Positions 1 through 64,000 of a stretch of DNA of 64,000 bases are shown piece by piece. Numbering within the stretch: the stretch's first letter is position 1; each line of letters starts with the position of its first letter. Location: NCBI RefSeq assembly GCF_000971295.1, contig NZ_LANJ01000016.1, forward strand, positions 186,001-250,000. Reading direction: 5' to 3'. Source of the stretch: Devosia epidermidihirudinis. GTDB lineage: Bacteria; Pseudomonadota; Alphaproteobacteria; Rhizobiales; Devosiaceae. The notes beneath the pieces are model-generated. The model was not told the origin of the DNA. It was given only the letters and a program-made list of their open reading frames with translations, and ran no database searches. Position numbers and translations under genes: made by a program.

Positions 1-2
1 TG

Positions 3-212
3 ATCGTCGGCGTCACGATCGTCTTGTTCATGCGGGACGAGAGGCGGCGCAAATCCGACCTGGCCCTGGCGCGTGCTGCTCAATATTATGCCCGCGTGCC
101 TTATCAGCCCCACGCCTGGGCACCGCTGCCCGAGCCGTCTCGGCCGCGTCGTCGCACGGGCGGGCTCAGCGAAACACAGCGCAGTGCCCTGCGCCGTCTG
201 GCTGCCAAATAA
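3..212 (+). CDS. C-terminal end of a hypothetical membrane protein (5' truncated by window)
   Basis: The reading frame is open from the first bases of the window to a TAA at 210-212, so the gene starts upstream. The visible residues begin with a hydrophobic run (IVGVTIVLFM), which looks like the end of a transmembrane helix. A strongly basic, Pro/Arg-rich tail of about 60 residues follows, with no motif I recognise. A TTG at 24 could serve as a start, but the hydrophobic residues before it argue for a longer protein. The basic tail after the helix suggests a cytoplasmic C-terminus (inference). Function is unknown. Confidence 0.5.
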   Translation: MVGVTIVLFMRDERRRKSDLALARAAQYYARVPYQPHAWAPLPEPSRPRRRTGGLSETQRSALRRLAAK

Positions 213-236
213 TACTGCAGTGATCCCGGGGCGAGA

Positions 237-485
237 CTAGCCGCCCAGCGTCGCCTTGAGGCGCGCAATGATCGAGGCGGCCTTGAGCATCAGGGCCATG
301 TCGATGTCCTCATTGGAACTGCCGGGGGGAATGTCGGCCCACACTGGAATAGCGAGCTCGTGCACCTGTTCACGCCCATCCTGCTGCTCAGCGAGCACGG
401 CTCGAACGTGGCCGGTGGTGCGATCCTTGAGGCGTGGATGCGCCTGCTTGTCGCTCACCGATATATCTATCAACGCGAAACTCAT
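237..485 (-). CDS. small conserved-looking hypothetical protein
   Basis: A compact 82-residue protein beginning MSFALIDISV and ending ARLKATLGG. It has no signal peptide, membrane segment or recognisable motif; the C-terminal third looks helical (MALMLKAASIIARLKATL). I prefer the ATG at 485 because GGGA lies about ten bases upstream. An in-frame ATG at 506 would add seven residues but has no visible ribosome site. It lies downstream of pncB on the same strand after a 190-base gap. Composition suggests a real gene, but the function cannot be assigned. Confidence 0.5.
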   Translation of the reverse strand: MSFALIDISVSDKQAHPRLKDRTTGHVRAVLAEQQDGREQVHELAIPVWADIPPGSSNEDIDMALMLKAASIIARLKATLGG

Positions 486-674
486 CTCGGTCCCAAGCCG
501 GGCCATCCGTAACCGGACGACACCTGTAAACGTGCTCTGTGGGCGACGAATCCGTCACCCACGCGGGAGCCCCGATGCTGAACTAAGCCGACATGCGCCC
601 GATTACAACAACGCGGAGTCCGGGCAAAAAGTTCTCCACAACAGTCACAAAAGTGCAGGAATCAGAGGGGGCTG

Positions 675-1985
675 TCAGACCTTGACGGCGTGCGCAATCC
701 GGCCGGCATCGCCAAACACCTCGATGTAGCGGGCAATTTCCTCAGGCGTGCCGGTGGCCTTGGCCGGATTGTCCGACAACTTGACCGCCGGGCGGCCATT
801 GGCCTCGCTGACTTTGGCCACGATCGAGATCGGATCGAGCCCGTGATTGACGCCATCTGGTGCGCAGCCTTCAAAGTCATTGGTGAGGTTGGTGCCCCAG
901 CCAAACGCCATGCGCACCTTGCCGTCGAAGTGCAGATACGCCTCTTCGATCATGTCGACGTCCAGCCCATCCGAGAAGATCAAAAGCTTCTCGCGCGGAT
1001 CGCGGCCGCGGCTCTTCCACCAAGCAATGATCTTTTCGCCGCCGGGAATGGCCGGGGCGCTGTCGGGGCGGAAGCCGGTCCAGTCGGCGACCCAATCGGG
1101 CGCATTGCGCAGGAAGCTGTCGGTGCCAAAGGCGTCGGGCAGCACGATCTTGAGATTGCCGCCATAATAGCTCTCCCAATCGGTCAGCACCTGATAGGGC
1201 GCAGCCTTGAGGGCGTCGTCGGTCTTGGCCAGCGCCGCCAGCACCATGGGCAGTTCGTGGGCATTGGTGCCCAGCGCCTCAAGGTCATTGTCCATGGCCA
1301 GCTTGACATTGGAGGTGCCGGTAAAGGCCTCGCCAATACCTTCCTTGAGCGCTTCCACGCACCAGCGCTGCCACAGAAATGAGTGACGGCGGCGGGTGCC
1401 GAAATCGGAAATCTTGAGGTCTGGCAGCTTTTGCAGCCGCTCCACCTTTTCCCACATCTTGGCCTTGGCGCGGGCATAGAGCACGTCGAGTGCGAACGGG
1501 CCGTAATGCTTCATCGCGGCACGGCTGCGCAGCTCGTTGATGATGGCGAGTGCTGGGATTTCCCACATCGAGGTTTCCAGCCACAGGCCCGGAAATTCCA
1601 GCACGAACTGGCCGTCGCGCTTTTCCAGGCTGTATTCCGGCAGACGGAACCCTTCGAGCCATTTGAGGAACGCGGGTTCGAAAATCTGTTCGGAGCCGTA
1701 AAAGCTGTTACCGGCCAGCCAGATCATTTCTTTTTTGCTGAACCGCAGTGTGCGCGCATGATCGAGCTGCGCGCGCAGCTCATCGATATCGATCTCTTCG
1801 GCCAGCTTGACCGATTTGGTGCGGTTGATCAGCGAGAAAGTGGCGTCGACCTTGGGGTAGAGTCCCCAGATCATCTGCAGCATCAGCAGCTTGTAAAAAT
1901 CGGTGTCGAGGAGGCTGCGCACAATGGGGTCGAGCTTCCAGGTGTGATTATACACCCGCCGGGCCATATCGGTGTAAGTCGCCAT
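675..1985 (-). CDS. pncB: nicotinate phosphoribosyltransferase
   Basis: A 436-residue enzyme of NAD salvage that joins nicotinate to PRPP, with ATP hydrolysis, to give nicotinate mononucleotide in the cytoplasm. Family features include the N-terminal [16 protein letters not shown], the substrate-binding stretch FGTRRRHSF, the middle GTSNVKLA, and a C-terminal phosphoribosyl-binding region (IIFSDGLD-like, read as [10 protein letters not shown], then [10 protein letters not shown]). Length is normal for bacterial PncB. The open frame extends 48 codons further upstream, but AGGAG sits just before the ATG at 1985, so I use that start. It is transcribed away from the binding-protein gene with an 88-base gap and is probably a single-gene unit. 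Confidence 0.95.
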
Positions 1986-2073
1986 TGGGTGTCTCCTCTT
2001 CGCGGCAAAGGTTCTAGCGCGCAGGCAGAGGGTTGGAAAGGCGGACGGCGCGCTTGCCGCCCACCTGACCAAA

Positions 2074-3012
2074 TTACTTTGCTGCGGCGTCCGCCAGCAT
2101 GGGCACCAGATGCTCAAGCGAATACTCAAGCGCCAGGGTAGAGCCCGCCGAGAACGCGGCCATCACGTCTTCTTCGGGATAGACGGTGCGGCCGGCAATC
2201 ACAGCCGGGAGCTTGGCCAGGATCGGGTCTGCCTTGAGCTCGGCAACGCTGGTATCGAGCGTCAGCAGCACAACCACATCAGCCTCCAGCAGGGCGAAGT
2301 TCTCGGGCGCAACTTCGACGAAGAAATTGCTGCCGGCGGCGTCGATCACCGGCTGGGTTGGCGAGAAGCCGAGCTGGGTCATCAGATCAAAGCGCGCATC
2401 GCCGGGCAGATAGAGACCATAGGTGTCGCTATATTTGGCAACCACGGCGACGGTCTTGCCGGTAAATTCGGGATGGGCGGCGGCGCTATCGGCAATGCTC
2501 TTGTTGGTGGCAGCGATCAGCGCTTCGCCTTGTTCGGGAATACCCATGGCGGCGGCGATCTGAGCCACCTGAACCGGCCAGCTGGCGGCATAAGGCGCCG
2601 TGCCTTCGGGCCCGAACACCGTCGGCGCGATGGCCGAGAGACGCTTGAAGGTTTCTTCCGAATTGTCCGAGCGGATGTTGACGATGACGTCTGGGGTGGT
2701 GCTCAGCAGCAGCTCATAATTGGTCTCGCCGGACTCAAGGATGACTGGCTTGTCGTCGCCCAAAAGCGGTAGGGCCCAGGAGCCAACGCCGTGCTCGACC
2801 ATGCCGATCCAGTTGGATATGGCCACCGGCCGCACGCCCAGTGCCAGCACGATCTCGGCATCCGACCAGCCAATCGCGGCAACGCGCGCGGGCTTTTCCG
2901 GGATGGCAATGTCGCCAAACATGGTGGGAACGGTGATCGCCTGCGCAAAGGCTGCGCTGCTGGTTAGCAGTACGGCTGATGCAAGGGCGAGGGGGAAGCG
3001 GCGGGACATCAT
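2074..3012 (-). CDS. periplasmic substrate-binding protein, iron-siderophore type (FecB/FhuD-like)
   Basis: A 312-residue protein with a classical signal peptide ([20 protein letters not shown], cleavage likely after AFA). The body resembles class III binding proteins: [21 protein letters not shown] near the N-terminus, then PDVIVNIRS, and a C-terminal lobe joined by a long helix. These proteins deliver ferric siderophores, heme or cobalamin to ABC permeases. No permease or ATPase gene is adjacent, so this is an orphan component and the ligand is uncertain. AAGGAG lies eight bases before the ATG at 3012. The promoter region holds a TGA-N9-TCA iron-box-like motif at 3076-3090, which favours an iron-related role. 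Confidence 0.85.
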
Positions 3013-3075
3013 GCGGGCAACTCCTTGAGTGATGCCCTGCTATCGCCCGTCTCGGCGGATGCTGCAATAAATATA

Positions 3076-3090
3076 TGAGTATTTATGTCA
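3076..3090 (-). promoter_or_regulatory. candidate iron-responsive operator (IRO/RirA-type)
   Basis: On the minus strand the sequence reads TGACATAAATACTCA, an exact TGA-N9-TCA pattern. This is the core of the iron-responsive operator bound by RirA in rhizobia. It lies 64-78 bases upstream of the binding-protein ATG, inside a very AT-rich island (about 3067-3101) that contrasts with the GC-rich surroundings and also contains the palindrome AATAATTATT at 3092-3101. A single degenerate motif could occur by chance; the functional logic of the downstream gene is what supports it. Confidence 0.5.
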
Positions 3091-3100
3091 TAATAATTAT

Positions 3101-4276
3101 TCAGGCGCCGAGCTGAAAGGTCTCGAACCGCCCCAGCGTCTCGTCAATCGCTGCCTTTTCCTCGGCACCGACGTCTTCGAGCCATGTCCATTTCTGGATC
3201 AGGAGCTTGCGCGCCGCCCGATCCGTCTTGAGGTCGATAGCGGCCACGATCCTGTCGCCTTGCAGCACGGGCAGGGCGAAATAGCCGAACTGGCGCTTGG
3301 CCGCCGGCAGGTAGGCCTCAAACAGATGGTCGTAGTCGAACACCAGCTTGAGGCGCTTGCGCTGGATGATCAGCGGATCAAACGGCGAGAGGATATGCAC
3401 CAGCGTCGGCGGCTCGCTGGCTTCGGCTGTCAGCGTTTGCGGCTGTGCCCAATGGGGCACTTTTTCGGCGCCCTCAATGCGCACTTCAACCAGTGTCTTC
3501 TGCCGCACGCGCCGCTCGATCAGCTCTTTGACCGCAGGTTTGCGCGATGGCACGAGGTGGCAGATGGAATCGAGACTCACAATGCCCTGGCTGCGCAAGG
3601 CGCGGTCGAGCAGATAGGCCGTGACCTGATTTTCGGTCGCCGGTTTGGGCTGGCGCTCCCAGGCGAAATGCCGCCCGGTGAGATCATAGGTCTTGAGCAT
3701 GCCCTGACGCTGCCCGATGGTGACATGGCCCTGATAGAACATCATTTCGAGCACGCGCTTGCTCGGCTTGCGGCTGGCCCAGGGGTGGTTCTTGTCCACT
3801 AGTTCGTCATCACCAATATCGCGGATCGAGAGCGGGCCCTCGTCGCGGAGCCGCTTGAGCATCTTTTTGGCTTCGTCCGGCGCGACCGAGCCAAACCAGC
3901 GCGTAGGATTGTCGCGGTGCTGCTTCATGGCGCCCAAGAAAAACGGCAGATCGGCCACCGGCACATAGCTCAGCGCGTGAGTCCAGTATTCGAAGACGGA
4001 TTTGTCGACCGATTGCGCCTGCGCCAGATGGCTGCGCTGATAGCCGGGAATGCGTGACCACAGGATGTGGTGGTGGCAGCGCTCGATGACATTGATGGTA
4101 TCGATCTGCACATAGCCGAGGTGGCTGATGGCCCCCAGCGTCGCCTCGGCTTCATTGCCAAACGGTGCGGCGCTGTCGAGCTTCTGCGCTGCGATCCAGA
4201 TATGGCGGGCGCGGTTCGTTGAGAGGCTGATGGGCGATTTAGGCAAGGCGCGGCCTCCGATTCGGAGCGCCAGCAT
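3101..4276 (-). CDS. winged-helix DNA glycosylase of the AlkX/YcaQ family (HTH_42)
   Basis: A 391-residue protein matching the YcaQ/AlkZ family, whose members unhook interstrand crosslinks and remove bulky N-alkyl purines. The catalytic signature of the AlkX branch, QxD, is visible as QID at residues 57-59 within LGYVQIDTINVIERCHHHIL. Further family segments are WTHALSYVPV and the C-terminal FDPLIIQRKRLKLVFDYDH. Length agrees with the family. It follows the ATPase-free membrane hydrolase gene on the same strand with about 20 bases between, so the two may be cotranscribed. The ATG at 4276 has only a weak ribosome site, so a slightly later start is possible. Confidence 0.85.
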   Translation of the reverse strand: MLALRIGGRALPKSPISLSTNRARHIWIAAQKLDSAAPFGNEAEATLGAISHLGYVQIDTINVIERCHHHILWSRIPGYQRSHLAQAQSVDKSVFEYWTHALSYVPVADLPFFLGAMKQHRDNPTRWFGSVAPDEAKKMLKRLRDEGPLSIRDIGDDELVDKNHPWASRKPSKRVLEMMFYQGHVTIGQRQGMLKTYDLTGRHFAWERQPKPATENQVTAYLLDRALRSQGIVSLDSICHLVPSRKPAVKELIERRVRQKTLVEVRIEGAEKVPHWAQPQTLTAEASEPPTLVHILSPFDPLIIQRKRLKLVFDYDHLFEAYLPAAKRQFGYFALPVLQGDRIVAAIDLKTDRAARKLLIQKWTWLEDVGAEEKAAIDETLGRFETFQLGA

Positions 4277-4297
4277 GAGGGGCCAGCGCCGCTCGCG

Positions 4298-6010
4298 TCA
4301 ATTGACGGGCAGGCTTGAGCGGAACCAGCCGCCGCCGATGACCGAAACATCGCCGTGGCGGGTGAGCTTGGTGCGCATGGCGTCGAGTTCCGCCTGTGAC
4401 CAGCCCGGCGCCTCGGTCACGGCGACCCAGCCATCGAAATAGTCCTGTGGCGCGTAGACATGGCCAAAGCCGATGGGCGCGGTCTGGGCCAATGCCATAT
4501 CGAGCGCGACCTGGAGGAACGTCACCACGGGATACCAGTTGAGCAAAGGCGAGACGCCCGCGCCCCGAACGCCCATCAGCCAGCTTGGCTCGCTATAGAC
4601 CATGCTGGGCTCGAAAAAGACTATGGGGTCAGTTGGATATTGCAGGTAGACGATCCGCATCGGGCCCCAGGGAATGGTGGGGTCGAGGGGCCCACCATTG
4701 GAAAACCGGACGACCGAGGAATCGCCGACCTTGGGCTGCCACCAAGGCGAGCCATCATCCCGGTTATCCGTCGCCGAGCGCCAGGTGGCGCTGGCAAAGG
4801 GCGGGCCGACCCAGAGCGCGCCCTGAAACGGATCGGCCAGAATGTCATAGAGCTGCGAGGACGCTGCCGAGCTATAGGCGCCCAGGCTGAGGCCATGGAG
4901 ATAGAGCTTTGGGCGACTGTCCTTGGGCATTTCGGTCCAGCGCTGATAGACGGCCTGAAACAGTGCCTTGGCGGTTTCGAGCCCCACATCGGGCTCGGAC
5001 ACCAGCGACAGCCAGCTGGTGAGATAGGAATATTGCACGGCCACGCTGGCCACATCCCCGCCATGGAGGATTTCCAGCGTATCGATGGAAGAGGGTTCGA
5101 CCCAGCCCGTGCCCACTGGCATGATCAGCACCAGAACCGAGCGATCAAAGGCACCAATGCGGTCCATTTCCGCCAGCGCCAGATCGGCGCGCTGATCGGG
5201 CGTTTCGGCCGAGCGCAGTCCGACATAGACCCGCAGCGGTTCCTTGGCGGGCTTGTTGGTGAGCGCGGCGATTTCGTCTGGCGTTGGACCGGACTGCACA
5301 TAAATGCGTGCATCAAGCCCGATGGTGTCCCAGGGCACGAGGGAGGCGGCGCTGCCCGAGCGATTGGCATCGGTCGGCGCGCTTTCATAGCTACCCGCCA
5401 GCCGGTCGAGATTGCCATAGAAGCGGTCCGCCAGCGCCAGTGCGTTGCGGGCAACCACACCATTGCCCACGGTCCAGGTGAGGATGCCCACGGCGATGAG
5501 GCTGAAGACGAAGGCGACCCGGCGCGGAATGAGACGCCCGAGCCAGCCCGAGACCAACTGCACGCCCCGCACCAGCGCCGTTCCCAGACCGATGAGGATG
5601 GCGGCAGGGACAATGGCAATCAGCGCCACGAGCAGCGGTTGATTGGCCTCCACAGGCGGCGCACCCATGCCCTCGCGGATTGAGTTCTGCCAGCCGGTGG
5701 AAAACCACAGGAAGGTCACTGTCAGCAAGAGGCACAGGAATGCAAAGCCCCGCCCGACCCAGCGCGAGACCCGCCGATTGGGCCAGGACAGTTCAAGAAA
5801 ATCCCAGAGCCATTCGAGGAAAACGCCAATGCCATAGCCCGCCGCAAAGGTGCAGCCGCACAAAACGCCCTGCACGGCAAAATTACGCGGGATCAGCGAG
5901 GGCGTAAGCGAGAGGGCAAAGAACACGAGGCCCAGCAACCACCCGCCGGTGGAGACCTTGTCGAGTTGGCGCCCGAGACGGCGCATGGTCAGGCGCAATG
6001 TCGTGTTCAT
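4298..6010 (-). CDS. alpha/beta-hydrolase-fold membrane protein, DUF2319 type
   Basis: A 570-residue protein with an N-terminal membrane domain of about five helices (roughly residues 23-180; for example LLGLVFFALSLTPSLI) and a C-terminal alpha/beta-hydrolase domain. The nucleophile elbow is visible as HGLSLGAYS with Ser375. A late His in GFGHVYAPQDY could complete the triad (inference). The family is common in actinobacteria and alphaproteobacteria; its substrate is unknown to me. The ATG at 6010 overlaps the stop of the upstream exoD-like gene (ATGA), so the two are translationally coupled. This suggests an envelope-related esterase or lipase role working with the ExoD partner. Confidence 0.8.
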   Translation of the reverse strand: MNTTLRLTMRRLGRQLDKVSTGGWLLGLVFFALSLTPSLIPRNFAVQGVLCGCTFAAGYGIGVFLEWLWDFLELSWPNRRVSRWVGRGFAFLCLLLTVTFLWFSTGWQNSIREGMGAPPVEANQPLLVALIAIVPAAILIGLGTALVRGVQLVSGWLGRLIPRRVAFVFSLIAVGILTWTVGNGVVARNALALADRFYGNLDRLAGSYESAPTDANRSGSAASLVPWDTIGLDARIYVQSGPTPDEIAALTNKPAKEPLRVYVGLRSAETPDQRADLALAEMDRIGAFDRSVLVLIMPVGTGWVEPSSIDTLEILHGGDVASVAVQYSYLTSWLSLVSEPDVGLETAKALFQAVYQRWTEMPKDSRPKLYLHGLSLGAYSSAASSQLYDILADPFQGALWVGPPFASATWRSATDNRDDGSPWWQPKVGDSSVVRFSNGGPLDPTIPWGPMRIVYLQYPTDPIVFFEPSMVYSEPSWLMGVRGAGVSPLLNWYPVVTFLQVALDMALAQTAPIGFGHVYAPQDYFDGWVAVTEAPGWSQAELDAMRTKLTRHGDVSVIGGGWFRSSLPVN

Positions 6011-6600
6011 CGACCCATCACCGTTTGTCCCAGCGCGATCGCGCCCCAGATGGCTGCCACAGCAATGGCCAGGCCCAGCAGGGCGATCAGCACGCCCACA
6101 ATAACCCCAACACCATCGCGATTGATCCGCGACACGCAGATGACAGCAATGCCCACATTGGGCACAGCGTTGATGAAAGGGATCGGCACGATCATTGGTG
6201 CGCTGACCAACAGAATGAACCAGCCCGTCATCGCTTCGGTGCGCGGGCCGACCAGAAATTCGAGTCGTGGGCGGGAGACCTTGCCCACCAGCCCCGCCAG
6301 CCATTGCAATTGCTTGACCATCTTGGACAAAACGCCGGCGGGTAGGGTGCGTTGCCCCACCCAACCATTGAGGCGCAAAGGCACGCCGCGCAGGCGCGCA
6401 ATAGTGGTGCTGATAATGATGATGGCAATGGTGCCGCCATAGCCGGGCGGGCCGGGCAACATGTTGAGCACGCTCAGCACCAGCACGATCATGGTGTAGG
6501 ACGCGGTGCCAAGCATGGCGATCAGGCCGTCGGCGGTTACACCGTCGGCCTGCTTGATACTGGCGGCAATCGCCGTCACGCGGGCTTCTACAGGGGTCAC
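6007..6600 (-). CDS. exoD: ExoD family integral membrane protein
   Basis: A 197-residue hydrophobic protein matching the ExoD family, first described in Sinorhizobium for exopolysaccharide production and alkaline tolerance. Family landmarks are LNMLPGPPGYGGTIAI in the first half, then the PRLEFLVGPRTEAMTGW segment, and a C-terminal hydrophobic hairpin (VGVIVGVLIALLGLAIAVAAIW). It begins at a GTG (6600); nearby ATG codons are out of frame. Its stop codon overlaps the start of the hydrolase gene. The biochemical role of ExoD remains unclear; membrane location is certain from the sequence. Confidence 0.85.
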   Translation of the reverse strand: MTPVEARVTAIAASIKQADGVTADGLIAMLGTASYTMIVLVLSVLNMLPGPPGYGGTIAIIIISTTIARLRGVPLRLNGWVGQRTLPAGVLSKMVKQLQWLAGLVGKVSRPRLEFLVGPRTEAMTGWFILLVSAPMIVPIPFINAVPNVGIAVICVSRINRDGVGVIVGVLIALLGLAIAVAAIWGAIALGQTVMGR

Positions 6601-6670
6601 ATCATTGCCGGATCAGATCGCATCGCGGTCACTATAGCGCACGACCCGGTCCCGCCAACCCCAAGGGGCC

Positions 6671-7267
6671 TCAGAGGGTAAACCGGCCTTCGGAGACGAT
6701 CTCGGCCAGTGGCTTGCGCGGGCTGGCGAATTCGCGTTCGCGCAGACCGTCTGGCAGATTAGCCGCATCGCCCTGGCGACCAATGGCCACGGCAATTTCG
6801 ATGCGCATGGAATCGGGCAGGCCCAGTTCCACCTTGGCGCGCTCATAATCAAGACCCGCCATGCCGTGGGCGTGCCAGCCCAGCTTGGTGGCCTGCAGCG
6901 CCAGCATGCCCCAGGCCGCGCCGGTATCGAAGGCGTGGGTCTTGTTGGGTGATTCTTCGGTGCCGGCAGAATTGAAGCGGGTGGTGCGCGAGGCGACGAA
7001 GATCAGCGCCGCGGCATGCTGCGCCCAGGCCTGATTGAACGGGGCGAGCAGACCCAAAAGGCTCTGCCAGTGTTCGGTATCGCGGCGGGCATAAATGAAG
7101 TGCCATGGCTGCACGTTGAAGGCCGATGGCGCCCAGCGCCCGGCTTCCAGAATGGTCAGCAGATCTGCTTCGGGGATCGCTTCGTCGGTGAATGCGCGGG
7201 GCGACCAGCGCGCCAGCATGTCGGGATCAATGCGATGTTCAGTGCTGCGCGGCAAAAGAGCGGTCAT
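6671..7267 (-). CDS. nitroreductase family flavoprotein
   Basis: A 198-residue single-domain protein of the NfsB/FRP-like nitroreductase superfamily, which uses FMN and NAD(P)H to reduce nitro or quinone compounds. Typical segments are RWSPRAFTDEAIPEADLLTI, then EAGRWAPSAFNVQPWHFIYA (flavin-binding Arg, Ser and Asn), and GAAWGMLALQATKLGWHAHG. No accessory domain is present. It is flanked by divergent or separate units, so context does not reveal its substrate. The ribosome site before the ATG at 7267 is weak (TTTGGAC). Confidence 0.88.
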   Translation of the reverse strand: MTALLPRSTEHRIDPDMLARWSPRAFTDEAIPEADLLTILEAGRWAPSAFNVQPWHFIYARRDTEHWQSLLGLLAPFNQAWAQHAAALIFVASRTTRFNSAGTEESPNKTHAFDTGAAWGMLALQATKLGWHAHGMAGLDYERAKVELGLPDSMRIEIAVAIGRQGDAANLPDGLREREFASPRKPLAEIVSEGRFTL

Positions 7268-7379
7268 GGCAAGTCCAAAGGCAAAAGTGGTGATCTCCCC
7301 GCCTCGTAACTAGGCCCCAGGATCGTCTATCGCAAGCCCGCAAAAATGATTTCACTGTTCAACAAATCGCGCCATTGGC

Positions 7380-7802
7380 TCAGTGCGCGTGTTCGCCCAT
7401 GCATTTGCCGTGGTCGGCAAGGGCTTCGACAATCTGGCAATCGCAGATCCGGCCACGCCCGCATTCAGCGATCATGCGCTCAAGCTCGGCCTGCAGCGCC
7501 TGAAGGCTCTCGATGCGGCGCGTGACTTCAGCCAGGTGGTTGCGGGCAATGCTGTCGACCTGATGACACGAGGCCTGTGGCTCGGCGGTCATGGCCAGCA
7601 GCTCGCGGATATCCTCGATCTCAAAACCCAGCTCGCGCGAATGGCGGATGAAGTTGAGCCGGTCGACCTCGGCCTTGCCATAGCGGCGCTGATTACCATC
7701 GGTGCGAGGCGCGGAGGCCAGCAAACCGATCTGCTCATAATAGCGCACGGTGGGCACCTTGACCTGCGTCCGCTTGGCCAGTTCTCCGATTGAAATGTTC
7801 AT
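7380..7802 (-). CDS. cadR: MerR-family metal-responsive regulator, CadR/PbrR/ZntR type
   Basis: A 140-residue MerR regulator: helix-turn-helix at the N-terminus (IGELAKRTQVKVPTVRYYEQ), a dimerisation helix (about 82-118), and a metal loop near the C-terminus. The metal ligands expected of the Cd/Pb/Zn branch are visible as Cys79, Cys114 and Cys120, with extra Cys122, Cys134 and a His-rich end (GEHAH). It is divergent from the P1B-ATPase gene. The 68-base space between them contains the distorted 19-base-spacer promoter such activators bend. The exact metal preference (Cd, Pb or Zn) cannot be fixed from sequence alone. Confidence 0.9.
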   Translation of the reverse strand: MNISIGELAKRTQVKVPTVRYYEQIGLLASAPRTDGNQRRYGKAEVDRLNFIRHSRELGFEIEDIRELLAMTAEPQASCHQVDSIARNHLAEVTRRIESLQALQAELERMIAECGRGRICDCQIVEALADHGKCMGEHAH

Positions 7803-7811
7803 TTTTCCCTC

Positions 7812-7842
7812 TTGAACCTCTAGTGGCTAGAGCTTGTAGCAT
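7812..7842 (+). promoter_or_regulatory. MerR-type promoter/operator for the metal ATPase
   Basis: TTGAAC at 7812-7817 and TAGCAT at 7837-7842 form -35 and -10 elements separated by 19 bases. This over-long spacing is diagnostic of MerR-family activated promoters. Within the spacer lies a perfect dyad, CTCTAG-TGG-CTAGAG (7818-7832), closely resembling known CadR/PbrR operators. It faces the ATPase gene starting at 7871. The divergent regulator starts at 7802, so the site can also autoregulate it. Confidence 0.85.
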
Positions 7843-7870
7843 CCTTTCACACAAGATGAGAGGCCCTGCA

Positions 7871-10078
7871 ATGAGCGACCAAAACCCCACCCAAACCCGC
7901 TTCCGTGTCGGCGGCATGGATTGCGCATCCTGTGGGGCCAAGGTGCAAACTGCTGTCAGCCGCCTCGCTGGGGTCGACGCGGTGGAAGTGTCGCTCAGCG
8001 CCGGGACGATGACGGTGACCCATCAGGGCAGCGTGCCGCCTGCGGTCATCGCCAAGACCGTCAAGTTCCTTGGCTATAGCGCGGTTCCGGCAGGCGAGAA
8101 AACGCGAGACGGCGGGCATGACCACTCCGCTCATGCGCACGACAACGACCATGGGCACAGCCACGGCGAGGCCGCGCCATCGGCGCACTTCGATCTCGGC
8201 GCAGGCCCATGGTGGAAAAGCCCCAAGGCCATGCTGACCGGGCTTTGCGCCATCGCGCTGGTGGCGGCCTATATCCTTGGACAAATCTTCCCCGTGCTCG
8301 ATCACTGGGCGTTTCTGGCGGCCATGCTGGTCGGCCTTGTGCCGATCACCCGGCGCGCTGCTGCCGCAGCGATGACGGGTACGCCGTTTTCCATCGAAAC
8401 ACTGATGAGCATTGCCGCCATCGGCGCCGTCTTTATCGGCGCGACCGAAGAGGCGGCGACCGTGGTGCTGCTGTTTCTTGTTGGCGAAATGCTCGAAGGC
8501 GTTGCCGCCAGCCGGGCGCGCGACAGCATTCGCGGGCTCGCTTCACTGGTACCCAAGACAGCCTTGCTGGAACAGAACGGGGTGACCACCGAAGTGGCGG
8601 CTGCAGCGCTGCGTGTCGGCCAGACCATTCTCGTGCGTCCCGGCGACCGCATTCCGGCTGATGGGGACATCGTCGACGGCGATAGCGCCATAGATGAAGC
8701 GCCCGTGACCGGCGAAAGCGTGCCCAAACGCAAGAGCGTGGGCGACACGGTCTTTGCCGGGACCATCAATACCGATGCGGTGCTGCGCGTCCGTGTCACG
8801 GCGGCGGCATCAGACAACACCATTGCCCGCGTTGTGCGGCTGGTTGAGGAAGCCCAGGAGAGCAAGGCGCCCACCGAGCGTTTTATCGACCGCTTCTCGC
8901 GCATCTATACCCCTGCCGTGCTGGTGGTCGGTGCGCTGGTGGCGATCGTGCCGCCGCTGCTGTTCGGGCAGGAATGGGCCGAGTGGATCTATCGCGGCCT
9001 TGCCGTGCTGCTGATCGGTTGCCCCTGTGCATTGGTCATTTCGACCCCGGCCGCAATTGCGGCGGGCCTGTCGGCCGGTGCGAGGCGCGGCCTGCTGCTC
9101 AAGGGCGGGGCTGTGCTGGAAACCCTGCGCACCATCACCATGGTCGCGCTCGACAAGACCGGCACGCTGACTGAAGGCAAGCCTGTCGTCACCGACATCA
9201 TCGCCTATGGTCGCAGTGAACGCGATGTGCTGTCGCTGGCCGGGGCATTGGAAACCGGCTCCAGCCACCCACTGGCACTGGCGGTGCTGGCGCGAGCCAA
9301 GGCCGACAAGGCCCCTGTGCCCCCCGCCGCTGCAGCCAAGGCGGTGCCCGGCAAGGGCGTTACCGGCACGGTAGGCGGCAAGGCGGTGTTCCTGGCCTCG
9401 GCGCAGGCAGCCGCAGCAATTGTCGCGCTGACCCCGGAGCAGGTCGGCCGCATCGAGGCGTTCAATGATGACGGCAAGACCGTCTCGGTATTGCTGGTGG
9501 ATGATGCCATTGTCGGCATTCTCGCCATCCGCGACGAGCCACGCGACGACGCACGGGCTGGCCTGGCAGCGCTGAAGGCCGCTGGAATTGGCGCCATCAT
9601 GCTGACCGGGGACAATGCGCGCACGGCGGCAGCCATAGGGCAGAGCCTCGGCATCGAGGTGCGCGCCGAACTGTTGCCCGAGGACAAGCAGCGCATCGTT
9701 CGTGAGCTGCAGGCCCAGGGTAAGGTCGTTGCCAAGATCGGCGATGGCATCAATGACGCACCCGCGCTGGCAGCGGCCGATATCGGCATTGCCATGGGCG
9801 GCGGCACCGACATTGCCCTCGAAACCGCCGACGCCGCGATTCTGCATGGTCGCGTCGGCGATATCGCCAATATGGTCCAGCTTTCCAACACGGTGATGCG
9901 CAATATTGCTCAGAACATCACCATCGCGCTGGGGCTGAAGGCGGTGTTCCTCGTCACCACCATTCTGGGCATTACTGGGCTGTGGCCCGCTATTCTGGCC
10001 GATACCGGCGCCACGGTGATCGTAACGCTCAACGCGCTGCGCCTGCTCGGCGTGCGCTTCGATACCGCCAAGGCCTAA
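7871..10078 (+). CDS. zntA: heavy-metal translocating P-type ATPase (Zn2+/Cd2+/Pb2+ exporter)
   Basis: A 735-residue P1B-type ATPase exporting soft divalent metals from the cytoplasm. In order: a heavy-metal-associated domain with GMDCASC (Cys18, Cys21), a His/Asp-rich linker (residues about 83-98), the first membrane helices, an actuator domain with TGES, the CPC ion-binding helix (GCPCALVIS, about 384-386), the phosphorylation motif DKTGTLTEGKP (Asp428), the TGDN and GDGINDAPAL motifs, and two final helices. Length is typical of ZntA/CadA. I chose ATG 7871 because GAGAGG lies seven bases upstream; an ATG at 7856 is less well placed. The CadR-type regulator and its operator immediately upstream indicate metal induction. 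Confidence 0.93.
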   Translation: MSDQNPTQTRFRVGGMDCASCGAKVQTAVSRLAGVDAVEVSLSAGTMTVTHQGSVPPAVIAKTVKFLGYSAVPAGEKTRDGGHDHSAHAHDNDHGHSHGEAAPSAHFDLGAGPWWKSPKAMLTGLCAIALVAAYILGQIFPVLDHWAFLAAMLVGLVPITRRAAAAAMTGTPFSIETLMSIAAIGAVFIGATEEAATVVLLFLVGEMLEGVAASRARDSIRGLASLVPKTALLEQNGVTTEVAAAALRVGQTILVRPGDRIPADGDIVDGDSAIDEAPVTGESVPKRKSVGDTVFAGTINTDAVLRVRVTAAASDNTIARVVRLVEEAQESKAPTERFIDRFSRIYTPAVLVVGALVAIVPPLLFGQEWAEWIYRGLAVLLIGCPCALVISTPAAIAAGLSAGARRGLLLKGGAVLETLRTITMVALDKTGTLTEGKPVVTDIIAYGRSERDVLSLAGALETGSSHPLALAVLARAKADKAPVPPAAAAKAVPGKGVTGTVGGKAVFLASAQAAAAIVALTPEQVGRIEAFNDDGKTVSVLLVDDAIVGILAIRDEPRDDARAGLAALKAAGIGAIMLTGDNARTAAAIGQSLGIEVRAELLPEDKQRIVRELQAQGKVVAKIGDGINDAPALAAADIGIAMGGGTDIALETADAAILHGRVGDIANMVQLSNTVMRNIAQNITIALGLKAVFLVTTILGITGLWPAILADTGATVIVTLNALRLLGVRFDTAKA

Positions 10079-10086
10079 AATCCAGC

Positions 10087-10115
10087 GCCCACCCGGGCAG
10101 GATGTTCGGGTGGGC
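10087..10115 (+). terminator. rho-independent terminator after the metal ATPase
   Basis: A perfect 9-bp stem (GCCCACCCG at 10087-10095 with CGGGTGGGC at 10107-10115) with an 11-base loop, followed by GTGCTTTTG. It begins nine bases after the ATPase stop codon. Confidence 0.75.
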
Positions 10116-10152
10116 GTGCTTTTGCGGCGGCGCTTTTGTATGAGATGGCGCC

Positions 10153-10749
10153 ATGAGCAGTCTCAGCACACTCGCCAGTACGGCCACGGGCCGACAAGAG
10201 ATCAAGAAAAGCCGCTTTATCGCGGTGGCCGGTCCTGTGAGCGACGAGGCCGAGGCGCGTGATTTCATCGCGACCCATAGCGATCTGACCGCCAACCACA
10301 ATTGCTGGGCCTGGCGGATCGGGCAGGGTTATCGCTTCAATGATGATGGCGAGCCGAGCGGCACGGCGGGCAAACCGATTCTGCAGGCGATCGACGGGCA
10401 GGCGCTGGACCGCGTGGCGGTGGTGGTGACGCGCTGGTTTGGTGGCGTGCTGCTGGGCAGTGGCGGGTTGATGCGGGCCTATGGCGGCACGGCGGCGCTG
10501 TGTCTGCGCAGCGCCGAGAGAATCGCGCTGCTCGATACCGTTCCGGCCACGGTGAGTTGCCTGTTTGGGGATCTGGCGCTGCTGCAGGCGCGCCTGACCG
10601 CTCTAGTGGGCGTGCAAATGCAGAGCCCGGCCTTTACCGAAACCGGCGCAGATTTGATTCTGGCGATTCCACGAGGCGATGCTGAGGCGGTTGCGCAGAT
10701 GGTCACGGACCTGACAAGCGGCCGCGCTATCGTGCGCCTGATCGAATAA
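10153..10749 (+). CDS. yigZ: YigZ/IMPACT family protein (UPF0029)
   Basis: A 198-residue protein with the N-terminal UPF0029/Impact domain: KKSRFIAVAGPVSDEAEA, then the family signature NHNCWAWRIG followed by DDGEPSGTAGKPIL and VVTRWFGGVLLGSGGLMRAY. A small ferredoxin-like C-terminal domain (about 135-198) completes it, as in E. coli YigZ. The family binds nucleic acids or ribosomes in some studies, but its bacterial role is not settled. It stands alone between two terminators, so it is probably transcribed by itself. Confidence 0.9.
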   Translation: MSSLSTLASTATGRQEIKKSRFIAVAGPVSDEAEARDFIATHSDLTANHNCWAWRIGQGYRFNDDGEPSGTAGKPILQAIDGQALDRVAVVVTRWFGGVLLGSGGLMRAYGGTAALCLRSAERIALLDTVPATVSCLFGDLALLQARLTALVGVQMQSPAFTETGADLILAIPRGDAEAVAQMVTDLTSGRAIVRLIE

Positions 10750-10777
10750 GTGCCGGAAAAATGGTGCGAACGCTCAG

Positions 10778-10800
10778 GCGCTGCAGCAGCGCGTCAGGTT
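10778..10800 (+). terminator. probable terminator after yigZ
   Basis: GCGCTG (10778-10783) can pair with CAGCGC (10787-10792) around a three-base loop, followed by a run of five T (GTCAGGTTTTTG). It lies 28 bases after the yigZ stop codon. Confidence 0.45.
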
Positions 10801-10821
10801 TTTGCAAAAAATGGAAAGAAA

Positions 10822-10897
<76 letters not shown>

Positions 10898-10994
10898 ATT
10901 TCATTGGGTGTTTCTAAGGGGCGTTGCCCGTCGAACGAGGCGGAACCTAAGGGATGATTCCGGAAGGCGCAAGTGCCTAAGTGACACTTTTTTA

Positions 10995-11025
10995 TTTGGT
11001 CGGCTGAACCAGCCAGCCGACCAAA
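10995..11025 (-). terminator. strong, bidirectional-looking terminator
   Basis: A perfect 12-bp stem (10995-11006 with 11014-11025) around a seven-base loop, with T-rich sequence on both sides. On the minus strand it starts 13 bases after the stop of the TIGR02300 gene and separates it from the tRNA-Ala gene. Confidence 0.85.
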
Positions 11026-11038
11026 AAATTCATTTAGA

Positions 11039-11443
11039 TCAACGGTCTTCGTCGCCGCCGACGTCAAAGCCGAGTTCGTCGTCCTCGTCTTCGTCTTCCT
11101 CAAGGAAAACGTCAGCTTCGTCTTCGCCGAGTTCTTCGTCGACTTCGACGTCCTCGACATCAGGAATGTCCTCGTCGCCGGATTCTTCGGCGTCGGCATC
11201 CTCGAGCGAAACGATCTCGGGCGCCGATGCGTCCTCGACCTCTTCTTCGTCTTCGGTCTCGTCCTCGTCATCCACCTTGCGGGCAGTTGCGGGAGAAGGC
11301 TTGCCGGCCAGAACCTGCTCGAAATAGGAGCGAGGATAGGACTTGCCGGTATAGGGGGACACGATCGGGTCGAGATTGAGATCGTAGAACTTCTTCCCGG
11401 TATCGGGATCGGTCCGTTTTGTGCCGCGTTCGGAACTGGCCAT
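11039..11443 (-). CDS. TIGR02300 family protein (FYDLN acid domain)
   Basis: A 134-residue protein. The N-terminal 45 residues carry the family signature GKKFYDLNLDPIVSPYTGKS, preceded by a basic stretch (SSERGTKRTDPDTG). The rest is an extremely acidic, Glu/Asp-rich tail with long runs of E and D, as is usual in this alphaproteobacterial family. The domain resembles a degenerate zinc-ribbon start but lacks cysteines here. Function is unknown. Its position divergent from aroA is conserved in many alphaproteobacteria (established synteny), and a strong terminator follows it. Confidence 0.9.
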   Translation of the reverse strand: MASSERGTKRTDPDTGKKFYDLNLDPIVSPYTGKSYPRSYFEQVLAGKPSPATARKVDDEDETEDEEEVEDASAPEIVSLEDADAEESGDEDIPDVEDVEVDEELGEDEADVFLEEDEDEDDELGFDVGGDEDR

Positions 11444-11626
11444 CGATGTTCCTCGTGGAAGGGTTTAGGGGCTTTCAAGGCCCGGTTCGGTCAGTCCGGT
11501 TATGGACAAACCCCGGCCCTGTCAAACCGAAAATGTGCCAGCCTGCCGCGCGCGCCATTGCCGCGATGGCCTAAACCACCATGCCCATGTTAAGCCCGAC
11601 CAGTTTCGTCTCTCAATTGCCGGCCC

Positions 11627-12982
11627 ATGACCAGTCCTGAACATACCGCGATTCCGCTCACAGCCACCGCCCCTTCCCCGCTGAGCGGACGCTTCGCGAC
11701 GCCAGGCGACAAGGCGATTTCTCATCGCGCGCTGATCCTGGCAGGGCTGGCGGTGGGCCAGTCCACCATTAATGGATTGCTTGAGGCCGATGACGTGCAG
11801 GCGACGGCGGCGGCGCTGCGGCAATTGGGCGTAACAATCGTCAAGCAGGGCGATGCCTATATCGTCTCAGGCCTTGGTGTGCGGGGGCTCGGCCAGCCTG
11901 CGGGCGAACTCGATCTTGGCAATTCCGGCACCGGCGTGCGCCTCCTGATGGGGCTTTTGGCCCCATATGACTTCGCCACCAGCTTTACCGGCGACTCCAC
12001 GCTGACCCGCCGGCCCATGCGGCCATTGCTCGATGCCTTGCGCGCGATTGGCACAAAGGTGACCAGCGCCGAGGGTGACCGTCTGCCGCTGACGCTGGAA
12101 GGTCCCGCCATGGCGCGACCCATTCATCACATCTCGGTGACGCCATCCGAACAATTGAAGTCGGCGCTGCTGCTGGCGGGGCTGCACAGCCCCGGCACGA
12201 CGACGATTGTCGAAAAGGTGCCGACGCGCGACCACACCGAAAAGCTGCTGGCGGCGTTTGGCGCTGAGATTGCCACCAGCGTTGACGATGCGGGCACCGC
12301 AACGATCACTCTGGCGGGTATGCCTGATCTGCGGCCCCAGCATGTGGTGGTCCCCGGCGATCCGTCTTCGGCGGGCTATGGCATTGTCGCCGCGCTGATC
12401 GTGCGCAAATCCGATCTGCTGGTGGAAAACGTGCTGATCAACCCGACGCGGACCGGGTTGATCGATACCCTGCTCGAAATGGGCGGGGACATTCAGTTTA
12501 TCAATCAGCGCGAAACCGGCGGCGACATTGTTGCCGATCTGCGCGTACGCTCCTCGCGCATGAAGGGGGTGACGGTCAGCGCCGAACATGCCGCTTTGAT
12601 GCTCGACGATATCCCGACCCTGGCGGTTGCCGCCGCCTTTGCCGAGGGGCCGACGCTGATTGAAGGGCTTGCCGAACTGCGCGAGCAGGAATGCGACCGG
12701 CTGGCCGCGACGCTGGCAGGGTTGAAGGCCAATGGCGTTGACTGTGCGCTGCGTGGCGATGCGCTCTCCATCACCGGGACGGGCAAGGTCACCGGCGGTG
12801 GCATGGCGCAGTCCTTTGGCGATCATCGCATTGCCATGAGCTTTCTGGTGCTGGGGCTTGGTGCAAAAAAAGGCGCCAGCGTTGATGACAGTGTGCCGAT
12901 CTCGGCCAGCTTCCCCCATTTTGCCGCAACATTGGCCGCTCTTGGCGCCCAGTTCGATCCTGCCGAGAAAGGCCAGCCATGA
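11627..12982 (+). CDS. aroA: 3-phosphoshikimate 1-carboxyvinyltransferase (EPSP synthase, class II-like)
   Basis: A 451-residue enzyme of the shikimate pathway that transfers enolpyruvate from PEP to shikimate-3-phosphate. It has the PGDKAISHRALILAG start (Lys29), RDHTEK, PGDPSSA, NPTRTGL and a C-terminal FGDHRIAMSF. These features follow the class II (CP4-like) enzymes rather than E. coli AroA. At the position of the CP4 Ala that excludes glyphosate, this enzyme reads LGNSGTGVRL, giving Gly101. It shares a 4-base ATGA overlap with cmk, so aroA-cmk are coupled. The ATG at 11627 has no strong ribosome site; a 183-base leader separates it from the divergent gene. Confidence 0.95.
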   Translation: MTSPEHTAIPLTATAPSPLSGRFATPGDKAISHRALILAGLAVGQSTINGLLEADDVQATAAALRQLGVTIVKQGDAYIVSGLGVRGLGQPAGELDLGNSGTGVRLLMGLLAPYDFATSFTGDSTLTRRPMRPLLDALRAIGTKVTSAEGDRLPLTLEGPAMARPIHHISVTPSEQLKSALLLAGLHSPGTTTIVEKVPTRDHTEKLLAAFGAEIATSVDDAGTATITLAGMPDLRPQHVVVPGDPSSAGYGIVAALIVRKSDLLVENVLINPTRTGLIDTLLEMGGDIQFINQRETGGDIVADLRVRSSRMKGVTVSAEHAALMLDDIPTLAVAAAFAEGPTLIEGLAELREQECDRLAATLAGLKANGVDCALRGDALSITGTGKVTGGGMAQSFGDHRIAMSFLVLGLGAKKGASVDDSVPISASFPHFAATLAALGAQFDPAEKGQP

Positions 12983-13620
12983 TCATCGCCGTTGACGGAC
13001 CCGCTGCGTCGGGCAAGGGCACTCTGGCGGGCGGCCTCGCCAATTATTACGGGCTGCCTTATCTCGATACCGGACTGCTCTATCGCGCCGTCGGCCTCGC
13101 CATTTCGGGCCACGAGGATCGCCCAAACTTTGAGACAGTGGCCATCGCGGCAGCTCAAGCGCTCGACGCCAGCCATCTGACCGATGTGGCCGAGCTGACC
13201 ACGGCGCAGACTGGCGTGCTGGCCAGCAAGGTTGCGGTTATCGGTGGTGTGCGGGCGGCTTTGTTCGACTATCAGCGCAATTTTGCCACCCAGCCGGGCG
13301 GCGCGGTGCTGGACGGGCGCGATATCGGCACCAAGATCTGCCCCGAGGCCGATGTGAAGCTCTTCATCCAGGCCGACAGCAAGGCGCGCATGGAGCGGCG
13401 CGCGCGCCAGCTGGAATCGCGCGGCGTGGTGGTTGATCGCTATGCGCTCTATCACCAGATAGAAGAGCGGGACGCCCGGGACTTGGCCAATCCCAATGGC
13501 GGCTTCTACAAAGCGGACGACGCGCACTTGCTCGATACGACGCTTCTCGATATAGAGGCCGCACTCCGCGCAGCCATCGCGATTGTCGATGGGACCATGG
13601 CGCGCAAGGCAGGGTCTTAG
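12979..13620 (+). CDS. cmk: cytidylate kinase
   Basis: A 213-residue nucleoside monophosphate kinase that phosphorylates CMP and dCMP using ATP. The Walker A loop is visible at the start (IIAVDGPAASGKGTLAGGLA), then LDTGLLYRAVG, the DGRDIGTKICPEADVKLFI core and the arginine-rich lid. The length is slightly short of the 225-230 residues of E. coli Cmk but typical for alphaproteobacteria. Its start overlaps the aroA stop by four bases. The order aroA-cmk-rpsA is widely conserved. Confidence 0.95.
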   Translation: MIIAVDGPAASGKGTLAGGLANYYGLPYLDTGLLYRAVGLAISGHEDRPNFETVAIAAAQALDASHLTDVAELTTAQTGVLASKVAVIGGVRAALFDYQRNFATQPGGAVLDGRDIGTKICPEADVKLFIQADSKARMERRARQLESRGVVVDRYALYHQIEERDARDLANPNGGFYKADDAHLLDTTLLDIEAALRAAIAIVDGTMARKAGS

Positions 13621-13789
13621 GGCCTTAATCCAACCTTGTGCGGTTCGGCCCCGGCCATCACCGAGCGATGCTACGGGAAACTACCGCAAATCAACGTTTT
13701 GATCGGGCGCTCGCGCGCCGGCATTTCCTCGTGAAATGGCGGGTTTCCGGTCCTTCAACCCCAAACCACCGGTGCAACGGAGAAGATAT

Positions 13790-15502
13790 TTGGCACAGCA
13801 AACTGTGACGAAAGAAGATTTTGAATCGCTGCTGATGGACTCGTTCGTTGATAACGAACCCCTAGAGGGTGCCGTTGTTAAGGGCACCGTCGTTGCGATC
13901 GAAAAGGACCTTGCGATCATCGACGTCGGTCTGAAGACCGAAGGCCGTATCGCACTGAAGGAATTCGGCCAGGCTGGCCGTGACGGCACCATCAAGGTGG
14001 GCTCGATCGTCGAGGTCTATGTTGACCGCGTCGAAAACGCTGCCGGTGAAGCCGTTCTGTCGCGCGAGAAGGCTCGCCGCGAAGAGAGCTGGGTCAAGCT
14101 CGAAGAAATGTACAACAACAATGAGCGCGTTGAAGGCACCATCTTCAACCAGGTCAAGGGTGGCTTCACAGTCGACCTCGAAGGCGCCATTGCGTTCCTG
14201 CCACGTTCGCAGGTCGATATCCGCCCAATCCGCGATATTGCTCCACTGATGAACGTGCCACAGCCTTTCCAGATTCTGAAGATGGACAAGCGTCGCGGCA
14301 ATATCGTCGTGTCGCGTCGTGCTATCCTCGAAGAGTCCCGCGCAGAACAGCGTTCGGAAATCGTCCAGCAGCTCGAAGAGGGCCAAGTTGTCGACGGCGT
14401 GGTCAAGAACATCACCGATTACGGTGCGTTCGTTGATCTCGGCGGCATTGACGGCCTGCTGCACGTTACCGATATCGCATGGCGTCGTGTGAACCACCCG
14501 TCCGAAGTGCTCACGATCGGCGAGACCATCAAGGTCCAGATCGTTCGCATCAACCACGAGTCTCACCGTATCTCGCTGGGCATGAAGCAGCTTCAGGCTG
14601 ATCCATGGGACGGCATCGAAGCCAAGTATCCGATCGAAGCCAAGTTCACCGGCCGCGTCACCAACATCACCGACTACGGTGCGTTTGTTGAGCTGGAGCC
14701 AGGCATTGAAGGCCTGATCCACGTGTCCGAGATGAGCTGGACCAAGAAGAACGTCCACCCCGGCAAGATCGTTTCGACCTCTCAGGAAGTCGAAGTTGTC
14801 GTGCTCGAGGTCGATCCCGACAAGCGTCGTATCTCGCTTGGCCTCAAGCAGACCCTGGCAAACCCATGGGAAAGCTTCGCCGAGAAGTTCCCAGTCGGTT
14901 CGGTCATCGAAGGCGAAGTCAAGAACAAGACCGAATTCGGTCTGTTCATCGGCCTCGACGGCGATGTGGACGGCATGGTTCACCTCTCCGATCTCGATTG
15001 GCAGAAGTCGGGCGAAATCGCTCTGGAAGACTACAACCGCGGTGACATGGTTTCGGCCAAGGTCCTCGACGTTGACGTCGAAAAGGAACGCATCTCGCTG
15101 GGCATTAAGCAGCTGTCGACTGGCGAGACCTCGTCGGACGCACCAGCTGGTGCTGATCAGGGCGGCATCCGCAAGGGCGCTGTGGTCACCGGTACCGTTG
15201 TTGAAGTCAACGAAGGCGGCATCGAAGTCCGCATCGCTGACACCGAAATGACCGCCTTCATCCGTCGTGCTGACCTCAGCCGCGATCGTAACGATCAGCG
15301 TCCAGAGCGTTTCAGCAAGGGCGAAAAGGTTGACGCTCGCGTCACCCAGTACGATCGCAAGACCTCGCGCATCCAGCTGTCGATCAAGGCACTGGAAATC
15401 GCCGAGGAAAAGGAAGCCGTCGCTAACTACGGTTCGTCCGATTCGGGCGCATCGCTGGGCGACATTCTGGGCGCGGCCCTCAAGGATCGCGAAACCAAGT
15501 AA
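13790..15502 (+). CDS. rpsA: 30S ribosomal protein S1
   Basis: A 570-residue protein made of six S1 (OB-fold) repeats; clear examples are GAVVKGTVVAIEKDLAIIDV, ITDYGAFVDLGGIDGLLHV and ITDYGAFVELEPGIEGLIHV. It binds mRNA at the small ribosomal subunit during initiation. I choose the TTG at 13790 (protein begins MAQQTVTKEDFE) because GGAGAAG lies just upstream; an upstream in-frame ATG at 13736 would add 18 unusual residues with no ribosome site. Codon choice differs from its neighbours, with many CCA prolines and CGT arginines, as expected of a highly expressed gene. A strong terminator follows. Confidence 0.93.
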   Translation: MAQQTVTKEDFESLLMDSFVDNEPLEGAVVKGTVVAIEKDLAIIDVGLKTEGRIALKEFGQAGRDGTIKVGSIVEVYVDRVENAAGEAVLSREKARREESWVKLEEMYNNNERVEGTIFNQVKGGFTVDLEGAIAFLPRSQVDIRPIRDIAPLMNVPQPFQILKMDKRRGNIVVSRRAILEESRAEQRSEIVQQLEEGQVVDGVVKNITDYGAFVDLGGIDGLLHVTDIAWRRVNHPSEVLTIGETIKVQIVRINHESHRISLGMKQLQADPWDGIEAKYPIEAKFTGRVTNITDYGAFVELEPGIEGLIHVSEMSWTKKNVHPGKIVSTSQEVEVVVLEVDPDKRRISLGLKQTLANPWESFAEKFPVGSVIEGEVKNKTEFGLFIGLDGDVDGMVHLSDLDWQKSGEIALEDYNRGDMVSAKVLDVDVEKERISLGIKQLSTGETSSDAPAGADQGGIRKGAVVTGTVVEVNEGGIEVRIADTEMTAFIRRADLSRDRNDQRPERFSKGEKVDARVTQYDRKTSRIQLSIKALEIAEEKEAVANYGSSDSGASLGDILGAALKDRETK

Positions 15503-15522
15503 GCTTTACTTGTTCGAACCCG

Positions 15523-15550
15523 GGCCCGCGCTTCACAGCGCGGGCCTTTT
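15523..15550 (+). terminator. rho-independent terminator after rpsA
   Basis: GGCCCGCGC (15523-15531) pairs perfectly with GCGCGGGCC (15538-15546) around the loop TTCACA, followed by TTTTGCTTT. It lies 20 bases after the rpsA stop codon. Confidence 0.9.
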
Positions 15551-15568
15551 GCTTTCTAACATCAGTCC

Positions 15569-16072
15569 ATGAGTACGCGATTGCATTGGCGCCCCCTGAC
15601 GACGCTCGACCTGCCCGCTGTGGAGGCGATCGCTGCTATCGTTCACCCGGCTTTCCCCGAGGATGCCGCGGTGTTTGCCGAGAGGCTTGCGCTGTATCCC
15701 GATGGCGCGCGCCTGCTCGAAGTCGACGGCGTTCCCTCCGGCTACATCCTCAGCCATCCCTGGCGCTTCAAGGCGCTGCCCGCGCTCAATGCGCAACTCG
15801 GCGCCATCCCGGCCGATGCCGACACCTATTACGTGCATGATCTGGCGCTGCTCAATGCCGCGCGCGGCACGGGTGCTGCTGCAATGATTGTCGGTGATAT
15901 CCTGCGCCTGGCCAGGGCCGGTGGCTACGCCACCATGAGCCTCGTCGCCGTCAATGGCTCGCTGCCGTTCTGGTATAAACACGGCTTCCGCACGCTCGAC
16001 GTTCCCGAGCTCACTGACAAGCTCAACAGCTACGAAGCCGCCGCCCGTTTCATGGTCAAGCGGTTGACCTGA
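15569..16072 (+). CDS. GNAT family N-acetyltransferase
   Basis: A 167-residue single-domain acetyltransferase. The acetyl-CoA binding segment is seen as YVHDLALLNAARGTGAAAMI (motif A, with the R-G-x-G-A turn), followed by MSLVAVNGSLPFWYKHGFR, the typical beta5-alpha4 region in which a Tyr/Phe supports the thiol. It starts 18 bases beyond the rpsA terminator and precedes sppA by 46 bases. The acceptor substrate cannot be predicted; the family acetylates amines from peptides to small molecules. Confidence 0.85.
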   Translation: MSTRLHWRPLTTLDLPAVEAIAAIVHPAFPEDAAVFAERLALYPDGARLLEVDGVPSGYILSHPWRFKALPALNAQLGAIPADADTYYVHDLALLNAARGTGAAAMIVGDILRLARAGGYATMSLVAVNGSLPFWYKHGFRTLDVPELTDKLNSYEAAARFMVKRLT

Positions 16073-16118
16073 TCGGCGGCGGTCGCTACGCCAACGGCAC
16101 TGACGATGCGAGGCACTG

Positions 16119-17087
16119 ATGAGCGAGCAGCCGACGATTGATCCCATCCGTAAGGCTGATGAGCCCCATGCGGTGATGGCAGCCGAGATTTATCGCCGGT
16201 CACGGGGGCTCTGGCGGGTGCTGGCATTTGTCGCTCTGGCCGTCGCTGTCATCGCCATTGCGGCGCGCTTTGCGCTGCCGTCGACCGGCGCAGGCGCTCA
16301 CATCGCGCGCGTGGTCGTCGATGGCACGATTTCCAGCGACCAGGGGCGCCTCAGGGCGCTTGCTGACCTTGGCGACGACGATGCGGTCAAGGGCGTGATC
16401 ATCTCGATCAATTCTCCGGGTGGCACGACGGCTGGCGGCGAGGAGCTCTACGAGGCGCTCGGCCGGCTGCGGGCCAAAAAACCGACCGTGGCGGTGATCA
16501 ACGAGCTGGGCGCGTCGGCGGCCTATATGACGGCGATTGCCACCGATCAGATTTTCGCGCGGCGTCTGTCGATCGTGGGCTCGATCGGTGTGCTGTTCCA
16601 GCACGTCAATGCCGGCAAACTGCTCGACACTATTGGCGTGGAGCTCGACAAGGTCGCTTCGGGGCCGCTCAAGGCCGAGCCCGATTACAGCAAGCCGATG
16701 GAGGGGGCGGCGCGCGCATCCATCGCGGCGCTGGTTGATGACAGCTTTCAGTGGTTCGTCGATGTCGTGGCCGAGCGGCGCGGCATGGAACGCCCCAAGG
16801 CGCTGGCTTTGGCCGATGGCCGGATCGTGACGGGACGCATGGGCGTCGAGACCGGTTTGATCGACGCCATTGGCGGCGAGCTTGAGGCGCAGGCCTGGCT
16901 GGAGGCCGAGCGTGCCGTCCCTGCCGATCTCGATGTTGTGACCGTCTGGCCTCTTCCGCAGGGCGATTTCAACTGGATTGCCTCATTTTTAGGCGGACAG
17001 GCCCGTGCGGCACTCGGATTACCCGCTGAAGGCCCCATTACGCTTGACGGCATGGTGTCGCTTTGGCAGGTTGGCGCTGCCTCATAA
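16119..17087 (+). CDS. sppA: signal peptide peptidase SppA, short (36K) form
   Basis: A 322-residue membrane-anchored serine protease that degrades cleaved signal peptides. It has a cytoplasmic N-terminus, one membrane helix (about 32-53, VLAFVALAVAVIAIAARFAL) and a ClpP-like periplasmic domain. Catalytic Ser133 lies in NELGASAAYM and Lys185 in SGPLKAEPDY, giving the Ser-Lys dyad. The length is that of a single-domain SppA, not the duplicated 67K E. coli form. It is followed by ihfB after 36 bases, an arrangement conserved in alphaproteobacteria. Confidence 0.92.
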   Translation: MSEQPTIDPIRKADEPHAVMAAEIYRRSRGLWRVLAFVALAVAVIAIAARFALPSTGAGAHIARVVVDGTISSDQGRLRALADLGDDDAVKGVIISINSPGGTTAGGEELYEALGRLRAKKPTVAVINELGASAAYMTAIATDQIFARRLSIVGSIGVLFQHVNAGKLLDTIGVELDKVASGPLKAEPDYSKPMEGAARASIAALVDDSFQWFVDVVAERRGMERPKALALADGRIVTGRMGVETGLIDAIGGELEAQAWLEAERAVPADLDVVTVWPLPQGDFNWIASFLGGQARAALGLPAEGPITLDGMVSLWQVGAAS

Positions 17088-17123
17088 GTGTAGAGGTGGG
17101 CGGCCTTAAATCCGGAGCCAGGA

Positions 17124-17405
17124 ATGATTAAGTCGGAACTCGTCGAGAAACTCGCGGCGGAAAATCCACATTTGTTCCAGCGCGACATCGAAAACATCGT
17201 CAACGCCATCCTCGATGAAATCGGGGACGCCATGGCGCGGGGCGACCGTGTTGAACTGCGCGGCTTTGGCGCGTTCTCGGTCAAAAACCGTCCCGCCCGC
17301 GTCGGTCGCAATCCGCGCACCGGCGAACAGGTGGACGTGGGCGAGAAATACGTGCCACAGTTCAAGGCAGGCAAGGAAATCCGCGAGCGGCTCAACCGCT
17401 CGTAA
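17124..17405 (+). CDS. ihfB: integration host factor subunit beta
   Basis: A 93-residue HU/IHF-family DNA-bending protein. The signature [20 protein letters not shown] holds the beta-arm and the conserved Pro that intercalates into DNA; ending [10 protein letters not shown] is typical of IhfB. It pairs with IhfA (not in this window) and shapes DNA at sigma-54 promoters and replication sites. The ribosome site GGAGCCAGGA directly precedes the ATG. IHF could assist NtrC activation of the glnK promoter located elsewhere in this window (inference). Confidence 0.95.
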
Positions 17406-17438
17406 ACGGGGCTAAGGCTCCATCGGAAATACGCGCTT

Positions 17439-17801
17439 ATGGTCAGTAAAATCGTCGGCTGGTTGGTGCTGGTTCCGCTTTGTGCGGTGCTGATCGTGTT
17501 CGCCCTCGCCAACCGCCAATTTGTCATTGTTAATTTCAATCCGTTCGCATCCGTCGATCAGCTTGCAGCGCCTGGCTATGGTGTGCCGCTTTTCGTGGTG
17601 CTCTACCTTGTTCTGCTGATCGGCGTTTTGCTGGGCGGCATTGCGACCTGGTTCGCCCAGGGCCATCATCGCCAACGCGAGCGGCACTGGCGACGCGAAG
17701 CCAATCACCTCACCAGTGAGCTGTCTGCCCTGCGCAAAAGTCAGGGCCAACCCGCGACCAGCCCTACGGCTGATGTCGACGATCTCTTGGAACTCCGCTG
17801 A
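17439..17801 (+). CDS. lapA: LapA-domain (DUF1049) inner-membrane protein
   Basis: A 120-residue protein with two membrane helices (about 5-24 and 50-71, LFVVLYLVLLIGVLLGGIAT), with the segment NRQFVIVNFNPF between them, which is typical of the LapA/YciS family. A charged coiled-coil tail follows (QRERHWRREANHLTSELSA). In E. coli LapA acts with LapB in controlling LPS synthesis; here only the LapA part is present and the role is inferred. It lies between ihfB and trpF with short gaps and is probably cotranscribed. Confidence 0.82.
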   Translation: MVSKIVGWLVLVPLCAVLIVFALANRQFVIVNFNPFASVDQLAAPGYGVPLFVVLYLVLLIGVLLGGIATWFAQGHHRQRERHWRREANHLTSELSALRKSQGQPATSPTADVDDLLELR

Positions 17802-17809
17802 GTATAGAA

Positions 17810-18457
17810 ATGGCCGATCAACCGATCGTCAAAATCTGCGGCATCAAAACCTCCGCTATCCTTGAAGCAACCATCGCGGCGGGCGCCGATATGGTGGGTT
17901 TTGTTCACTTTCCGCGCTCCCCCCGTCACGCCTCGATCGAGGATATCGCCAACCTCATCTCGGAGGCGCGTGGCCGCGTTCAAACCGTGGTGCTGCTGGT
18001 CAATCCCGACAACAGCACCGTCGCCGAAATCGCCGCGCTGGGTCCCGACTGGATCCAGCTGCATGGCCCCGAAACACCCCATCGTGTCGAGGCCATTCGT
18101 GCCGAGGCGGGCGTCGAGATCATGAAGGCTGTGCCCATCGGCTCGGCCGAAGACGTTACCCATGTCGCCAGTTTCCTCGATGTTGCCGACCGCATTCTGG
18201 TCGACGCCAAGCCGCCCAAGGGGGCCGATCGCCCCGGTGGGCTGGGTGAGACCTTTGACTGGGGGCTGCTCAAGGCGCTTGACCCGTCACTCCCCTTCAT
18301 GCTTTCCGGGGGCCTGACACCTGATAATGTCGCTGACGCCATAAGGTCCGTGCGCCCGTTTGGGGTGGATGTGTCCTCCGGGGTCGAAAGCGCGCCGGGC
18401 GTCAAGGACGCGGGCTTGATCGAAGCCTTCATCCGCAACGCGCGCGCCGCCCTCTAA
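17810..18457 (+). CDS. trpF: phosphoribosylanthranilate isomerase
   Basis: A 215-residue TIM-barrel enzyme catalysing the Amadori rearrangement in tryptophan synthesis. The catalytic Cys is in the N-terminal VKICGIKT and the catalytic Asp in the segment ILVDAKPPKG. The phosphate-binding loops are MLSGGLTPDNV and VDVSSGVESAPGVKD. It begins eight bases after lapA and precedes trpB by 54 bases. This is the first gene of a trpF-trpB-trpA run; trpE, trpD and trpC are not in the window, a split arrangement usual in alphaproteobacteria. Confidence 0.95.
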   Translation: MADQPIVKICGIKTSAILEATIAAGADMVGFVHFPRSPRHASIEDIANLISEARGRVQTVVLLVNPDNSTVAEIAALGPDWIQLHGPETPHRVEAIRAEAGVEIMKAVPIGSAEDVTHVASFLDVADRILVDAKPPKGADRPGGLGETFDWGLLKALDPSLPFMLSGGLTPDNVADAIRSVRPFGVDVSSGVESAPGVKDAGLIEAFIRNARAAL

Positions 18458-18511
18458 GCCAAGCCCTTCGGTCATGCGGCCGAAAGGTCGATAATTCGAA
18501 GGATATCAGCA

Positions 18512-19729
18512 GTGGAAACCGACGGTCTGAACTCGCTGCGAAACGGGCCTGACGAGCATGGCCGGTTTGGCATTTATGGCGGCCGTTTCGTCGCTGAAAC
18601 GCTGATGCCGCTGATCCTGGATCTCGAGGCGCATTATCGCGCCGCCAAGATCGATCCGGCTTTTGCCGCCGAGCTGTCGGATTTGTCGACCCACTATGCC
18701 GGGCGGCCCAGCCCGCTGTATTTTGCCAAGCGCCTGACCGATCATCTCGGCGGGGCCAAGGTCTGGTTCAAGCGCGAAGAGCTCAACCATACCGGCAGCC
18801 ACAAGATCAACAACTGCCTCGGTCAGATCCTTCTGGCCAAGCGCATGGGCAAGACGCGCGTCATCGCGGAAACCGGCGCGGGGCAGCATGGCGTGGCGAC
18901 GGCCACTGTCTGCGCCAAGTTCGATCTGCCCTGCACGATTTTCATGGGCGCCACCGACGTCGAGCGCCAGCGCCCCAACGTGCTGCGCATGAAAATGCTG
19001 GGCGCTGAAGTGCGCGCTGTGACGGCTGGCGCCGGTACGCTCAAGGACGCCATGAATGAGGCGCTGCGCGACTGGGTGACCAATGTCGACAGCACCTATT
19101 ACCTGATCGGCACCGCGGCAGGCCCTCATCCCTATCCAGAGATGGTGCGTGATTTCCAGTCGGTGATCGGCACCGAACTCAAGGAGCAGTTCTTCGCTGC
19201 CGAGGGCAAGCTGCCTGACGCCGTGGTGGCCTGTGTGGGCGGCGGCTCCAACGCCATTGGCACGTTCCATGCGTTCCTTGATGACGCATCGGTCAAGATC
19301 TATGGCGCCGAAGCGGGCGGCCACGGCATCGACACCGACAATGGCCACGCCGCCTCGATGACCGGTGGTCGTCCCGGCGTGCTGCATGGCAACCGCACCT
19401 ATCTGCTGCAGGATGCGGATGGCCAGATCCTTGAAGGTCACTCGATTTCGGCGGGTCTGGATTATCCGGGCGTGGGCCCAGAACACTCATTCCTGCATGA
19501 CAGCAAGCGCGTCACCTACGCGCCGATCACCGACAATGAAGCGCTCGAAGCCTTCCAGCTCTGCACCAAGCTCGAGGGCATCATCCCCGCGCTGGAATCA
19601 GCACACGGTCTGGCGCAGCTTATGAAGGTCGCTCCCACCATGGACAAGGATCAGTCCATCGTGCTGTGCCTGTCCGGGCGCGGCGACAAGGACGTCGAAA
19701 GCGTCGGCAACTATCTGGGGCTGCTGTAG
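18512..19729 (+). CDS. trpB: tryptophan synthase beta chain
   Basis: A 405-residue PLP enzyme condensing indole with serine. The PLP lysine lies in [10 protein letters not shown]; the catalytic Glu region [10 protein letters not shown], and [10 protein letters not shown] and [16 protein letters not shown] are all intact. The start is a GTG at 18512, backed by AAGGA upstream; no in-frame ATG lies close by. It precedes trpA by only two bases, so the alpha and beta subunits, which form a channelled alpha2beta2 complex, are translated together. Confidence 0.97.
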
Positions 19730-19731
19730 TC

Positions 19732-20556
19732 ATGACCAACCGTATCGATGCCCGTTTTGCCGCTCTGAAGGCCGAAAATCGTCCGGCGCTGGTGACTTTC
19801 ATTATGGGTGGCGACCCAGACCTTGCCACCGGCCAGGCCATTCTCGAAGCGCTGCCGCAGGCTGGTGCTGACATTATTGAACTGGGTATGCCCTTTTCCG
19901 ATCCGATGGCCGATGGCGTGGCCATCCAGCTGGGCGGCCAGCGGGCTCTCGCGGCGGGGCAGACCCTGCGTGGCGTGCTTGGCATGGTGGAAGATTTCCG
20001 CCGCAAGGACGAGCACACCCCGATCGTGCTGATGGGCTACTACAACCCCATCTATGTGTTCGGCGTCGACAAGTTCCTCGCAGCCGCCAAGGATGCCGGT
20101 GTAGATGGACTGATCGTCGTCGATCTGCCCACCGAGGAAGATGATGAGCTGTGTCTGCCCGCGCTCAAGGCGGGGATCAACTTCATCCGCCTGACCACGC
20201 CCACGACGGACGACAATCGTCTGCCGGTCGTGCTCAAGAACACCTCGGGCTTTGTCTATTATGTATCGATGACCGGCGTGACCGGCGCGGCGATCAAGTC
20301 GCGCGGCGCAGTGGGTGACGCGGTTGCGCGCATCAAGAGCCACACCGACCTGCCAGTCGCTGTCGGTTTTGGCATCAAGACCGCCGAAGACGCTGCCGAT
20401 ATCGGTCGCTATGCCGATGGCATCGTGGTGGGCTCGGTGCTTGTCGAAGCCGTACGCACGTCGCTGGACAATGGCAAACCGACCGATCGCACGGTGAGCG
20501 CCGTGCGCGATATCGTTGCGGATCTGGCTTCGGGCGTAAAGCGCGCCCGGGCTTAA
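19732..20556 (+). CDS. trpA: tryptophan synthase alpha chain
   Basis: A 274-residue TIM-barrel lyase that splits indole-3-glycerol phosphate. The catalytic Glu is in [17 protein letters not shown] and the catalytic Asp in [11 protein letters not shown]. The phosphate loop is TGAAIK and [11 protein letters not shown]. Start ATG 19732 is two bases after the trpB stop; a longer in-frame opening upstream lies inside trpB and is rejected. A 188-base gap with a repeat hairpin follows before accD. Confidence 0.96.
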
Positions 20557-20578
20557 CTCCCACTACATGCCTATCTCC

Positions 20579-20601
20579 ACCCTCGGGCGTGACCCGGGGG
20601 T
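20579..20601. repeat. REP-like hairpin between trpA and accD
   Basis: ACCCTCGGG (20579-20587) pairs with CCCGGGGGT (20593-20601), with one T-G wobble, around the five-base loop CGTGA. Stem size, loop size and loop sequence match the hairpin family at 35513, 35565, 59526, 59574 and 62412. It could also help end trpFBA transcription, although no T-run follows. The rest of this gap (20602-20744) holds only a small GGCC-CTTC-GGCC hairpin and the accD leader. Confidence 0.6.
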
Positions 20602-20744
20602 GCGCGCGGTGAGCGTGAGCGGGGATGTATGCGGTACAATCCACAAATGAGTGGGTTCTGCACTTTGCTCTCGGCCCTTCGGCCTGATAACAATTGCCAC
20701 AATTGACCCCTAGGTGACGTTACCGTCCCATTGCGAGGCTCGCC

Positions 20745-21722
20745 ATGAACTGGATCGATAACTTCGTCCGCCCCAAAATCCGCTCCATCCTCGGCCAGAA
20801 GCGCGAGATTGGCGAAAATCTATGGGTCAAGGACCCCGAGTCCGGCGAGATGGTGTTCTACCGCGATCTCGAAGCCAATCAGTGGGTCGTGCCCAATTCT
20901 GGCTACCACATGAAGATCAAGCCGGTAGACCGGCTCAAGACCTTCCTCGATGACGGCAAATATGATGTCGTGCCGGTGCCCCCTGCGGCGCAGGACCCGC
21001 TGAAATTTCGCGCCCAGAAGCGCTATGTCGACCAGCTCAAGGAAAACCGTGCCAAGACCGGCTATGACGATGCCGTGCTGGTGGCGACCGGCAAGCTCTA
21101 CGAGCGCCCCGTGACGGTTGCCGTGCAGGATTTCGATTTCCTTGCCGGCTCGTTGGGCATGGCCGCCGGACAGGGCATCATTACCGGGCTTGAAACCGCC
21201 GTTCAGCTCAAGACCCCGTTCATCCTCTTCGTCGCCTCGGGCGGCGCGCGCATGCAGGAAGGCGTTCTGGGCCTGATGCAGATGCCGCGCACCACCGTCG
21301 CCGTGCTGCGCCTGCGCGAAGCGGGCCTGCCCTTCTTCGTCGTGCTGACCAACCCGACCACGGGCGGCGTGACTGCGTCTTACGCTATGTTGGGCGACGT
21401 GCAGCTGGCTGAGCCCGGTGCCCTGATCGGCTTTGCCGGTCAGCGTGTTATCGAGCAGACCATCCGCGAAAAGCTGCCCAAGGGCTTCCAGCGCTCGGAA
21501 TATCTCTATGAGCACGGCATGGTCGATATGGTTGTGCATCGCCATAACCTGCGCTCGACCATTGGCTCGCTCGCCGGGATTTTCACGAAGGCAGACGCCT
21601 CACCTGAACTCACCAGCTCGGCGCCGGCGATTGCCCGGGCCAGCCTCCGGGACGCAGCTGTGGCAGCAGAGGGTGTGGATGACGATCTGGCCACGCCGCC
21701 AAACCCTGCTCACGCTGAATAA
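20745..21722 (+). CDS. accD: acetyl-CoA carboxylase carboxyltransferase subunit beta
   Basis: A 325-residue crotonase-fold subunit that, with AccA, transfers carboxyl from carboxybiotin to acetyl-CoA to make malonyl-CoA. The core is standard ([40 protein letters not shown]). The N-terminal zinc ribbon known from E. coli AccD is present in outline ([20 protein letters not shown], then [12 protein letters not shown]), but all four zinc-binding cysteines are replaced, so it cannot bind zinc in the usual way. The C-terminus has an acidic, low-complexity tail. GAGG precedes the ATG. Confidence 0.95.
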
Positions 21723-21726
21723 CGTC

Positions 21727-21741
21727 TTAACCCGCACTTAA
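21727..21741 (+). promoter_or_regulatory. CtrA-binding box (TTAA-N7-TTAA) upstream of the chemoreceptor
   Basis: TTAACCCGCACTTAA is an exact match to the full CtrA consensus of alphaproteobacteria. It lies 82 bases before the GTG start of the chemoreceptor and just after the accD stop codon. TTAA pairs with this spacing are rare in such GC-rich DNA. CtrA is known to control motility and chemotaxis genes in many relatives. Confidence 0.65.
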
Positions 21742-21822
21742 AGGGTATTGCTTAGTCTCCCGTAACAGTCAGCGAAGGGGCGTGAAAACCGCCCCTGCGC
21801 TTGCTGTTCTGGGGGGAAGTTC

Positions 21823-24321
21823 GTGTTCAAATTATCCATGCCAATCGCCCGAAAACTGCCACTGGCACTTTTGGGCTCCGCTCTGCTCGTCAGCCTGGGT
21901 GTCGGCCTGGCGAGCTACACAATCGGTAGTCAGGCCCTGAGGGAATCTGCCGAATCCACCTTGGTGACGCTGGCCAATGAGCGCGCAGCCAAGGTCTCGA
22001 CCTATCTCAAATCGGTGGAAGACGACCTGATCGCGACCTCGCGCTCGGATGCGACCATTCAGGCTCTGCGCGACCTGGGAAGCGCGTGGATCCAGTTCAA
22101 GGTCGACCCGACAGCCGAAGCGCGTCAGATCTATGTGACCGACAATCCGCATAAGGATGATCTGTCCGCGCTCGATACGCTGGGCACTAATGGCGCCTAT
22201 GACGTGCCCCATACCCGCTTTCATAACGGCTTCCGTGGCCAGATCGCGGTGCGTGGTTATCGCGACCTCTATCTGTTCGACCTCAAGGGATTCCTGGTCT
22301 ACTCCGTCAACAAGCGCGACGATTTCGGAACCAATTTCGCGCCCGGCGGCGCGTTTGCCGATACCAGCCTGGGACAAGTGTTTCAGCAGGCGCTGGCCAT
22401 CGATGATGCCGACACCATCGTTTTTGCCGACTTTGCGCCCTATATCGCAGCCGACAGTCAGGCCGCGAGCTTTTTCGCTAAGCCCATGTTCAATGCGCAG
22501 GGCCGCAAGGTGGGTGTACTGGCTTTCCAGCTTCCCGCCGAGCGTCTCGACGAAGTCATCGGCGACCGGACCGGTCTGGGTGACAGCGGCGAAGTGATCG
22601 TTGCCGGTTCCGACGGTCTGCTGCGGACCAATTCGATATTCTCGGATGCCAACGATGTGCTGGTGACCCCGTTTGCCAGCCCCGTGCTCGATCTGGCTCT
22701 GGCTGGCACCGCCAATGAAGGCGAAACCAGCGCCTATCGTGGCACCGACATGCTGGCCGCCGCTGCGCCCATCACGACACGCGGTGCGCCATGGGCCGCC
22801 GTGGCCGTGATGGCAACCGATGAGGTCTTTGCGCCCATCACCAATATGCGCAACATGATGCTGCTGATCGGCGCGGCGCTGCTTGCGGTTGTGGCGGCCG
22901 TCGGACTGTTGTTCTCACGTACGATCACAACCCCGATCACCCGGCTCACCAGCACCATGCAGGCGCTGGTCAGGGGTGAACTCGATGTCGAAGTGCCCGG
23001 CGCCCACCGTCGCGATGAGCTGGGCGCCATGGCTGCGGCCGTGGAAGTGTTCCGCGAGAGCGGCAAGCAGGTGGCCCGCATGACCGAGGCCGAGGCCGCG
23101 CAGGTGCTGGCCAATCAGGCCGAGCGCGCCAAGATGATGGTGACCCTGCAGCGTGCCTTTGGCGAGGTGGTGGATGCCGCCATTGCCGGTGACTTCAGCC
23201 GCCGCGTCGATTCCCAGTTCCCCGATGCCGAACTCAATGGCCTGGCACGCTCGGTCAACTCGTTGGTTGATACCGTCGATCGTGGTCTGGCTGAAACCGG
23301 CGACGTTCTGTCGGCCCTTGCTGACGCCGATCTGACGCAGCGGGTTGAGGGGCACTATGAGGGGGCTTTCGCCCGGCTCAAGTCAGATACCAATGCGGTG
23401 GCAGAAAAACTCGGCGAGATCGTCGGGCGGTTGCGCACCACATCGGGCTCGCTCAAGATCGCCACGGGTGAAATCCTCTCCGGCGCGAACGATCTGAGTG
23501 AACGCACCACCAACCAGGCCGCGACCATCGAGGAAACCTCGGCCGCCATGGATCAGTTATCGGCAACGGTTTTGGGCAACGCCAAAAAGGCCGAGTCCGC
23601 CAGCGAACAGGCCGCAGTGGTCTCGCAGACGGCGATGCAGGGCGGCGAAGTGATGAACCAGGCGACCGAGGCGATGGAGCGGATCACCGCCTCCTCGGCC
23701 AAGATCTCCAACATCATCGGCCTGATCGACGATATCGCGTTCCAGACCAACCTGCTGGCGCTCAATGCCTCGGTGGAAGCGGCGCGCGCAGGCGATGCAG
23801 GCAAGGGCTTTGCCGTGGTGGCCGTGGAAGTGCGGCGTCTGGCGCAATCGGCGGCCGGCGCCTCGCGCGACGTCAAGGTTCTGATCGACCAGTCGGCGAC
23901 CGAAGTCCGAAGCGGCTCCAAGCTGGTCTCCGACGCGGCGGCCAAGCTGGAATCCATGCTGTCTTCGATCCGCGACAATACCAAGGCGTTGGAGACCATC
24001 GCCCAGGAAAGTCGCGAGCAGGCGACGGCGCTCGATCAGGTGCATACGGCCGTGCAGCGGCTCGACCAGATGACCCAGCACAATGCTGCGCTGGTCGAGG
24101 AAACCAATGCTGCCATCGAGCAGACCGAGGCACAGGCCAGCGAGCTCGACCGGATCGTCGACGTGTTCAATGTCAGCGGTCATCGCATCGTCCACCAGCC
24201 GTCCGAGCCCGCCCATCGCGGTGCCCGTTCGGTGCGGGACAAGCTGAAATCTGCTGCCGGTTCCTATCTCAATCGCGGCAATGCGGCGGTGGCAATTGAT
24301 CCGGAATGGTCCGAGTTCTAG
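21823..24321 (+). CDS. methyl-accepting chemotaxis protein
   Basis: An 832-residue chemoreceptor. Membrane helix 1 is at about 12-33 and helix 2 at 345-365, framing a periplasmic sensor of about 310 residues that looks like a double-Cache domain ([15 protein letters not shown]). A HAMP domain follows (about 366-420), then further HAMP-like segments (about 450-550), and the signalling hairpin with [20 protein letters not shown] and [20 protein letters not shown]. The last five residues, EWSEF, fit the xWxxF tether that recruits CheR/CheB. The GTG start has GGGGGAAG upstream. A CtrA box precedes it and a terminator follows, so it is a self-contained unit inserted between accD and folC. The ligand is unknown. 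Confidence 0.93.
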
Positions 24322-24335
24322 GACCGGGCAAACCC

Positions 24336-24367
24336 AAAGCGTGGGGAGCGATCCTTCCCATGCTTTT
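24336..24367 (+). terminator. terminator after the chemoreceptor gene
   Basis: A 12-bp stem with two G-T wobbles (24336-24347 with 24355-24366) and a seven-base loop, ending in TTTT. It lies 14 bases beyond the stop codon. Confidence 0.6.
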
Positions 24368-24427
24368 GCATGTTGAGACTGGCTTCGATCAGGGCTAACT
24401 CAGGGGCTCATATATCGGGGTCCTGCC

Positions 24428-25720
24428 ATGTCGCGCACAGATGCCATCCTCAAGCGTCTTTCGGAACTGCATCCAAAGCTGATCGATCTCAGCCTGGATC
24501 GCATGCTGCCGCTGCTCGACGCACTGGGCAAGCCGCAGGCCAAGCTGCCGCCGGTGATCCATGTGGCGGGCACCAATGGCAAGGGCTCAACCATTGCCTA
24601 TCTGCGCGCCTTCCTCGAGGCCGCTGGCAAGACCGTCCACGTTTACAATTCCCCCCATCTGGTGCGCTTCAATGAGCGCATCCGTCTGGCCGGCAAACTC
24701 GTCGACACCCGCCGCCTCAATGCCACCCTGGAGCGGGTCGAGGCGGTCAATGCGGGCAACGCGATCACCTTTTTCGAGGTGACGACAGTTGCCGCCTTTG
24801 TGCTGTTCGCTGAGACGCCTGCCGATTACCTGCTGCTCGAAACTGGCATGGGCGGGACGTACGACACAACCAATGTGGTCGAGCATCCTCTCGGCACCAT
24901 CATCACCCCCGTCGATCTCGACCATCAGGCTTTTCTGGGCAACACCATCGCCGAGATCGCCGTGAGCAAGGCGGGTATCTTCAAACGCGGCGCCAAGGCG
25001 GTGATCGGCGTGCAAAAGGAAGAGGGGCGCGTGGTGCTCGACAAAGCCGCGCGACGACTGGGCATCACGCCGGTCTGGCAGGGCGAGGACTTCCACGGCA
25101 GCGCTCAGGATGGCCGGCTCGTGTTTCAGGACGAGGACGGTCTGCTCGATCTGCCGCCGCCCGCGCTGTTCGGCATCCACCAGTATGATAACGCGACGCT
25201 GGCCATCGCTGCAGCGCGCCATTTCGGTCTGCCGATTGACGCCGACGCCTTGGCGCGTGGCCTGCGCAATGTGGTCTGGCCCGCGCGCATGACGCCCATC
25301 AAGGGCAAGCTGCGCGATCTGCTCGATCCGGCGTCCGAGCTCTGGCTCGACGGCAGTCACAACGCCCATGGCTCGGCCGCGCTGGCCGCCGCCATGCGGA
25401 CCATGAACGAGAGCCGTCCCGCGCCACTGGTGCTGATCATGGGCATGATGAACACCAGATCACCGCAGGATTTCCTGGCCCACTTCAAGGGGCTGGCCGA
25501 ACAGGTGATCACGCTCACCATACCCGGCGAAGCCAATGCCCATAGGGCGGACTATATCGCCGCCGAGGCGCGGAAGGCCGGGTTTGCCGCCCGGCCCAGC
25601 CGCTCGGTGCGCGCGGCGCTCAAGACCGCGTCGGTCCTTCCCGGCGCGCGTGTGGTGATCTGTGGCTCGCTGTATCTGGCGGGCGATGTTCTGGCGAAAA
25701 ACGGCACCCCGCCGGATTAA
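24428..25720 (+). CDS. folC: bifunctional folylpolyglutamate/dihydrofolate synthase
   Basis: A 430-residue Mur-ligase-type enzyme that adds glutamate to dihydropteroate and to folates. The P-loop is HVAGTNGKGSTIAYLRAF, followed by YNSPHLVRFNERIRL and ETGMGGTYDTTN; the C-terminal domain has LDGSHNAHGSAAL and ends with ICGSLYLAGDVL. GGGG precedes the ATG. Its TAA stop (25718-25720) overlaps the stop of the convergent GH3 gene, leaving no intergenic space or terminator between them. Confidence 0.95.
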   Translation: MSRTDAILKRLSELHPKLIDLSLDRMLPLLDALGKPQAKLPPVIHVAGTNGKGSTIAYLRAFLEAAGKTVHVYNSPHLVRFNERIRLAGKLVDTRRLNATLERVEAVNAGNAITFFEVTTVAAFVLFAETPADYLLLETGMGGTYDTTNVVEHPLGTIITPVDLDHQAFLGNTIAEIAVSKAGIFKRGAKAVIGVQKEEGRVVLDKAARRLGITPVWQGEDFHGSAQDGRLVFQDEDGLLDLPPPALFGIHQYDNATLAIAAARHFGLPIDADALARGLRNVVWPARMTPIKGKLRDLLDPASELWLDGSHNAHGSAALAAAMRTMNESRPAPLVLIMGMMNTRSPQDFLAHFKGLAEQVITLTIPGEANAHRADYIAAEARKAGFAARPSRSVRAALKTASVLPGARVVICGSLYLAGDVLAKNGTPPD

Positions 25721-27387
25721 TACTTGCCCTGTTCGCTCCCGACAAAGGGGTCAACAGGGCTGGTGCCAGCAAAGGGGCGCCGTCCCAGAATGGCTTCCAC
25801 CACAGCTGCCTGCAGCGCCTCGCTGGAGCCATAGGCGTTGACATAGGCGGGCACGCGCGGCGCGTCGTAGAGATAATAGGGGTAGCCGAACGAGATCATC
25901 AACGTCGGGATGTCGTGCCAGTAGCGCGCCATGGCGCCGAACACTGATCCGGTGAGCTTGACCCAATCGAGGAAAATCCGGCTGCGGCCAAGCGTGGTTT
26001 CCTCGGCAAACAGATACAGCACCAGATCGAAGTCCTTGGGGCTGACATTGAGGCTGGGCGTATAGAGCGTGACCTCAAAGCCTTCCTTTTCCAGCCGCTC
26101 CGGCACGCTGAGCGGCAGAGGATGGGGCACGAAGGGCAGGATCACCCCGCCTGAGAACACCAGCACGCGCTTGTGCTTGTTGGGTGCGATCGGCACTACG
26201 CCCGTCACGTCCTTGACCAGTGTGGGCACCCGAGCGGTGACGCTATCGACCGTCATCCGGCTCTGCTCGCTGGACACCACTGCCTGCGCGTTTGCCAGGC
26301 TCAGGTCAGACCGTTGCTTGTGCAGGCCCAGCGCCGCCTTGAGCGCCAGAACGCGCGTCACGGCTTCATCGACCCGCTCCTGCGTCAGCCGTCCGTCGGC
26401 GACGGCTTTGACCAGCCGCATCAGATCGGCATTGGAATCGTCGGAGAAGAGGATGACGTCGCAACCCGCGATCACCGCTTCAGGCAACACCACATCGCGC
26501 GGGCCCCAATCGCCCATGCCCGCCATGGGCGTCGCGTCCGAGACAATGAGGCCATTAAAGCCTAGCTGGTCGCGCAGCAGGGTCTGGTTGAGCACCCGGC
26601 TGAGCGATGCCGGACGATAGGCTTCGGCGCCTGCATCGGGATCGAGTTCGCGCACAAAGGCGGGGAAGGCGATGTGCGCGGACATGACGCTCAACACCCC
26701 GGCGTCGATGGCCTTGCGATAGAGCCGACCAAAGCTGGTCTCCCATTCGCTGATGGAGAGCGGGTTGACGGTCGTCACCAGATGCTGATCGCGGTCGTCA
26801 TAGCCTTCGCCGGGCCAATGCTTGACTGTGGCGGCGACGCCATTGGCCTGAAAGGCCGCAATCTGCGCCAGCGCATGGCGCTCGATCTTGTCGATATCGC
26901 TGCCATAGGAGCGCGTGCCGACGATGGCGCTACGGAAGGCCGCATTGATGTCGATGACCGGGGTGAAGCTCCAGTTGAGCCCCACGGCGCCCGCCTCCTG
27001 CGCCATGATGGTGGAGATGGCTGTCGTCGCCTCCACATCGTCAACCGCGGCAAGGCCTAGTGGATTGGGCACGCTGCTGCCAAACGGCAGGCTCATGCGG
27101 CTGCCTTCAAGATCGGCGCTGATGAACAGGGGGATAGGGCTGTTGCCGTTCAGCTCGTTGGCAAGGCTCACCTCGCTTGCCAGATCGCTGGAATAGATGC
27201 GGGTGATGCCGCCGGGGCGGAAATTGCGGACGGTTTCGGCGACTTCAGCCGGAGCGCCGCGTTCCAGCAGCACAAAAAGCTGGGCGAGCTTGTCGCGGGG
27301 CGTCAGGCCATCGCGGGTCGTATTGACCCAGGCGATGGCCGCGTCATCAAGATGGAACGGGGCAGCTGAAAGATCGATGGCGGCCAA
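25717..27387 (-). CDS. glycoside hydrolase family 3 protein, beta-N-acetylhexosaminidase type
   Basis: A 556-residue GH3 enzyme. The N-terminal barrel shows ISADLEGSRMSLPFG (sugar binding), the acid/base loop KHWPGEGYDDRDQH (Lys189, His190), and the nucleophile Asp284 in LIVSDATPMAG. This is the NagZ-like KHxPG arrangement that cleaves N-acetylglucosamine from anhydromuramyl peptides. Unlike NagZ (about 340 residues) it has an extra C-terminal GH3-C domain of about 190 residues. No signal peptide is seen, so it should act in the cytoplasm. The start is a TTG at 27387, chosen because GGGGAGGA lies seven bases upstream. It sits between trxA and folC, which are close neighbours in many relatives. 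Confidence 0.85.
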   Translation of the reverse strand: MAAIDLSAAPFHLDDAAIAWVNTTRDGLTPRDKLAQLFVLLERGAPAEVAETVRNFRPGGITRIYSSDLASEVSLANELNGNSPIPLFISADLEGSRMSLPFGSSVPNPLGLAAVDDVEATTAISTIMAQEAGAVGLNWSFTPVIDINAAFRSAIVGTRSYGSDIDKIERHALAQIAAFQANGVAATVKHWPGEGYDDRDQHLVTTVNPLSISEWETSFGRLYRKAIDAGVLSVMSAHIAFPAFVRELDPDAGAEAYRPASLSRVLNQTLLRDQLGFNGLIVSDATPMAGMGDWGPRDVVLPEAVIAGCDVILFSDDSNADLMRLVKAVADGRLTQERVDEAVTRVLALKAALGLHKQRSDLSLANAQAVVSSEQSRMTVDSVTARVPTLVKDVTGVVPIAPNKHKRVLVFSGGVILPFVPHPLPLSVPERLEKEGFEVTLYTPSLNVSPKDFDLVLYLFAEETTLGRSRIFLDWVKLTGSVFGAMARYWHDIPTLMISFGYPYYLYDAPRVPAYVNAYGSSEALQAAVVEAILGRRPFAGTSPVDPFVGSEQGKY

Positions 27388-27448
27388 TGGGTATCCTCCC
27401 CAAGTCTTCTTTTGACAGAAGAATTAGCAGAGAACGGGCCGCTCTGTC

Positions 27449-27772
27449 TCAGGCGGCGTGGGATTCCAGCCACTTGACCAGCTGCGCGCGCGACTGGCCT
27501 GCACCAACCTTCATATCGACCGGCTGGCCGTTCTTGAAGATCACCAGCGTCGGCATGGCGCGGATGCCGTATTGGGTGACGGTGGATGGATTGCTGTCGA
27601 CGTCGAGCTTGACGATATTGACGGTGTCGGTGAGGTCGCCCGCCACCTGCTCGAGGATTGGGTCCATCGCCTTGCAAGGGCCGCACCATTCCGCCCAGAA
27701 ATCCACCAGCACCAGTTTGTCGGATGCCAGAACCTCTGTTGCGAAATCGGCGTCAGTCACGTGGTGGGCCAT
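27449..27772 (-). CDS. trxA: thioredoxin (tandem copy 2)
   Basis: A 107-residue thioredoxin with the intact redox site [10 protein letters not shown], the buried Asp of VDFW, the cis-proline in AMPTL and a C-terminal helix VKWLESHAA. I take ATG 27772, because GGAGAAG lies six bases before it; an ATG at 27784 is possible. About 56 percent of residues are identical to the tandem copy upstream (hand count, 60 of 107). A terminator hairpin between the two copies means each may have its own level of expression. Confidence 0.93.
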   Translation of the reverse strand: MAHHVTDADFATEVLASDKLVLVDFWAEWCGPCKAMDPILEQVAGDLTDTVNIVKLDVDSNPSTVTQYGIRAMPTLVIFKNGQPVDMKVGAGQSRAQLVKWLESHAA

Positions 27773-27862
27773 CGTCTTCTCCATCGGTAAGTTACGATGG
27801 AGATTAGCGGGAGTCGTCGCGCCTGGGAAGCGGCACAAAACATTGTGCGCGTGGGCAAACAA

Positions 27863-27892
27863 AAACACCGCCGGATCGCTCCAGCGGTGTTT
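27863..27892 (-). terminator. terminator between the two thioredoxin genes
   Basis: A perfect 9-bp stem (27863-27871 with 27884-27892) with a 12-base loop; on the minus strand it is followed by TTTTTGTTTG. It ends transcription from the upstream thioredoxin gene (27916-28239). Confidence 0.85.
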
Positions 27893-27915
27893 CGAAGTCT
27901 GATGGCCAGCCGGGA

Positions 27916-28239
27916 TTAGACGGCGTGGCTCTCCAGCCATTTGGTCAGGCCGGCCTTGGGCGTGCCTGCACCGATCTTCATGTCGGCAGCTTCGCCGCCC
28001 TTGAACAGGATCATGGTTGGAATAGAGCGGACGCCGTACTTGACGGTCGTGGACGGGTTCTCGTCGATGTTGAGCTTGACGATCTTGACCTTGCCGGCCA
28101 GCTCAGTCGACAGCTCGTCGAGAACAGGTGCGATCGCGCGGCACGGCCCGCACCACTCCGCCCAGAAATCCACGAGGACGGGCTCTTTGGAGTTAAGGAC
28201 TTCCTCGCCGAAATTGGCGTCGGAAACGTGAGTAGTCAT
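27916..28239 (-). CDS. trxA: thioredoxin (tandem copy 1)
   Basis: A 107-residue thioredoxin with [19 protein letters not shown], cis-proline in SIPTMILF and the ending TKWLESHAV. Its RAIAPVLDE region is closer to canonical E. coli TrxA (KMIAPILDE) than the neighbouring copy, so I regard it as the housekeeping thioredoxin (inference). It lies 80 bases downstream of addA, a neighbourhood conserved in alphaproteobacteria, and is ended by the hairpin at 27863-27892. Confidence 0.95.
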
Positions 28240-28319
28240 GGTGTTCTAGCCTTTGGGTTGAAAGCGGCGGTCTCTGTGCGCCTAAAGCTGGGAAGAGTCC
28301 AGCATTGGTGCAAGGAGGG

Positions 28320-31300
28320 TCACCGCATGGTGAAGCCAGATATGTCGGCCGCGAGATCGTCCAGCGGCAAATTCATGAGCGATTCCAATTGGGTCCATAG
28401 GATCGCCACGCGGACGGACCGCCCGGGGAACAGCTGACCTGCAACCAGTGCATATAGGCCCAACTGGGTGCGATACTGGTTGGGCACGGCGCTGGGAGAG
28501 GTGGGCACGGCCGCGTCGGATTTGTAGTCCACCACCAGCACGTCCGATTCGTTGACCACCAGCCGATCCATGCGCCCGGCAATGCGAATGTCCTGGCCAT
28601 CGCGCTGTCCATTGATCAGGAATGGCACTTCGGCGCGGCTATTGGGCCCGAACAGTTCGGCCAGCTCGGGCCGCGTCAGGATGGACATTGCATGCGCGCC
28701 AATGGCGGCGTGGCGCTCGGGCGCATCACCCAACAGCACCTGGAGGGCCTTGGGCACCACCTGTGGCCAGAGCGACTTCTCCACCCGCCCCAGATGCTGC
28801 AGCAGGGCATGCAGCGCGATCCCGTCCTTGCGGGCGGCATCGGCGTCACGAACCTGCTCAGCGGCGCTGTCGAGCGCCTGAAGCGGCGCAACACGGGTGC
28901 TGGCAGCGCTGGGCGTAACAATGGGCACGGCTTTGTGCGCGGCGAGCGGCTCAAAGCGCAGGCCAACCACATCGCGGGCATCACGACCACTTGGCGCATG
29001 CGGCTGTTGTGCCGCCCAGGTCGCCGGGTAGATGATCGCGTTGACCGTGCCATCATCGGCTTTGGTCACCGTGCTGAGAGGCAGCAAGGCGGTCTCGATG
29101 GCAGCGTACCAGCTGCCCTCAAGCTGGGTCTCGGGCTTGGCCGAGGCATTGAGCGCGCCGGTGACGTAAAGCTCGTCTTCGGCCCGCGTCATGCCGACAT
29201 AGAGCTTACGCCAATATTCCTGTTCGAGATTGGCCTCGATCTCCTGCTTCTTCTCGCGCGTTTCGAGCACGTGTTGCTTGTCGCCAGCCGCATGGATCAG
29301 CAAGGGACCGGGCGCTTCAGACAGCACATAGCTGGGGCGGCTCTTCTGTTTGCCGCTGGGCTTGCTGGTGGCATCGGCCAGAATGACGATGGGCGCTTCA
29401 AGGCCCTTAGCGCCATGCACGGTCATCACCCGCACGCCGGCGCCCGTATCGGCGAGATCGCGCTTGATCGAAACATCGCGGCGCCGCATCTCGGCAACGA
29501 ACCCTTGCAGGGAAGGCTGACTGCCCTGCTCATGGCTCAGTGCCAGATCGAGCAGTTCGGCGAACACTTCGTCGACCTCCGTCCCCAGCCGGGCATGGAA
29601 GCGCCGCAGCCCGCCTTCGGCATAGAGCACGGCAGTCAAAAACTCGAAGGGGCGTTCAAAGTCGAGCTCGCTGCGCCAGCGGCCCAGCGTTGCGGCGGCG
29701 TCAATGGCATGGGGAAGCTGCGAGCCCTCCATCGCCGACCACAGGCTTTGCCCGCTGGCACGCGGATTGGCGATTTCGAGTAGTTCGTCGTCGCTGACGT
29801 CGAACAGCGGCGAGCGCAATACGGCCGCCAGTTGCAGGTCATCGGCAGGGTTGAGCAGCACGTCGCAGACGGCGAGCAAATCCATCACCGCAATATGGCC
29901 GGTGACCTTGAGCCGGTCGGTGCCCGGCGTCGGCAGGTTCTCGCGTCGAAGAGCGCGGATCACTTCCTGAAACAGCGTGCTGCGCGACTGGACGAGGATC
30001 AAAACGTCATCGGCGGTCACCGCGCGTCCACGTCCGGAAAGGGCACGACCGCTCTCGATCCAGAAGCGAATTTCCCGGGCAATGCGAGTGGCAACCTGGC
30101 GTGGGGCGGTCTGTTCGGCTTCCACCGGCTCGATGGGCCATTCCCCACTCGCCGGACCGCCGCTTTGTTGCTGCAGCGGGGGCCAGAGGGTCACGCTGCC
30201 GCCGGTCATGACGCGGGCGGTGTCGTGATGCACCTTGTCGCGCGACAGCAAGGCCGCCTGGATCGGGTGCTGGTCGCTGACCAGATCCACCGCCTTGAGG
30301 ATTTCGGGCAGGGTGCGGAAGCTGGTGTGCAGCGGCAGCGGCTGGAAGAGCATGCCGGCCTCTTCGGCGCGACGGCCAAACTCGGCGCCGGTCTCGCCAA
30401 ACAGCGCTGGCTCGGCCCCCTGGAACGAATAGATCGACTGTTTCTGATCGCCCACGGCAAACAGCGAGCGCGGCCGCGTCACCGCGCCTTCACCGGCAAA
30501 AAATTCTTCGGCAATGGCTTTGACGACACGCCACTGCTCGCCATTAGTGTCCTGGCTTTCGTCGACCAGAATATGATCGATCCCGGCGTCGAGCTTGTAG
30601 CGCACCCAATCTGCCGCATCGGTTTCAAACAGATGTGCTAGCCGTTCGACCAGATCGTCAAAATCGAGCAGCGAGCGGCTGCGTTTTTGCCGCTCATAGC
30701 GCTCGGCGATGGCTGCAATCACATCGAGCAAGGCTTCGCTACGCTGCACCAGTTGCGCGCCGGCAATCGCCGCATCGAGCGCCACGATCCGTTCCTGTTC
30801 CGCGACGAAGCGCTGGAAGATGTGGGGGTAGCTCGCCTGCTGCTTGGCGGTCAGCAATTGAGCGCGCGGGCCCTTGTCAGTGAGAAACGCCGCGCGCAAT
30901 CCGGTCGCCGTCATGGCATCGGGATCGATGCGTGCGATGAGATCGATGAAGCGGCGGCTCCCGTTGGGATCGCCCTCGAACAATTGCACCGCTTCGCGCA
31001 GGTCGAGCGGAGACAGCAGGCTCTCCGAGATCAGCTTCTGGTTCAGTACGGCTGGTGTTTCTGTGCCGGTGCCAACAAAGCGGCGCAGGTTGGCCTTGGC
31101 GGTGTCGACATCGGCCAGCACGGCCTTGAGCTTGCGCCCATCGCTCAGCGCTTCGCGAATGGCATCGCCGATCTGGCTGTCGCTGAGGCTGACAAACAGC
31201 GTCTCGACCGCACCCTCAACGCCCAGCCCTTCGGCCAGAACGGCCTCGCGCGCTGCCAGCACCATGGCCTCGCGCTCGTCATCCTCGATGACGGCAAAAT

Positions 31301-31739
31301 CAAACGGCACCCCAGCTTCGAGCGGAAACCGATGCAGCACCGATTCACAAAAGGCGTGAATGGTGACGATCTTGAGCCCGCCCGGGGTTTCCAATGCCTT
31401 GGCAAACAGGGTTCGTGCGCGATCGAGCAGGGCCGGATCAAAGCCCGGTCCTTCAATGCCGACCAGTTCGGCTTCCAGCGCAGATGTCTCCATGACCGCC
31501 CACTGCGCCAGTTCCTTGGCGACGCGGCGGCGCATCTCGGCAGCGGCGGCCTTGGTATACGTGAGGCACAAAATGGTCTGTGGCGCGACATCGGCCAGCA
31601 GCAGCCGCAGCACGCGGCGCGTCAGCACATAGGTCTTGCCCGACCCCGCATTGGCCTCCACCCAGATCGACCATTTAGGGTCGGCGGCGCGCGCCTGATT
31701 GGCGCTGGTCTGGGCCGGAACGCGAAGCTGTCCCCTCAT
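28320..31739 (-). CDS. addA: double-strand break repair helicase/nuclease AddA
   Basis: An 1139-residue UvrD-like helicase with a C-terminal nuclease, the partner of AddB in resecting broken DNA ends for RecA. The Walker A loop is EANAGSGKTYVLTRRVLRLL (Lys35), then LTYTKAAAAEMRRR (motif Ia), DESQDTN (motif II), GDQKQSIYSFQGAEP (motif III) and VMTVHGAKGLEAP (motif V). The nuclease shows GRMDRLVV and LVVDYKSDA (the DYK catalytic core). The ATG at 31739 overlaps the addB stop (ATGA), so the complex is coexpressed. Confidence 0.96.
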   Translation of the reverse strand: MRGQLRVPAQTSANQARAADPKWSIWVEANAGSGKTYVLTRRVLRLLLADVAPQTILCLTYTKAAAAEMRRRVAKELAQWAVMETSALEAELVGIEGPGFDPALLDRARTLFAKALETPGGLKIVTIHAFCESVLHRFPLEAGVPFDFAVIEDDEREAMVLAAREAVLAEGLGVEGAVETLFVSLSDSQIGDAIREALSDGRKLKAVLADVDTAKANLRRFVGTGTETPAVLNQKLISESLLSPLDLREAVQLFEGDPNGSRRFIDLIARIDPDAMTATGLRAAFLTDKGPRAQLLTAKQQASYPHIFQRFVAEQERIVALDAAIAGAQLVQRSEALLDVIAAIAERYERQKRSRSLLDFDDLVERLAHLFETDAADWVRYKLDAGIDHILVDESQDTNGEQWRVVKAIAEEFFAGEGAVTRPRSLFAVGDQKQSIYSFQGAEPALFGETGAEFGRRAEEAGMLFQPLPLHTSFRTLPEILKAVDLVSDQHPIQAALLSRDKVHHDTARVMTGGSVTLWPPLQQQSGGPASGEWPIEPVEAEQTAPRQVATRIAREIRFWIESGRALSGRGRAVTADDVLILVQSRSTLFQEVIRALRRENLPTPGTDRLKVTGHIAVMDLLAVCDVLLNPADDLQLAAVLRSPLFDVSDDELLEIANPRASGQSLWSAMEGSQLPHAIDAAATLGRWRSELDFERPFEFLTAVLYAEGGLRRFHARLGTEVDEVFAELLDLALSHEQGSQPSLQGFVAEMRRRDVSIKRDLADTGAGVRVMTVHGAKGLEAPIVILADATSKPSGKQKSRPSYVLSEAPGPLLIHAAGDKQHVLETREKKQEIEANLEQEYWRKLYVGMTRAEDELYVTGALNASAKPETQLEGSWYAAIETALLPLSTVTKADDGTVNAIIYPATWAAQQPHAPSGRDARDVVGLRFEPLAAHKAVPIVTPSAASTRVAPLQALDSAAEQVRDADAARKDGIALHALLQHLGRVEKSLWPQVVPKALQVLLGDAPERHAAIGAHAMSILTRPELAELFGPNSRAEVPFLINGQRDGQDIRIAGRMDRLVVNESDVLVVDYKSDAAVPTSPSAVPNQYRTQLGLYALVAGQLFPGRSVRVAILWTQLESLMNLPLDDLAADISGFTMR

Positions 31740-34700
31740 GCTTCGTCCTCTCCGCCGTCAACGGCAGTCCATTCCGCCACGCGCGCCAGATGATCATAGG
31801 CCCCGGCAAAGCGCTGCGATTTGAGCGGCAGCAGGCGCGCCGTCATCGGCACATCCTGAAACAGGAAATAGGCAATGTGGCTCTGCATGCGGCGGGCAAT
31901 CTCGTCGGCGGCATCCATCAGGTCAAAGCCATCGGCTGGGGTGAAATCCTTGCGGGTAAAGGCATCTGGCCCCAGCCCGATCTTGATATAGGTGAGGGCC
32001 GAGCTGTCGGCCGGCACGATGGCCTCCAGCGCTCCGGCCTTGGCCATCTGCGCTTCGAGCAGCAATTGGGGCACTTCAAATGCCTTCATCGCGCCGGGCG
32101 AGGGCGGCGAGCCGGTCTTGAAATCGATGATTTCCAGCGTGCCATCCACCATCTCGTCGACGCGGTCGGCGCGGCCGGTGATGGTGAAGGTCTCGTCCAT
32201 GGCCAGGTCCCACTTGCCGTCGATCTCGGCGTGGCGCTTGCGCACATTGGAATTGCGCGCCCGCTCGAAATCGAGGAACTGCGCAGCGGTGGTTTCAAAG
32301 CGGCGCAGCCAGATATCCCGACGCTCGCCAATGGCGTCGAGCCCGGAGAACTTTTCGACCGCGATGGTGCGCAGAATATCGGGCGCGTCGGCGGCCATCA
32401 CATCATGCCTGTCTATGACGAACTGCGCGAAGATGTCGTGGATGATGGTGCCGCGCTCGCGCGCATCAGGCGTTTCGCCCAGCGGGTCGAGCGGGCGCAG
32501 CTTGAGCACATGCTTGGCGTGAATGTCATAGGGCGAGCGCATCAGCGTTTCGATCTCGGTGACCGAGAGGCGGCGCGGACGCCTGTGGGCGGCAGGGCTT
32601 GGCGCAGGGCGTGCTGCGGGTGTTGGCAGGCCCACGGCGTCGATCCGACGGGCCTCCTCCAGCCAGCGGGCACCCTTGGCCTGCCAGAGTTTGACGTAGT
32701 CCTCGCCGGCAAAGGCTTCGAGCCGCTGCAACAGGCGGGAAGCAATGGAGGGGCTAGCGCCGACACGGTCAGACAGCGCGATGATGACGTTGCTATTGCC
32801 GAGCCCCTGCGCAAAGTCATGCGCGGCCAGGCCCTGCTTGCGCTCGGGTGGCTGCATTCCGGCCGCTAGCCGCATGCCCCGGCTGAGCCATGGGCCGGGA
32901 TCGGCGGCCTCCGGCCATTTGTCTTCGTTGAGCGCGGCCAGGATCAGCAGGTCTGGGTTTTGCAGACGCGCTTCGAGCTGGCCCCAGATGGAGATGTCGC
33001 CGCGGCGCTCATCATGCGTGCGCACTTGAAAGCCAAGCATCAGCGCATTGAGCACGCCTTCGAGCTGGCGCGGCGCAAACTCATGGCCCTCACCCACCTG
33101 TTGGGCCATCTGACGGCCCCATTCGGCCAGCTCCAGCCTACCGGGCAGAGTGGCGCCATCGGCCACGGCCTCGAAGGCCGAGCAGAGAGCGCTGGCAAAG
33201 CCGCTGGCTGAGATCAGCTTTTGCGCAAACAGCGACCGCAGCGGCACCAGCGCTGCCTCGATGCGCACGAACAGCGCCTCGATGGCGATGCCCTGATCCT
33301 CATTGAGGCGTTTGCTCGGATGCGTCGTGACCTTGTCGATATTGGCCCGGAGCAATTGGCGCAGCCCGGCAATGCCCGGATTGGCGCGTTGCCCACGCAG
33401 AAGGCCCAGCTCGATGTCGTCGGTCAGCTTGCCGATGGTGGCGCGGTCCAGCCCAAACAGGGCGGCGCGATTGCGCAGCAGGGAGACCAGATCAACGGCC
33501 GAGCAATCGGTGCTGGCGACGGCGAGAATTTGTCGCAACAGGCGTCCCGCTGCCGACTGGAACAGCGGTGCACCGGCCGCATCGTCGACGGCGACATCGA
33601 AGCGGCGCAGTTCGGCGGCGATGCGGCGCGCCAGATTGCGATCCGGCGTGACGATGCCAACGGTTTTCTGGTCTTCCAGCGCCTGCCTTGCGGCCAGCGC
33701 AATGGCGCGCGCCTCCTCGTCCTCGGTGCGGGCGCGAATGACGGTGAGCCCTTCGCTGGCAGCGTCGAGCTGAGCGGGCGACAAGCGCTGCTGTGCCCAC
33801 AGCGCCGTGTCCTTAGTCAGCGCCAGCGCGCGGTTCACCAGCGTGGTGCGCGGCGACGTCGCCGGTGCCAGTTCGATGACTGAGGCAATGGTGGCGTCCA
33901 GCCCACGCAGCAGCTTGGCCAGACCATATTGCGGGTGGCCGTGCGGGTTGTTCTTGTCGTCGAGCAGAGCCGCATGACCGGCTGGCGTAAGACTGGTATC
34001 GAGACCCGGCAGCACGACGGCGCCGCGCGGCAATAGATGCACGGCCTTGAGCAGGCGAGCGGTGGCGGCGATCGAGCCGGTGGAGCCTGCGGCGATGACC
34101 GGGCGGTCGCCATAAATCAGTGGTGCGGCAAGGGCTTGCCGGTCGAGACGTTGCCCGCGCAGGGCGGCAACGTCGGCATGGCCCTTGGCGCCAAGGCGCA
34201 GGGGCCAGTAGCGCAGCGCAATATCAAGAAAGGTCAGGGTCTGCTGCCAATAGGCGCTGAGATTGGTTTCGATCTCGGGCACGATGGCGGCGATCTCGTC
34301 GGCGCTGCGCTCTTCGGTGTGAAGATCATCGATCAGCTGGCCGAGCGACTCGGCCATGGCCAGGATTTCACCAGCTGTCGGCGGCGTCGAGAAAGCCTGA
34401 CGGCCCGCGTCCGAATTGGCCCACTTATCCACCAGTTGTGCCAGCGCCAAGCGGCGTTCCAGCGCCGATGCGGCGGGCAGCGGGGTCTCGGCGTCGAAGG
34501 GCGGCAGGAAGGGTTCTTCGTCCTCGGTTTCACCCCCGAAAGTGCGAATATCGGGTAACAGACTGTGACCCTTTCGCGCGAATTCATCCGCCAATGCTAA
34601 CTTGGCGCGGCGCGTCGGCAGCACCACAGTGACATCGCTCAGCCAGAACGGATTGTCCTGGCTCCAGCCACCGAGCAGCGTGCCGTCGATGATCTTGTCG

Positions 34701-34750
34701 GCCAGAACGGCGATGAATTTGGCATGGGGCGCGATGGTGTACAGCGTCAT
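31736..34750 (-). CDS. addB: double-strand break repair protein AddB
   Basis: A 1004-residue partner of AddA, of the alphaproteobacterial type. The N-terminal helicase-like half has VVLPTRRAKLALADEF where an ATP-binding motif would sit in active helicases, so this half is probably not a motor. The C-terminal nuclease shows ERGTIIHDIFAQF, GRADRVDEM and LEIIDFKTGSPP (the DFK core). It lacks an obvious four-cysteine iron-sulfur cluster. The ATG at 34750 overlaps the stop of the nucleotidyltransferase gene (ATGA) and its own stop overlaps addA, giving a three-gene coupled unit. Confidence 0.94.
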   Translation of the reverse strand: MTLYTIAPHAKFIAVLADKIIDGTLLGGWSQDNPFWLSDVTVVLPTRRAKLALADEFARKGHSLLPDIRTFGGETEDEEPFLPPFDAETPLPAASALERRLALAQLVDKWANSDAGRQAFSTPPTAGEILAMAESLGQLIDDLHTEERSADEIAAIVPEIETNLSAYWQQTLTFLDIALRYWPLRLGAKGHADVAALRGQRLDRQALAAPLIYGDRPVIAAGSTGSIAATARLLKAVHLLPRGAVVLPGLDTSLTPAGHAALLDDKNNPHGHPQYGLAKLLRGLDATIASVIELAPATSPRTTLVNRALALTKDTALWAQQRLSPAQLDAASEGLTVIRARTEDEEARAIALAARQALEDQKTVGIVTPDRNLARRIAAELRRFDVAVDDAAGAPLFQSAAGRLLRQILAVASTDCSAVDLVSLLRNRAALFGLDRATIGKLTDDIELGLLRGQRANPGIAGLRQLLRANIDKVTTHPSKRLNEDQGIAIEALFVRIEAALVPLRSLFAQKLISASGFASALCSAFEAVADGATLPGRLELAEWGRQMAQQVGEGHEFAPRQLEGVLNALMLGFQVRTHDERRGDISIWGQLEARLQNPDLLILAALNEDKWPEAADPGPWLSRGMRLAAGMQPPERKQGLAAHDFAQGLGNSNVIIALSDRVGASPSIASRLLQRLEAFAGEDYVKLWQAKGARWLEEARRIDAVGLPTPAARPAPSPAAHRRPRRLSVTEIETLMRSPYDIHAKHVLKLRPLDPLGETPDARERGTIIHDIFAQFVIDRHDVMAADAPDILRTIAVEKFSGLDAIGERRDIWLRRFETTAAQFLDFERARNSNVRKRHAEIDGKWDLAMDETFTITGRADRVDEMVDGTLEIIDFKTGSPPSPGAMKAFEVPQLLLEAQMAKAGALEAIVPADSSALTYIKIGLGPDAFTRKDFTPADGFDLMDAADEIARRMQSHIAYFLFQDVPMTARLLPLKSQRFAGAYDHLARVAEWTAVDGGEDEA

Positions 34751-35439
34751 GGCGCGAGCTGGCTTTCGGCATCGGCCAGCGCCTGCGGGTCGCCGACATG
34801 GAACCATGGTGCGTTGAGCGCCACGCCCATCAGCGTCTCGCGCTCCAGCGCCGCCTCGAACAGCTCATTGAGCGAGAAGGCGCCGTCCGGCGTGTCCTCG
34901 AACAGCTTTTTGCCCAGCAGCGCCACGCCGCCATAGATCACCGGCGCGCCATAGTCGCGGGTGATGCGGCCTTGTGGGTCGAGGCAAAAATCATGGCTGC
35001 GGGCAAAGCCGGTGGCATTGCGTGGATGCACGCAGAGCAGCACGATTTCGGCGTCTTCGCCATAACGCGCCAACATGCGGGTGAGCGGCGTGTCGCTTCC
35101 GGCGGGCCAGAAGGCGTCGGTATTCATCACCAGGATCGGGTCGGAATGCAGCATGGGCAGGGCGCGCTTTACTCCCCCGCCGGTACCCAGCAAGTCGTCC
35201 TCGCGGCTGACTTTGATCAGGCCGCCGAAATGGGCGAGAATCTGGTCGGCGCGATAATGCACATTGGCGACGAAGCGCTTGGCCCCTTCGGCGCGCGCAT
35301 TGCTGACAATCCGCTCGATCAGCGGCACGCCGGCTACGGGCACCAGCGGCTTGGGAATGGCCTCGGTGATCGGGCGCAACCGCGTGCCCAACCCGGCCGC
35401 CAGGAGCATGACATCGGGGAATCGAATGGTGTCGTTCAT
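34747..35439 (-). CDS. nucleotidyltransferase family protein, MurU-like
   Basis: A 230-residue sugar-1-phosphate nucleotidyltransferase. The signature AAGLGTRLRPITEAIPKPL near the N-terminus binds NTP, followed by LVPVAGVPLIERI and the metal-binding MNTDAFW. The closest known role is MurU (N-acetylmuramate-1-phosphate uridylyltransferase) in peptidoglycan recycling, as in pseudomonads and alphaproteobacteria. The kinase partner AmgK and tsaE, often next to it in relatives, are absent here; instead a repeat-rich gap lies upstream. Start ATG 35439 is taken over an in-frame opening that runs back into repeats. Confidence 0.85.
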   Translation of the reverse strand: MNDTIRFPDVMLLAAGLGTRLRPITEAIPKPLVPVAGVPLIERIVSNARAEGAKRFVANVHYRADQILAHFGGLIKVSREDDLLGTGGGVKRALPMLHSDPILVMNTDAFWPAGSDTPLTRMLARYGEDAEIVLLCVHPRNATGFARSHDFCLDPQGRITRDYGAPVIYGGVALLGKKLFEDTPDGAFSLNELFEAALERETLMGVALNAPWFHVGDPQALADAESQLAP

Positions 35440-35512
35440 GGTCGGGATAAGACCGGGGGAGCGGCGCGATGTCCAGTGGGAGCCGCGGCGCTCTCTCACA
35501 CCCACCGGCGCT

Positions 35513-35535
35513 GTCCTCGGACTTGATCCGAGGAC
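35513..35535. repeat. REP-like hairpin, first of two
   Basis: A perfect 9-bp stem (GTCCTCGGA at 35513-35521 with TCCGAGGAC at 35527-35535) around the loop CTTGA. It is part of the hairpin family with loops of the form CNYGW. Confidence 0.75.
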
Positions 35536-35564
35536 CACTACCCGCTTGTGCCGCGTGCTGAGTG

Positions 35565-35587
35565 GCCCTCGGGTCGAGCCCGAGGGC
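35565..35587. repeat. REP-like hairpin, second of two
   Basis: A perfect 9-bp stem (GCCCTCGGG at 35565-35573 with CCCGAGGGC at 35579-35587) around TCGAG, which reads CTCGA on the other strand. It lies 29 bases from the hairpin at 35513-35535, a pair arrangement also seen at 59526-59596. Confidence 0.75.
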
Positions 35588-35662
35588 AGCATCTGTGGGG
35601 AGAAGGGATACAGTTCTGAGCATCAAGTGGGTGGAGAGACACCCCCACCCTGCTCGATGGAC

Positions 35663-35713
35663 GGACTTAGCAAGCTAAGTCCTGTCTCGCTTCCCTCCCC
35701 ACAAGGGGGAGGG
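35663..35713. repeat. two further palindromes in the pheT / nucleotidyltransferase gap
   Basis: GGACTTAG-CAAG-CTAAGTCC (35663-35682) is a perfect palindrome. CCCTCCCC (35693-35700) pairs with GGGGAGGG (35706-35713) around ACAAG. The second lies 20 bases past the pheT stop on the minus strand and may end its transcription. With the two hairpins at 35513-35587 this makes four palindromes in a 294-base gap that holds no gene. Confidence 0.6.
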
Positions 35714-35733
35714 TCGTCGACTGATGGATCGAA

Positions 35734-38157
35734 CTACGTGCGGAGCACGCCGCCGGTGGATTTGGTGACGGCGGCGACGATGGCGGACGAGACTTTTTCG
35801 ATGTCTTCGTCGGTCAGCGTCTTGTCGGTTGGCTGCAAGGTCACTTCGATGGCGACGGATTTCTTGCCTTCCCCGACATGGCTGCCTTCGAACACGTCGA
35901 ACACATTGACGTCGGTGATCAGCGCCTTATCGGCACCGCGCGCGGCGCGCAGGATCACGGCGGCGGTGACCGCCTTGTCGACCACGAAAGCGAAGTCACG
36001 GCTGAGCGGCATCAGGGCCGAGAGGTCCAGCGCGGGCTTGGTCTTGGTCGCCTTCTTGCGGGGCTCGGGAAGCGCATCGAGGTCGATCTCGAAGGCGCTG
36101 ACGGGGCCATGGATGTCGAGCTCGGCGGCCCAGGCGGGATGCAGTTCACCGAACCAGCCCAGCGTGACCTTGGGGCCGAGTGCAATGCGGCCGCCGCGAC
36201 CCGGATGGCTCCAGGCGGCGGGCTCGGGCAGAACCTGCACCTTGTCGATATCAACGCCCAGCGCGTCGAGCACGGCAGCAAGGTCGGCCTTGGCGTCGAA
36301 CACGCCAACGGCCTCGGCCTTGCCGGTCCAGTGGCGGCCTGCGCCATCGAGCTTTGCCGTGCCGGTGCGGATGCCAGTGGCATAGGTGTGCTGGCCATCT
36401 GGCGTATCGGACAGGAACACCTGACCAACTTCGAACAGACCCAGATCGGACGTGCCGCGATTGGCGTTGCGGCGCGCAGCCGCAAGCAGACCCGGCAGCA
36501 GCGATGGCCGCATGTCGGTCATGTCGGAGGCAATGGCATTGGCCAGCTGCAGGCTTTCCTGCCCACCGCCGAAACGGGTGGCTTCATCATGGGAAATGAA
36601 CGACCAAGTGACTGCCTCATCGAGACCGCGCGACGCCAGCGCCCGGCGCGCGATCCGGCGGCGGTTCTGGATCGTGGTCAGCATGCGTGGCGCCACGTGG
36701 TTGAGGCGCGGCAGCGGCTCGACGGGGACATTGTCCACGCCCACCATGCGCATCACTTCTTCCACCAGGTCGGCCTTCTGCGTCACGTCGGGGCGCCAGC
36801 TTGGCACCTTGACCGTCAGCACGTCGCCCTTGCCCGAAATCTCAAAGCCGAGGCGCGTGAGAATGGCGGTAACGATCATCGGCTCGACGGAAAGACCGGT
36901 CAGACGCTTGACCTCGGAGAGCGGGAATTCGACCACGGTATTGGGGAAGACGTCTTCGCCCGAGAACACCGGCTCCATCGGCTCGCCGCCGCAGAGTTCC
37001 AGCACCAGACGCGTCGCCAGCTCAAGGCCGGGCACGGTCAGCGCGGGATCGACATTGCGCTCGAGGCGATAGCGCGCGTCAGAAACGATGCCGGTCTTGC
37101 GGCCGGTGCGAGCGACCAGTTCTGGATCCCAGCTGGCGCATTCCATGAAGACGTTCACAGTCTCGTCGGTCGAGCCCGAGCGGATGCCGCCCATAATGCC
37201 ACCAAGGCAGAGCGGACCCTGATCGTCGGCAATGACCGTCATGGTCTCGTCGAGCGGATAGATCTTGTTGTCGAGCGCATCGAGCGTTTCGCCAGCGCGG
37301 GCATTGCGCAGCACGGGCTGGCCGACGATCTTGTCGGCGTCATAAGCGTGCAACGGACGGCCCCAGCCCAGCGACACCCAATTGGTGATGTCGACAATGG
37401 CGTTGATGGGACGCAGACCCACGGCGCGCAGACGCTGCTGCAGCCATTCGGGCGATGGACCGTTCTTGACGCCCTTGATCAGGCGGCCACCGAACTTGCG
37501 CGCGGTGTTGGGCTCGTCTGCGCCGAAAAGCTGTGGCAGTGCTGCAATCGGGCTCGGGCCCTTGGATGGGATCGGCGACATGTCGGTGGTCTTGAGCGTG
37601 CCAAGGCCATAGGCGGCCAGATCGCGCGCCACGCCATAAACGCCGGTCGCGTCACCGCGATTGGGGGTGATCGAGATGTCGAAGGTCACGCCATTAATGC
37701 CGACGAAATCGACATAGGGCACGCCGATCGGCGCATCCTCGGGCAGCTCGATAATGCCGTCGTGGTCGGTGCTCAGCTCCAGCTCGGCGGCCGAGCACAG
37801 CATGCCGTTCGACACCTGGCCACGGATATTGCCTTTGCCGATGGTCATGTCCTTGCCCGGAATATAGGTGCCGGGCGAGGCGAACACTGTCTTGAGGCCG
37901 GTGCGCGCATTGGGGGCGCCGCACACGACATCGATCAATTCGCCGGTGCCCGCATCAACCTTGCAGACGCGCAGCTTGTCGGCATTGGGGTGCTGTTCGG
38001 CCGAAACGATATGGGCGGTCACGAATGCCTTGAGCGCCGCGCCCTGCGATTCAACGCCTTCGAGCTCCAGCCCGACCAGGGTCAGCGTCTTGCCGATGTC
38101 GTCGACCGAGGCATCGGTGTCCAAATGATCCTGGAGCCAATCGAGAGTGAATTTCAT
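35734..38157 (-). CDS. pheT: phenylalanine-tRNA ligase subunit beta
   Basis: An 807-residue large subunit of the alpha2beta2 phenylalanyl-tRNA synthetase, which charges tRNA-Phe. Domains in order: an EMAP/OB-fold tRNA-binding domain (about 40-150, HIVSAEQHPNADKLRVCKVD), the B3/B4 editing domain that clears Tyr-tRNA-Phe (about 210-400), B5, a degenerate catalytic-like core, and a C-terminal anticodon-binding FDX domain (about 710-807). Length is typical. AAAGG lies eight bases before the ATG. It is separated from pheS by the ASCH-exonuclease gene, with only 11 bases between that gene and pheT. Confidence 0.96.
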   Translation of the reverse strand: MKFTLDWLQDHLDTDASVDDIGKTLTLVGLELEGVESQGAALKAFVTAHIVSAEQHPNADKLRVCKVDAGTGELIDVVCGAPNARTGLKTVFASPGTYIPGKDMTIGKGNIRGQVSNGMLCSAAELELSTDHDGIIELPEDAPIGVPYVDFVGINGVTFDISITPNRGDATGVYGVARDLAAYGLGTLKTTDMSPIPSKGPSPIAALPQLFGADEPNTARKFGGRLIKGVKNGPSPEWLQQRLRAVGLRPINAIVDITNWVSLGWGRPLHAYDADKIVGQPVLRNARAGETLDALDNKIYPLDETMTVIADDQGPLCLGGIMGGIRSGSTDETVNVFMECASWDPELVARTGRKTGIVSDARYRLERNVDPALTVPGLELATRLVLELCGGEPMEPVFSGEDVFPNTVVEFPLSEVKRLTGLSVEPMIVTAILTRLGFEISGKGDVLTVKVPSWRPDVTQKADLVEEVMRMVGVDNVPVEPLPRLNHVAPRMLTTIQNRRRIARRALASRGLDEAVTWSFISHDEATRFGGGQESLQLANAIASDMTDMRPSLLPGLLAAARRNANRGTSDLGLFEVGQVFLSDTPDGQHTYATGIRTGTAKLDGAGRHWTGKAEAVGVFDAKADLAAVLDALGVDIDKVQVLPEPAAWSHPGRGGRIALGPKVTLGWFGELHPAWAAELDIHGPVSAFEIDLDALPEPRKKATKTKPALDLSALMPLSRDFAFVVDKAVTAAVILRAARGADKALITDVNVFDVFEGSHVGEGKKSVAIEVTLQPTDKTLTDEDIEKVSSAIVAAVTKSTGGVLRT

Positions 38158-38168
38158 GGTTTTGGCCT

Positions 38169-39212
38169 TTAACGGAAGTCGCTGGCGGAGCCGGTGATGG
38201 CGGGCAACGCACGGGAGAGTTTGAACAGTTCGACAAGCACATTGGCAAAGCCGCGCGCATCGTCGATGGCTTTATGGGTGTGGGCGATATGCCCGTAGAA
38301 TTCGGCCGGCAGCTTGCTCATGCCCCAATCGAGATAGGGTGCGCCGCGCAGGGTTCCGGCCATGGTGTAGAGGCAGACGCCGCCGCCTCGGAAAATCTGG
38401 CGCTGCTTGAACGGACCGCTCAGCACGCGGGTGCCAGCGAATTCATCCAGATAGTGATCCATCCACAGCCCATCAAAGATCATCGGCGCGGCGACGAACA
38501 CTTTTGGGCCGGGCAGGGCTTCCACCCAATCGGCAAAGCGCGGCATCACCACCGATGGCGCTTCGGCATTGGCGGTGGTTGCCGCCCATGCCTCGGGCTG
38601 GGTTTCCCACCAGGCCATGGTCTGCTCATTGGTGGTGCGATCAGCGCGCTGGGTCAATTGCGCCTCGAACTCGCCATGGCGCGTGCCATCGGCTTCGATG
38701 GCCACCGATGCAAAGCTCAGCATGGAATTGTGCAGCGGCGTTGGCCCGTCGCTTTCGATATCGGTGACGATAAAGATCGGCGAAGCGACCTGATTGTAGA
38801 CCGCGCGTCCAGCCGGCAGCACTTCGACCAGCCGGAACCGCTCGCAGGCGAGTTCCATGTCCGGCGAGAAGCCACCATTGCGGGCAAAATAGGCCTCGTG
38901 CTCGGCCCGCCATTTGGCATAGGGGCCTTCGCCTTCCCGGTCGCTGAATTCAGGCGTGACAGCGTCGAAGCGCACGATCTCGACCGACAGCGTTTCGATA
39001 ACGGCAGCAGGCTCGCCCGCCCCGTTCAGCACCACATCGCGCCGACCGGCCACAGGCAGCGGCTCCTTGCCCGGACCAAAATCGCGCACGGCGCCGCAGG
39101 TCGCGGTCTTTTCACCAGTGAGCACCAGCGCCAGCAAAGCGTCAGCCAGCTCGGGGGAATCCCCGAAGCTGAACTGGTTGGCATTGGCATAGTGGGCGGG
39201 GAGTGCAGCCAT
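38169..39212 (-). CDS. fusion of an ASCH domain with a DEDDh 3'-5' exonuclease
   Basis: A 347-residue two-domain protein that I cannot match to a named gene. Residues about 11-133 form an ASCH domain: FSFGDSPELADALLALVLTG, then EKTATCG with Lys35 and Thr38, and Glu73 in AVIETLSVEI. Lys-x-x-Thr plus a later Glu is the active-site pattern of the E. coli ASCH protein YqfB, an N4-acetylcytidine amidohydrolase. After a linker of about 12 residues, 146-330 form a DnaQ-like exonuclease: Asp151 and Glu153 (FIVTDIESDGPTP), Asp247 (MIFDGLWM) and His313/Asp318 (HKAIDDA). All key residues of both domains are present. It begins six bases after pheS and ends 11 bases before pheT. A role in turnover of modified RNA is inference. 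Confidence 0.88.
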   Translation of the reverse strand: MAALPAHYANANQFSFGDSPELADALLALVLTGEKTATCGAVRDFGPGKEPLPVAGRRDVVLNGAGEPAAVIETLSVEIVRFDAVTPEFSDREGEGPYAKWRAEHEAYFARNGGFSPDMELACERFRLVEVLPAGRAVYNQVASPIFIVTDIESDGPTPLHNSMLSFASVAIEADGTRHGEFEAQLTQRADRTTNEQTMAWWETQPEAWAATTANAEAPSVVMPRFADWVEALPGPKVFVAAPMIFDGLWMDHYLDEFAGTRVLSGPFKQRQIFRGGGVCLYTMAGTLRGAPYLDWGMSKLPAEFYGHIAHTHKAIDDARGFANVLVELFKLSRALPAITGSASDFR

Positions 39213-39218
39213 GGTGGA

Positions 39219-40349
39219 TTAGCTGCTCAGCCCGCCAAACAGGGTCGGCAGATCGAGCGGGCGGAAGCCGTAATGGTCGAGCCAGCGCTGGTCACCATCA
39301 AAGAAGGCGCGCAGGTCGGGCATGCCGTATTTCAGCATGGCGATGCGATCGATACCCATTCCCCAGGCAAAGCCCTGATAGACATCGGGATCGAGCCCCG
39401 CGCTGCGGATCACATTGGGGTGGACCATGCCGCAGCCCAGGATTTCCAGCCAGTCATTGCCTTCGCCGATCTTGACCTCATTGCCCGACCGATCGCACTG
39501 CACGTCGACTTCCATCGATGGCTCGGTGAAGGGGAAGAAGCTGGGGCGGAAGCGCAGGGTGACGTTGGGCACTTCGAAATAGGCCTTGAGGAATTCCTCA
39601 AGCACCCAGCGGAGTTGTCCAATGTGACTGGATTTATCGATGACGAGACCTTCCACCTGATGGAACATCGGGGTGTGGGTCTGATCGCTGTCATTGCGAT
39701 AGGTGCGGCCGGGAATGACCACGCGGATCGGTGGCTCCATGGCCGGGGTCATGTAGCTGGCGGCAGGCTTTTCATTGGTCTGCTGCATGACGCGGACCTG
39801 CACCGGCGAGGTGTGGGTGCGCAGCACCTTTTTCACGCCATCCGCACCGGGCTTCATGAAGAACGTGTCGTGCATCTCGCGGGCCGGGTGGCCTTCGGGG
39901 AAATTCAGCGCGGTGAAGTTGTAATAGTCGGTCTCGATGTCGGGGCCTTCGGCAATCGAGAACCCCATATCCGAGAAGATCGCCGTGATCTCGTCAATGG
40001 TCTGGCTGATCGGGTGAATGCGGCCGCGCGCGGTGGGGGCAGGCTGCAGCGGCAGGGTGATGTCGACGGTTTCAGCGGCAAGGCGGGCATTGAGAGCGGC
40101 GGACTTCAGCGTCGCGCTCTTGGCCTCGATCAGGCCAGCGATTTCGACCTTGAGGCCGTTAATAGCGGGACCAGCCGACTTGCGGTCTTCAGCGGCCATG
40201 GAGCCCAGCGAGGCGAGCAGGGCCGAAACACTGCCCTTCTTGCCAAGGGCTGCAACACGCACCGTATCGAGCGCGGCTTCATCGCCAGCAGCAGAAATTG
40301 CGGCCGAGAGCTCGGCGCGGAGGGTGGCGATCTGGTTCTCGAGGGACAT
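39219..40349 (-). CDS. pheS: phenylalanine-tRNA ligase subunit alpha
   Basis: A 376-residue catalytic subunit. An N-terminal coiled coil (about 1-85) binds tRNA. The class II core shows motif 2 in [20 protein letters not shown], with HQVEGLVID, and motif 3 in [14 protein letters not shown]. The Phe pocket region [16 protein letters not shown] is intact. It follows rplT after a 250-base gap that contains a terminator and a composite repeat, so it probably has its own promoter. Downstream genes in the unit are the ASCH-exonuclease fusion and pheT. Confidence 0.97.
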
Positions 40350-40372
40350 GCGCGGGTTCTCGTTTTTCAGTA

Positions 40373-40459
40373 GCCCTCATCCTGAGCTTGTCGAAGGGCG
40401 AGGGCGTGGCACGATCTCACGTACCCGACCTCGTGGTTCGACAGGCTCACCATGAGGTC
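40373..40459. repeat. composite inverted repeat, copy A
   Basis: Two 33-base arms (40373-40405 and 40427-40459) are separated by 21 bases. The left arm carries CTCATCCTGAGCTTGTCGAA; the right arm, read on the other strand, carries CTCATGGTGAGCCTGTCGAA. The arms are imperfect inverted copies of each other and each is itself partly palindromic. The same element occurs at 62301-62393, so this is a dispersed repeat. It lies just upstream of pheS. Confidence 0.85.
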
Positions 40460-40523
40460 TCATGGGTGTCGGCGTGGTTGATCTCCTGGTTCACAGGGGA
40501 TCCAAAAACTCTGTGGGCTATAG

Positions 40524-40572
40524 ACCAAAACAAAACGCCCCACGCCAGCCCTTTCGGGATAGCGCAAGGCGT
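40524..40572 (-). terminator. probable terminator after rplT
   Basis: On the minus strand an imperfect hairpin (40535-40572, closed by ACGCC/GGCGT-type arms around CCC-GAAA-GGG) is followed by TTTTGTTTTGG. It lies 28 bases beyond the rplT stop codon. Confidence 0.55.
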
Positions 40573-40599
40573 CATTTTTAGCCTCAGCGATGCTGAAGA

Positions 40600-41004
40600 T
40601 TAGGCAGCAGTAACGCGAGCGTGGGTCGTAGCGTCGATCGCTTCGAGATACGCAAGTGCAGCCTTGGCCTTTTCGACCAGCACGCCGAACGCTTCTGGCT
40701 GGGTGATCGCGAGATCGCTCAGCACCTTGCGGTCAACGGCAACCTCAGCCTTGCTGAGGCCGTCGATAAATCGGCCATAGGTCAGTCCGTAATCACGCAC
40801 TGCTGCGTTGATACGCTGGATCCACAGAGCGCGGAAATTGCGCTTCTTGACGCGACGATCGCGGTACGCGTACTGGCCGGCCTTTTCGACGGCCTGCTTG
40901 GCGATACGGATCGTAGACTTACGGCGGCCATAATAGCCCTCCGCAGCCTTCAAAACCTTCTTATGACGGGCGTGATTGGTAACGCCTCTTTTAACGCGTG
41001 ACAT
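40600..41004 (-). CDS. rplT: 50S ribosomal protein L20
   Basis: A 134-residue ribosomal protein that binds 23S rRNA and is needed early in large-subunit assembly. The basic N-terminus ([18 protein letters not shown]), the [19 protein letters not shown] helix and [20 protein letters not shown] are characteristic. The C-terminus is slightly extended compared with the 118-residue E. coli protein, as usual in alphaproteobacteria. AAGGGAAG precedes the ATG. It follows rpmI after 20 bases. Confidence 0.97.
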
Positions 41005-41024
41005 GTGTCAGCTTCCCTTCAGCG

Positions 41025-41225
41025 TTAGCGGTTGTACGGCATGTACCACTTCACCAGACCCTCGTCGCCCTTGGACAGGATCTTGGTGCCGCGGTTAGTA
41101 CGGATGTACTTGGCGTTGTGGTTGATCAAGCGGTGACGCTTGCCTGCGACGCCTGCCTTAACGCGACCGGTCGCTGTGAAGCTGAAGCGCTTTTTGGCGC
41201 CAGACTTCGTCTTCATCTTGGGCAT
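41025..41225 (-). CDS. rpmI: 50S ribosomal protein L35
   Basis: A 66-residue, strongly basic ribosomal protein with the standard start [19 protein letters not shown] and KAGKRHRL-type core (here [12 protein letters not shown]). AAAGGACC precedes the ATG. It forms a two-gene unit with rplT. The translation initiation factor gene infC, which lies just upstream of rpmI in many bacteria, is not here; an MFS transporter gene occupies the next position. Confidence 0.97.
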
Positions 41226-41364
41226 TTTGCGGGTCCTTTAGAGTAGTTTGGATGGATTTGGGCCCATCGCATTCAAAGATCGCCACGGCATGCCTTTTGG
41301 CCGGGCGATCCGGAGAAGTGGGCTCTATAGGAGGAAAGCGGCGGGGTGGCAAGCCCCGGCCGCC

Positions 41365-42879
41365 TCAATGTGCACTGATCTCGCCCACTGGTTCGCGATA
41401 ATTGCGCAGGGCAATCAGCACCACCACAGCCAGAATACCGATGAGGCTGGCCGCTGTCAGCAGCACCATGGCATGCGCATCGGAAAACGCATTCCGCGCC
41501 GCCTCGATCAGCGCCAGTCCATCGGCGCCGCCTACCTGTCCGGCCGCCGTCATGGTTTCCCCGATCGAATGGCTGGCATTGGCGGGCAGGTCGACAAGGC
41601 CGGACGGCAAACGAATGGCCGCGGCATAGCTGGCCGACAGCAGCACCCCAAAGAAGGTGATGCCGAGACCGGCCCCCAGCTCATAGCCGGTGGCTTCGAG
41701 CGAGCCCGCCGCGCCGGCCTTTTCGATGGGGGCGCTGCCCATGATGGCGATGGACGATGCGGTCAGGCCAATGCTGAGCGACAGGCCCAGTGTGACCATG
41801 AGGGCAATCACGCCAATCCCGGGATTGTGGAAGTCACTGAGCCCGAGCCCGGCAAGACTTGCTGCGGCAACAGCCAGCGACAGCACGGCCACCGCGCGTA
41901 AGCCCACCGCAGAGGTGAGATACCCCGCCAGCGGTCCACCCAAGGCCGAGGCGATCACCAGCGGCATCATGAACAGGCCCGCTTCAAGCGGCGAGCGTCC
42001 GACGACGAATTGCAGCTCTTGCGCGATGGTCAGCTCGACGCCAGCGAGGGAACCCGAGACGATCAGGGCAATGACCATGCCCATGCTGATCGCCGGACGA
42101 GCGAACAGGGTGAGGTCGAGCATGGGCGAAGTCGACCGCAATTGCTGGCGCGCGAAGAGAACGAGCAGAGCCAGCCCGGCCACCAACGTTACGCCGGTGA
42201 TCAGCGGTGAGGTGCCGCTCTTGAAGCCGGACTTGATGGCGTAGACCGTGGCGATCAGCCCGGCGATCAGCAGCAGGGCCTGACCGATGGTCCAGTTGCC
42301 GCCGCCATCAGGCTTGCGCTTTGGCACGGTGAAATAGGCCAGCGGCCAAACGATCAGCATCACCGGCACATTGATCAAAAAGACCGAGCCCCACCAGAAA
42401 TGCTCCAGCAGAAAGCCGCCCGCCAGCGGACCCATCGCGGCACCGGCCGAGCCGACCGTACCCCACAGGCCCAGCGCAATGCCGCGCTCGCGGCTGTCCT
42501 CGAATGTGTGGCGAATGGTGGCCAGAATGGATGGCATAACCATCGACGCGCCAAAGGCCAGCACCACGCGAGCGCCGATCAGCATGGCGGCACTGGGCGC
42601 AAAAGCGGCGGCAATCGAGGCAAGGAGGAAGATCACCAGACCCGTCAGCAGCATGCGGCGATGGCCGATCTTGTCGGCCAGGGTGCCCATGGGCACAAGC
42701 AAGCCCGCCATCATCAGCGGATAGATGTCGATGATCCACAATATCTCCGTACCCGTTGCGCCGAGGGCCAGCGTCAGCGAGGGAACAGCGATATGCAGGA
42801 TCGTCATGTCGATCACGATGGGCGTAAACGCCAGCATGACGGCAAGCAGGACGAGCCAGCGGTTGCGGGGGGAAGACAT
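41365..42879 (-). CDS. MFS multidrug transporter, DHA2 (14-helix) type
   Basis: A 504-residue transporter with about 14 predicted membrane helices. The loop-2/3 motif GTLADKIGHRRMLLTG (motif A) and LWIIDIYPLMMAGLLVPMG early in the protein fit the EmrB/QacA drug:H+ antiporter group; VVLAFGASMVMPSILATI is motif B/C-like. I choose ATG 42879, which has AGAGG at good spacing; the open frame before it overlaps the divergent regulator. The TetR-type gene transcribed in the opposite direction, with palindromes between, indicates substrate-induced derepression. The substrate is unknown. Confidence 0.9.
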   Translation of the reverse strand: MSSPRNRWLVLLAVMLAFTPIVIDMTILHIAVPSLTLALGATGTEILWIIDIYPLMMAGLLVPMGTLADKIGHRRMLLTGLVIFLLASIAAAFAPSAAMLIGARVVLAFGASMVMPSILATIRHTFEDSRERGIALGLWGTVGSAGAAMGPLAGGFLLEHFWWGSVFLINVPVMLIVWPLAYFTVPKRKPDGGGNWTIGQALLLIAGLIATVYAIKSGFKSGTSPLITGVTLVAGLALLVLFARQQLRSTSPMLDLTLFARPAISMGMVIALIVSGSLAGVELTIAQELQFVVGRSPLEAGLFMMPLVIASALGGPLAGYLTSAVGLRAVAVLSLAVAAASLAGLGLSDFHNPGIGVIALMVTLGLSLSIGLTASSIAIMGSAPIEKAGAAGSLEATGYELGAGLGITFFGVLLSASYAAAIRLPSGLVDLPANASHSIGETMTAAGQVGGADGLALIEAARNAFSDAHAMVLLTAASLIGILAVVVLIALRNYREPVGEISAH

Positions 42880-42927
42880 CAAAAACCTCTTGGCGTTGGC
42901 AATAATCGATTGAGATAAAACGAGGTC

Positions 42928-42950
42928 CGGATATATATCCGTCCAGACGG
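42928..42950. promoter_or_regulatory. candidate TetR-family operator
   Basis: Two overlapping palindromes lie in the 88-base space between the divergent MFS and TetR genes: CGGATATATATCCG (42928-42941) and CCGTC-CA-GACGG (42939-42950). Position and symmetry suit a TetR-family dimer site controlling both genes. Confidence 0.55.
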
Positions 42951-42967
42951 TTTGAAAAGAGACGAAA

Positions 42968-43513
42968 ATGGGTCGACGCCAGACAATTGATCGCGGTGCC
43001 TTGCTTGACGCGGCCGAAAAAGTCGTGCTCCGCGACGGCCCGGCCAGCCTCACCATGGATGCCGTGGCCAAGGAGGCCGGGGTCAGCAAGGGCGGCGTGC
43101 TCTATGCCTTTGTCACCAAGGACGCGCTGATCGATGCGCTGATGGGGCGGGTCTTTGACTCCTATGACAGGTTGGTCGCCGACTACCTGGCGCGCGAAGG
43201 CGGGTTGCCGCACGCCCAGATCCGCGCCCATGTCGATGCCAATCGGCATGAGGACGCGGCGACCCATGCCCGGGGCATTGCGCTGATGGCCAGCTTCATC
43301 CGTTCCCCCGCCTATCAGGAGAGCTCGCGGGCGTTTTATCGCGACTTGTTCAGTCAAATAGACCCAGCGACTGAGCGTGGCCGCAAGGCACGCCTGGCGC
43401 TGCTGGCGGTCGAAGGGGCGTTCGTGGTGCGCGGCTTTGCGTTCTACCCGTTCAGCGATGCCGAATGGCAGTCCATCCACGACGATATCGTCAGCCTGCT
43501 GCTCGAAGGCTAG
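42968..43513 (+). CDS. TetR/AcrR family transcriptional regulator
   Basis: A 181-residue repressor. The N-terminal helix-turn-helix is clear (LLDAAEKVVLRDGPASLTMD, then VAKEAGVSKGGVLYAFVTKD). The C-terminal helical domain, which binds an inducer, shows no motif tied to a known ligand. It is divergent from the MFS pump and probably represses it and itself through the palindromes at 42928-42950. Its TAG stop shares the bases CTAG with the stop of the convergent glycosyltransferase gene. Confidence 0.9.
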   Translation: MGRRQTIDRGALLDAAEKVVLRDGPASLTMDAVAKEAGVSKGGVLYAFVTKDALIDALMGRVFDSYDRLVADYLAREGGLPHAQIRAHVDANRHEDAATHARGIALMASFIRSPAYQESSRAFYRDLFSQIDPATERGRKARLALLAVEGAFVVRGFAFYPFSDAEWQSIHDDIVSLLLEG

Positions 43514-44352
43514 GGGCGCGCCGCCAGCATGGGTTCGAGGTGATCCTCGAACAGCAGGCCCGGTTGGGCCGCCAGTGCGTCGCCATAGAGCGCCTCGGCT
43601 TCCAGCGATATGCGCAGGAACGCGGCGACGCCGTCGACCTCTTTTGCCGGCAGGCCGTAGTAGCCGGTTTCCAGCCGGCGCAGGATTTCCTGCTTGGAGC
43701 GGATCATACCCGCCGCGACATTGGCGCCATTGCTCATCGAGCTTGAGCGCTTGATGTAGTCATGCAGCGGCGTGCCCAGATGCAGCGAGGTTGGCGTGGT
43801 CCGGTAGAGTTGCAGCAGGAATTCCAGATCCGTCATATTGCTCATGGTCGGATCGTAGCGACCGTCAGCGCGTCGACGGTCCCAGACCAGCATGGAATCC
43901 ATGGACAGACTCACCGCCTTGTGGGTGCCCGGTGTCAGCACGCGGTCAGTGCCGTTTCCGACAAAGCGCAGATGCTCGAAGCGGTCGGTCATCACGTCGA
44001 GCGCTGTCGTCACAATGGCGTGCTCGGCAAGCCCCGCCACGGCGCGTTCAAGCTTGGTGGGCTTTAGGCGGTCATCCGCATCAAGGATCGCCGCATAGGG
44101 GGCTTCGATCTGCTCCAGCGCCACGTTGCGCGTGCGCGATGCCCCCAGTCCGACGCCGCCGCTGCTGAGATGGCGGATACGCGCGTCGGCGATCCCGGCT
44201 TGTGCGAGGAACGCTGCATAATCCACGTCGTCATCGGCTATCAGCCAGAGCTGCCAGTCCTGGTAGGTCTGGTCCAGCACGCTTTGCACTGTCGTGACGA
44301 TGGTGTCCTGGGCGTTCCAGGCGGGGGTAATGACGGCGATGGTCTGGCTCAT
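43510..44352 (-). CDS. glycosyltransferase family 2 protein
   Basis: A 280-residue GT-A fold transferase. The N-terminal nucleotide-sugar domain shows IAVITPAWNAQDTIVTTVQS, QTYQDWQLWLIADDD, and the metal-binding DxD as AAILDADDRLKPTK. No membrane helix is visible, so it is probably cytoplasmic or peripheral. Start ATG 44352 is taken because the open frame before it would run into the divergent hsp20 leader; GAGAG lies upstream. No other sugar-biosynthesis gene is adjacent, so the acceptor is unknown. Confidence 0.85.
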   Translation of the reverse strand: MSQTIAVITPAWNAQDTIVTTVQSVLDQTYQDWQLWLIADDDVDYAAFLAQAGIADARIRHLSSGGVGLGASRTRNVALEQIEAPYAAILDADDRLKPTKLERAVAGLAEHAIVTTALDVMTDRFEHLRFVGNGTDRVLTPGTHKAVSLSMDSMLVWDRRRADGRYDPTMSNMTDLEFLLQLYRTTPTSLHLGTPLHDYIKRSSSMSNGANVAAGMIRSKQEILRRLETGYYGLPAKEVDGVAAFLRISLEAEALYGDALAAQPGLLFEDHLEPMLAARP

Positions 44353-44382
44353 CTGGCGCTCTCGAACCGTCGTGCAAACGGT

Positions 44383-44411
44383 CTTGAATGAATCCTGTCC
44401 CTGACCCATAT
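44383..44411 (+). promoter_or_regulatory. candidate heat-shock (RpoH-type) promoter for hsp20
   Basis: CTTGAAT at 44383-44389 and CCATAT at 44406-44411 resemble the alphaproteobacterial RpoH -35 and -10 elements, with 16 bases between. A start site near 44418 would give a leader of about 68 bases, the size expected of a ROSE thermometer. Confidence 0.4.
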
Positions 44412-44419
44412 CTGCCCAA

Positions 44420-44485
44420 GGCGCGCGATGCCAAGCTTTGATGGGTCCGCGCCGATACGTTGCTTGACGATCAAGGACGGAATGG
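44420..44485 (+). promoter_or_regulatory. ROSE-like RNA thermometer in the hsp20 leader
   Basis: The leader can fold into an upstream hairpin (GGCGCG at 44420-44425 with CGCGCC at 44448-44453) and a terminal hairpin in which TTGCTTGA pairs with TCAAGGA around the loop CGA (about 44460-44477). TTGCT opposite the AGGA ribosome site, with a mismatched G, is the defining feature of rhizobial ROSE elements. They hide the ribosome site at low temperature and melt on heat shock. Confidence 0.65.
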
Positions 44486-44905
44486 ATGTCGCGTGTTTCG
44501 GTATTTTCAGCTCCTTTTCTGCTCGGCTTCGAAGCCTTTGAGGAGCGTGTCGATCGGTTGGCCAAGGCCACCGATGGCTACCCGCCCTACAATATTGAGC
44601 GGACAGTCGATGCCGAAGGCACCGAGCGGTTTCTCGTGTCGATAGCCGTTGCCGGATTTGGCGTGGGTGAGCTCGAAGTGCTGGCCGAGGACAACCAGAT
44701 TGTGGTCCGTGGCCGACAGAAGGATGAAACGGGACGCGAGTTCCTGCACCGCGGTATCGCGGCGCGGCAATTCCAGCGTTCCTTCCTTCTTGCCGATGGC
44801 ATGATCGTGAAAGATGCAACTTTAGGGCATGGTATGCTCGTTGTTGCTATAGAGCGACCCAAGACGTCCAAGATCGCCCGCCGTATCGACATTCGCTCAC
44901 TCTGA
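44486..44905 (+). CDS. Hsp20 family small heat-shock protein
   Basis: A 139-residue alpha-crystallin-type chaperone that holds unfolded proteins. The N-terminal arm (SRVSVFSAPFLLGFEAFEER) is followed by an alpha-crystallin domain (about 35-125): YNIERTVDAEGTERFLVSIA, then GFGVGELEVLAEDNQIVVRG and a GMLVVAIERP end. It is of the rhizobial IbpA-like class with the start DGYPPYNIER. The probable RpoH promoter and ROSE-like leader predict control at both RNA synthesis and translation. DUF1150 follows after 15 bases. Confidence 0.93.
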   Translation: MSRVSVFSAPFLLGFEAFEERVDRLAKATDGYPPYNIERTVDAEGTERFLVSIAVAGFGVGELEVLAEDNQIVVRGRQKDETGREFLHRGIAARQFQRSFLLADGMIVKDATLGHGMLVVAIERPKTSKIARRIDIRSL

Positions 44906-44920
44906 GGAAAGGGCCGACAA

Positions 44921-45208
44921 ATGTATGAAAAACGCAATGACGAGGCCACGTCCGACACCCTGGTCCATCCGCTCAAGTTACTGACCCGCGCGCAGTTCGC
45001 CGCGCTGGGTGGGGATGCTGTCGCCTATGTGCGCTGTGTGCACGGCGATATCCTGTCCGCGATGGTCAAGGACGCCGAGTTCGAGAGCGATACCGATTAT
45101 CAGCTGGTGATGTCTGCTGACGGCAAGCCGCTACTGGTGACCGACACTGAAGATGCGGCGCTCGAATGGCTGGGCGAACAGAATTTGGGCCTGGCGACGC
45201 TGCACTAG
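44921..45208 (+). CDS. DUF1150 family protein
   Basis: A 95-residue acidic protein; the DUF1150 core runs from LTRAQFAALGGDAVAYVR to TEDAALEWLGEQNL. There is no membrane segment or catalytic motif. It lies 15 bases after hsp20 and shares its terminator, so both belong to one heat-controlled unit. The same pairing is seen in other rhizobia (established synteny). Function is unknown; a helper of the small heat-shock protein is a reasonable but untested inference. Confidence 0.85.
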   Translation: MYEKRNDEATSDTLVHPLKLLTRAQFAALGGDAVAYVRCVHGDILSAMVKDAEFESDTDYQLVMSADGKPLLVTDTEDAALEWLGEQNLGLATLH

Positions 45209-45233
45209 GCGCGCAACAGACCCCGCAAATGAG

Positions 45234-45261
45234 AAAACCCTCGGTCGTGACCGAGGGTTTT
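45234..45261. terminator. bidirectional terminator between DUF1150 and ptsN
   Basis: A perfect 12-bp stem (AAAACCCTCGGT at 45234-45245 with ACCGAGGGTTTT at 45250-45261) around CGTG. A-rich sequence on the left and T-rich on the right let it serve both convergent genes. Confidence 0.92.
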
Positions 45262-45282
45262 GTTTTGGGCTTATGCCGTTCC

Positions 45283-45750
45283 CTAAGCGGGGACGGTGTC
45301 GGCAAGCGGCGCCGTCAGGATTGTGTGGAGCTGGGCCGGATCATCGATCTGGCGCAGTTCATCGACAATCGAGTCGGTCCGCAGCAGGCGCGCAACGCGC
45401 GACAGTGCCTTGAGATGGTCTGCACCGGCCCCGGTGGGGGCCAGCAGCATGACAACGAGGTCAACGGGTTCATCATCGACCGAATCGAAGTCGATCGGAC
45501 TGGGCAGCCGGGCAAAGAGAGCGGTGACGCCATCAAGGCCCGCAATCTTGCCGTGCGGAATGGCAATACCATTCCCAAGGCCCGTAGAACCAAGTTCCTC
45601 GCGGCCAACAATGGCCGCAAGGATGTCGTTGACGGGAATCCCTGTCAGCTCGGAAGCTTTTTGAGAAAGGATTTCAAACAACTGGCGTTTTGTCTTCACG
45701 TCCGAGCAACAAAGCACGGCGCTCTCAGCCAGGATTTCGGCCAATTCCAT
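45283..45750 (-). CDS. ptsN: PTS IIA-like nitrogen regulatory protein
   Basis: A 155-residue EIIA-Ntr of the nitrogen phosphotransferase system, which regulates potassium transport and other processes according to its phosphorylation state. The phospho-acceptor His66 is in GNGIAIPHGKI. Family segments REELGSTGLG and VVMLLAPTGAGADHLKALS are present. It follows hpf after 48 bases. The order rpoN-hpf-ptsN matches most proteobacteria. The other members of the phosphorelay (ptsP, ptsO) are not in the window. Confidence 0.95.
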   Translation of the reverse strand: MELAEILAESAVLCCSDVKTKRQLFEILSQKASELTGIPVNDILAAIVGREELGSTGLGNGIAIPHGKIAGLDGVTALFARLPSPIDFDSVDDEPVDLVVMLLAPTGAGADHLKALSRVARLLRTDSIVDELRQIDDPAQLHTILTAPLADTVPA

Positions 45751-45798
45751 TAAACTTGCCTTAGAGTCAACTACGCTGGACTGTGGCGACCGGGCGCT

Positions 45799-46371
45799 TC
45801 AATTTGCCCCGAGGGCTGGATCGATCCAGCCAATATTGCCGTCGGAGCGGCGGTAAACCACATTCAGGCCGCCATGTCCAGCGTGGCGGAACATCACGAC
45901 CTGTCCGCCGGTCAAATCCAGCTCCATAACCGCCTCCTCGACGCTCATTTGACGCAGGTTTTTTGTAGTCTCGGCGATCACCGGTGGCGCGTAATCCTCA
46001 TCGAACTCGTCAATGTCGTCGGAGGCGCTAAACACTGTGTATTGCGCGGTTTCACCGTCGCCATTGGCCGCGCCACGACGGTGCGAGCGGAGTTTGCGAT
46101 TGTAACGGCGCAGGCGCTTTTCGATGTTGAGCGCCATCACTTCATAGGCCGCTGTCGCGTCATTGCCCTGGGCGCTGGCCTGCAGCGTCGCGCCGGTATC
46201 GAGGTGGACGACACAGTCCGCTCGGAAACCGATTCCATCGGGCGTGAGGGTGAGATGTCCGTCATAGCCGCCGTCGAAATATTTCGTGACGACGGTGGCG
46301 AAATGGTCCTGCGCTTTGCCGCGCAGTGCATCGCCGACGTCCATGTTCTTTCCCGAAACGCGTAAGGTCAT
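45799..46371 (-). CDS. hpf: ribosome hibernation-promoting factor, long form
   Basis: A 190-residue protein of the long HPF type that pairs 70S ribosomes into inactive 100S dimers. The N-terminal domain (about 1-100) binds near the decoding centre (MTLRVSGKNMDVGDALRGKA, RLRRYNRKLRSHRR). A variable acidic linker follows, then the C-terminal dimerisation domain (about 130-190, MSVEEAVMELDLTGGQVVMF, GGLNVVYRRSDGNIGWIDP). A purine-rich ribosome site (AAGAAGGAAGAGGAAG) directly precedes the ATG, suggesting strong translation. A hairpin sits in the leader at 46410-46442. Confidence 0.95.
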   Translation of the reverse strand: MTLRVSGKNMDVGDALRGKAQDHFATVVTKYFDGGYDGHLTLTPDGIGFRADCVVHLDTGATLQASAQGNDATAAYEVMALNIEKRLRRYNRKLRSHRRGAANGDGETAQYTVFSASDDIDEFDEDYAPPVIAETTKNLRQMSVEEAVMELDLTGGQVVMFRHAGHGGLNVVYRRSDGNIGWIDPALGAN

Positions 46372-46409
46372 GGCTTCCTCTTCCTTCTTGTCGTTGTAGT
46401 CGACACGAG

Positions 46410-46442
46410 GATCCCGAAAACCGTTTCCCGGAGTTCGGGATC
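46410..46442 (-). other. inverted repeat in the hpf leader
   Basis: GATCCCGAA (46410-46418) pairs perfectly with TTCGGGATC (46434-46442) around a 15-base loop. It starts 39 bases upstream of the hpf ATG. It could be an operator or a leader structure; no T-run follows, so it is not a normal terminator. The rest of the 248-base rpoN-hpf gap shows a short CTTCGC/GCGAAG hairpin near 46567-46590 and no gene. Confidence 0.4.
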
Positions 46443-46619
46443 ACGCCTACACCATCATCTGGGTATGGCGCAGGGGTGATGCTAGCCCTGCCGGGGGCCC
46501 CTCGCAATGCGCAAGACCCCCGTCGGGGCCGTTTATGGCTTGGACATCGCCATACATTGGCCTTAGCCTTCGCGGGCAGTTAAGGCGAAGCGCTGATTTG
46601 TCGACAGATCACGATGACG

Positions 46620-48131
46620 TTAGCTGGTGGCTTGCAGGTTCTTCTTCTGCCGGCGACGGATCACCGAGGAGGGGATGTTCATGCCCTCGCGGTACTTGGC
46701 CACAGTGCGGCGGGCCACATCGATCCCCTGCTCCTTCTGCAGCATCTCGGCGATGGTATCGTCCGACAGCACATCGGCCAGCGTTTCTGCCTCGATCAGC
46801 TGGCGAATGCGGTGACGCACCGCTTCGGCCGAGTGCTCGCTCCCACCATCGCTGGAGGCAATGGCGGTGGTGAAGAAGTATTTCATCTCGAACAGACCGC
46901 GCGGCGTCGCCAGATATTTGTTTGAGGTAACGCGGCTGACGGTCGATTCGTGCATTTCGATGGTTTCGGCGACCATTTTGAGCGTCATCGGGCGCAAATG
47001 CGCGATGCCGTGGGTCAAAAAGCCATCCTGCTGCCGCACGATTTCGGCGGCGACCTTGAGAATGGTCTGTGCCCGCTGATCAAGGCTTTTGGTCAGCCAG
47101 TTGGCGGTGGCCAGGCAATCGCTGAGGAACGCCTTTTCGCCGGGATCGCGGGTCTTTTTGGTCACCGTCGCATAGTAGACGCGATTGACCAGAACGCGCG
47201 GCAACGTCTCCGAATTCAGCTCGATCTGCCAGGTGCCATCGGGCCCTTTGCGCACGAACACGTCGGGCACCACTGATTCGACCGGGCCACTGTCAAAGGC
47301 CAGGCCCGGGCGCGGGTCGAGCAGCCGAATTTCGGCCAGCATGTCGTTGAGATCTTCGCGGTCGCAGCCGACCGCACGCATCAGGCCGGCCATGTTGTGC
47401 TCGGCCAGCATGTCGAGATGACCCAATAGGGCCTGCATCATCGGATCGAGCCGGTCCCGCTCGCGCAATTGCAGGGCGAGGCATTCGGGCACGGTGCGGG
47501 CAAACACCCCCACCGGATCGCAGCCTTGCAGGGCCTCAAGCACCGCCTCGACGTCGGCAAGCTCGGCGCCGAGTTGTTCAGCAATGGCGCTGGGTTCGGC
47601 GACGAGGTAGCCCGCTTCGTTGAGGCCGTCGATCAGATGCAGCGCGATCAGCCGGTCGGCTGTCGTGCGCAGCAGCATATTGGCCTGCGCTTCCAAGTGA
47701 TCGGACAGCACCGGGCGCGAGGCGACGAACTGGTCGATATCGGGGGCTTCGCCGGTGGCGCTGCTGCCGTCGCGATCCAGCCGGCTCGATGGATTGAGCT
47801 GATCCTGCGCACTCTGATCGGGAAACACGTTGTCGACCGCTGTATCATAGCCATCGGCGATGGAATCAGCGTCCTGGATGCGATCGCCGCGATCGACGGT
47901 GTCTTCATAGGCGCTGATTTCGGTGGAGCGTTCGGGCGCTTCACTGGACTCATTGTCGCCGGGCTCGCTGCCATCCTCGCGCTCCAGCAGCGGGTTGCGC
48001 AGCAGCTCGGCGTCGACGAATTCGTTGAGCTCAAGGTGGCTCAACTGAAGCATCCGGATGGACTGCATCAGCTGCGGCGTCAGTGTCAGGCTCTGGGCCT
48101 GCCTAAATTCCAGACGCGGCGAAAGTGCCAT
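46620..48131 (-). CDS. rpoN: RNA polymerase sigma-54 factor
   Basis: A 503-residue alternative sigma factor. Region I (SLTLTPQLMQSIRMLQLSHLEL-type, Gln-rich) interacts with enhancer proteins; an acidic region II follows (about 50-120). Region III holds the core-binding domain, the helix-turn-helix near TVSRVTSNKYLATPRG, and the diagnostic RpoN box as RRTVAKYREGMNIPSS near the C-terminus. It reads -24/-12 promoters such as the one before glnK in this window. It follows lptB by 132 bases, an order conserved across proteobacteria. Confidence 0.97.
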   Translation of the reverse strand: MALSPRLEFRQAQSLTLTPQLMQSIRMLQLSHLELNEFVDAELLRNPLLEREDGSEPGDNESSEAPERSTEISAYEDTVDRGDRIQDADSIADGYDTAVDNVFPDQSAQDQLNPSSRLDRDGSSATGEAPDIDQFVASRPVLSDHLEAQANMLLRTTADRLIALHLIDGLNEAGYLVAEPSAIAEQLGAELADVEAVLEALQGCDPVGVFARTVPECLALQLRERDRLDPMMQALLGHLDMLAEHNMAGLMRAVGCDREDLNDMLAEIRLLDPRPGLAFDSGPVESVVPDVFVRKGPDGTWQIELNSETLPRVLVNRVYYATVTKKTRDPGEKAFLSDCLATANWLTKSLDQRAQTILKVAAEIVRQQDGFLTHGIAHLRPMTLKMVAETIEMHESTVSRVTSNKYLATPRGLFEMKYFFTTAIASSDGGSEHSAEAVRHRIRQLIEAETLADVLSDDTIAEMLQKEQGIDVARRTVAKYREGMNIPSSVIRRRQKKNLQATS

Positions 48132-48263
48132 TAATGGAGTACCTTAGCGCAAACAAAGGCCGTTTCCGGCCGCTTCCCGCGCGGACCATGACTCATTTCC
48201 GGGCAGGGGGCAAGCCGGAGGGCAAGTTCTGTGCCAAGTGGCCGGGGATGTTTGCTGGGCGCC

Positions 48264-49022
48264 CTAGAGCTCGAAACTCTCGCCCAGATAGACCCGGCGC
48301 GCATCGGGGTCGGCACTGATGGTTTCCGGGCGACCCTGGATCATCACCTTGCCGCCATGGATCACATAGGCACGGTCCACCAGCCCCAGCGTCTCGCGCA
48401 CGGCATGGTCGGTGATGAGAACGCCAATGCCGCGCTTGGTGAGCTGTCGCACCAGCCCTTTGACCTCGGCCACGGCAATCGGATCAACGCCCGCGAACGG
48501 TTCGTCGAGCAGCATGAAGATCGGGTCGGCCGCCAGGGCGCGGGCGATCTCGACGCGACGACGCTCGCCGCCCGACAGAGCCAATGCGTTGGACTTGGCG
48601 AGATGCCCGATGGAAAATTCCTCTAGCAAGGAGGCCAGTCGCGCCTTGCGCTCGCTGCGGTCCCGAACGTGATTTTCCAGTACCGCCATGATGTTATCGG
48701 TGACGCTAAGGCCGCGAAAGATCGACGGCTCCTGCGGCAGATAGCCAATGCCCAGCCGTCCGCGCTGGAACAACGGCAAATGAGTGATTGGGCGCCCATC
48801 AAGGTGGATCTCGCCGCCGTCGGGTTTCACCAGCCCCATGATCATGGTGAAAACGGTGGTCTTGCCCGCGCCATTGGGGCCGAGCAGGCCAACAGCCTCG
48901 CCCCGACGCACGGCGATGGACACATCGCGCACAACGGTGCGCTTACCAAAGCTCTTGGCAAGGCTGTGGGCAACCAGCCAGCCTGTCTGGTCGATACGCG
49001 GCTTGGTTTCGATGTCGGTCAT
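48264..49022 (-). CDS. lptB: LPS export ABC transporter ATP-binding protein
   Basis: A 252-residue ABC ATPase that powers extraction of LPS from the inner membrane through LptFG. Walker A is LLGPNGAGKTTVFTMIMGL, the signature is LSGGERRRVEIARAL, Walker B is IFMLLDEPFAGVDP and the switch His is in VLITDH. A short N-terminal extension (TDIETKPRIDQ) is typical of rhizobia. The ATG at 49022 overlaps the lptA stop by four bases. Confidence 0.96.
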   Translation of the reverse strand: MTDIETKPRIDQTGWLVAHSLAKSFGKRTVVRDVSIAVRRGEAVGLLGPNGAGKTTVFTMIMGLVKPDGGEIHLDGRPITHLPLFQRGRLGIGYLPQEPSIFRGLSVTDNIMAVLENHVRDRSERKARLASLLEEFSIGHLAKSNALALSGGERRRVEIARALAADPIFMLLDEPFAGVDPIAVAEVKGLVRQLTKRGIGVLITDHAVRETLGLVDRAYVIHGGKVMIQGRPETISADPDARRVYLGESFEL

Positions 49023-49471
49023 TGCGAGGTGAAGACCCCGGTCACGCGGCCACCGCCGGTGCTGGTAAAGGTCGAGACATTGGTCTTCATGTTCACCACC
49101 AGCTCGCTGGCGTTCACCGTACCACCGGAATTGGTGACCTTCACATTGCCGGTGAGGCGTAGCAACTGATCGGCCGGGGTAAACACCGCGTGCTCGCCCG
49201 TCGCGTCCTGATCGGAGGTCTTGAGGCGCACGGAACCCGACGCGTCAAAGGTCTTGATATCGGACGTGCCACCCTCGCCATAAATCGCGACGACTTTGGG
49301 TGCCCAGACAGTCACCGTTGGGTGGGTCACCACGACATTGCCGGTGAACACGGCCTGGTGGGTGGTTTCATCCAGCGTAAATTGGTCTGCGGTGATGTTC
49401 ACCTTTTGCTGTGCCAGCGCAGGGCTGGCGAGCAAAGCAAGGGCTGCGGCGATCAAAAGGTGTCGTTTCAT
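49019..49471 (-). CDS. lptA: LPS transport periplasmic protein LptA
   Basis: A 150-residue periplasmic protein with a signal peptide (KRHLLIAAALALLASPALAQ). The mature part is a beta-jellyroll of the OstA/LptA type (ITADQFTLDETTHQAVFTGN, then LRLTGNVKVTNSGGTVNASE) that forms the bridge carrying LPS to the outer membrane. It overlaps lptC upstream and lptB downstream by four bases each, so lptC-lptA-lptB are translated as a coupled set. Confidence 0.93.
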   Translation of the reverse strand: MKRHLLIAAALALLASPALAQQKVNITADQFTLDETTHQAVFTGNVVVTHPTVTVWAPKVVAIYGEGGTSDIKTFDASGSVRLKTSDQDATGEHAVFTPADQLLRLTGNVKVTNSGGTVNASELVVNMKTNVSTFTSTGGGRVTGVFTSQ

Positions 49472-50121
49472 GGAATAGCCGCTCCGTCCGTTGCGCTACC
49501 TGGCGTATCGGGCAAGGTGACGCTGACATTGGAAAAAGTCCAGATCATCGCCTTGGCATCGTAGTGCATCGTCTCTGCGATCACAGTCGTTCCGTTCGCG
49601 TAATTGATGTCGACCGGTCCCTGACTGTCGAGTGTCTGGCTTTCGGCTCGAAAGACCGAACGGCTGAACTCGCCTTTCGTGCCATCTGAATCCTCGAAAT
49701 AGGCGCGCCCGTCGATGGTCACTTGTTCGCGGGTGGTATCGAGCAAGGCCTCTTCGGTGTTGACGTTCATGGTCGTGCCCTTGGGGCTGTTGACGACCAA
49801 TGCCGCATCGATGAGGTTGATCTTGTCGGTCGAGGTCAGTGGCGCCTCGGCCATCGAGGCCCAGACGCGATAGGCCGAGCCATCGTCCAATAGGCCCGAA
49901 TACTCGGGCGCCTCCACGGTGACGCGGTCCCGGGTCACGGCGATCTTGTCGATGCCGAAGCGATTGGCGATGCTGGAGATATATATCTGCAGCATCAACC
50001 CAATCAGCAGGACTGCGCCAGCCAGCGGCAAGCCGATGCGCAGCACCGCCACCACGCGATTGCGCGTGGCGAGGCGCTGGTAGATCGCAAGGCGTTGTGC
50101 TGCGTCGCCGTGGCTGTCCAT
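49468..50121 (-). CDS. lptC: LPS export protein LptC
   Basis: A 217-residue inner-membrane protein with one helix near the N-terminus (about 27-50, VLRIGLPLAGAVLLIGLMLQ) and a periplasmic LptC jellyroll (EYSGLLDDGSAYRVWASMAE, then MNVNTEEALLDTTREQVTID). It receives LPS from LptBFG and passes it to LptA. TTAGGA precedes the ATG. It begins six bases after the rnd stop, so RNase D may be cotranscribed with the LPS export genes. Confidence 0.92.
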   Translation of the reverse strand: MDSHGDAAQRLAIYQRLATRNRVVAVLRIGLPLAGAVLLIGLMLQIYISSIANRFGIDKIAVTRDRVTVEAPEYSGLLDDGSAYRVWASMAEAPLTSTDKINLIDAALVVNSPKGTTMNVNTEEALLDTTREQVTIDGRAYFEDSDGTKGEFSRSVFRAESQTLDSQGPVDINYANGTTVIAETMHYDAKAMIWTFSNVSVTLPDTPGSATDGAAIP

Positions 50122-50127
50122 TGCGTC

Positions 50128-50742
50128 CTAACTGTGTGCGAAAATGTCGGTTTCGCCCCAACCCAGCAGATCGAGTTCGCAGCGTGTCTTGAGGAACTCA
50201 AAGCACTCCTGCGCGATCTCGTAGCGCTTTTCGCGCTTCAGCATGCGGTCGAGGTGGCGCTTGAGATCGTGCAGATACAGCACGTCGGATGCCGCATATT
50301 CGAGCTGCGCATCGGTGAGCTTTTCCGCCCCCCAATCCGAGCTCTGCTGCTGCTTGGAGAGATCGACATTAAGCAGCTCGCGCACGAGCTCTTTCAGGCC
50401 ATGTCGGTCGGTATAGGTGCGTACCAGCTTGGACGCGATCTTGGTGCAATAGATCGGGCCGGTGACGACGCCGAAGCGGTTCTTCAAAGCGGCGACATCA
50501 AAGCGCGCATAGTGGAAGATCTTGGTGACATTGGCGTCGCCGAGCAACTTGACCAGATTGGGTGCGTCGTTGCTGTCCTGGGCAATCTGCACAATGTCGG
50601 CGCTGCCGTCGCCCGGCGACAGCTGGATGACGCAAAGACGGTCGCGCAGCGGATTGAGCCCCATGGTCTCGGTATCGATGGCCACTTCGCGGCCGTAGCG
50701 GGACAGGTCGGGCAGGTCGCCACGGTGCAGTCTGATGGTCAT
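50128..50742 (-). CDS. rnd: ribonuclease D (exonuclease domain only)
   Basis: A 204-residue DEDDy exoribonuclease active in tRNA 3' end maturation. Catalytic segments are AIDTETMGLNPL (Asp, Glu), FHYARFDVAAL (Asp) and YAASDVLYLHDL (Tyr, Asp). The HRDC domains that make E. coli RNase D 375 residues long are missing, as is common in rhizobia. I choose ATG 50742 (protein begins MTIRLH, as in relatives I recall); a GTG at 50751 would add three residues. Confidence 0.93.
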   Translation of the reverse strand: MTIRLHRGDLPDLSRYGREVAIDTETMGLNPLRDRLCVIQLSPGDGSADIVQIAQDSNDAPNLVKLLGDANVTKIFHYARFDVAALKNRFGVVTGPIYCTKIASKLVRTYTDRHGLKELVRELLNVDLSKQQQSSDWGAEKLTDAQLEYAASDVLYLHDLKRHLDRMLKREKRYEIAQECFEFLKTRCELDLLGWGETDIFAHS

Positions 50743-50827
50743 GATGCTCACATATATCTGGCGTTTTTACCCTGATGACATAGCAACGGGGCAATGGAAA
50801 GGCACGCTAGCGGCAAAGCGCCCTCAA

Positions 50828-52051
50828 CTATAAGGGCAGTCCGCTCAGCAGCTTGGGACCCGAGGTCGAAACGCCTGATGCCGTGCGGATCAGTGCCGCC
50901 TTGACCGGGCCGGCGCGATCGATAAGCCCCAGCCCGAAGTCGCGAATGGCCCGGACGGGCGCCACATCATTGGAGAACAGGCGATTGAGCCCATCGGTCA
51001 TCGCCGCCATGCTGGCCGTGTCGAGCCGCCGCCAGGACTGGTAGCGCTCGAGCACGTCATCGCCGCCATGATCGAGCCCCAACCGGATCGCGTCGACCAC
51101 GGTTTCGGCCAGTGCCGCGACGTCCTTGAGACCAAGATTGAGCCCTTGACCGGCAATGGGATGCACCACGTGGGCGGCGTCGCCCACCAGAGCAAGCCGT
51201 GGCGCGATGAAGCTGCGCGCGATCTGTAGCCTGAGCGGAAAGCCCATCAGCTTTTCCTCGACAGTCACGGCGCCAAGGCTTGAGCCCATGACGTCTTCGA
51301 TTTCGCGCGCGAGGCTTTCGGCATCCATGGCGAGAAAGCGTGGTGCGTCGTCGGTTCGCTCGGTCCATACCAAAGAGGACCGATTGCCGGGGAGGGGCAG
51401 GCTGGCAAAGGGCCCGGCTGGGCGGAAGTGCTCATAAGCCGCGCCATTGTGCGGCAGGGTGTGGGCAATGGTGGTGACAAGGCCAGTCTGGCCGTAATCA
51501 TGCCCGGTGACGCCAATGCCTGCCCAATTGCGCAGGGCCGATTGCGCGCCATCTGCTGCGACCACGAGGGGGGCGACGAGGATGCGGCCATCGGCCAGCA
51601 CAAGCTGGGCGCTACCACTCTCATTGATAAGCTGGGTGATCTCGGCGGGTGCGATGACGCTGATGCGCTCGCGGGCTGCATTGAGCAGGACTTCTCCGCT
51701 CAGCCGGTTGGGCACCATATGGGCGAAGGCTTCGCCCGGCGCGACTTCGCCGCCAAATTCGAGAAATTGCGGCCGTGCGATATCGCCCTTGCCCGAGTCG
51801 GTGATCCGCATCTCTGTGATGGGCTGCGCGCCATCGGCCATGGCGGCCCAGACGCCCAGCGCCTCAAACACCCGGCGCACGCCTGCAGCAATGGCCGAAG
51901 CGCGGTTGTCGCGCGGCACCGTCAGGGGGCGCCGATCCACCAGCCCGACCTTGATGCCACGAGCCGATTGCACCAGCGCCAGCGCCAGGGTCAGTCCCAC
52001 CGGGCCCCCTCCCACGATCAGTACGTCAAAGCGTTCTGTCGGCTGCGTCAT
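50828..52051 (-). CDS. UbiH/UbiF family FAD-dependent hydroxylase
   Basis: A 407-residue flavoprotein monooxygenase of ubiquinone biosynthesis. The FAD-binding start is VLIVGGGPVGLTLALALVQS, the middle has VVAADGAQSALR, and the ribityl-binding motif is LVGDAAHVVHPIAGQGLNLG. Which ring position it hydroxylates (UbiH, UbiF, UbiI or UbiL role) cannot be read from sequence. AAAGGAGACC precedes ATG 52051; earlier in-frame ATGs lack a ribosome site. It is divergent from glnK with 262 bases between. Confidence 0.9.
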   Translation of the reverse strand: MTQPTERFDVLIVGGGPVGLTLALALVQSARGIKVGLVDRRPLTVPRDNRASAIAAGVRRVFEALGVWAAMADGAQPITEMRITDSGKGDIARPQFLEFGGEVAPGEAFAHMVPNRLSGEVLLNAARERISVIAPAEITQLINESGSAQLVLADGRILVAPLVVAADGAQSALRNWAGIGVTGHDYGQTGLVTTIAHTLPHNGAAYEHFRPAGPFASLPLPGNRSSLVWTERTDDAPRFLAMDAESLAREIEDVMGSSLGAVTVEEKLMGFPLRLQIARSFIAPRLALVGDAAHVVHPIAGQGLNLGLKDVAALAETVVDAIRLGLDHGGDDVLERYQSWRRLDTASMAAMTDGLNRLFSNDVAPVRAIRDFGLGLIDRAGPVKAALIRTASGVSTSGPKLLSGLPL

Positions 52052-52153
52052 GCTGGTCTCCTTTGCACGCATTTGCGCTCCTGCCCCCCATTTGCGCAAG
52101 CGTCTGAACGTCGCGCGTGCAGTGCCTGTTTTTTGCACAGCGTCCCTTCAAAC

Positions 52154-52170
52154 TGCACAAATTGCGAGCA
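52154..52170. promoter_or_regulatory. candidate NtrC enhancer site
   Basis: TGCACAAATTGCGAGCA fits the NtrC dyad TGCAC-N7-GTGCA with one mismatch in ten. It is 83-99 bases upstream of the -24/-12 promoter, the usual enhancer distance. Confidence 0.55.
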
Positions 52171-52252
52171 ATCGCGATCACCAGATTTGAGCAGGGATTG
52201 TGCGTAAATGCTAAGCCGCTGAATCAAAACATATTTTTCATGTGGCCAAAAG

Positions 52253-52268
52253 TTGGCACGGCGCTTGA
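52253..52268 (+). promoter_or_regulatory. sigma-54 (-24/-12) promoter of glnK-amtB
   Basis: TTGGCACGGCGCTTGA matches the consensus TTGGCAC-N5-TTGC, with GG and the -12 element separated by ten bases; only the last C is A here. It is 46 bases upstream of the glnK ATG. The rpoN gene itself is in this window. Confidence 0.8.
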
Positions 52269-52313
52269 GTCTAGGAAGGCATCCAGACCGCGCCAAGTCG
52301 CAAAGGGGCACAC

Positions 52314-52652
52314 ATGAAACTGGTGATCGCAATTATCAAGCCATCCCGCCTCGAAGAGGTTCGTCAGGCTCTCAACTCGCTCGATGTACACGGCATGACC
52401 GTCACCGAGGTGAAGGGCTACGGCCGCCAGAAGGGCCATTCCGAGATTTATCGCGGCACAGAATATGCCGTCCACTTCCTGCCAAAGCTCAAGGTCGAGA
52501 TCGCCGTAGACGATGCACTCGCCGATGCCGTCTCCACGGCCATCCGCGACAGCGCCCAGACGGGCCGCATTGGCGACGGCAAGATTTTTGTCCTCGACCT
52601 GCTCGCTGTCACGCGCATTCGCACCGGTGAAACCGGCGCGGCCGCCCTTTAA
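52314..52652 (+). CDS. glnK: nitrogen regulatory protein P-II
   Basis: A 112-residue PII signalling protein that senses 2-oxoglutarate and ATP/ADP. The T-loop holds the uridylylation site Tyr51 in EIYRGTEYAVHF, and GRIGDGKIFVLDL is the second PII signature. As the gene next to amtB it is of the GlnK type, which plugs the ammonium channel when nitrogen is plentiful. AAGGGG precedes the ATG. Upstream NtrC and sigma-54 sites predict expression on nitrogen limitation. Confidence 0.96.
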   Translation: MKLVIAIIKPSRLEEVRQALNSLDVHGMTVTEVKGYGRQKGHSEIYRGTEYAVHFLPKLKVEIAVDDALADAVSTAIRDSAQTGRIGDGKIFVLDLLAVTRIRTGETGAAAL

Positions 52653-52672
52653 AGCGTCATCGGAGAAAACAG

Positions 52673-54013
52673 ATGAAGACGTCAAAGATCCTGGGGAGCG
52701 TCGCACTGGCCTCCCTGTTGCTGGCTCTCCCAGCCTTTGCCCAAGAGGCGGCGGCCCCGGCCGTCGAAGCTGCCGCTGAAGTCGCCAAGATCGACACCGG
52801 CGACACCGCCTGGTTGATCGTTTCGACCCTCCTGGTCATCATGATGACCATTCCGGGCGTGGCCCTGTTTTATGGCGGTCTCGTCCGCTCCAAGAACATC
52901 CTGTCGGTCGTGACGCAGGTGTTCGGAGCCTTCTCGATGATCTCGCTGCTCTGGGTGGCCTATGGCTATTCGCTGGCCTTCTCGGGCCCAAGCGAAGGCG
53001 GCATCTCGGCCTTTATTGGCGATTTCTCCAACTTCTTCCTCGCCAATGTGAACCCCGACTCAGTCTCGGGCACCCTGCCTGAACTGGTGTTCGTGGTGTT
53101 CCAGCTCAGCTTTGCCTGTATCACAGCGACCCTGGTCGTTGGTGGCATCGCCGAGCGCATGAAGTTCGGCGCGCTGATGGCGTTCCTGGCCATCTGGTTC
53201 ACCTTCTCCTACCTGCCGATCGCCCACATGGTGTGGTCGGGCGCTGGCCTGTTCTTCAACATGGGTGCCCTCGACTTCGCTGGCGGCACCGTGGTTCACA
53301 TCAACTCCGGTGTGGCCGCTCTCGTCGCTGCCATCGTTCTGGGACCACGCCTTGGCTATATGAAGGAGCCAATCGCTCCCCATAACCTCGTCTTCACCTA
53401 TATCGGCGCCTGCCTGCTCTGGGTTGGCTGGTTCGGCTTCAACGCCGGCTCCGCTCTTGGTGCCAATGGCCTTGCCGCGCAGGCTTTCCTCAACACCATC
53501 ACCGCGCCTGCCGCCGCCGCCATTGCCTGGGCAATCGGTGAAAAGGTGACCCGCGGTCATGCGTCGGCTCTCGGCTTTGTCTCGGGTGCCGTGGCAGGCC
53601 TGGTTGCCATCACGCCTGCTGCCGGTTTCGCTGGCACCTTTGGCGCCATCGTTCTCGGTGCTGTCACCGGCTTTGTCTGCCTGTGGGCCGTCGTGACCCT
53701 CAAGCCAATGCTCAAGTACGATGACAGCCTCGACGTCTTCGGCATCCACGGCATCGGCGGCATTGTCGGCGCCATCGGCACCGCCATTGTGGCTGATCCG
53801 GCTCTGGGCGGCTTTGGTGCCGAGGGCTATGCCTTGGGCGGCCAGCTCGTCACGCAGGTTCTGGCGGTCCTCGTGGCCATCATCTGGTCGGGTGTGGTTG
53901 CCTTCCTCGCCATGCTCATCGTCAAGGCCATCTTCGGTGGCGCCCGGGTCTCGGAATCGAGCGAAATCGACGGTCTCGATCTCTCGAGCCACGGCGAGCG
54001 TGCCTACAACTAA
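52673..54013 (+). CDS. amtB: ammonium transporter
   Basis: A 446-residue channel with a cleaved signal sequence (KTSKILGSVALASLLLALPA, AFA cut) and eleven membrane helices. Family signatures are GVALFYGGLVRSKNILS, FVVFQLSFACITATLVVGGI, DFAGGTVVHINSGVAAL (with the twin-His pore His) and DDSLDVFGIHGIGGIVG (second pore His). GGAGAAAA precedes the ATG. Many prolines use CCA, unlike most neighbours, which suggests high expression. It is coupled to glnK with a 20-base gap. Confidence 0.97.
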   Translation: MKTSKILGSVALASLLLALPAFAQEAAAPAVEAAAEVAKIDTGDTAWLIVSTLLVIMMTIPGVALFYGGLVRSKNILSVVTQVFGAFSMISLLWVAYGYSLAFSGPSEGGISAFIGDFSNFFLANVNPDSVSGTLPELVFVVFQLSFACITATLVVGGIAERMKFGALMAFLAIWFTFSYLPIAHMVWSGAGLFFNMGALDFAGGTVVHINSGVAALVAAIVLGPRLGYMKEPIAPHNLVFTYIGACLLWVGWFGFNAGSALGANGLAAQAFLNTITAPAAAAIAWAIGEKVTRGHASALGFVSGAVAGLVAITPAAGFAGTFGAIVLGAVTGFVCLWAVVTLKPMLKYDDSLDVFGIHGIGGIVGAIGTAIVADPALGGFGAEGYALGGQLVTQVLAVLVAIIWSGVVAFLAMLIVKAIFGGARVSESSEIDGLDLSSHGERAYN

Positions 54014-54024
54014 GCTTGCAACAC

Positions 54025-54049
54025 ACCCGGCGGCGCGCTGCCGCCGGGT
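54025..54049 (+). terminator. hairpin immediately after amtB
   Basis: ACCCGGCGGC (54025-54034) pairs with GCCGCCGGGT (54040-54049), 10 bp with the loop GCGCT. No T-run follows, so it may protect the mRNA end or pause polymerase before the stronger terminator at 54206. Confidence 0.5.
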
Positions 54050-54205
54050 ACCTTCCAGAGCGTCTTAGCGTTGATCGTGGCGTGCGGCACGTGTCCCTCT
54101 TGGCCCGCCACAGAGGCTTCCCACTCGCAAACTGCACGGGCCGCACACCACGATCAATTGCTTCTCTGCGGGGCGTAACTTCCCTTCGTTACTCGCGGAA
54201 AGACT

Positions 54206-54234
54206 GGGCTCGCTGCACAAGCGGGCCCATTTTC
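54206..54234 (+). terminator. terminator in the amtB-ftsK gap
   Basis: GGGCTCGCT (54206-54214) pairs with AGCGGGCCC (54220-54228), with one wobble, around GCACA and is followed by ATTTTCTT. It lies in a 339-base gap (54014-54352) that contains no gene; the sequence between the two hairpins shows nothing I can name. Confidence 0.7.
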
Positions 54235-54274
54235 TTGGCTTTATGCGGGCATTTCCAGAACGTGATCGCGATGG

Positions 54275-54289
54275 TTAGCCTTGGGTTAA
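54275..54289 (+). promoter_or_regulatory. CtrA-like box upstream of ftsK
   Basis: TTAGCCTTGGGTTAA is the CtrA pattern TTAA-N7-TTAA with one mismatch in the first half. It lies 64-78 bases before the ftsK start and overlaps the palindrome GGGTTAACCC (54283-54292). Confidence 0.4.
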
Positions 54290-54352
54290 CCCGTGCGTTC
54301 TAGTCTGACCCCAGATTGGCCCGGACCGTCCCGGGCCGCCCCGGAACAGCCC

Positions 54353-57118
54353 ATGCCTAGCCATCCTTCGCCCGTGCTCGATGAAATTCGCTCCGTGCCG
54401 CAACGTGGTACGCGCAGCGGCAGCAAGCCTCTTCCCACCCCGCCACCGGCGCTGGCCATTCGCATTCCTGTGCGTCTGGCCGGGTTCGTGTTGCTGGGGC
54501 TGGTCGCGATCTGTCTGATCGCGCTGGCGACGTGGTCGGTAGATGACCCGAGCTTCTCCTATGCTACCGGCAAGCCTGCCGCCAATTGGCTGGGCTTTCC
54601 CGGCGCGGCTATCGCCGACCTGCTGTTCCAGTGCCTTGGGCTCGCCGCGCTGGTGTTTCTGGTGCCGCCCGCCATCTGGGGCTGGGCCATGGCGCGCCGC
54701 CGCGTGCCATCCAAGATGGGTCTTCGCCTGCTGGGCTGGATTGGCGCGACCATTCTGGCTGGTGGCGTGTTTGCTTTTGTCGCCATGCCAACGAGCTGGC
54801 CGCTGCCAACGGGTCTGGGCGGCCTGGTCGGCGCGGGCTTCTCGGGCATTGCCACGATGATCACTGGCGCGCAGCCACAGGCCGTGACGGCGGCCCTGTT
54901 TGCCATCATCATCGCCGCGCCTGCCCTGGCGCTGTTCTGGATCGGCATGGGCCTTGGCTCGGCTGTGCCAACCGGCCCCAAAAAGGCATCCGCCGCCAAT
55001 GCGAGCCGCAAGGGCGCGACTGTACAGTCTGCCGAACACGAACCTGAAACCAATCCCATCATGGACGTGGCGCTCGGGGCGCTGGTGCATATGGGCTATT
55101 CGGTGCGCACGGCCTATCGCCGCGCCCGTGCCAGCCATGCTGAACGCCGCGCTGCCGATGCTGAAACCTGGCGCGACGACGAGGTCGAGCCGAGCATGGA
55201 AGGCCATGCCCCGGTCGTCGAACGCCGCGAGCCGCAGGTGTCGAGCACTCAGCGTCGCATCCATGCGCCGGTTGAGCCGGCCTTCGTCGAGCCGTCCTAT
55301 GGCGAGCCGATGGACGAGCCACATCTCGAGGTTTCGCCACGCATCAATGCGCGTCCGAGCTATGACGATACCGAACTCGATTATCCTGAAGAGGTCGAGG
55401 ACGACGACATGCCGTTCGTGCCCGATGTCCCCGTGGCACCGGTCAATCATCGCCAGCAGGGCGACTCGCGTTTCCATCCCGCCGATCCAACCAAGCCGCG
55501 CGCCGTGGCCGTTGCTGCACCCGCGCCGCGTCCGGTGCAGGGCCAGCGCATGCTGCGTGAAGCACAGGCCTCGTTCCTCGACGAGCCCGGTGGGTTTGAA
55601 CTGCCGCCGCTGAGCCTTCTGTCCGAACCCAAGCACAACGGCCCATCGCCCGAGCACGCCCCTGAGCGGCTTGAGGAAATGGCGCGCCAGCTGGAAGGTG
55701 TTCTCGAAGATTTCGGCGTCAAGGGCGACATCATCAACGTCCGCCCCGGCCCCGTCGTGACCCTGTTCGAGCTTGAGCCCGCACCTGGCATCAAGTCGAG
55801 CCGCGTCATCTCGCTGGCCGACGATATCGCCCGCTCGATGTCGGCGCACTCGGCCCGCGTGGCCGTGGTGCCGGGCCGCAACGCCATCGGTATCGAGTTG
55901 CCCAATCAGCAGCGCGAAACCGTCTATTTCCGCGAAATGCTGGCCAGCTCCGACTTCGAAAAGATGAAGGGCAAGCTGCCAATTTGTCTCGGCAAAACCA
56001 TTGGTGGCGAGCCGGTGATCGCCGATCTGGCGCGCATGCCGCACTTGCTGATCGCCGGTACCACCGGCTCGGGTAAGTCGGTGGGTATCAACACCTTCAT
56101 CCTCAGCCTGCTCTATCAGATGACCCCGGCCCAGTGCCGCATGATCATGATCGACCCCAAGATGCTCGAACTGAGCATCTATGACGGCATCCCGCATCTG
56201 CTCACCCCTGTCGTCACCGACCCACAAAAGGCCGTCGTGGCGCTCAAATGGGCGGTGCGCGAGATGGAAGATCGCTATCGCAAGATGAGCAAGATCGGCG
56301 TCCGCAATATCGACGGCTTCAACCAGCGCGTCAGTGAGGCTGCGGCCGAAGGCAAGACCATCACCCGCACCGTGCAGACCGGCTTTGACCGCGAAACCGG
56401 CGAAGCCATCTTTGAGAGCGAGGAATTCAACCTCGAAGTGCTGCCCTACATCGTTGTTATCGTCGACGAAATGGCCGACCTGATGATGGTGGCCGGCAAG
56501 GACATCGAAGGCGCTATCCAGCGTCTTGCCCAGATGGCCCGTGCCGCGGGTATCCACATCATCACCGCAACCCAGCGCCCATCGGTCGACGTCATCACCG
56601 GCACGATCAAGGCCAACTTCCCCACCCGTATCTCGTTCATGGTGACCTCCAAAATCGATAGCCGGACCATTCTGGGCGAGCAGGGCGCCGAGCAGCTGCT
56701 CGGTAACGGTGACATGCTCTACATGGCCTCCGGTGGCCGCACCAAGCGCTTGCACGGCCCGTTTGTGGCCGACAGTGAAGTCGAAGCGGTGGTCAACCAC
56801 CTCAAGAGCCAGGGCACGCCGGACTATCTCGACTCCATCACCGAAGACGCCGAAGAGGGTGGCGAATTTGGTGGCGAGAGCGCTTCGGGCGGTGGCGACG
56901 ACTATGCCGGTTCGGGCGACGAGCTCTACGACAAGGCCGTCCATATCGTGCTGACCGACAAGAAGGCCTCGACCTCCTATGTCCAGCGTCGTCTGGCCAT
57001 CGGCTACAACAAGGCCGCGACCCTGATCGAGCGCATGGAACGCGAAGGCGTCATCAGTGCTGCCAACCATGCTGGCAAGCGCGAGATCCTCGTGGGCAAC
57101 AATGCGGATGGCTATTAG
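54353..57118 (+). CDS. ftsK: DNA translocase FtsK
   Basis: A 921-residue septal DNA pump that clears chromosome ends and activates XerCD at division. The N-terminal membrane domain has about four helices (residues 35-205). A long, acidic, Pro/Arg-containing linker follows (about 215-430), then the RecA-like motor with Walker [13 protein letters not shown] (about 568-579) and Walker [14 protein letters not shown]. The C-terminal gamma winged helix ([20 protein letters not shown]) reads KOPS sites. I take ATG 54353; a GTG at 54293 is open in frame but lacks a ribosome site. A CtrA-like box lies upstream. Confidence 0.96.
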
Positions 57119-57263
57119 GCCATCCGCTCGCGTGGGCGCATCTGAGGCGCCCGACCTGACAATGCTGGCGCAATGAACGGGGTGTGAATGGAACCTTCCA
57201 CCTGTTGCCGCAATTGGTTTCTAGGTTAGCTTCAACCAAGTTCTTCAGTCAGGGACCTATTCC

Positions 57264-57887
57264 ATGATTCGCCGCGATGCCTTGTTGCTCGGCCTGTCCG
57301 CCGCTTTTGCTCTCAGCGTTCCTGCTTTCGCGCTCGATCGCGCCCTGACGGCCGGCGAGCAGCAGATGATTGCCGACATCAACGCCCACAATTCGGCGAT
57401 CCGCAGCATGGTTGGCCGCTTCCTGCAGATCGATTCCCAGGGTGGCCGCACCGAAGGCACGTTCTTTCTCGAGCGCCCCAACAAGATCGCCTTCCGTTAC
57501 GCCCCACCAAGCCGCGAGGAAATCGTCTCGGTGGGTCGTGGCTTTTACGTGCTCAACCGCAAGGACGAGACCTATTACGCCTATCCGCAGGACTCGATCC
57601 CGCTGCGCCAGTTCCTTGGCGACAAGATCAACCTGCTCAATGCCAATGTTGTCGATGTTGCGTCTTCGGACGGCTATATCTCGATCACGGTGATCGATGA
57701 GACCGTGGCCGGTACCGTTCAGGTGTCGCTGGTGTTCGACACCGACACCAAGGATCTGTCGCAGTGGAGTCTGGTCGAGCCCAGCGGCGCCGAGCTGACC
57801 TTCTCACTGTATGATGTGGAAAAAGACGTGAAGATCCCTCCCGCCTTTTTCTCCATTCCGTCGAACTATTCTGCTGTTCGCAAGTAA
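57264..57887 (+). CDS. lolA: outer-membrane lipoprotein carrier protein LolA
   Basis: A 207-residue periplasmic chaperone with a signal peptide (IRRDALLLGLSAAFALSVPA, AFA cut). The mature protein shows the LolA half-barrel: MVGRFLQIDSQGGRTEGTFF, LERPNKIAFRYAPPSREEIV and LNRKDETYYAYPQDSIPL. It ferries lipoproteins from LolCDE to the outer membrane. AGGGAC precedes the ATG. The 145-base gap after ftsK holds a short GGGCGC/GCGCCC hairpin (about 57135-57153). It is convergent with uppP, with only three bases between stops. Confidence 0.92.
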   Translation: MIRRDALLLGLSAAFALSVPAFALDRALTAGEQQMIADINAHNSAIRSMVGRFLQIDSQGGRTEGTFFLERPNKIAFRYAPPSREEIVSVGRGFYVLNRKDETYYAYPQDSIPLRQFLGDKINLLNANVVDVASSDGYISITVIDETVAGTVQVSLVFDTDTKDLSQWSLVEPSGAELTFSLYDVEKDVKIPPAFFSIPSNYSAVRK

Positions 57888-57890
57888 GGC

Positions 57891-58700
57891 CTAGCGCATC
57901 ACGAGCAGGGCGATCAGCCCTGCACCACCCACGGCAATGCGCCAGTAGGCGAACGGCGCAAAGCCGTGCTTGGACACGAAATCGAGCAGATAGCGCACCA
58001 CGATGGCGCCCGCCACGAACGCCGCGGCAAAGCCAATGGCGATATTGATGCCCACGCTCATGTCGATGAGATCGCGGCTTTTATAGAGATCATAGCCGAA
58101 CGCGCCGACCATGATGGGCAGGGCGATAAAGAAGGTGAACTCTGCCGCCGCCCGCTTGGTCGCGCCAAACAGCATGGCGCCAACCACGGTTGAACCCGAG
58201 CGCGAGACGCCCGGGATCAGGCTGATCACCTGGAAAAGCCCAATGATCAGAGCGAGATGCCAGGGGAACTGGTAGATGTCGTCGTACTTTTCCTGCTTGG
58301 GCATGCGATCCACAATCAACAGGATCACGCCGCCGATCAGCAGGCTGAGGCAGATCAGCAGCGTCGATTCCCAGAGATCGCCCTGGATGAAATCGCGCAG
58401 CAGCACGCCGGCAACCACCGCCGGCAGACAGGCAATCACCACGGCCAGCGCGAAGTGCCAAGCATAGGCCTTGCCGGTCAAAGCGTCGCGGATCAACACG
58501 CCCAGTTTGACGAAGTATACCGTGACAATGGCGAGGATCGCGCCGAGCTGGATCAGCACAATGAAGGTCGCCGGCTGGGTCAATCCGAAGAAGTGGCCGG
58601 CCAGCAGCAGGTGACCGGTGGAGCTGACGGGAAGGAATTCAGTAAGGCCTTCGATAATTCCCAGGATCAGCGGCACAAAAAGACCTTGATCGGCGTTCAT
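57891..58700 (-). CDS. uppP: undecaprenyl-diphosphate phosphatase (BacA/UppP)
   Basis: A 269-residue membrane enzyme that dephosphorylates undecaprenyl pyrophosphate to recycle the lipid carrier of peptidoglycan and O-antigen synthesis. Both conserved loops are intact: EGLTEFLPVSSTGHLLL (residues about 17-33) and PGVSRSGSTVVGAMLFGATK. About eight membrane helices are visible. The length is the family standard. AGGGGAT precedes the ATG. Overproduction gives bacitracin resistance in other species. Confidence 0.96.
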   Translation of the reverse strand: MNADQGLFVPLILGIIEGLTEFLPVSSTGHLLLAGHFFGLTQPATFIVLIQLGAILAIVTVYFVKLGVLIRDALTGKAYAWHFALAVVIACLPAVVAGVLLRDFIQGDLWESTLLICLSLLIGGVILLIVDRMPKQEKYDDIYQFPWHLALIIGLFQVISLIPGVSRSGSTVVGAMLFGATKRAAAEFTFFIALPIMVGAFGYDLYKSRDLIDMSVGINIAIGFAAAFVAGAIVVRYLLDFVSKHGFAPFAYWRIAVGGAGLIALLVMR

Positions 58701-58811
58701 TTGATCCCCTAATTCAATTCTCGTGAGCGGTGAGGTACTAACCCACTAAACCCGTTTGCCATAAGCGCCAAGCCGCCCGTCGATCGTCGGCCCAAAAAGA
58801 GACGAGCCCCC

Positions 58812-59489
58812 ATGCCGAGCCTTCTCCATCATCCACTCGATCCCTCCTCGCGCCTCATTCGTTTGATGTGTGCCGAATATGGCGTTCCTCTGGATATGGA
58901 AGAAATTAAGCCCTGGCTGCGCACCGCCGAGTTGCTGGAAATCAACCCCGCAGCGACCCTGCCCATCATGCTTGATGATGGCGATGTGCCGATTGTGGGG
59001 CTCCTGGCCAATATCCACACCATCGAAGATCTCTATACCCCCGATGCCATTGCCGGCCTGATCCCGCCTGAGCCTTTGGCCCGCGCCGAGATGTGGCGGA
59101 TGATCGAGTGGGTGATCTCCAAGCTCAATGACGAAGTGACGCGCTACGTGCTTGAAGAAAAGATCGTCAAGCGCGACCAGCGCGGCGCGACGCCCGATCC
59201 TGCCGTGCTGCGCATCGCCAAGGCGAACCTCAACGAGCATATGCTCTATTTCAACTGGCTGTTCGCCACCCGCTCGTGGCTGACCGGGGATGTGATGACG
59301 CTGGCGGACTTCGCGTTGGCCGCGCATCTGTCGACGCTGGATTATCTGGGCGATATCGACTGGGGCAAGGCCGGGGAAACCCGCGACTGGTATTCCCGCA
59401 TCAAGTCGCGTCCGGCCTTCCGCACCCTGCTCAACGACCGCGTCGTCGCCATGCCGCCTCATCGCGGTTATGCTGATCTGGATTTCTAG
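58812..59489 (+). CDS. glutathione S-transferase family protein
   Basis: A 225-residue two-domain GST-like protein: a thioredoxin-fold N-terminus (HHPLDPSSRLIRLMCAEYGV, then INPAATLPIMLDDG with the cis-Pro) and an all-helical C-terminus (about 85-215, with WLTGDVMTLADFALAAHLST containing the N-capping Asp box). The Ser in DPSSR could be the catalytic glutathione contact (inference). The substrate is unknown. A pair of repeat hairpins separates it from queG. Confidence 0.88.
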   Translation: MPSLLHHPLDPSSRLIRLMCAEYGVPLDMEEIKPWLRTAELLEINPAATLPIMLDDGDVPIVGLLANIHTIEDLYTPDAIAGLIPPEPLARAEMWRMIEWVISKLNDEVTRYVLEEKIVKRDQRGATPDPAVLRIAKANLNEHMLYFNWLFATRSWLTGDVMTLADFALAAHLSTLDYLGDIDWGKAGETRDWYSRIKSRPAFRTLLNDRVVAMPPHRGYADLDF

Positions 59490-59525
59490 GCCCTTCGATC
59501 TGCGGCAAATGCTAAGGTGATCGTC

Positions 59526-59596
59526 ACCACCCGGCCTGTCCGGGTGGTCCATACGGCGCTGCGGCACCGCTGGATTGCCCGGACAAGCCGGGCAAT
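59526..59596. repeat. pair of REP-like hairpins between the GST gene and queG
   Basis: Hairpin 1: ACCACCCGG (59526-59534) with CCGGGTGGT (59540-59548), loop CCTGT. Hairpin 2: ATTGCCCGG (59574-59582) with CCGGGCAAT (59588-59596), loop ACAAG (CTTGT on the other strand). Both stems are perfect 9-mers with five-base loops, and 25 bases separate them. Confidence 0.8.
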
Positions 59597-59617
59597 GACG
59601 GCCAACGGATAGACCCA

Positions 59618-60760
59618 ATGACCATGGCAGCTGCCACTCCATCCCCCGATAAACTGGTTGCCGAATTGCGCGCCCGGGCGCTGGCTTTGGGGTTTGGCAG
59701 CTTTGGCATTACGCCTGCCGATGCACGCCCGGACCTGCCGGAAAAACTGGCGACGGCGATCGATGCCGGCTGGCACGGCGATATGGACTGGATGGCCGAG
59801 ACCGCCGAACGGCGCGGCAGCCCCAATGCGTTGTGGCCGCAAGCGCGCTCGATCATCCTGCTCGGCTACAATTACGGCCCCACCAGCGATCCCCTGGCGA
59901 TTCTCGGCGAAAAATCTCTTGGCTCGATCTCGGTCTATGCGCGCAATCGCGACTATCACGAGATCATCAAGGGCAAGCTCAAGGAGCTGGCGGGACTTTT
60001 GGCGCGGCGCAGTGGCGCTGAGGTTAAAGTCTTCGTCGATACCGCCCCGCTGATGGAAAAGCCGCTGGCGGAGGCCGCCGGGCTGGGTTGGCAGGGCAAG
60101 CATACGGTGCTGGTCAGTCGCGAATTCGGCTCCTGGTTGTTCCTCGGCGCCATTATGACATCGGCAGAACTACCCGAGGATAAGCCGCATGCCGAAAGCT
60201 GCGGCAAGTGCACCCGGTGCCTTGATATCTGCCCCACCAAGGCCTTCCCGGCGCCCTTCCAGCTCGATGCGCGACGCTGCCTCGCCTATCTCAGCGTCGA
60301 GCATAAGGGCCAGATTCCATTGGAGTTTCGCACGCCGATGGGCAATCGCATCTATGGGTGCGACGATTGCCTTGCCGTGTGCCCATGGAACAAATTCGCT
60401 TCGGTCAGTCGCGAGGCCAAACTGCGGGCGCGCGAAGATCTGGAACGGCCGACACTGGCCGATCTGGCGCGGCTCGACGATGACGGGTTCCGGACGCTGT
60501 TTGCCGGCTCGCCTGTCAAGCGTATCGGCCACGCCCGGTTCCTGCGTAACGTGCTGATCGGCATCGGCAATTCTGGCGATGACAGCCTGAAACCGTTGGT
60601 GGAAGCCCAGCTTGAGGCGCAGGATCCGCTGGTGCGGGGCGTTGCCATCTGGGCGCTGCGCAGGCTCGATCCCGCGCGCGCGGACAGTCTGGCTCTTGCC
60701 TATAGTGCCCGGGAAAGCGATAGCTCGGTGAAGAGCGAATGGACCGTGGATATCTCATGA
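59618..60760 (+). CDS. queG: epoxyqueuosine reductase
   Basis: A 380-residue cobalamin- and iron-sulfur-dependent enzyme that performs the last step of queuosine synthesis on tRNA. The N-terminal cobalamin-binding half has RSIILLGYNYGPTSDP and KVFVDTAPLMEKPLAEAAGL with GWQGKHT. The ferredoxin-like part carries two cluster motifs, CGKCTRCLDICPT and CDDCLAVCPW. A HEAT-like C-terminus follows. The ATG at 59618 is used; another six bases on is possible. Its stop overlaps the start of the next gene (ATGA). Confidence 0.95.
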   Translation: MTMAAATPSPDKLVAELRARALALGFGSFGITPADARPDLPEKLATAIDAGWHGDMDWMAETAERRGSPNALWPQARSIILLGYNYGPTSDPLAILGEKSLGSISVYARNRDYHEIIKGKLKELAGLLARRSGAEVKVFVDTAPLMEKPLAEAAGLGWQGKHTVLVSREFGSWLFLGAIMTSAELPEDKPHAESCGKCTRCLDICPTKAFPAPFQLDARRCLAYLSVEHKGQIPLEFRTPMGNRIYGCDDCLAVCPWNKFASVSREAKLRAREDLERPTLADLARLDDDGFRTLFAGSPVKRIGHARFLRNVLIGIGNSGDDSLKPLVEAQLEAQDPLVRGVAIWALRRLDPARADSLALAYSARESDSSVKSEWTVDIS

Positions 60761-61629
60761 ACGCCTTTTTCTTCGGCCTCGGATTTTCGTCGCAGGCGGC
60801 TGTCACAGCCATGCACACATTGGACGAAAACGTTAGCACACTGGGAACAGTTCGCACCGCCGAACGCCAGAAAGCGCTACAATCCGCTGGGCTAAACGTG
60901 CACGTTTTTGACGGCACCGCGCCCGGTCCCGATCTCGGCCCAGACCTGCGCAAAGCCAGCCATGTGGTGCTTTCCATTGCGCCCGGACCCGAGGGTGATC
61001 CGGCGCTGATCCATCACCGCGCCGATCTCGACGCTGCTGAGGACCTCGAGTGGCTCTGCTATTATTCCACGGTGGGGGTCTACGGGGATTTTGGCGGCAA
61101 CTGGATCGATGAGACCGCGCCGCTGGTGCCGCGCAATGATCGCTCCGATCGCCGGGTGCTGGCCGAACAGGCCTGGCGCGATTACGCCGCAGAGCGTGGC
61201 GTCAAACTGGCCATCCTGCGCCTTGCGGGCATCTATGGCGCCGGCCGCTCCGCCTTCGATAAGCTGCGCGATGGCACAGCGCGACGCGTCATCAAGCCGG
61301 GTCAGGTGTTCAACCGCATCCATGTCGCCGATATTGCCCGCGTGACCGCGTTGGCCGCACAGCAGCGGCTAGAGGGCACCTTCAATCTGGCCGATGACGA
61401 GCCCGCTCCACCGCAGGATCTGGTAGTGCTGGCGGCGCAGATGCTGGGTGTGGAGCCGCCACCGGAAGTGGCGTTCGACACGGCGGAGATGACCCCGATG
61501 CAGCGCAGTTTTTATGCTGACAACAAGCGCGTCTCCAATGCTGCCATCAAGGCCGCGCTGGGGACCGAATTGATCTATCCAAACTATCGCGACGGCCTTG
61601 CGGCCATTTATCAGGACGAGCATCCATGA
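60757..61629 (+). CDS. NAD-dependent epimerase/dehydratase-like protein (YeeZ-type SDR)
   Basis: A 290-residue extended short-chain dehydrogenase-like protein. The N-terminal Rossmann region reads FFFGLGFSSQAAVTAMHT, a degenerate glycine-rich loop. Later segments are YYSTVGVYGDFGGNWIDE, ILRLAGIYGAGRSAFDKLRD and FNRIHVADIARV. The active-site Tyr-x-x-x-Lys of true SDRs is not clear, so catalysis is uncertain. It is coupled to queG and to the following acetyltransferase by 4-base overlaps. The product is unknown. Confidence 0.85.
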   Translation: MNAFFFGLGFSSQAAVTAMHTLDENVSTLGTVRTAERQKALQSAGLNVHVFDGTAPGPDLGPDLRKASHVVLSIAPGPEGDPALIHHRADLDAAEDLEWLCYYSTVGVYGDFGGNWIDETAPLVPRNDRSDRRVLAEQAWRDYAAERGVKLAILRLAGIYGAGRSAFDKLRDGTARRVIKPGQVFNRIHVADIARVTALAAQQRLEGTFNLADDEPAPPQDLVVLAAQMLGVEPPPEVAFDTAEMTPMQRSFYADNKRVSNAAIKAALGTELIYPNYRDGLAAIYQDEHP

Positions 61630-62279
61630 GCCCAAGTCCCGCCAAGTCTGCGCCGCAGCCCATCGTGCTTGAGGGTCGCTATGTCAGGCTCGAACCGATT
61701 GGTCAGCAGCACGCTGCGGACCTTTATGCGGTTTCCACCATGGCGGGCGGCAGCGAGCGCTATCGCTGGTTGTTCACCGACGCGCCGCAAAGTCTTGCCG
61801 AAATGGAAGCGCGGATCGAGCAGGGCAAGGCGGTATCAGACCCGAGCTATGTGGCGGTGATCGACAAGCGCAGTGGCAAGGCCGTCGGCCAGCAGGGCTG
61901 GATGCGCATTCGCCCCGAACACGGCTCCATCGAAATCGGCGGCATCTATTGGGGCCTGCCCATGGCGCGGACCCCGCTGGCGACTGAGGCGCTGTTTCTC
62001 TTCGCGCAGCACGCCTTCGATGAGCTCGGCTATCGGCGCTTTGAGTGGAAGTGCAACAACAACAACGAGCCCTCCAAGGCCGCCGCTTTGCGCTTCGGCT
62101 TCCAGTTCGAGGGCGTGTTCCGTCAGGACATGATCCTCAAGGGCGAGAGCCGCGACACGGCCTGGTTCTCGATCCTCGACAGCGAATGGCCCGCCATGCG
62201 CGCGGAATATCAGCGCTGGTTGAGCCCGGACAATTTTGATGTGGATGGGATGCAGAAGACACGGTTGGTGACGCGCTAA
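61626..62279 (+). CDS. GNAT family N-acetyltransferase, RimJ/RimL type
   Basis: A 217-residue acetyltransferase of the larger RimJ/RimL-like subgroup: GRYVRLEPIGQQHAADLYAV at the start, GSIEIGGIYWGLPMARTPLA in the core, then the CoA-binding helix and the family segment YRRFEWKCNNNNEPSKAAAL followed by RFGFQFEGVFRQDM. The preserved NEPSKAAALRFGF suggests an active enzyme. Its start overlaps the epimerase stop by four bases. The acceptor is unknown; in this subgroup it can be a ribosomal protein terminus or an antibiotic. Confidence 0.88.
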   Translation: MSPSPAKSAPQPIVLEGRYVRLEPIGQQHAADLYAVSTMAGGSERYRWLFTDAPQSLAEMEARIEQGKAVSDPSYVAVIDKRSGKAVGQQGWMRIRPEHGSIEIGGIYWGLPMARTPLATEALFLFAQHAFDELGYRRFEWKCNNNNEPSKAAALRFGFQFEGVFRQDMILKGESRDTAWFSILDSEWPAMRAEYQRWLSPDNFDVDGMQKTRLVTR

Positions 62280-62300
62280 TTCGTCTCGGGAGCCCTATGA

Positions 62301-62393
62301 GACCTCATCCTGAGCTTGTCGAAGGACGAGGTCGGGGTATGCCGAACGCTCCACTTCAGCGACCTCGTGGTTCGACGGGCTCACCATGAGGTC
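62301..62393. repeat. composite inverted repeat, copy B
   Basis: Arms at 62301-62333 and 62361-62393, separated by 27 bases, match the arms of copy A at 40373-40459 almost base for base (left CTCATCCTGAGCTTGTCGAA; right ending GGCTCACCATGAGGTC). Here both arms start with GACCTC and end with GAGGTC. It sits between the convergent acetyltransferase and regA genes. Confidence 0.85.
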
Positions 62394-62411
62394 TTTGGGG
62401 GATTGCAAACG

Positions 62412-62432
62412 CTCTCGGGTCAGGCCCGAGAG
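62412..62432. repeat. REP-like hairpin before regA's end
   Basis: A perfect 8-bp stem (CTCTCGGG at 62412-62419 with CCCGAGAG at 62425-62432) around TCAGG (CCTGA on the other strand). It belongs to the CNYGW-loop family and lies 28 bases beyond the regA stop on the minus strand. Confidence 0.75.
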
Positions 62433-62459
62433 TGACGATCCGGTGGGTGCCCCCAAGTC

Positions 62460-63020
62460 TTACTTCGGCGCGCGCTTGGCCAAAATACGCTGCAGGGTGC
62501 GGCGGTGCATGTTCAGGCGGCGGGCTGTTTCCGAGACATTGCGGTCGCAGAGTTCGTAGACGCGCTGGATGTGTTCCCAACGCACGCGGTCGGCGGACAT
62601 CGGGTTTTCGGGCGGCTCGGGCTTTTCTTCGCCGGTGGCCAGCAGCGCGTTGATGACGTCATCGGCATCGGCGGGCTTGGACAGGTAATCCACGGCGCCA
62701 AGCTTCACCGCAGTGACGGCGGTGGCGATGTTGCCATAGCCGGTCAGCACCACGGCGCGCGCATCGGGGCGCTTGGTGTGGAGGGCAGAGACAACCTCAA
62801 GCCCATTGCCGTCTTCCAGTCGCAGGTCGACCACCGCATAGGCGGGCGGACGTTCGGCGACGGCGGCAAGGCCATCGGCGACCGAGCCGGCGATGCGAAC
62901 ATCGAAACCGCGGCGCGCCATGGCGCGCTCAAGTCGGGAGAGGAATGCCGCGTCGTCATCGACAAGCAGCAGGCTTGGGTCGTTGGCCAGAAGATCTTCG
63001 ATCGTGCTCATGGGTGTCAT
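62460..63020 (-). CDS. regA: redox response regulator of the RegA/PrrA/ActR family
   Basis: A 186-residue response regulator. The receiver domain has LLVDDDAAFLSRLERAMARR, the phospho-acceptor Asp in YAVVDLRLEDGNGLE, VLTGYGNIATAV and the conserved Lys in DYLSKPAD. A short Pro-rich linker (EEKPEPPENP) leads to a Fis-type helix-turn-helix (NVSETARRLNMHRRTLQRIL) nearly invariant in the family. With RegB it adjusts genes for respiration, nitrogen and carbon fixation to redox state. ATG 63020 has AAGG at good spacing; ATG 63011 is also possible. Confidence 0.94.
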   Translation of the reverse strand: MTPMSTIEDLLANDPSLLLVDDDAAFLSRLERAMARRGFDVRIAGSVADGLAAVAERPPAYAVVDLRLEDGNGLEVVSALHTKRPDARAVVLTGYGNIATAVTAVKLGAVDYLSKPADADDVINALLATGEEKPEPPENPMSADRVRWEHIQRVYELCDRNVSETARRLNMHRRTLQRILAKRAPK

Positions 63021-63072
63021 TTAGGGCCTTGACGCGAAAAGGTCAAAATTTGCGTGGGATACCCCCTCCTAG

Positions 63073-63212
63073 CCTCCCCCTGATAGGGGGCAGGACCCCC
63101 TTGTGGGTAGGCGACATATCCTCACAGGCAGCAGATTATTTCAGGCGATGAGATGCTGACGGGGGCCCGAGGTCACCGCGTCATTCCCGCTTGCGTGGGA
63201 ATGACGCGGTGA
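63073..63212. repeat. two palindromes between regA and regB
   Basis: CCCCCT-GAT-AGGGGG (63076-63090, with flanking CCT/AGG pairs) is a short GC hairpin. A much stronger one has a perfect 16-bp stem (63173-63188 with 63197-63212) that extends inward by two pairs to a TTGC loop. The stronger hairpin lies 18 bases beyond the regB stop on the minus strand. The 210-base gap has no gene. Confidence 0.8.
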
Positions 63213-63230
63213 TGGTGGTGGCAGCCGGCC

Positions 63231-64000
63231 CTACGCCGCCTCCACCGCGCTGCGCGGCCAGACGATGCGGACCTGGGCATTGCCATGGCTGTCGATATTC
63301 TCGAAGGCCAGCCGCGCGCCGCTGCGCTCGAGCAGGGTCTTGGCGATGAAGATGCCGAGCCCAAGGCCGCCCGGTTTGTGGGCGTCGGCGCCCTGCGGAT
63401 CACGGGGGCGGCTGGTGAGATAGGGCTCGCCCAGTCGCGCGATCAGTTCGGGCGCAAAGCCGGGGCCGTCATCGGTGATGGCCACCGACACGGATTCACG
63501 ATCCCAGCTGGCTTCGATCTTGACCGTCTGGCGCGCAAATTCGGTGGCATTCTCGATCAGGTTCCCAAGGCCATAGAGCAGGCCCACGCTGCGGTTGAAC
63601 ACCGGCGGCTCGCCTGCGGTTTTTTCGGAATAGAACAGGATGGCCTTGCCGCGGCCCTCATGCGGGCGAGCGACTTCGGCCAGAAGGTCAGTCAGTGGCA
63701 CGGCCGCAAACGGGTCGCCGCCCTCATTGCCCAGATTGCGCAGTTTGGCCAGGATCGCCCGGCAGCGCGCCGCCTGGGCGATGATCAACTCGACGTCGTC
63801 GGCCAGATCGCTGCCCGGCTCGGCTTCGGCCCGCATTTCCTTGGCGGCCAGGGCAATGGTGGAGAGCGGCGTGCCCAGCTCATGGGCGGCGGCAGCGGCC
63901 AGACCATCCAGCGCCGAAAGCTGCTCTTTGCGCGAGAGGGCCAGCTCGGTCGCGGCCAAGGCGTCGGCAATCTGGCGGGCGTCGTGCGCGACGCGCATCG
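63231..64000 (-). CDS. regB: redox sensor histidine kinase of the RegB/PrrB/ActS family (N-terminus beyond window)
   Basis: The C-terminal 256 or so residues of a histidine kinase whose membrane part lies past the window edge. The H-box is AAAAAHELGTPLSTIALAAK, characteristic of RegB. Exactly 40 residues after the His is a Cys (AQAARCRAILAKL), the position of the redox-switch Cys265 of Rhodobacter RegB relative to His225. The ATPase domain shows NLIENATEFA (N-box), ITDDGPGFAPELI and GGLGLGIFIAKTLLERSGA (G-box). It precedes regA on the same strand, with a large hairpin between. Confidence 0.93.
   Translation of the reverse strand, partial: MRVAHDARQIADALAATELALSRKEQLSALDGLAAAAAHELGTPLSTIALAAKEMRAEAEPGSDLADDVELIIAQAARCRAILAKLRNLGNEGGDPFAAVPLTDLLAEVARPHEGRGKAILFYSEKTAGEPPVFNRSVGLLYGLGNLIENATEFARQTVKIEASWDRESVSVAITDDGPGFAPELIARLGEPYLTSRPRDPQGADAHKPGGLGLGIFIAKTLLERSGARLAFENIDSHGNAQVRIVWPRSAVEAA

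Follow-up and report, generated by a model that had tools for sequence, protein, structure and literature searches.

The window analysed here, a stretch of 64,000 nucleotides from Devosia epidermidihirudinis, carries on its minus strand a gene (38169..39212) whose open frame, from the ATG at 39212 to the stop at 38169, encodes a protein of 347 aa joining an ASCH domain to a DEDDh exonuclease. This fusion gene is real, and its position between pheS and pheT was confirmed. The gene for the alpha subunit of phenylalanyl-tRNA synthetase, pheS (39219..40349, minus strand; Pfam PF01409 and PF02912), is 6 bases upstream, and pheT, for the beta subunit (35734..38157, minus strand; PF03483, PF17759, PF03147, PF01588 and PF03484), is 11 bases downstream. 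Both the uninterrupted two-domain frame, its strand left unnamed, and these two spacings had been described in an earlier note made from the sequence alone, and they are borne out by the coordinates and by the Pfam matches on both neighbours.

Upstream of pheS, a 134-aa frame (40600-41004) is presumably ribosomal protein L20. A consensus scan of the interval 35500-41200 returned a single terminator-like site, within the fusion gene (3.8 were expected by chance), and no promoter-like site. Thus, pheS, the fusion gene and pheT are likely carried on a single transcript.

The two domains are connected by a linker of residues 133-144 (38781..38816, minus strand), in agreement with the roughly 12 residues proposed before. 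The motif LP[AS]GR-x-x-Y is found there in 51/51 fused loci, a number in which the window itself is counted twice. The fusion as a sequencing error, with two separate genes in the homologues, was ruled out: of 40 genomes sampled from the genus, 23 have the fused frame, and it recurs in 27 of the 36 loci of named records, the two sets overlapping in part. Around the linker, 45 of the 50 fused rows have in-frame start-like codons, GTG131 being present in 40 of the 50, window included, and this leaves room for a separately made exonuclease. The 50 fused rows, which also serve for the residue, selection and DEDDh counts, pool two collections, and some species may count twice.

Both halves are under purifying selection. 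Among the 95 closest pairs in which both halves were measurable, the exonuclease half had a median dN/dS of 0.094 and the ASCH half one of 0.114; pheT was left out of this comparison because, paired without gaps, it showed a spurious median identity (0.525). The median pairwise identity among fused rows was 0.76 for the ASCH half (1129 pairs), 0.87 for the exonuclease half (1225 pairs) and 0.91 for pheS, and the exonuclease half evolves little faster than pheS.

The exonuclease half and its relation to Cap18

The second part of the protein (residues 145-341; 38190..38780, minus strand) is a DEDDh 3'-5' exonuclease domain. The earlier note had recognised a DnaQ-like exonuclease with five catalytic residues, Asp151, Glu153, Asp247, His313 and Asp318, and all of them are intact in the window protein, as they are in 107 of 109 homologue rows. 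On the minus strand, motif I, Asp151-x-Glu153 (38754..38762), has each residue in 108/109 rows, motif II, Asp247 (38472..38474), is kept in 109/109, and motif III, from His313 to Asp318 (38259..38276), has each residue in 107/109. The two exceptions at motif III, L066 and L076, are gapped there, and their exonuclease match is split between frames and broken in the DNA. The complete DEDDh set is present in 50/50 fused rows, 6/6 fusions of reverse order, 11/11 split pairs and 40/42 lone copies.

The best exonuclease match in Pfam, PF16473 (Rv2179c-like) at residues 149-257, scores 25.4 bits, below the curated cut-off of 27, and PF00929 (RNase_T) at residues 148-325 scores 18.5 bits, below its cut-off of 24. 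When a profile of 26 exonuclease homologues was compared with solved structures, the first match was Cap18 (7t2s; E 2.3e-23), followed by PolC, a DnaQ and RNase T, the last one weak (E 1.7e-4). The AlphaFold model, whose mean pLDDT is 69.7 for the whole protein and below 50 in the poorly modelled residues 243-315, has the DnaQ-like exonuclease fold, with Z values of 9.7-10.0 over 145-155 residues against Cap18 (9.9), RNase T (9.7) and DinG. RNase T and RNase AS (Rv2179c; Z 9.3) have the DEDDh fold in common with the Devosia protein but carry no ASCH domain. The window genome holds one further RNase_T profile match besides the fusion gene.

Cap18, a CBASS-associated 3'-5' exonuclease, is thus the closest solved exonuclease by sequence, and the DEDDh site is common to both proteins. 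According to PMC9122588, the operon of Cap18 is a CBASS operon that also encodes a cGAS-like enzyme, and a review (PMC10419184) reports that Cap18 degrades ssDNA or ssRNA. The Devosia protein could then be an accessory nuclease directed against phages, as Cap18 would be in CBASS, and its matches to a PADLOC "Effector" exonuclease (E 9.8e-8), to a CRISPR-associated DEDDh exonuclease (E 0.0011) and to a PHROG phage exonuclease family (E 8.2e-9) go in the same direction. However, the immediate neighbours of the fusion gene are pheS and pheT, in place of a Cap18-type operon, and an ASCH domain is attached to the exonuclease. The slow evolution of this half, close to that of pheS, also argues against a defence role, as does the report, also in PMC9122588, that a catalytic Cap18 mutant left phage protection unchanged in its own system. 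On this evidence, a defence role is highly improbable.

The ASCH half and the ac4C question

The first part of the protein (residues 1-132; 38817..39212, minus strand) is an ASCH domain, as proposed in the earlier note, and it is of the EF3133 type, which we take to be the one also named COG4405 and YhfF. PF04266 (ASCH) matches residues 25-130 with 62 bits, against a curated cut-off of 21.2. The predicted structure has the PUA-like ASCH fold: pLDDT is 86-93 per ten-residue block over residues 11-130, except for 71 at residues 41-50, and the structural alignment gave Z 16.0 to EF3133 (1t62), 15.9 to the ASCH protein of L. crispatus (3s9x) and 13.5 to E. coli YqfB (9kyh). A profile of 22 ASCH homologues matched, above noise among solved structures, EF3133 (E 1.6e-36) and 3s9x (E 3.4e-33), and it matched neither YqfB nor ZmASCH; the search with the single protein returned two ASCH chains only. 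NCBIfam assigned no family (12.8 bits, cut-off 389).

EF3133 and 3s9x are therefore of the same type by sequence, and they share with the Devosia ASCH half the EGEGD, Trp and His positions. Unlike the Devosia protein, they are single-domain, with no exonuclease in the chain, and their molecule names state no function; the literature searched gave none for ASCH domains of this type. The ssRNA ribonuclease ZmASCH (5guq, 5y6b) has the ASCH fold in common (Z 9.2) but no sequence-profile match to the Devosia domain.

Among 100 homologue rows, Lys35 (39108..39110, minus strand) is present in all, and position 38 is Thr in 91 and Ser in 8. Glu93, Gly94, Glu95, Trp101 and His105 are each found in 100/100 rows and Arg111 in 99/100. 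Glu73 is kept in 92/100 rows; in the fusions of reverse order its place is occupied by Glu in 3/6 and by Gln or Lys in the other 3. In a check on the Lys/Thr/Glu trio, the conservation thus held for Lys35 and for Thr38, with Ser as its substitute, and failed for Glu73 in half of the reverse fusions.

The trio had been read as the pattern of YqfB, the E. coli ac4C amidohydrolase (9kyf, 9kyh). the text of PMC6972931 reports that Lys21, Thr24 and Arg26 are each essential to YqfB, whose activity is abolished when any one of them is missing (R26A is inactive) and falls 100- to 1000-fold without Glu74; PMC9599836 writes the ASCH motif as G-x-K-x-x-[ETS]-x-R. The Devosia domain resembles YqfB in fold and in the active-site Lys and Thr, since Lys35 and Thr38 take the places of Lys21 and Thr24, and in the window Glu73 takes that of Glu74. 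However, the pattern is incomplete: at the place of the essential Arg26 lies Gly40 (39093..39095, minus strand), and Arg is found there in 0/100 rows; on this ground the half was not assigned to the YqfB-type amidohydrolases. By spacing from Glu73, the counterpart of YqfB His70 would fall at residues 69 and 70, which are both Ala.

Building on that pattern and on the operon with phenylalanyl-tRNA synthetase, the earlier note had suggested one protein that trims RNA and deacetylates ac4C in tRNA quality control. The YqfB fold and the three residues Lys35, Thr38 and Glu73 speak for this proposal; the missing Arg26 equivalent speaks against it. Also against it is a search for TmcA (PF13718), the bacterial enzyme that makes ac4C, which was found in 0/101 genomes of the order. 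The set contained the window's own genome, and 89 of its members reach a completeness of 90% or more with little contamination; the controls, E. coli and two archaea, did give matches. Thus, ac4C deacetylation was not borne out, and the proposal as a whole is very unlikely. The other suggestion of the earlier note, an ASCH half that does no more than bind RNA, is compatible with these results.

A related alternative is a two-step enzyme, in which the exonuclease would degrade RNA to monomers and the ASCH half would then hydrolyse an acyl or similar group on the released nucleotide, other than TmcA-made ac4C. It would be consistent with the overlay of the ASCH half on YqfB (102 residues, rmsd 1.7), with the conservation of Lys35, of Thr or Ser38 (99/100) and of the Glu93 to His105 positions, and with a GNAT acetyltransferase-ASCH fusion found elsewhere (L196). 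Furthermore, PMC9599836 reports that YqfB analogues use free nucleosides as substrates and showed no binding to nucleic acids. Against it stand the YqfB Arg, missing in 100/100 rows, and the variable Glu73, and we regard this enzyme as unlikely.

Distribution and history of the two parts

The family sample comprised 101 genomes, 40 of them of the window's genus, and the interval between pheS and pheT was opened in 90 of the 99 genomes with pheS. Counted by hand, these 90 slots held the fusion in 23 cases, the exonuclease only in 21, two separate genes in 11, a reverse fusion in 6, ASCH only in 6 and neither gene in 23, the last number including one slot (L103) that stops before pheT at the contig end. 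Of the 40 genomes of the genus, 23 carry the fusion and 8 only the exonuclease in their slot (one of these copies being broken); a further 1 has only ASCH there, and the remaining 8 have neither. Among the named records with close relatives, 33/36 are titled Devosia. A search for the same domain order in relatives thus succeeded within the genus and, in the class and phylum samples, plasmids and phages described below, found no case outside the family. One slot (L081:1691-2880) contains two tandem exonuclease copies and an ASCH gene.

The reverse fusion has the exonuclease first and ASCH second, in a single frame and in the same pheS-pheT slot, and it was found in each of the 6 genomes sampled from g6, a different genus of the same family (L082, L091, L097, L102, L107 and L111). 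In L082, Pfam places ASCH at 219-329 (83.5 bits) and the Rv2179c-like domain at 14-123 (23.9 bits, below the cut-off of 27). That g6 has both domains in one frame at this slot, but with their order turned round, suggests that they are paired in function. This opposite-order fusion, unforeseen in the earlier note, is the best sign that ASCH and exonuclease act together, and it strengthens the functional pairing of the halves suggested there.

The slot also takes unrelated genes. Ten other frames in it were scanned, and five belong to a family: BrnT and BrnA (both in L008), DUF2442 (L072), DUF2442-BrnA (L086) and YetF (L090). In L008, a single genome of the genus, the BrnT toxin and BrnA antitoxin frames (916-1498) separate pheS from the fused gene, and in L086 a DUF2442 fused to a BrnA antitoxin lies between pheS and the exonuclease gene (976-1596). 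A role linked to phenylalanyl-tRNA cannot, therefore, be read from position. The tRNA quality-control role is weakly founded, because the slot takes BrnTA and YetF and either half is often absent; the link proposed earlier, based on operon position, is unsupported.

These findings could also mean that the gap is simply a permissive slot for accessory genes, two of which were fused by loss of a stop codon, without any cooperation. The five unrelated families would agree with such an accident, and so would the 23/90 slots with neither gene and the occurrence of each part alone. Conversely, the two genes co-occur in the 90 slots more than expected (Fisher p 9e-5, the kinship of the genomes being ignored), the fused frame is under purifying selection, and the fusions are in opposite orders. 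Outside the family, moreover, 36 genomes of the order sample have an ASCH match, and in 19 of them it adjoins pheST. An accident is, in our judgement, quite unlikely.

In these genomes of the order sample, the ASCH gene occupies the pheS-pheT slot in 11 cases, a place just after pheT in 8 and other places in 16 (11 of these placed from the ~3 kb read on each side and 5 from contig and coordinate), so that 35/36 genomes were placed. In family f41 (L137, L138, L141-L144, L185, L186) the ASCH gene follows pheT and does not precede it. The arrangement pheS-ASCH-pheT was also met in a genome from a different order of the class (L192:2725-3090). In a frame of 329 aa (L196:1846-2835), ASCH (67.8 bits) is fused to a GNAT acetyltransferase (PF13302, 80.3 bits).

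Each phylogenetic tree was built on 66/83 rows, with the best copy per locus: the Devosia fused rows were thinned to 6/23, L031-L067 were omitted as likely repeats, and the second exonuclease of L081 was left out. The structure-based alignment included 31/36 named-record loci and the window. In the exonuclease tree, the 47 pheST-linked rows form one clade (99/89), with the 19 unlinked rows outside it; within the clade, f24 and f14 fall outside f1, and the g6 exonucleases branch beside the remainder of the family. In the ASCH tree, the linked rows are not one clade: the f32 rows group with unlinked rows (99/93), the g6 rows group with the ASCH of family f41 with weak support (82/87), and the remaining backbone is without resolution. 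Judging from these sequences, two separate joinings, in opposite orders, would be the simplest account. In the exonuclease tree, 5/8 exonuclease-only rows of the genus fall within the fused clade; in these rows the ASCH half was probably lost again, and it thus seems dispensable.

On a wider scale, one half or the other was matched in 37/387 genomes of the class sample and in 70/397 of the phylum sample, and, the window's own genome aside, none was matched by both halves; for most of these genomes the assessment used the part of the query that the match spans, and the DNA was searched around 17 class-level and 11 phylum- or class-level matches. Two seemingly long matches, G974 and G879, have in their DNA an exonuclease and no ASCH match. 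Among 183 matching plasmid records and 11 phages, none reaches 80% coverage of the query at a single site. No paper on the fusion, or on ASCH with pheST, was present among the matches listed by title and abstract start, in a search covering few subscription journals.

A possible mode of action

The best supported reading, ranked above the two-step enzyme, the accident, the ac4C proposal and the defence role, is that of a 3'-5' exonuclease to which an ASCH module, dispensable and acting on RNA or a modified base, is attached; as a detailed claim, we hold it to be evenly balanced. In this reading, the protein would be a metal-dependent DEDDh exonuclease of the Cap18/RNase T neighbourhood, carrying a PUA-like ASCH module. 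As predicted from its family, it would take nucleotides singly off the 3' end of a single-stranded nucleic acid, which we suppose is most likely RNA, although the evidence is equally compatible with DNA. The ASCH module would bind the substrate, or its modified base, and so steer or help the exonuclease. The two genes would have come together in the pheS-pheT gap and been joined in two lineages, with ASCH once in front and once behind.

A more specific version can be proposed. The exonuclease may expose or release a modified nucleotide that the ASCH domain, itself of uncharacterised type, may recognise or strip of its modification, the modification being something other than TmcA-made ac4C; the pair would have arisen by fusion in this slot on two occasions or more, with the domain order reversed between them. 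We consider this version speculative and somewhat unlikely.

If true, it would represent a new nucleic-acid clean-up step, co-produced with phenylalanyl-tRNA synthetase. The fusions to one exonuclease family in opposite orders would tie the EF3133-type ASCH to 3'-end trimming, and they would show that a translation operon is able to carry a nuclease as a long-standing passenger.
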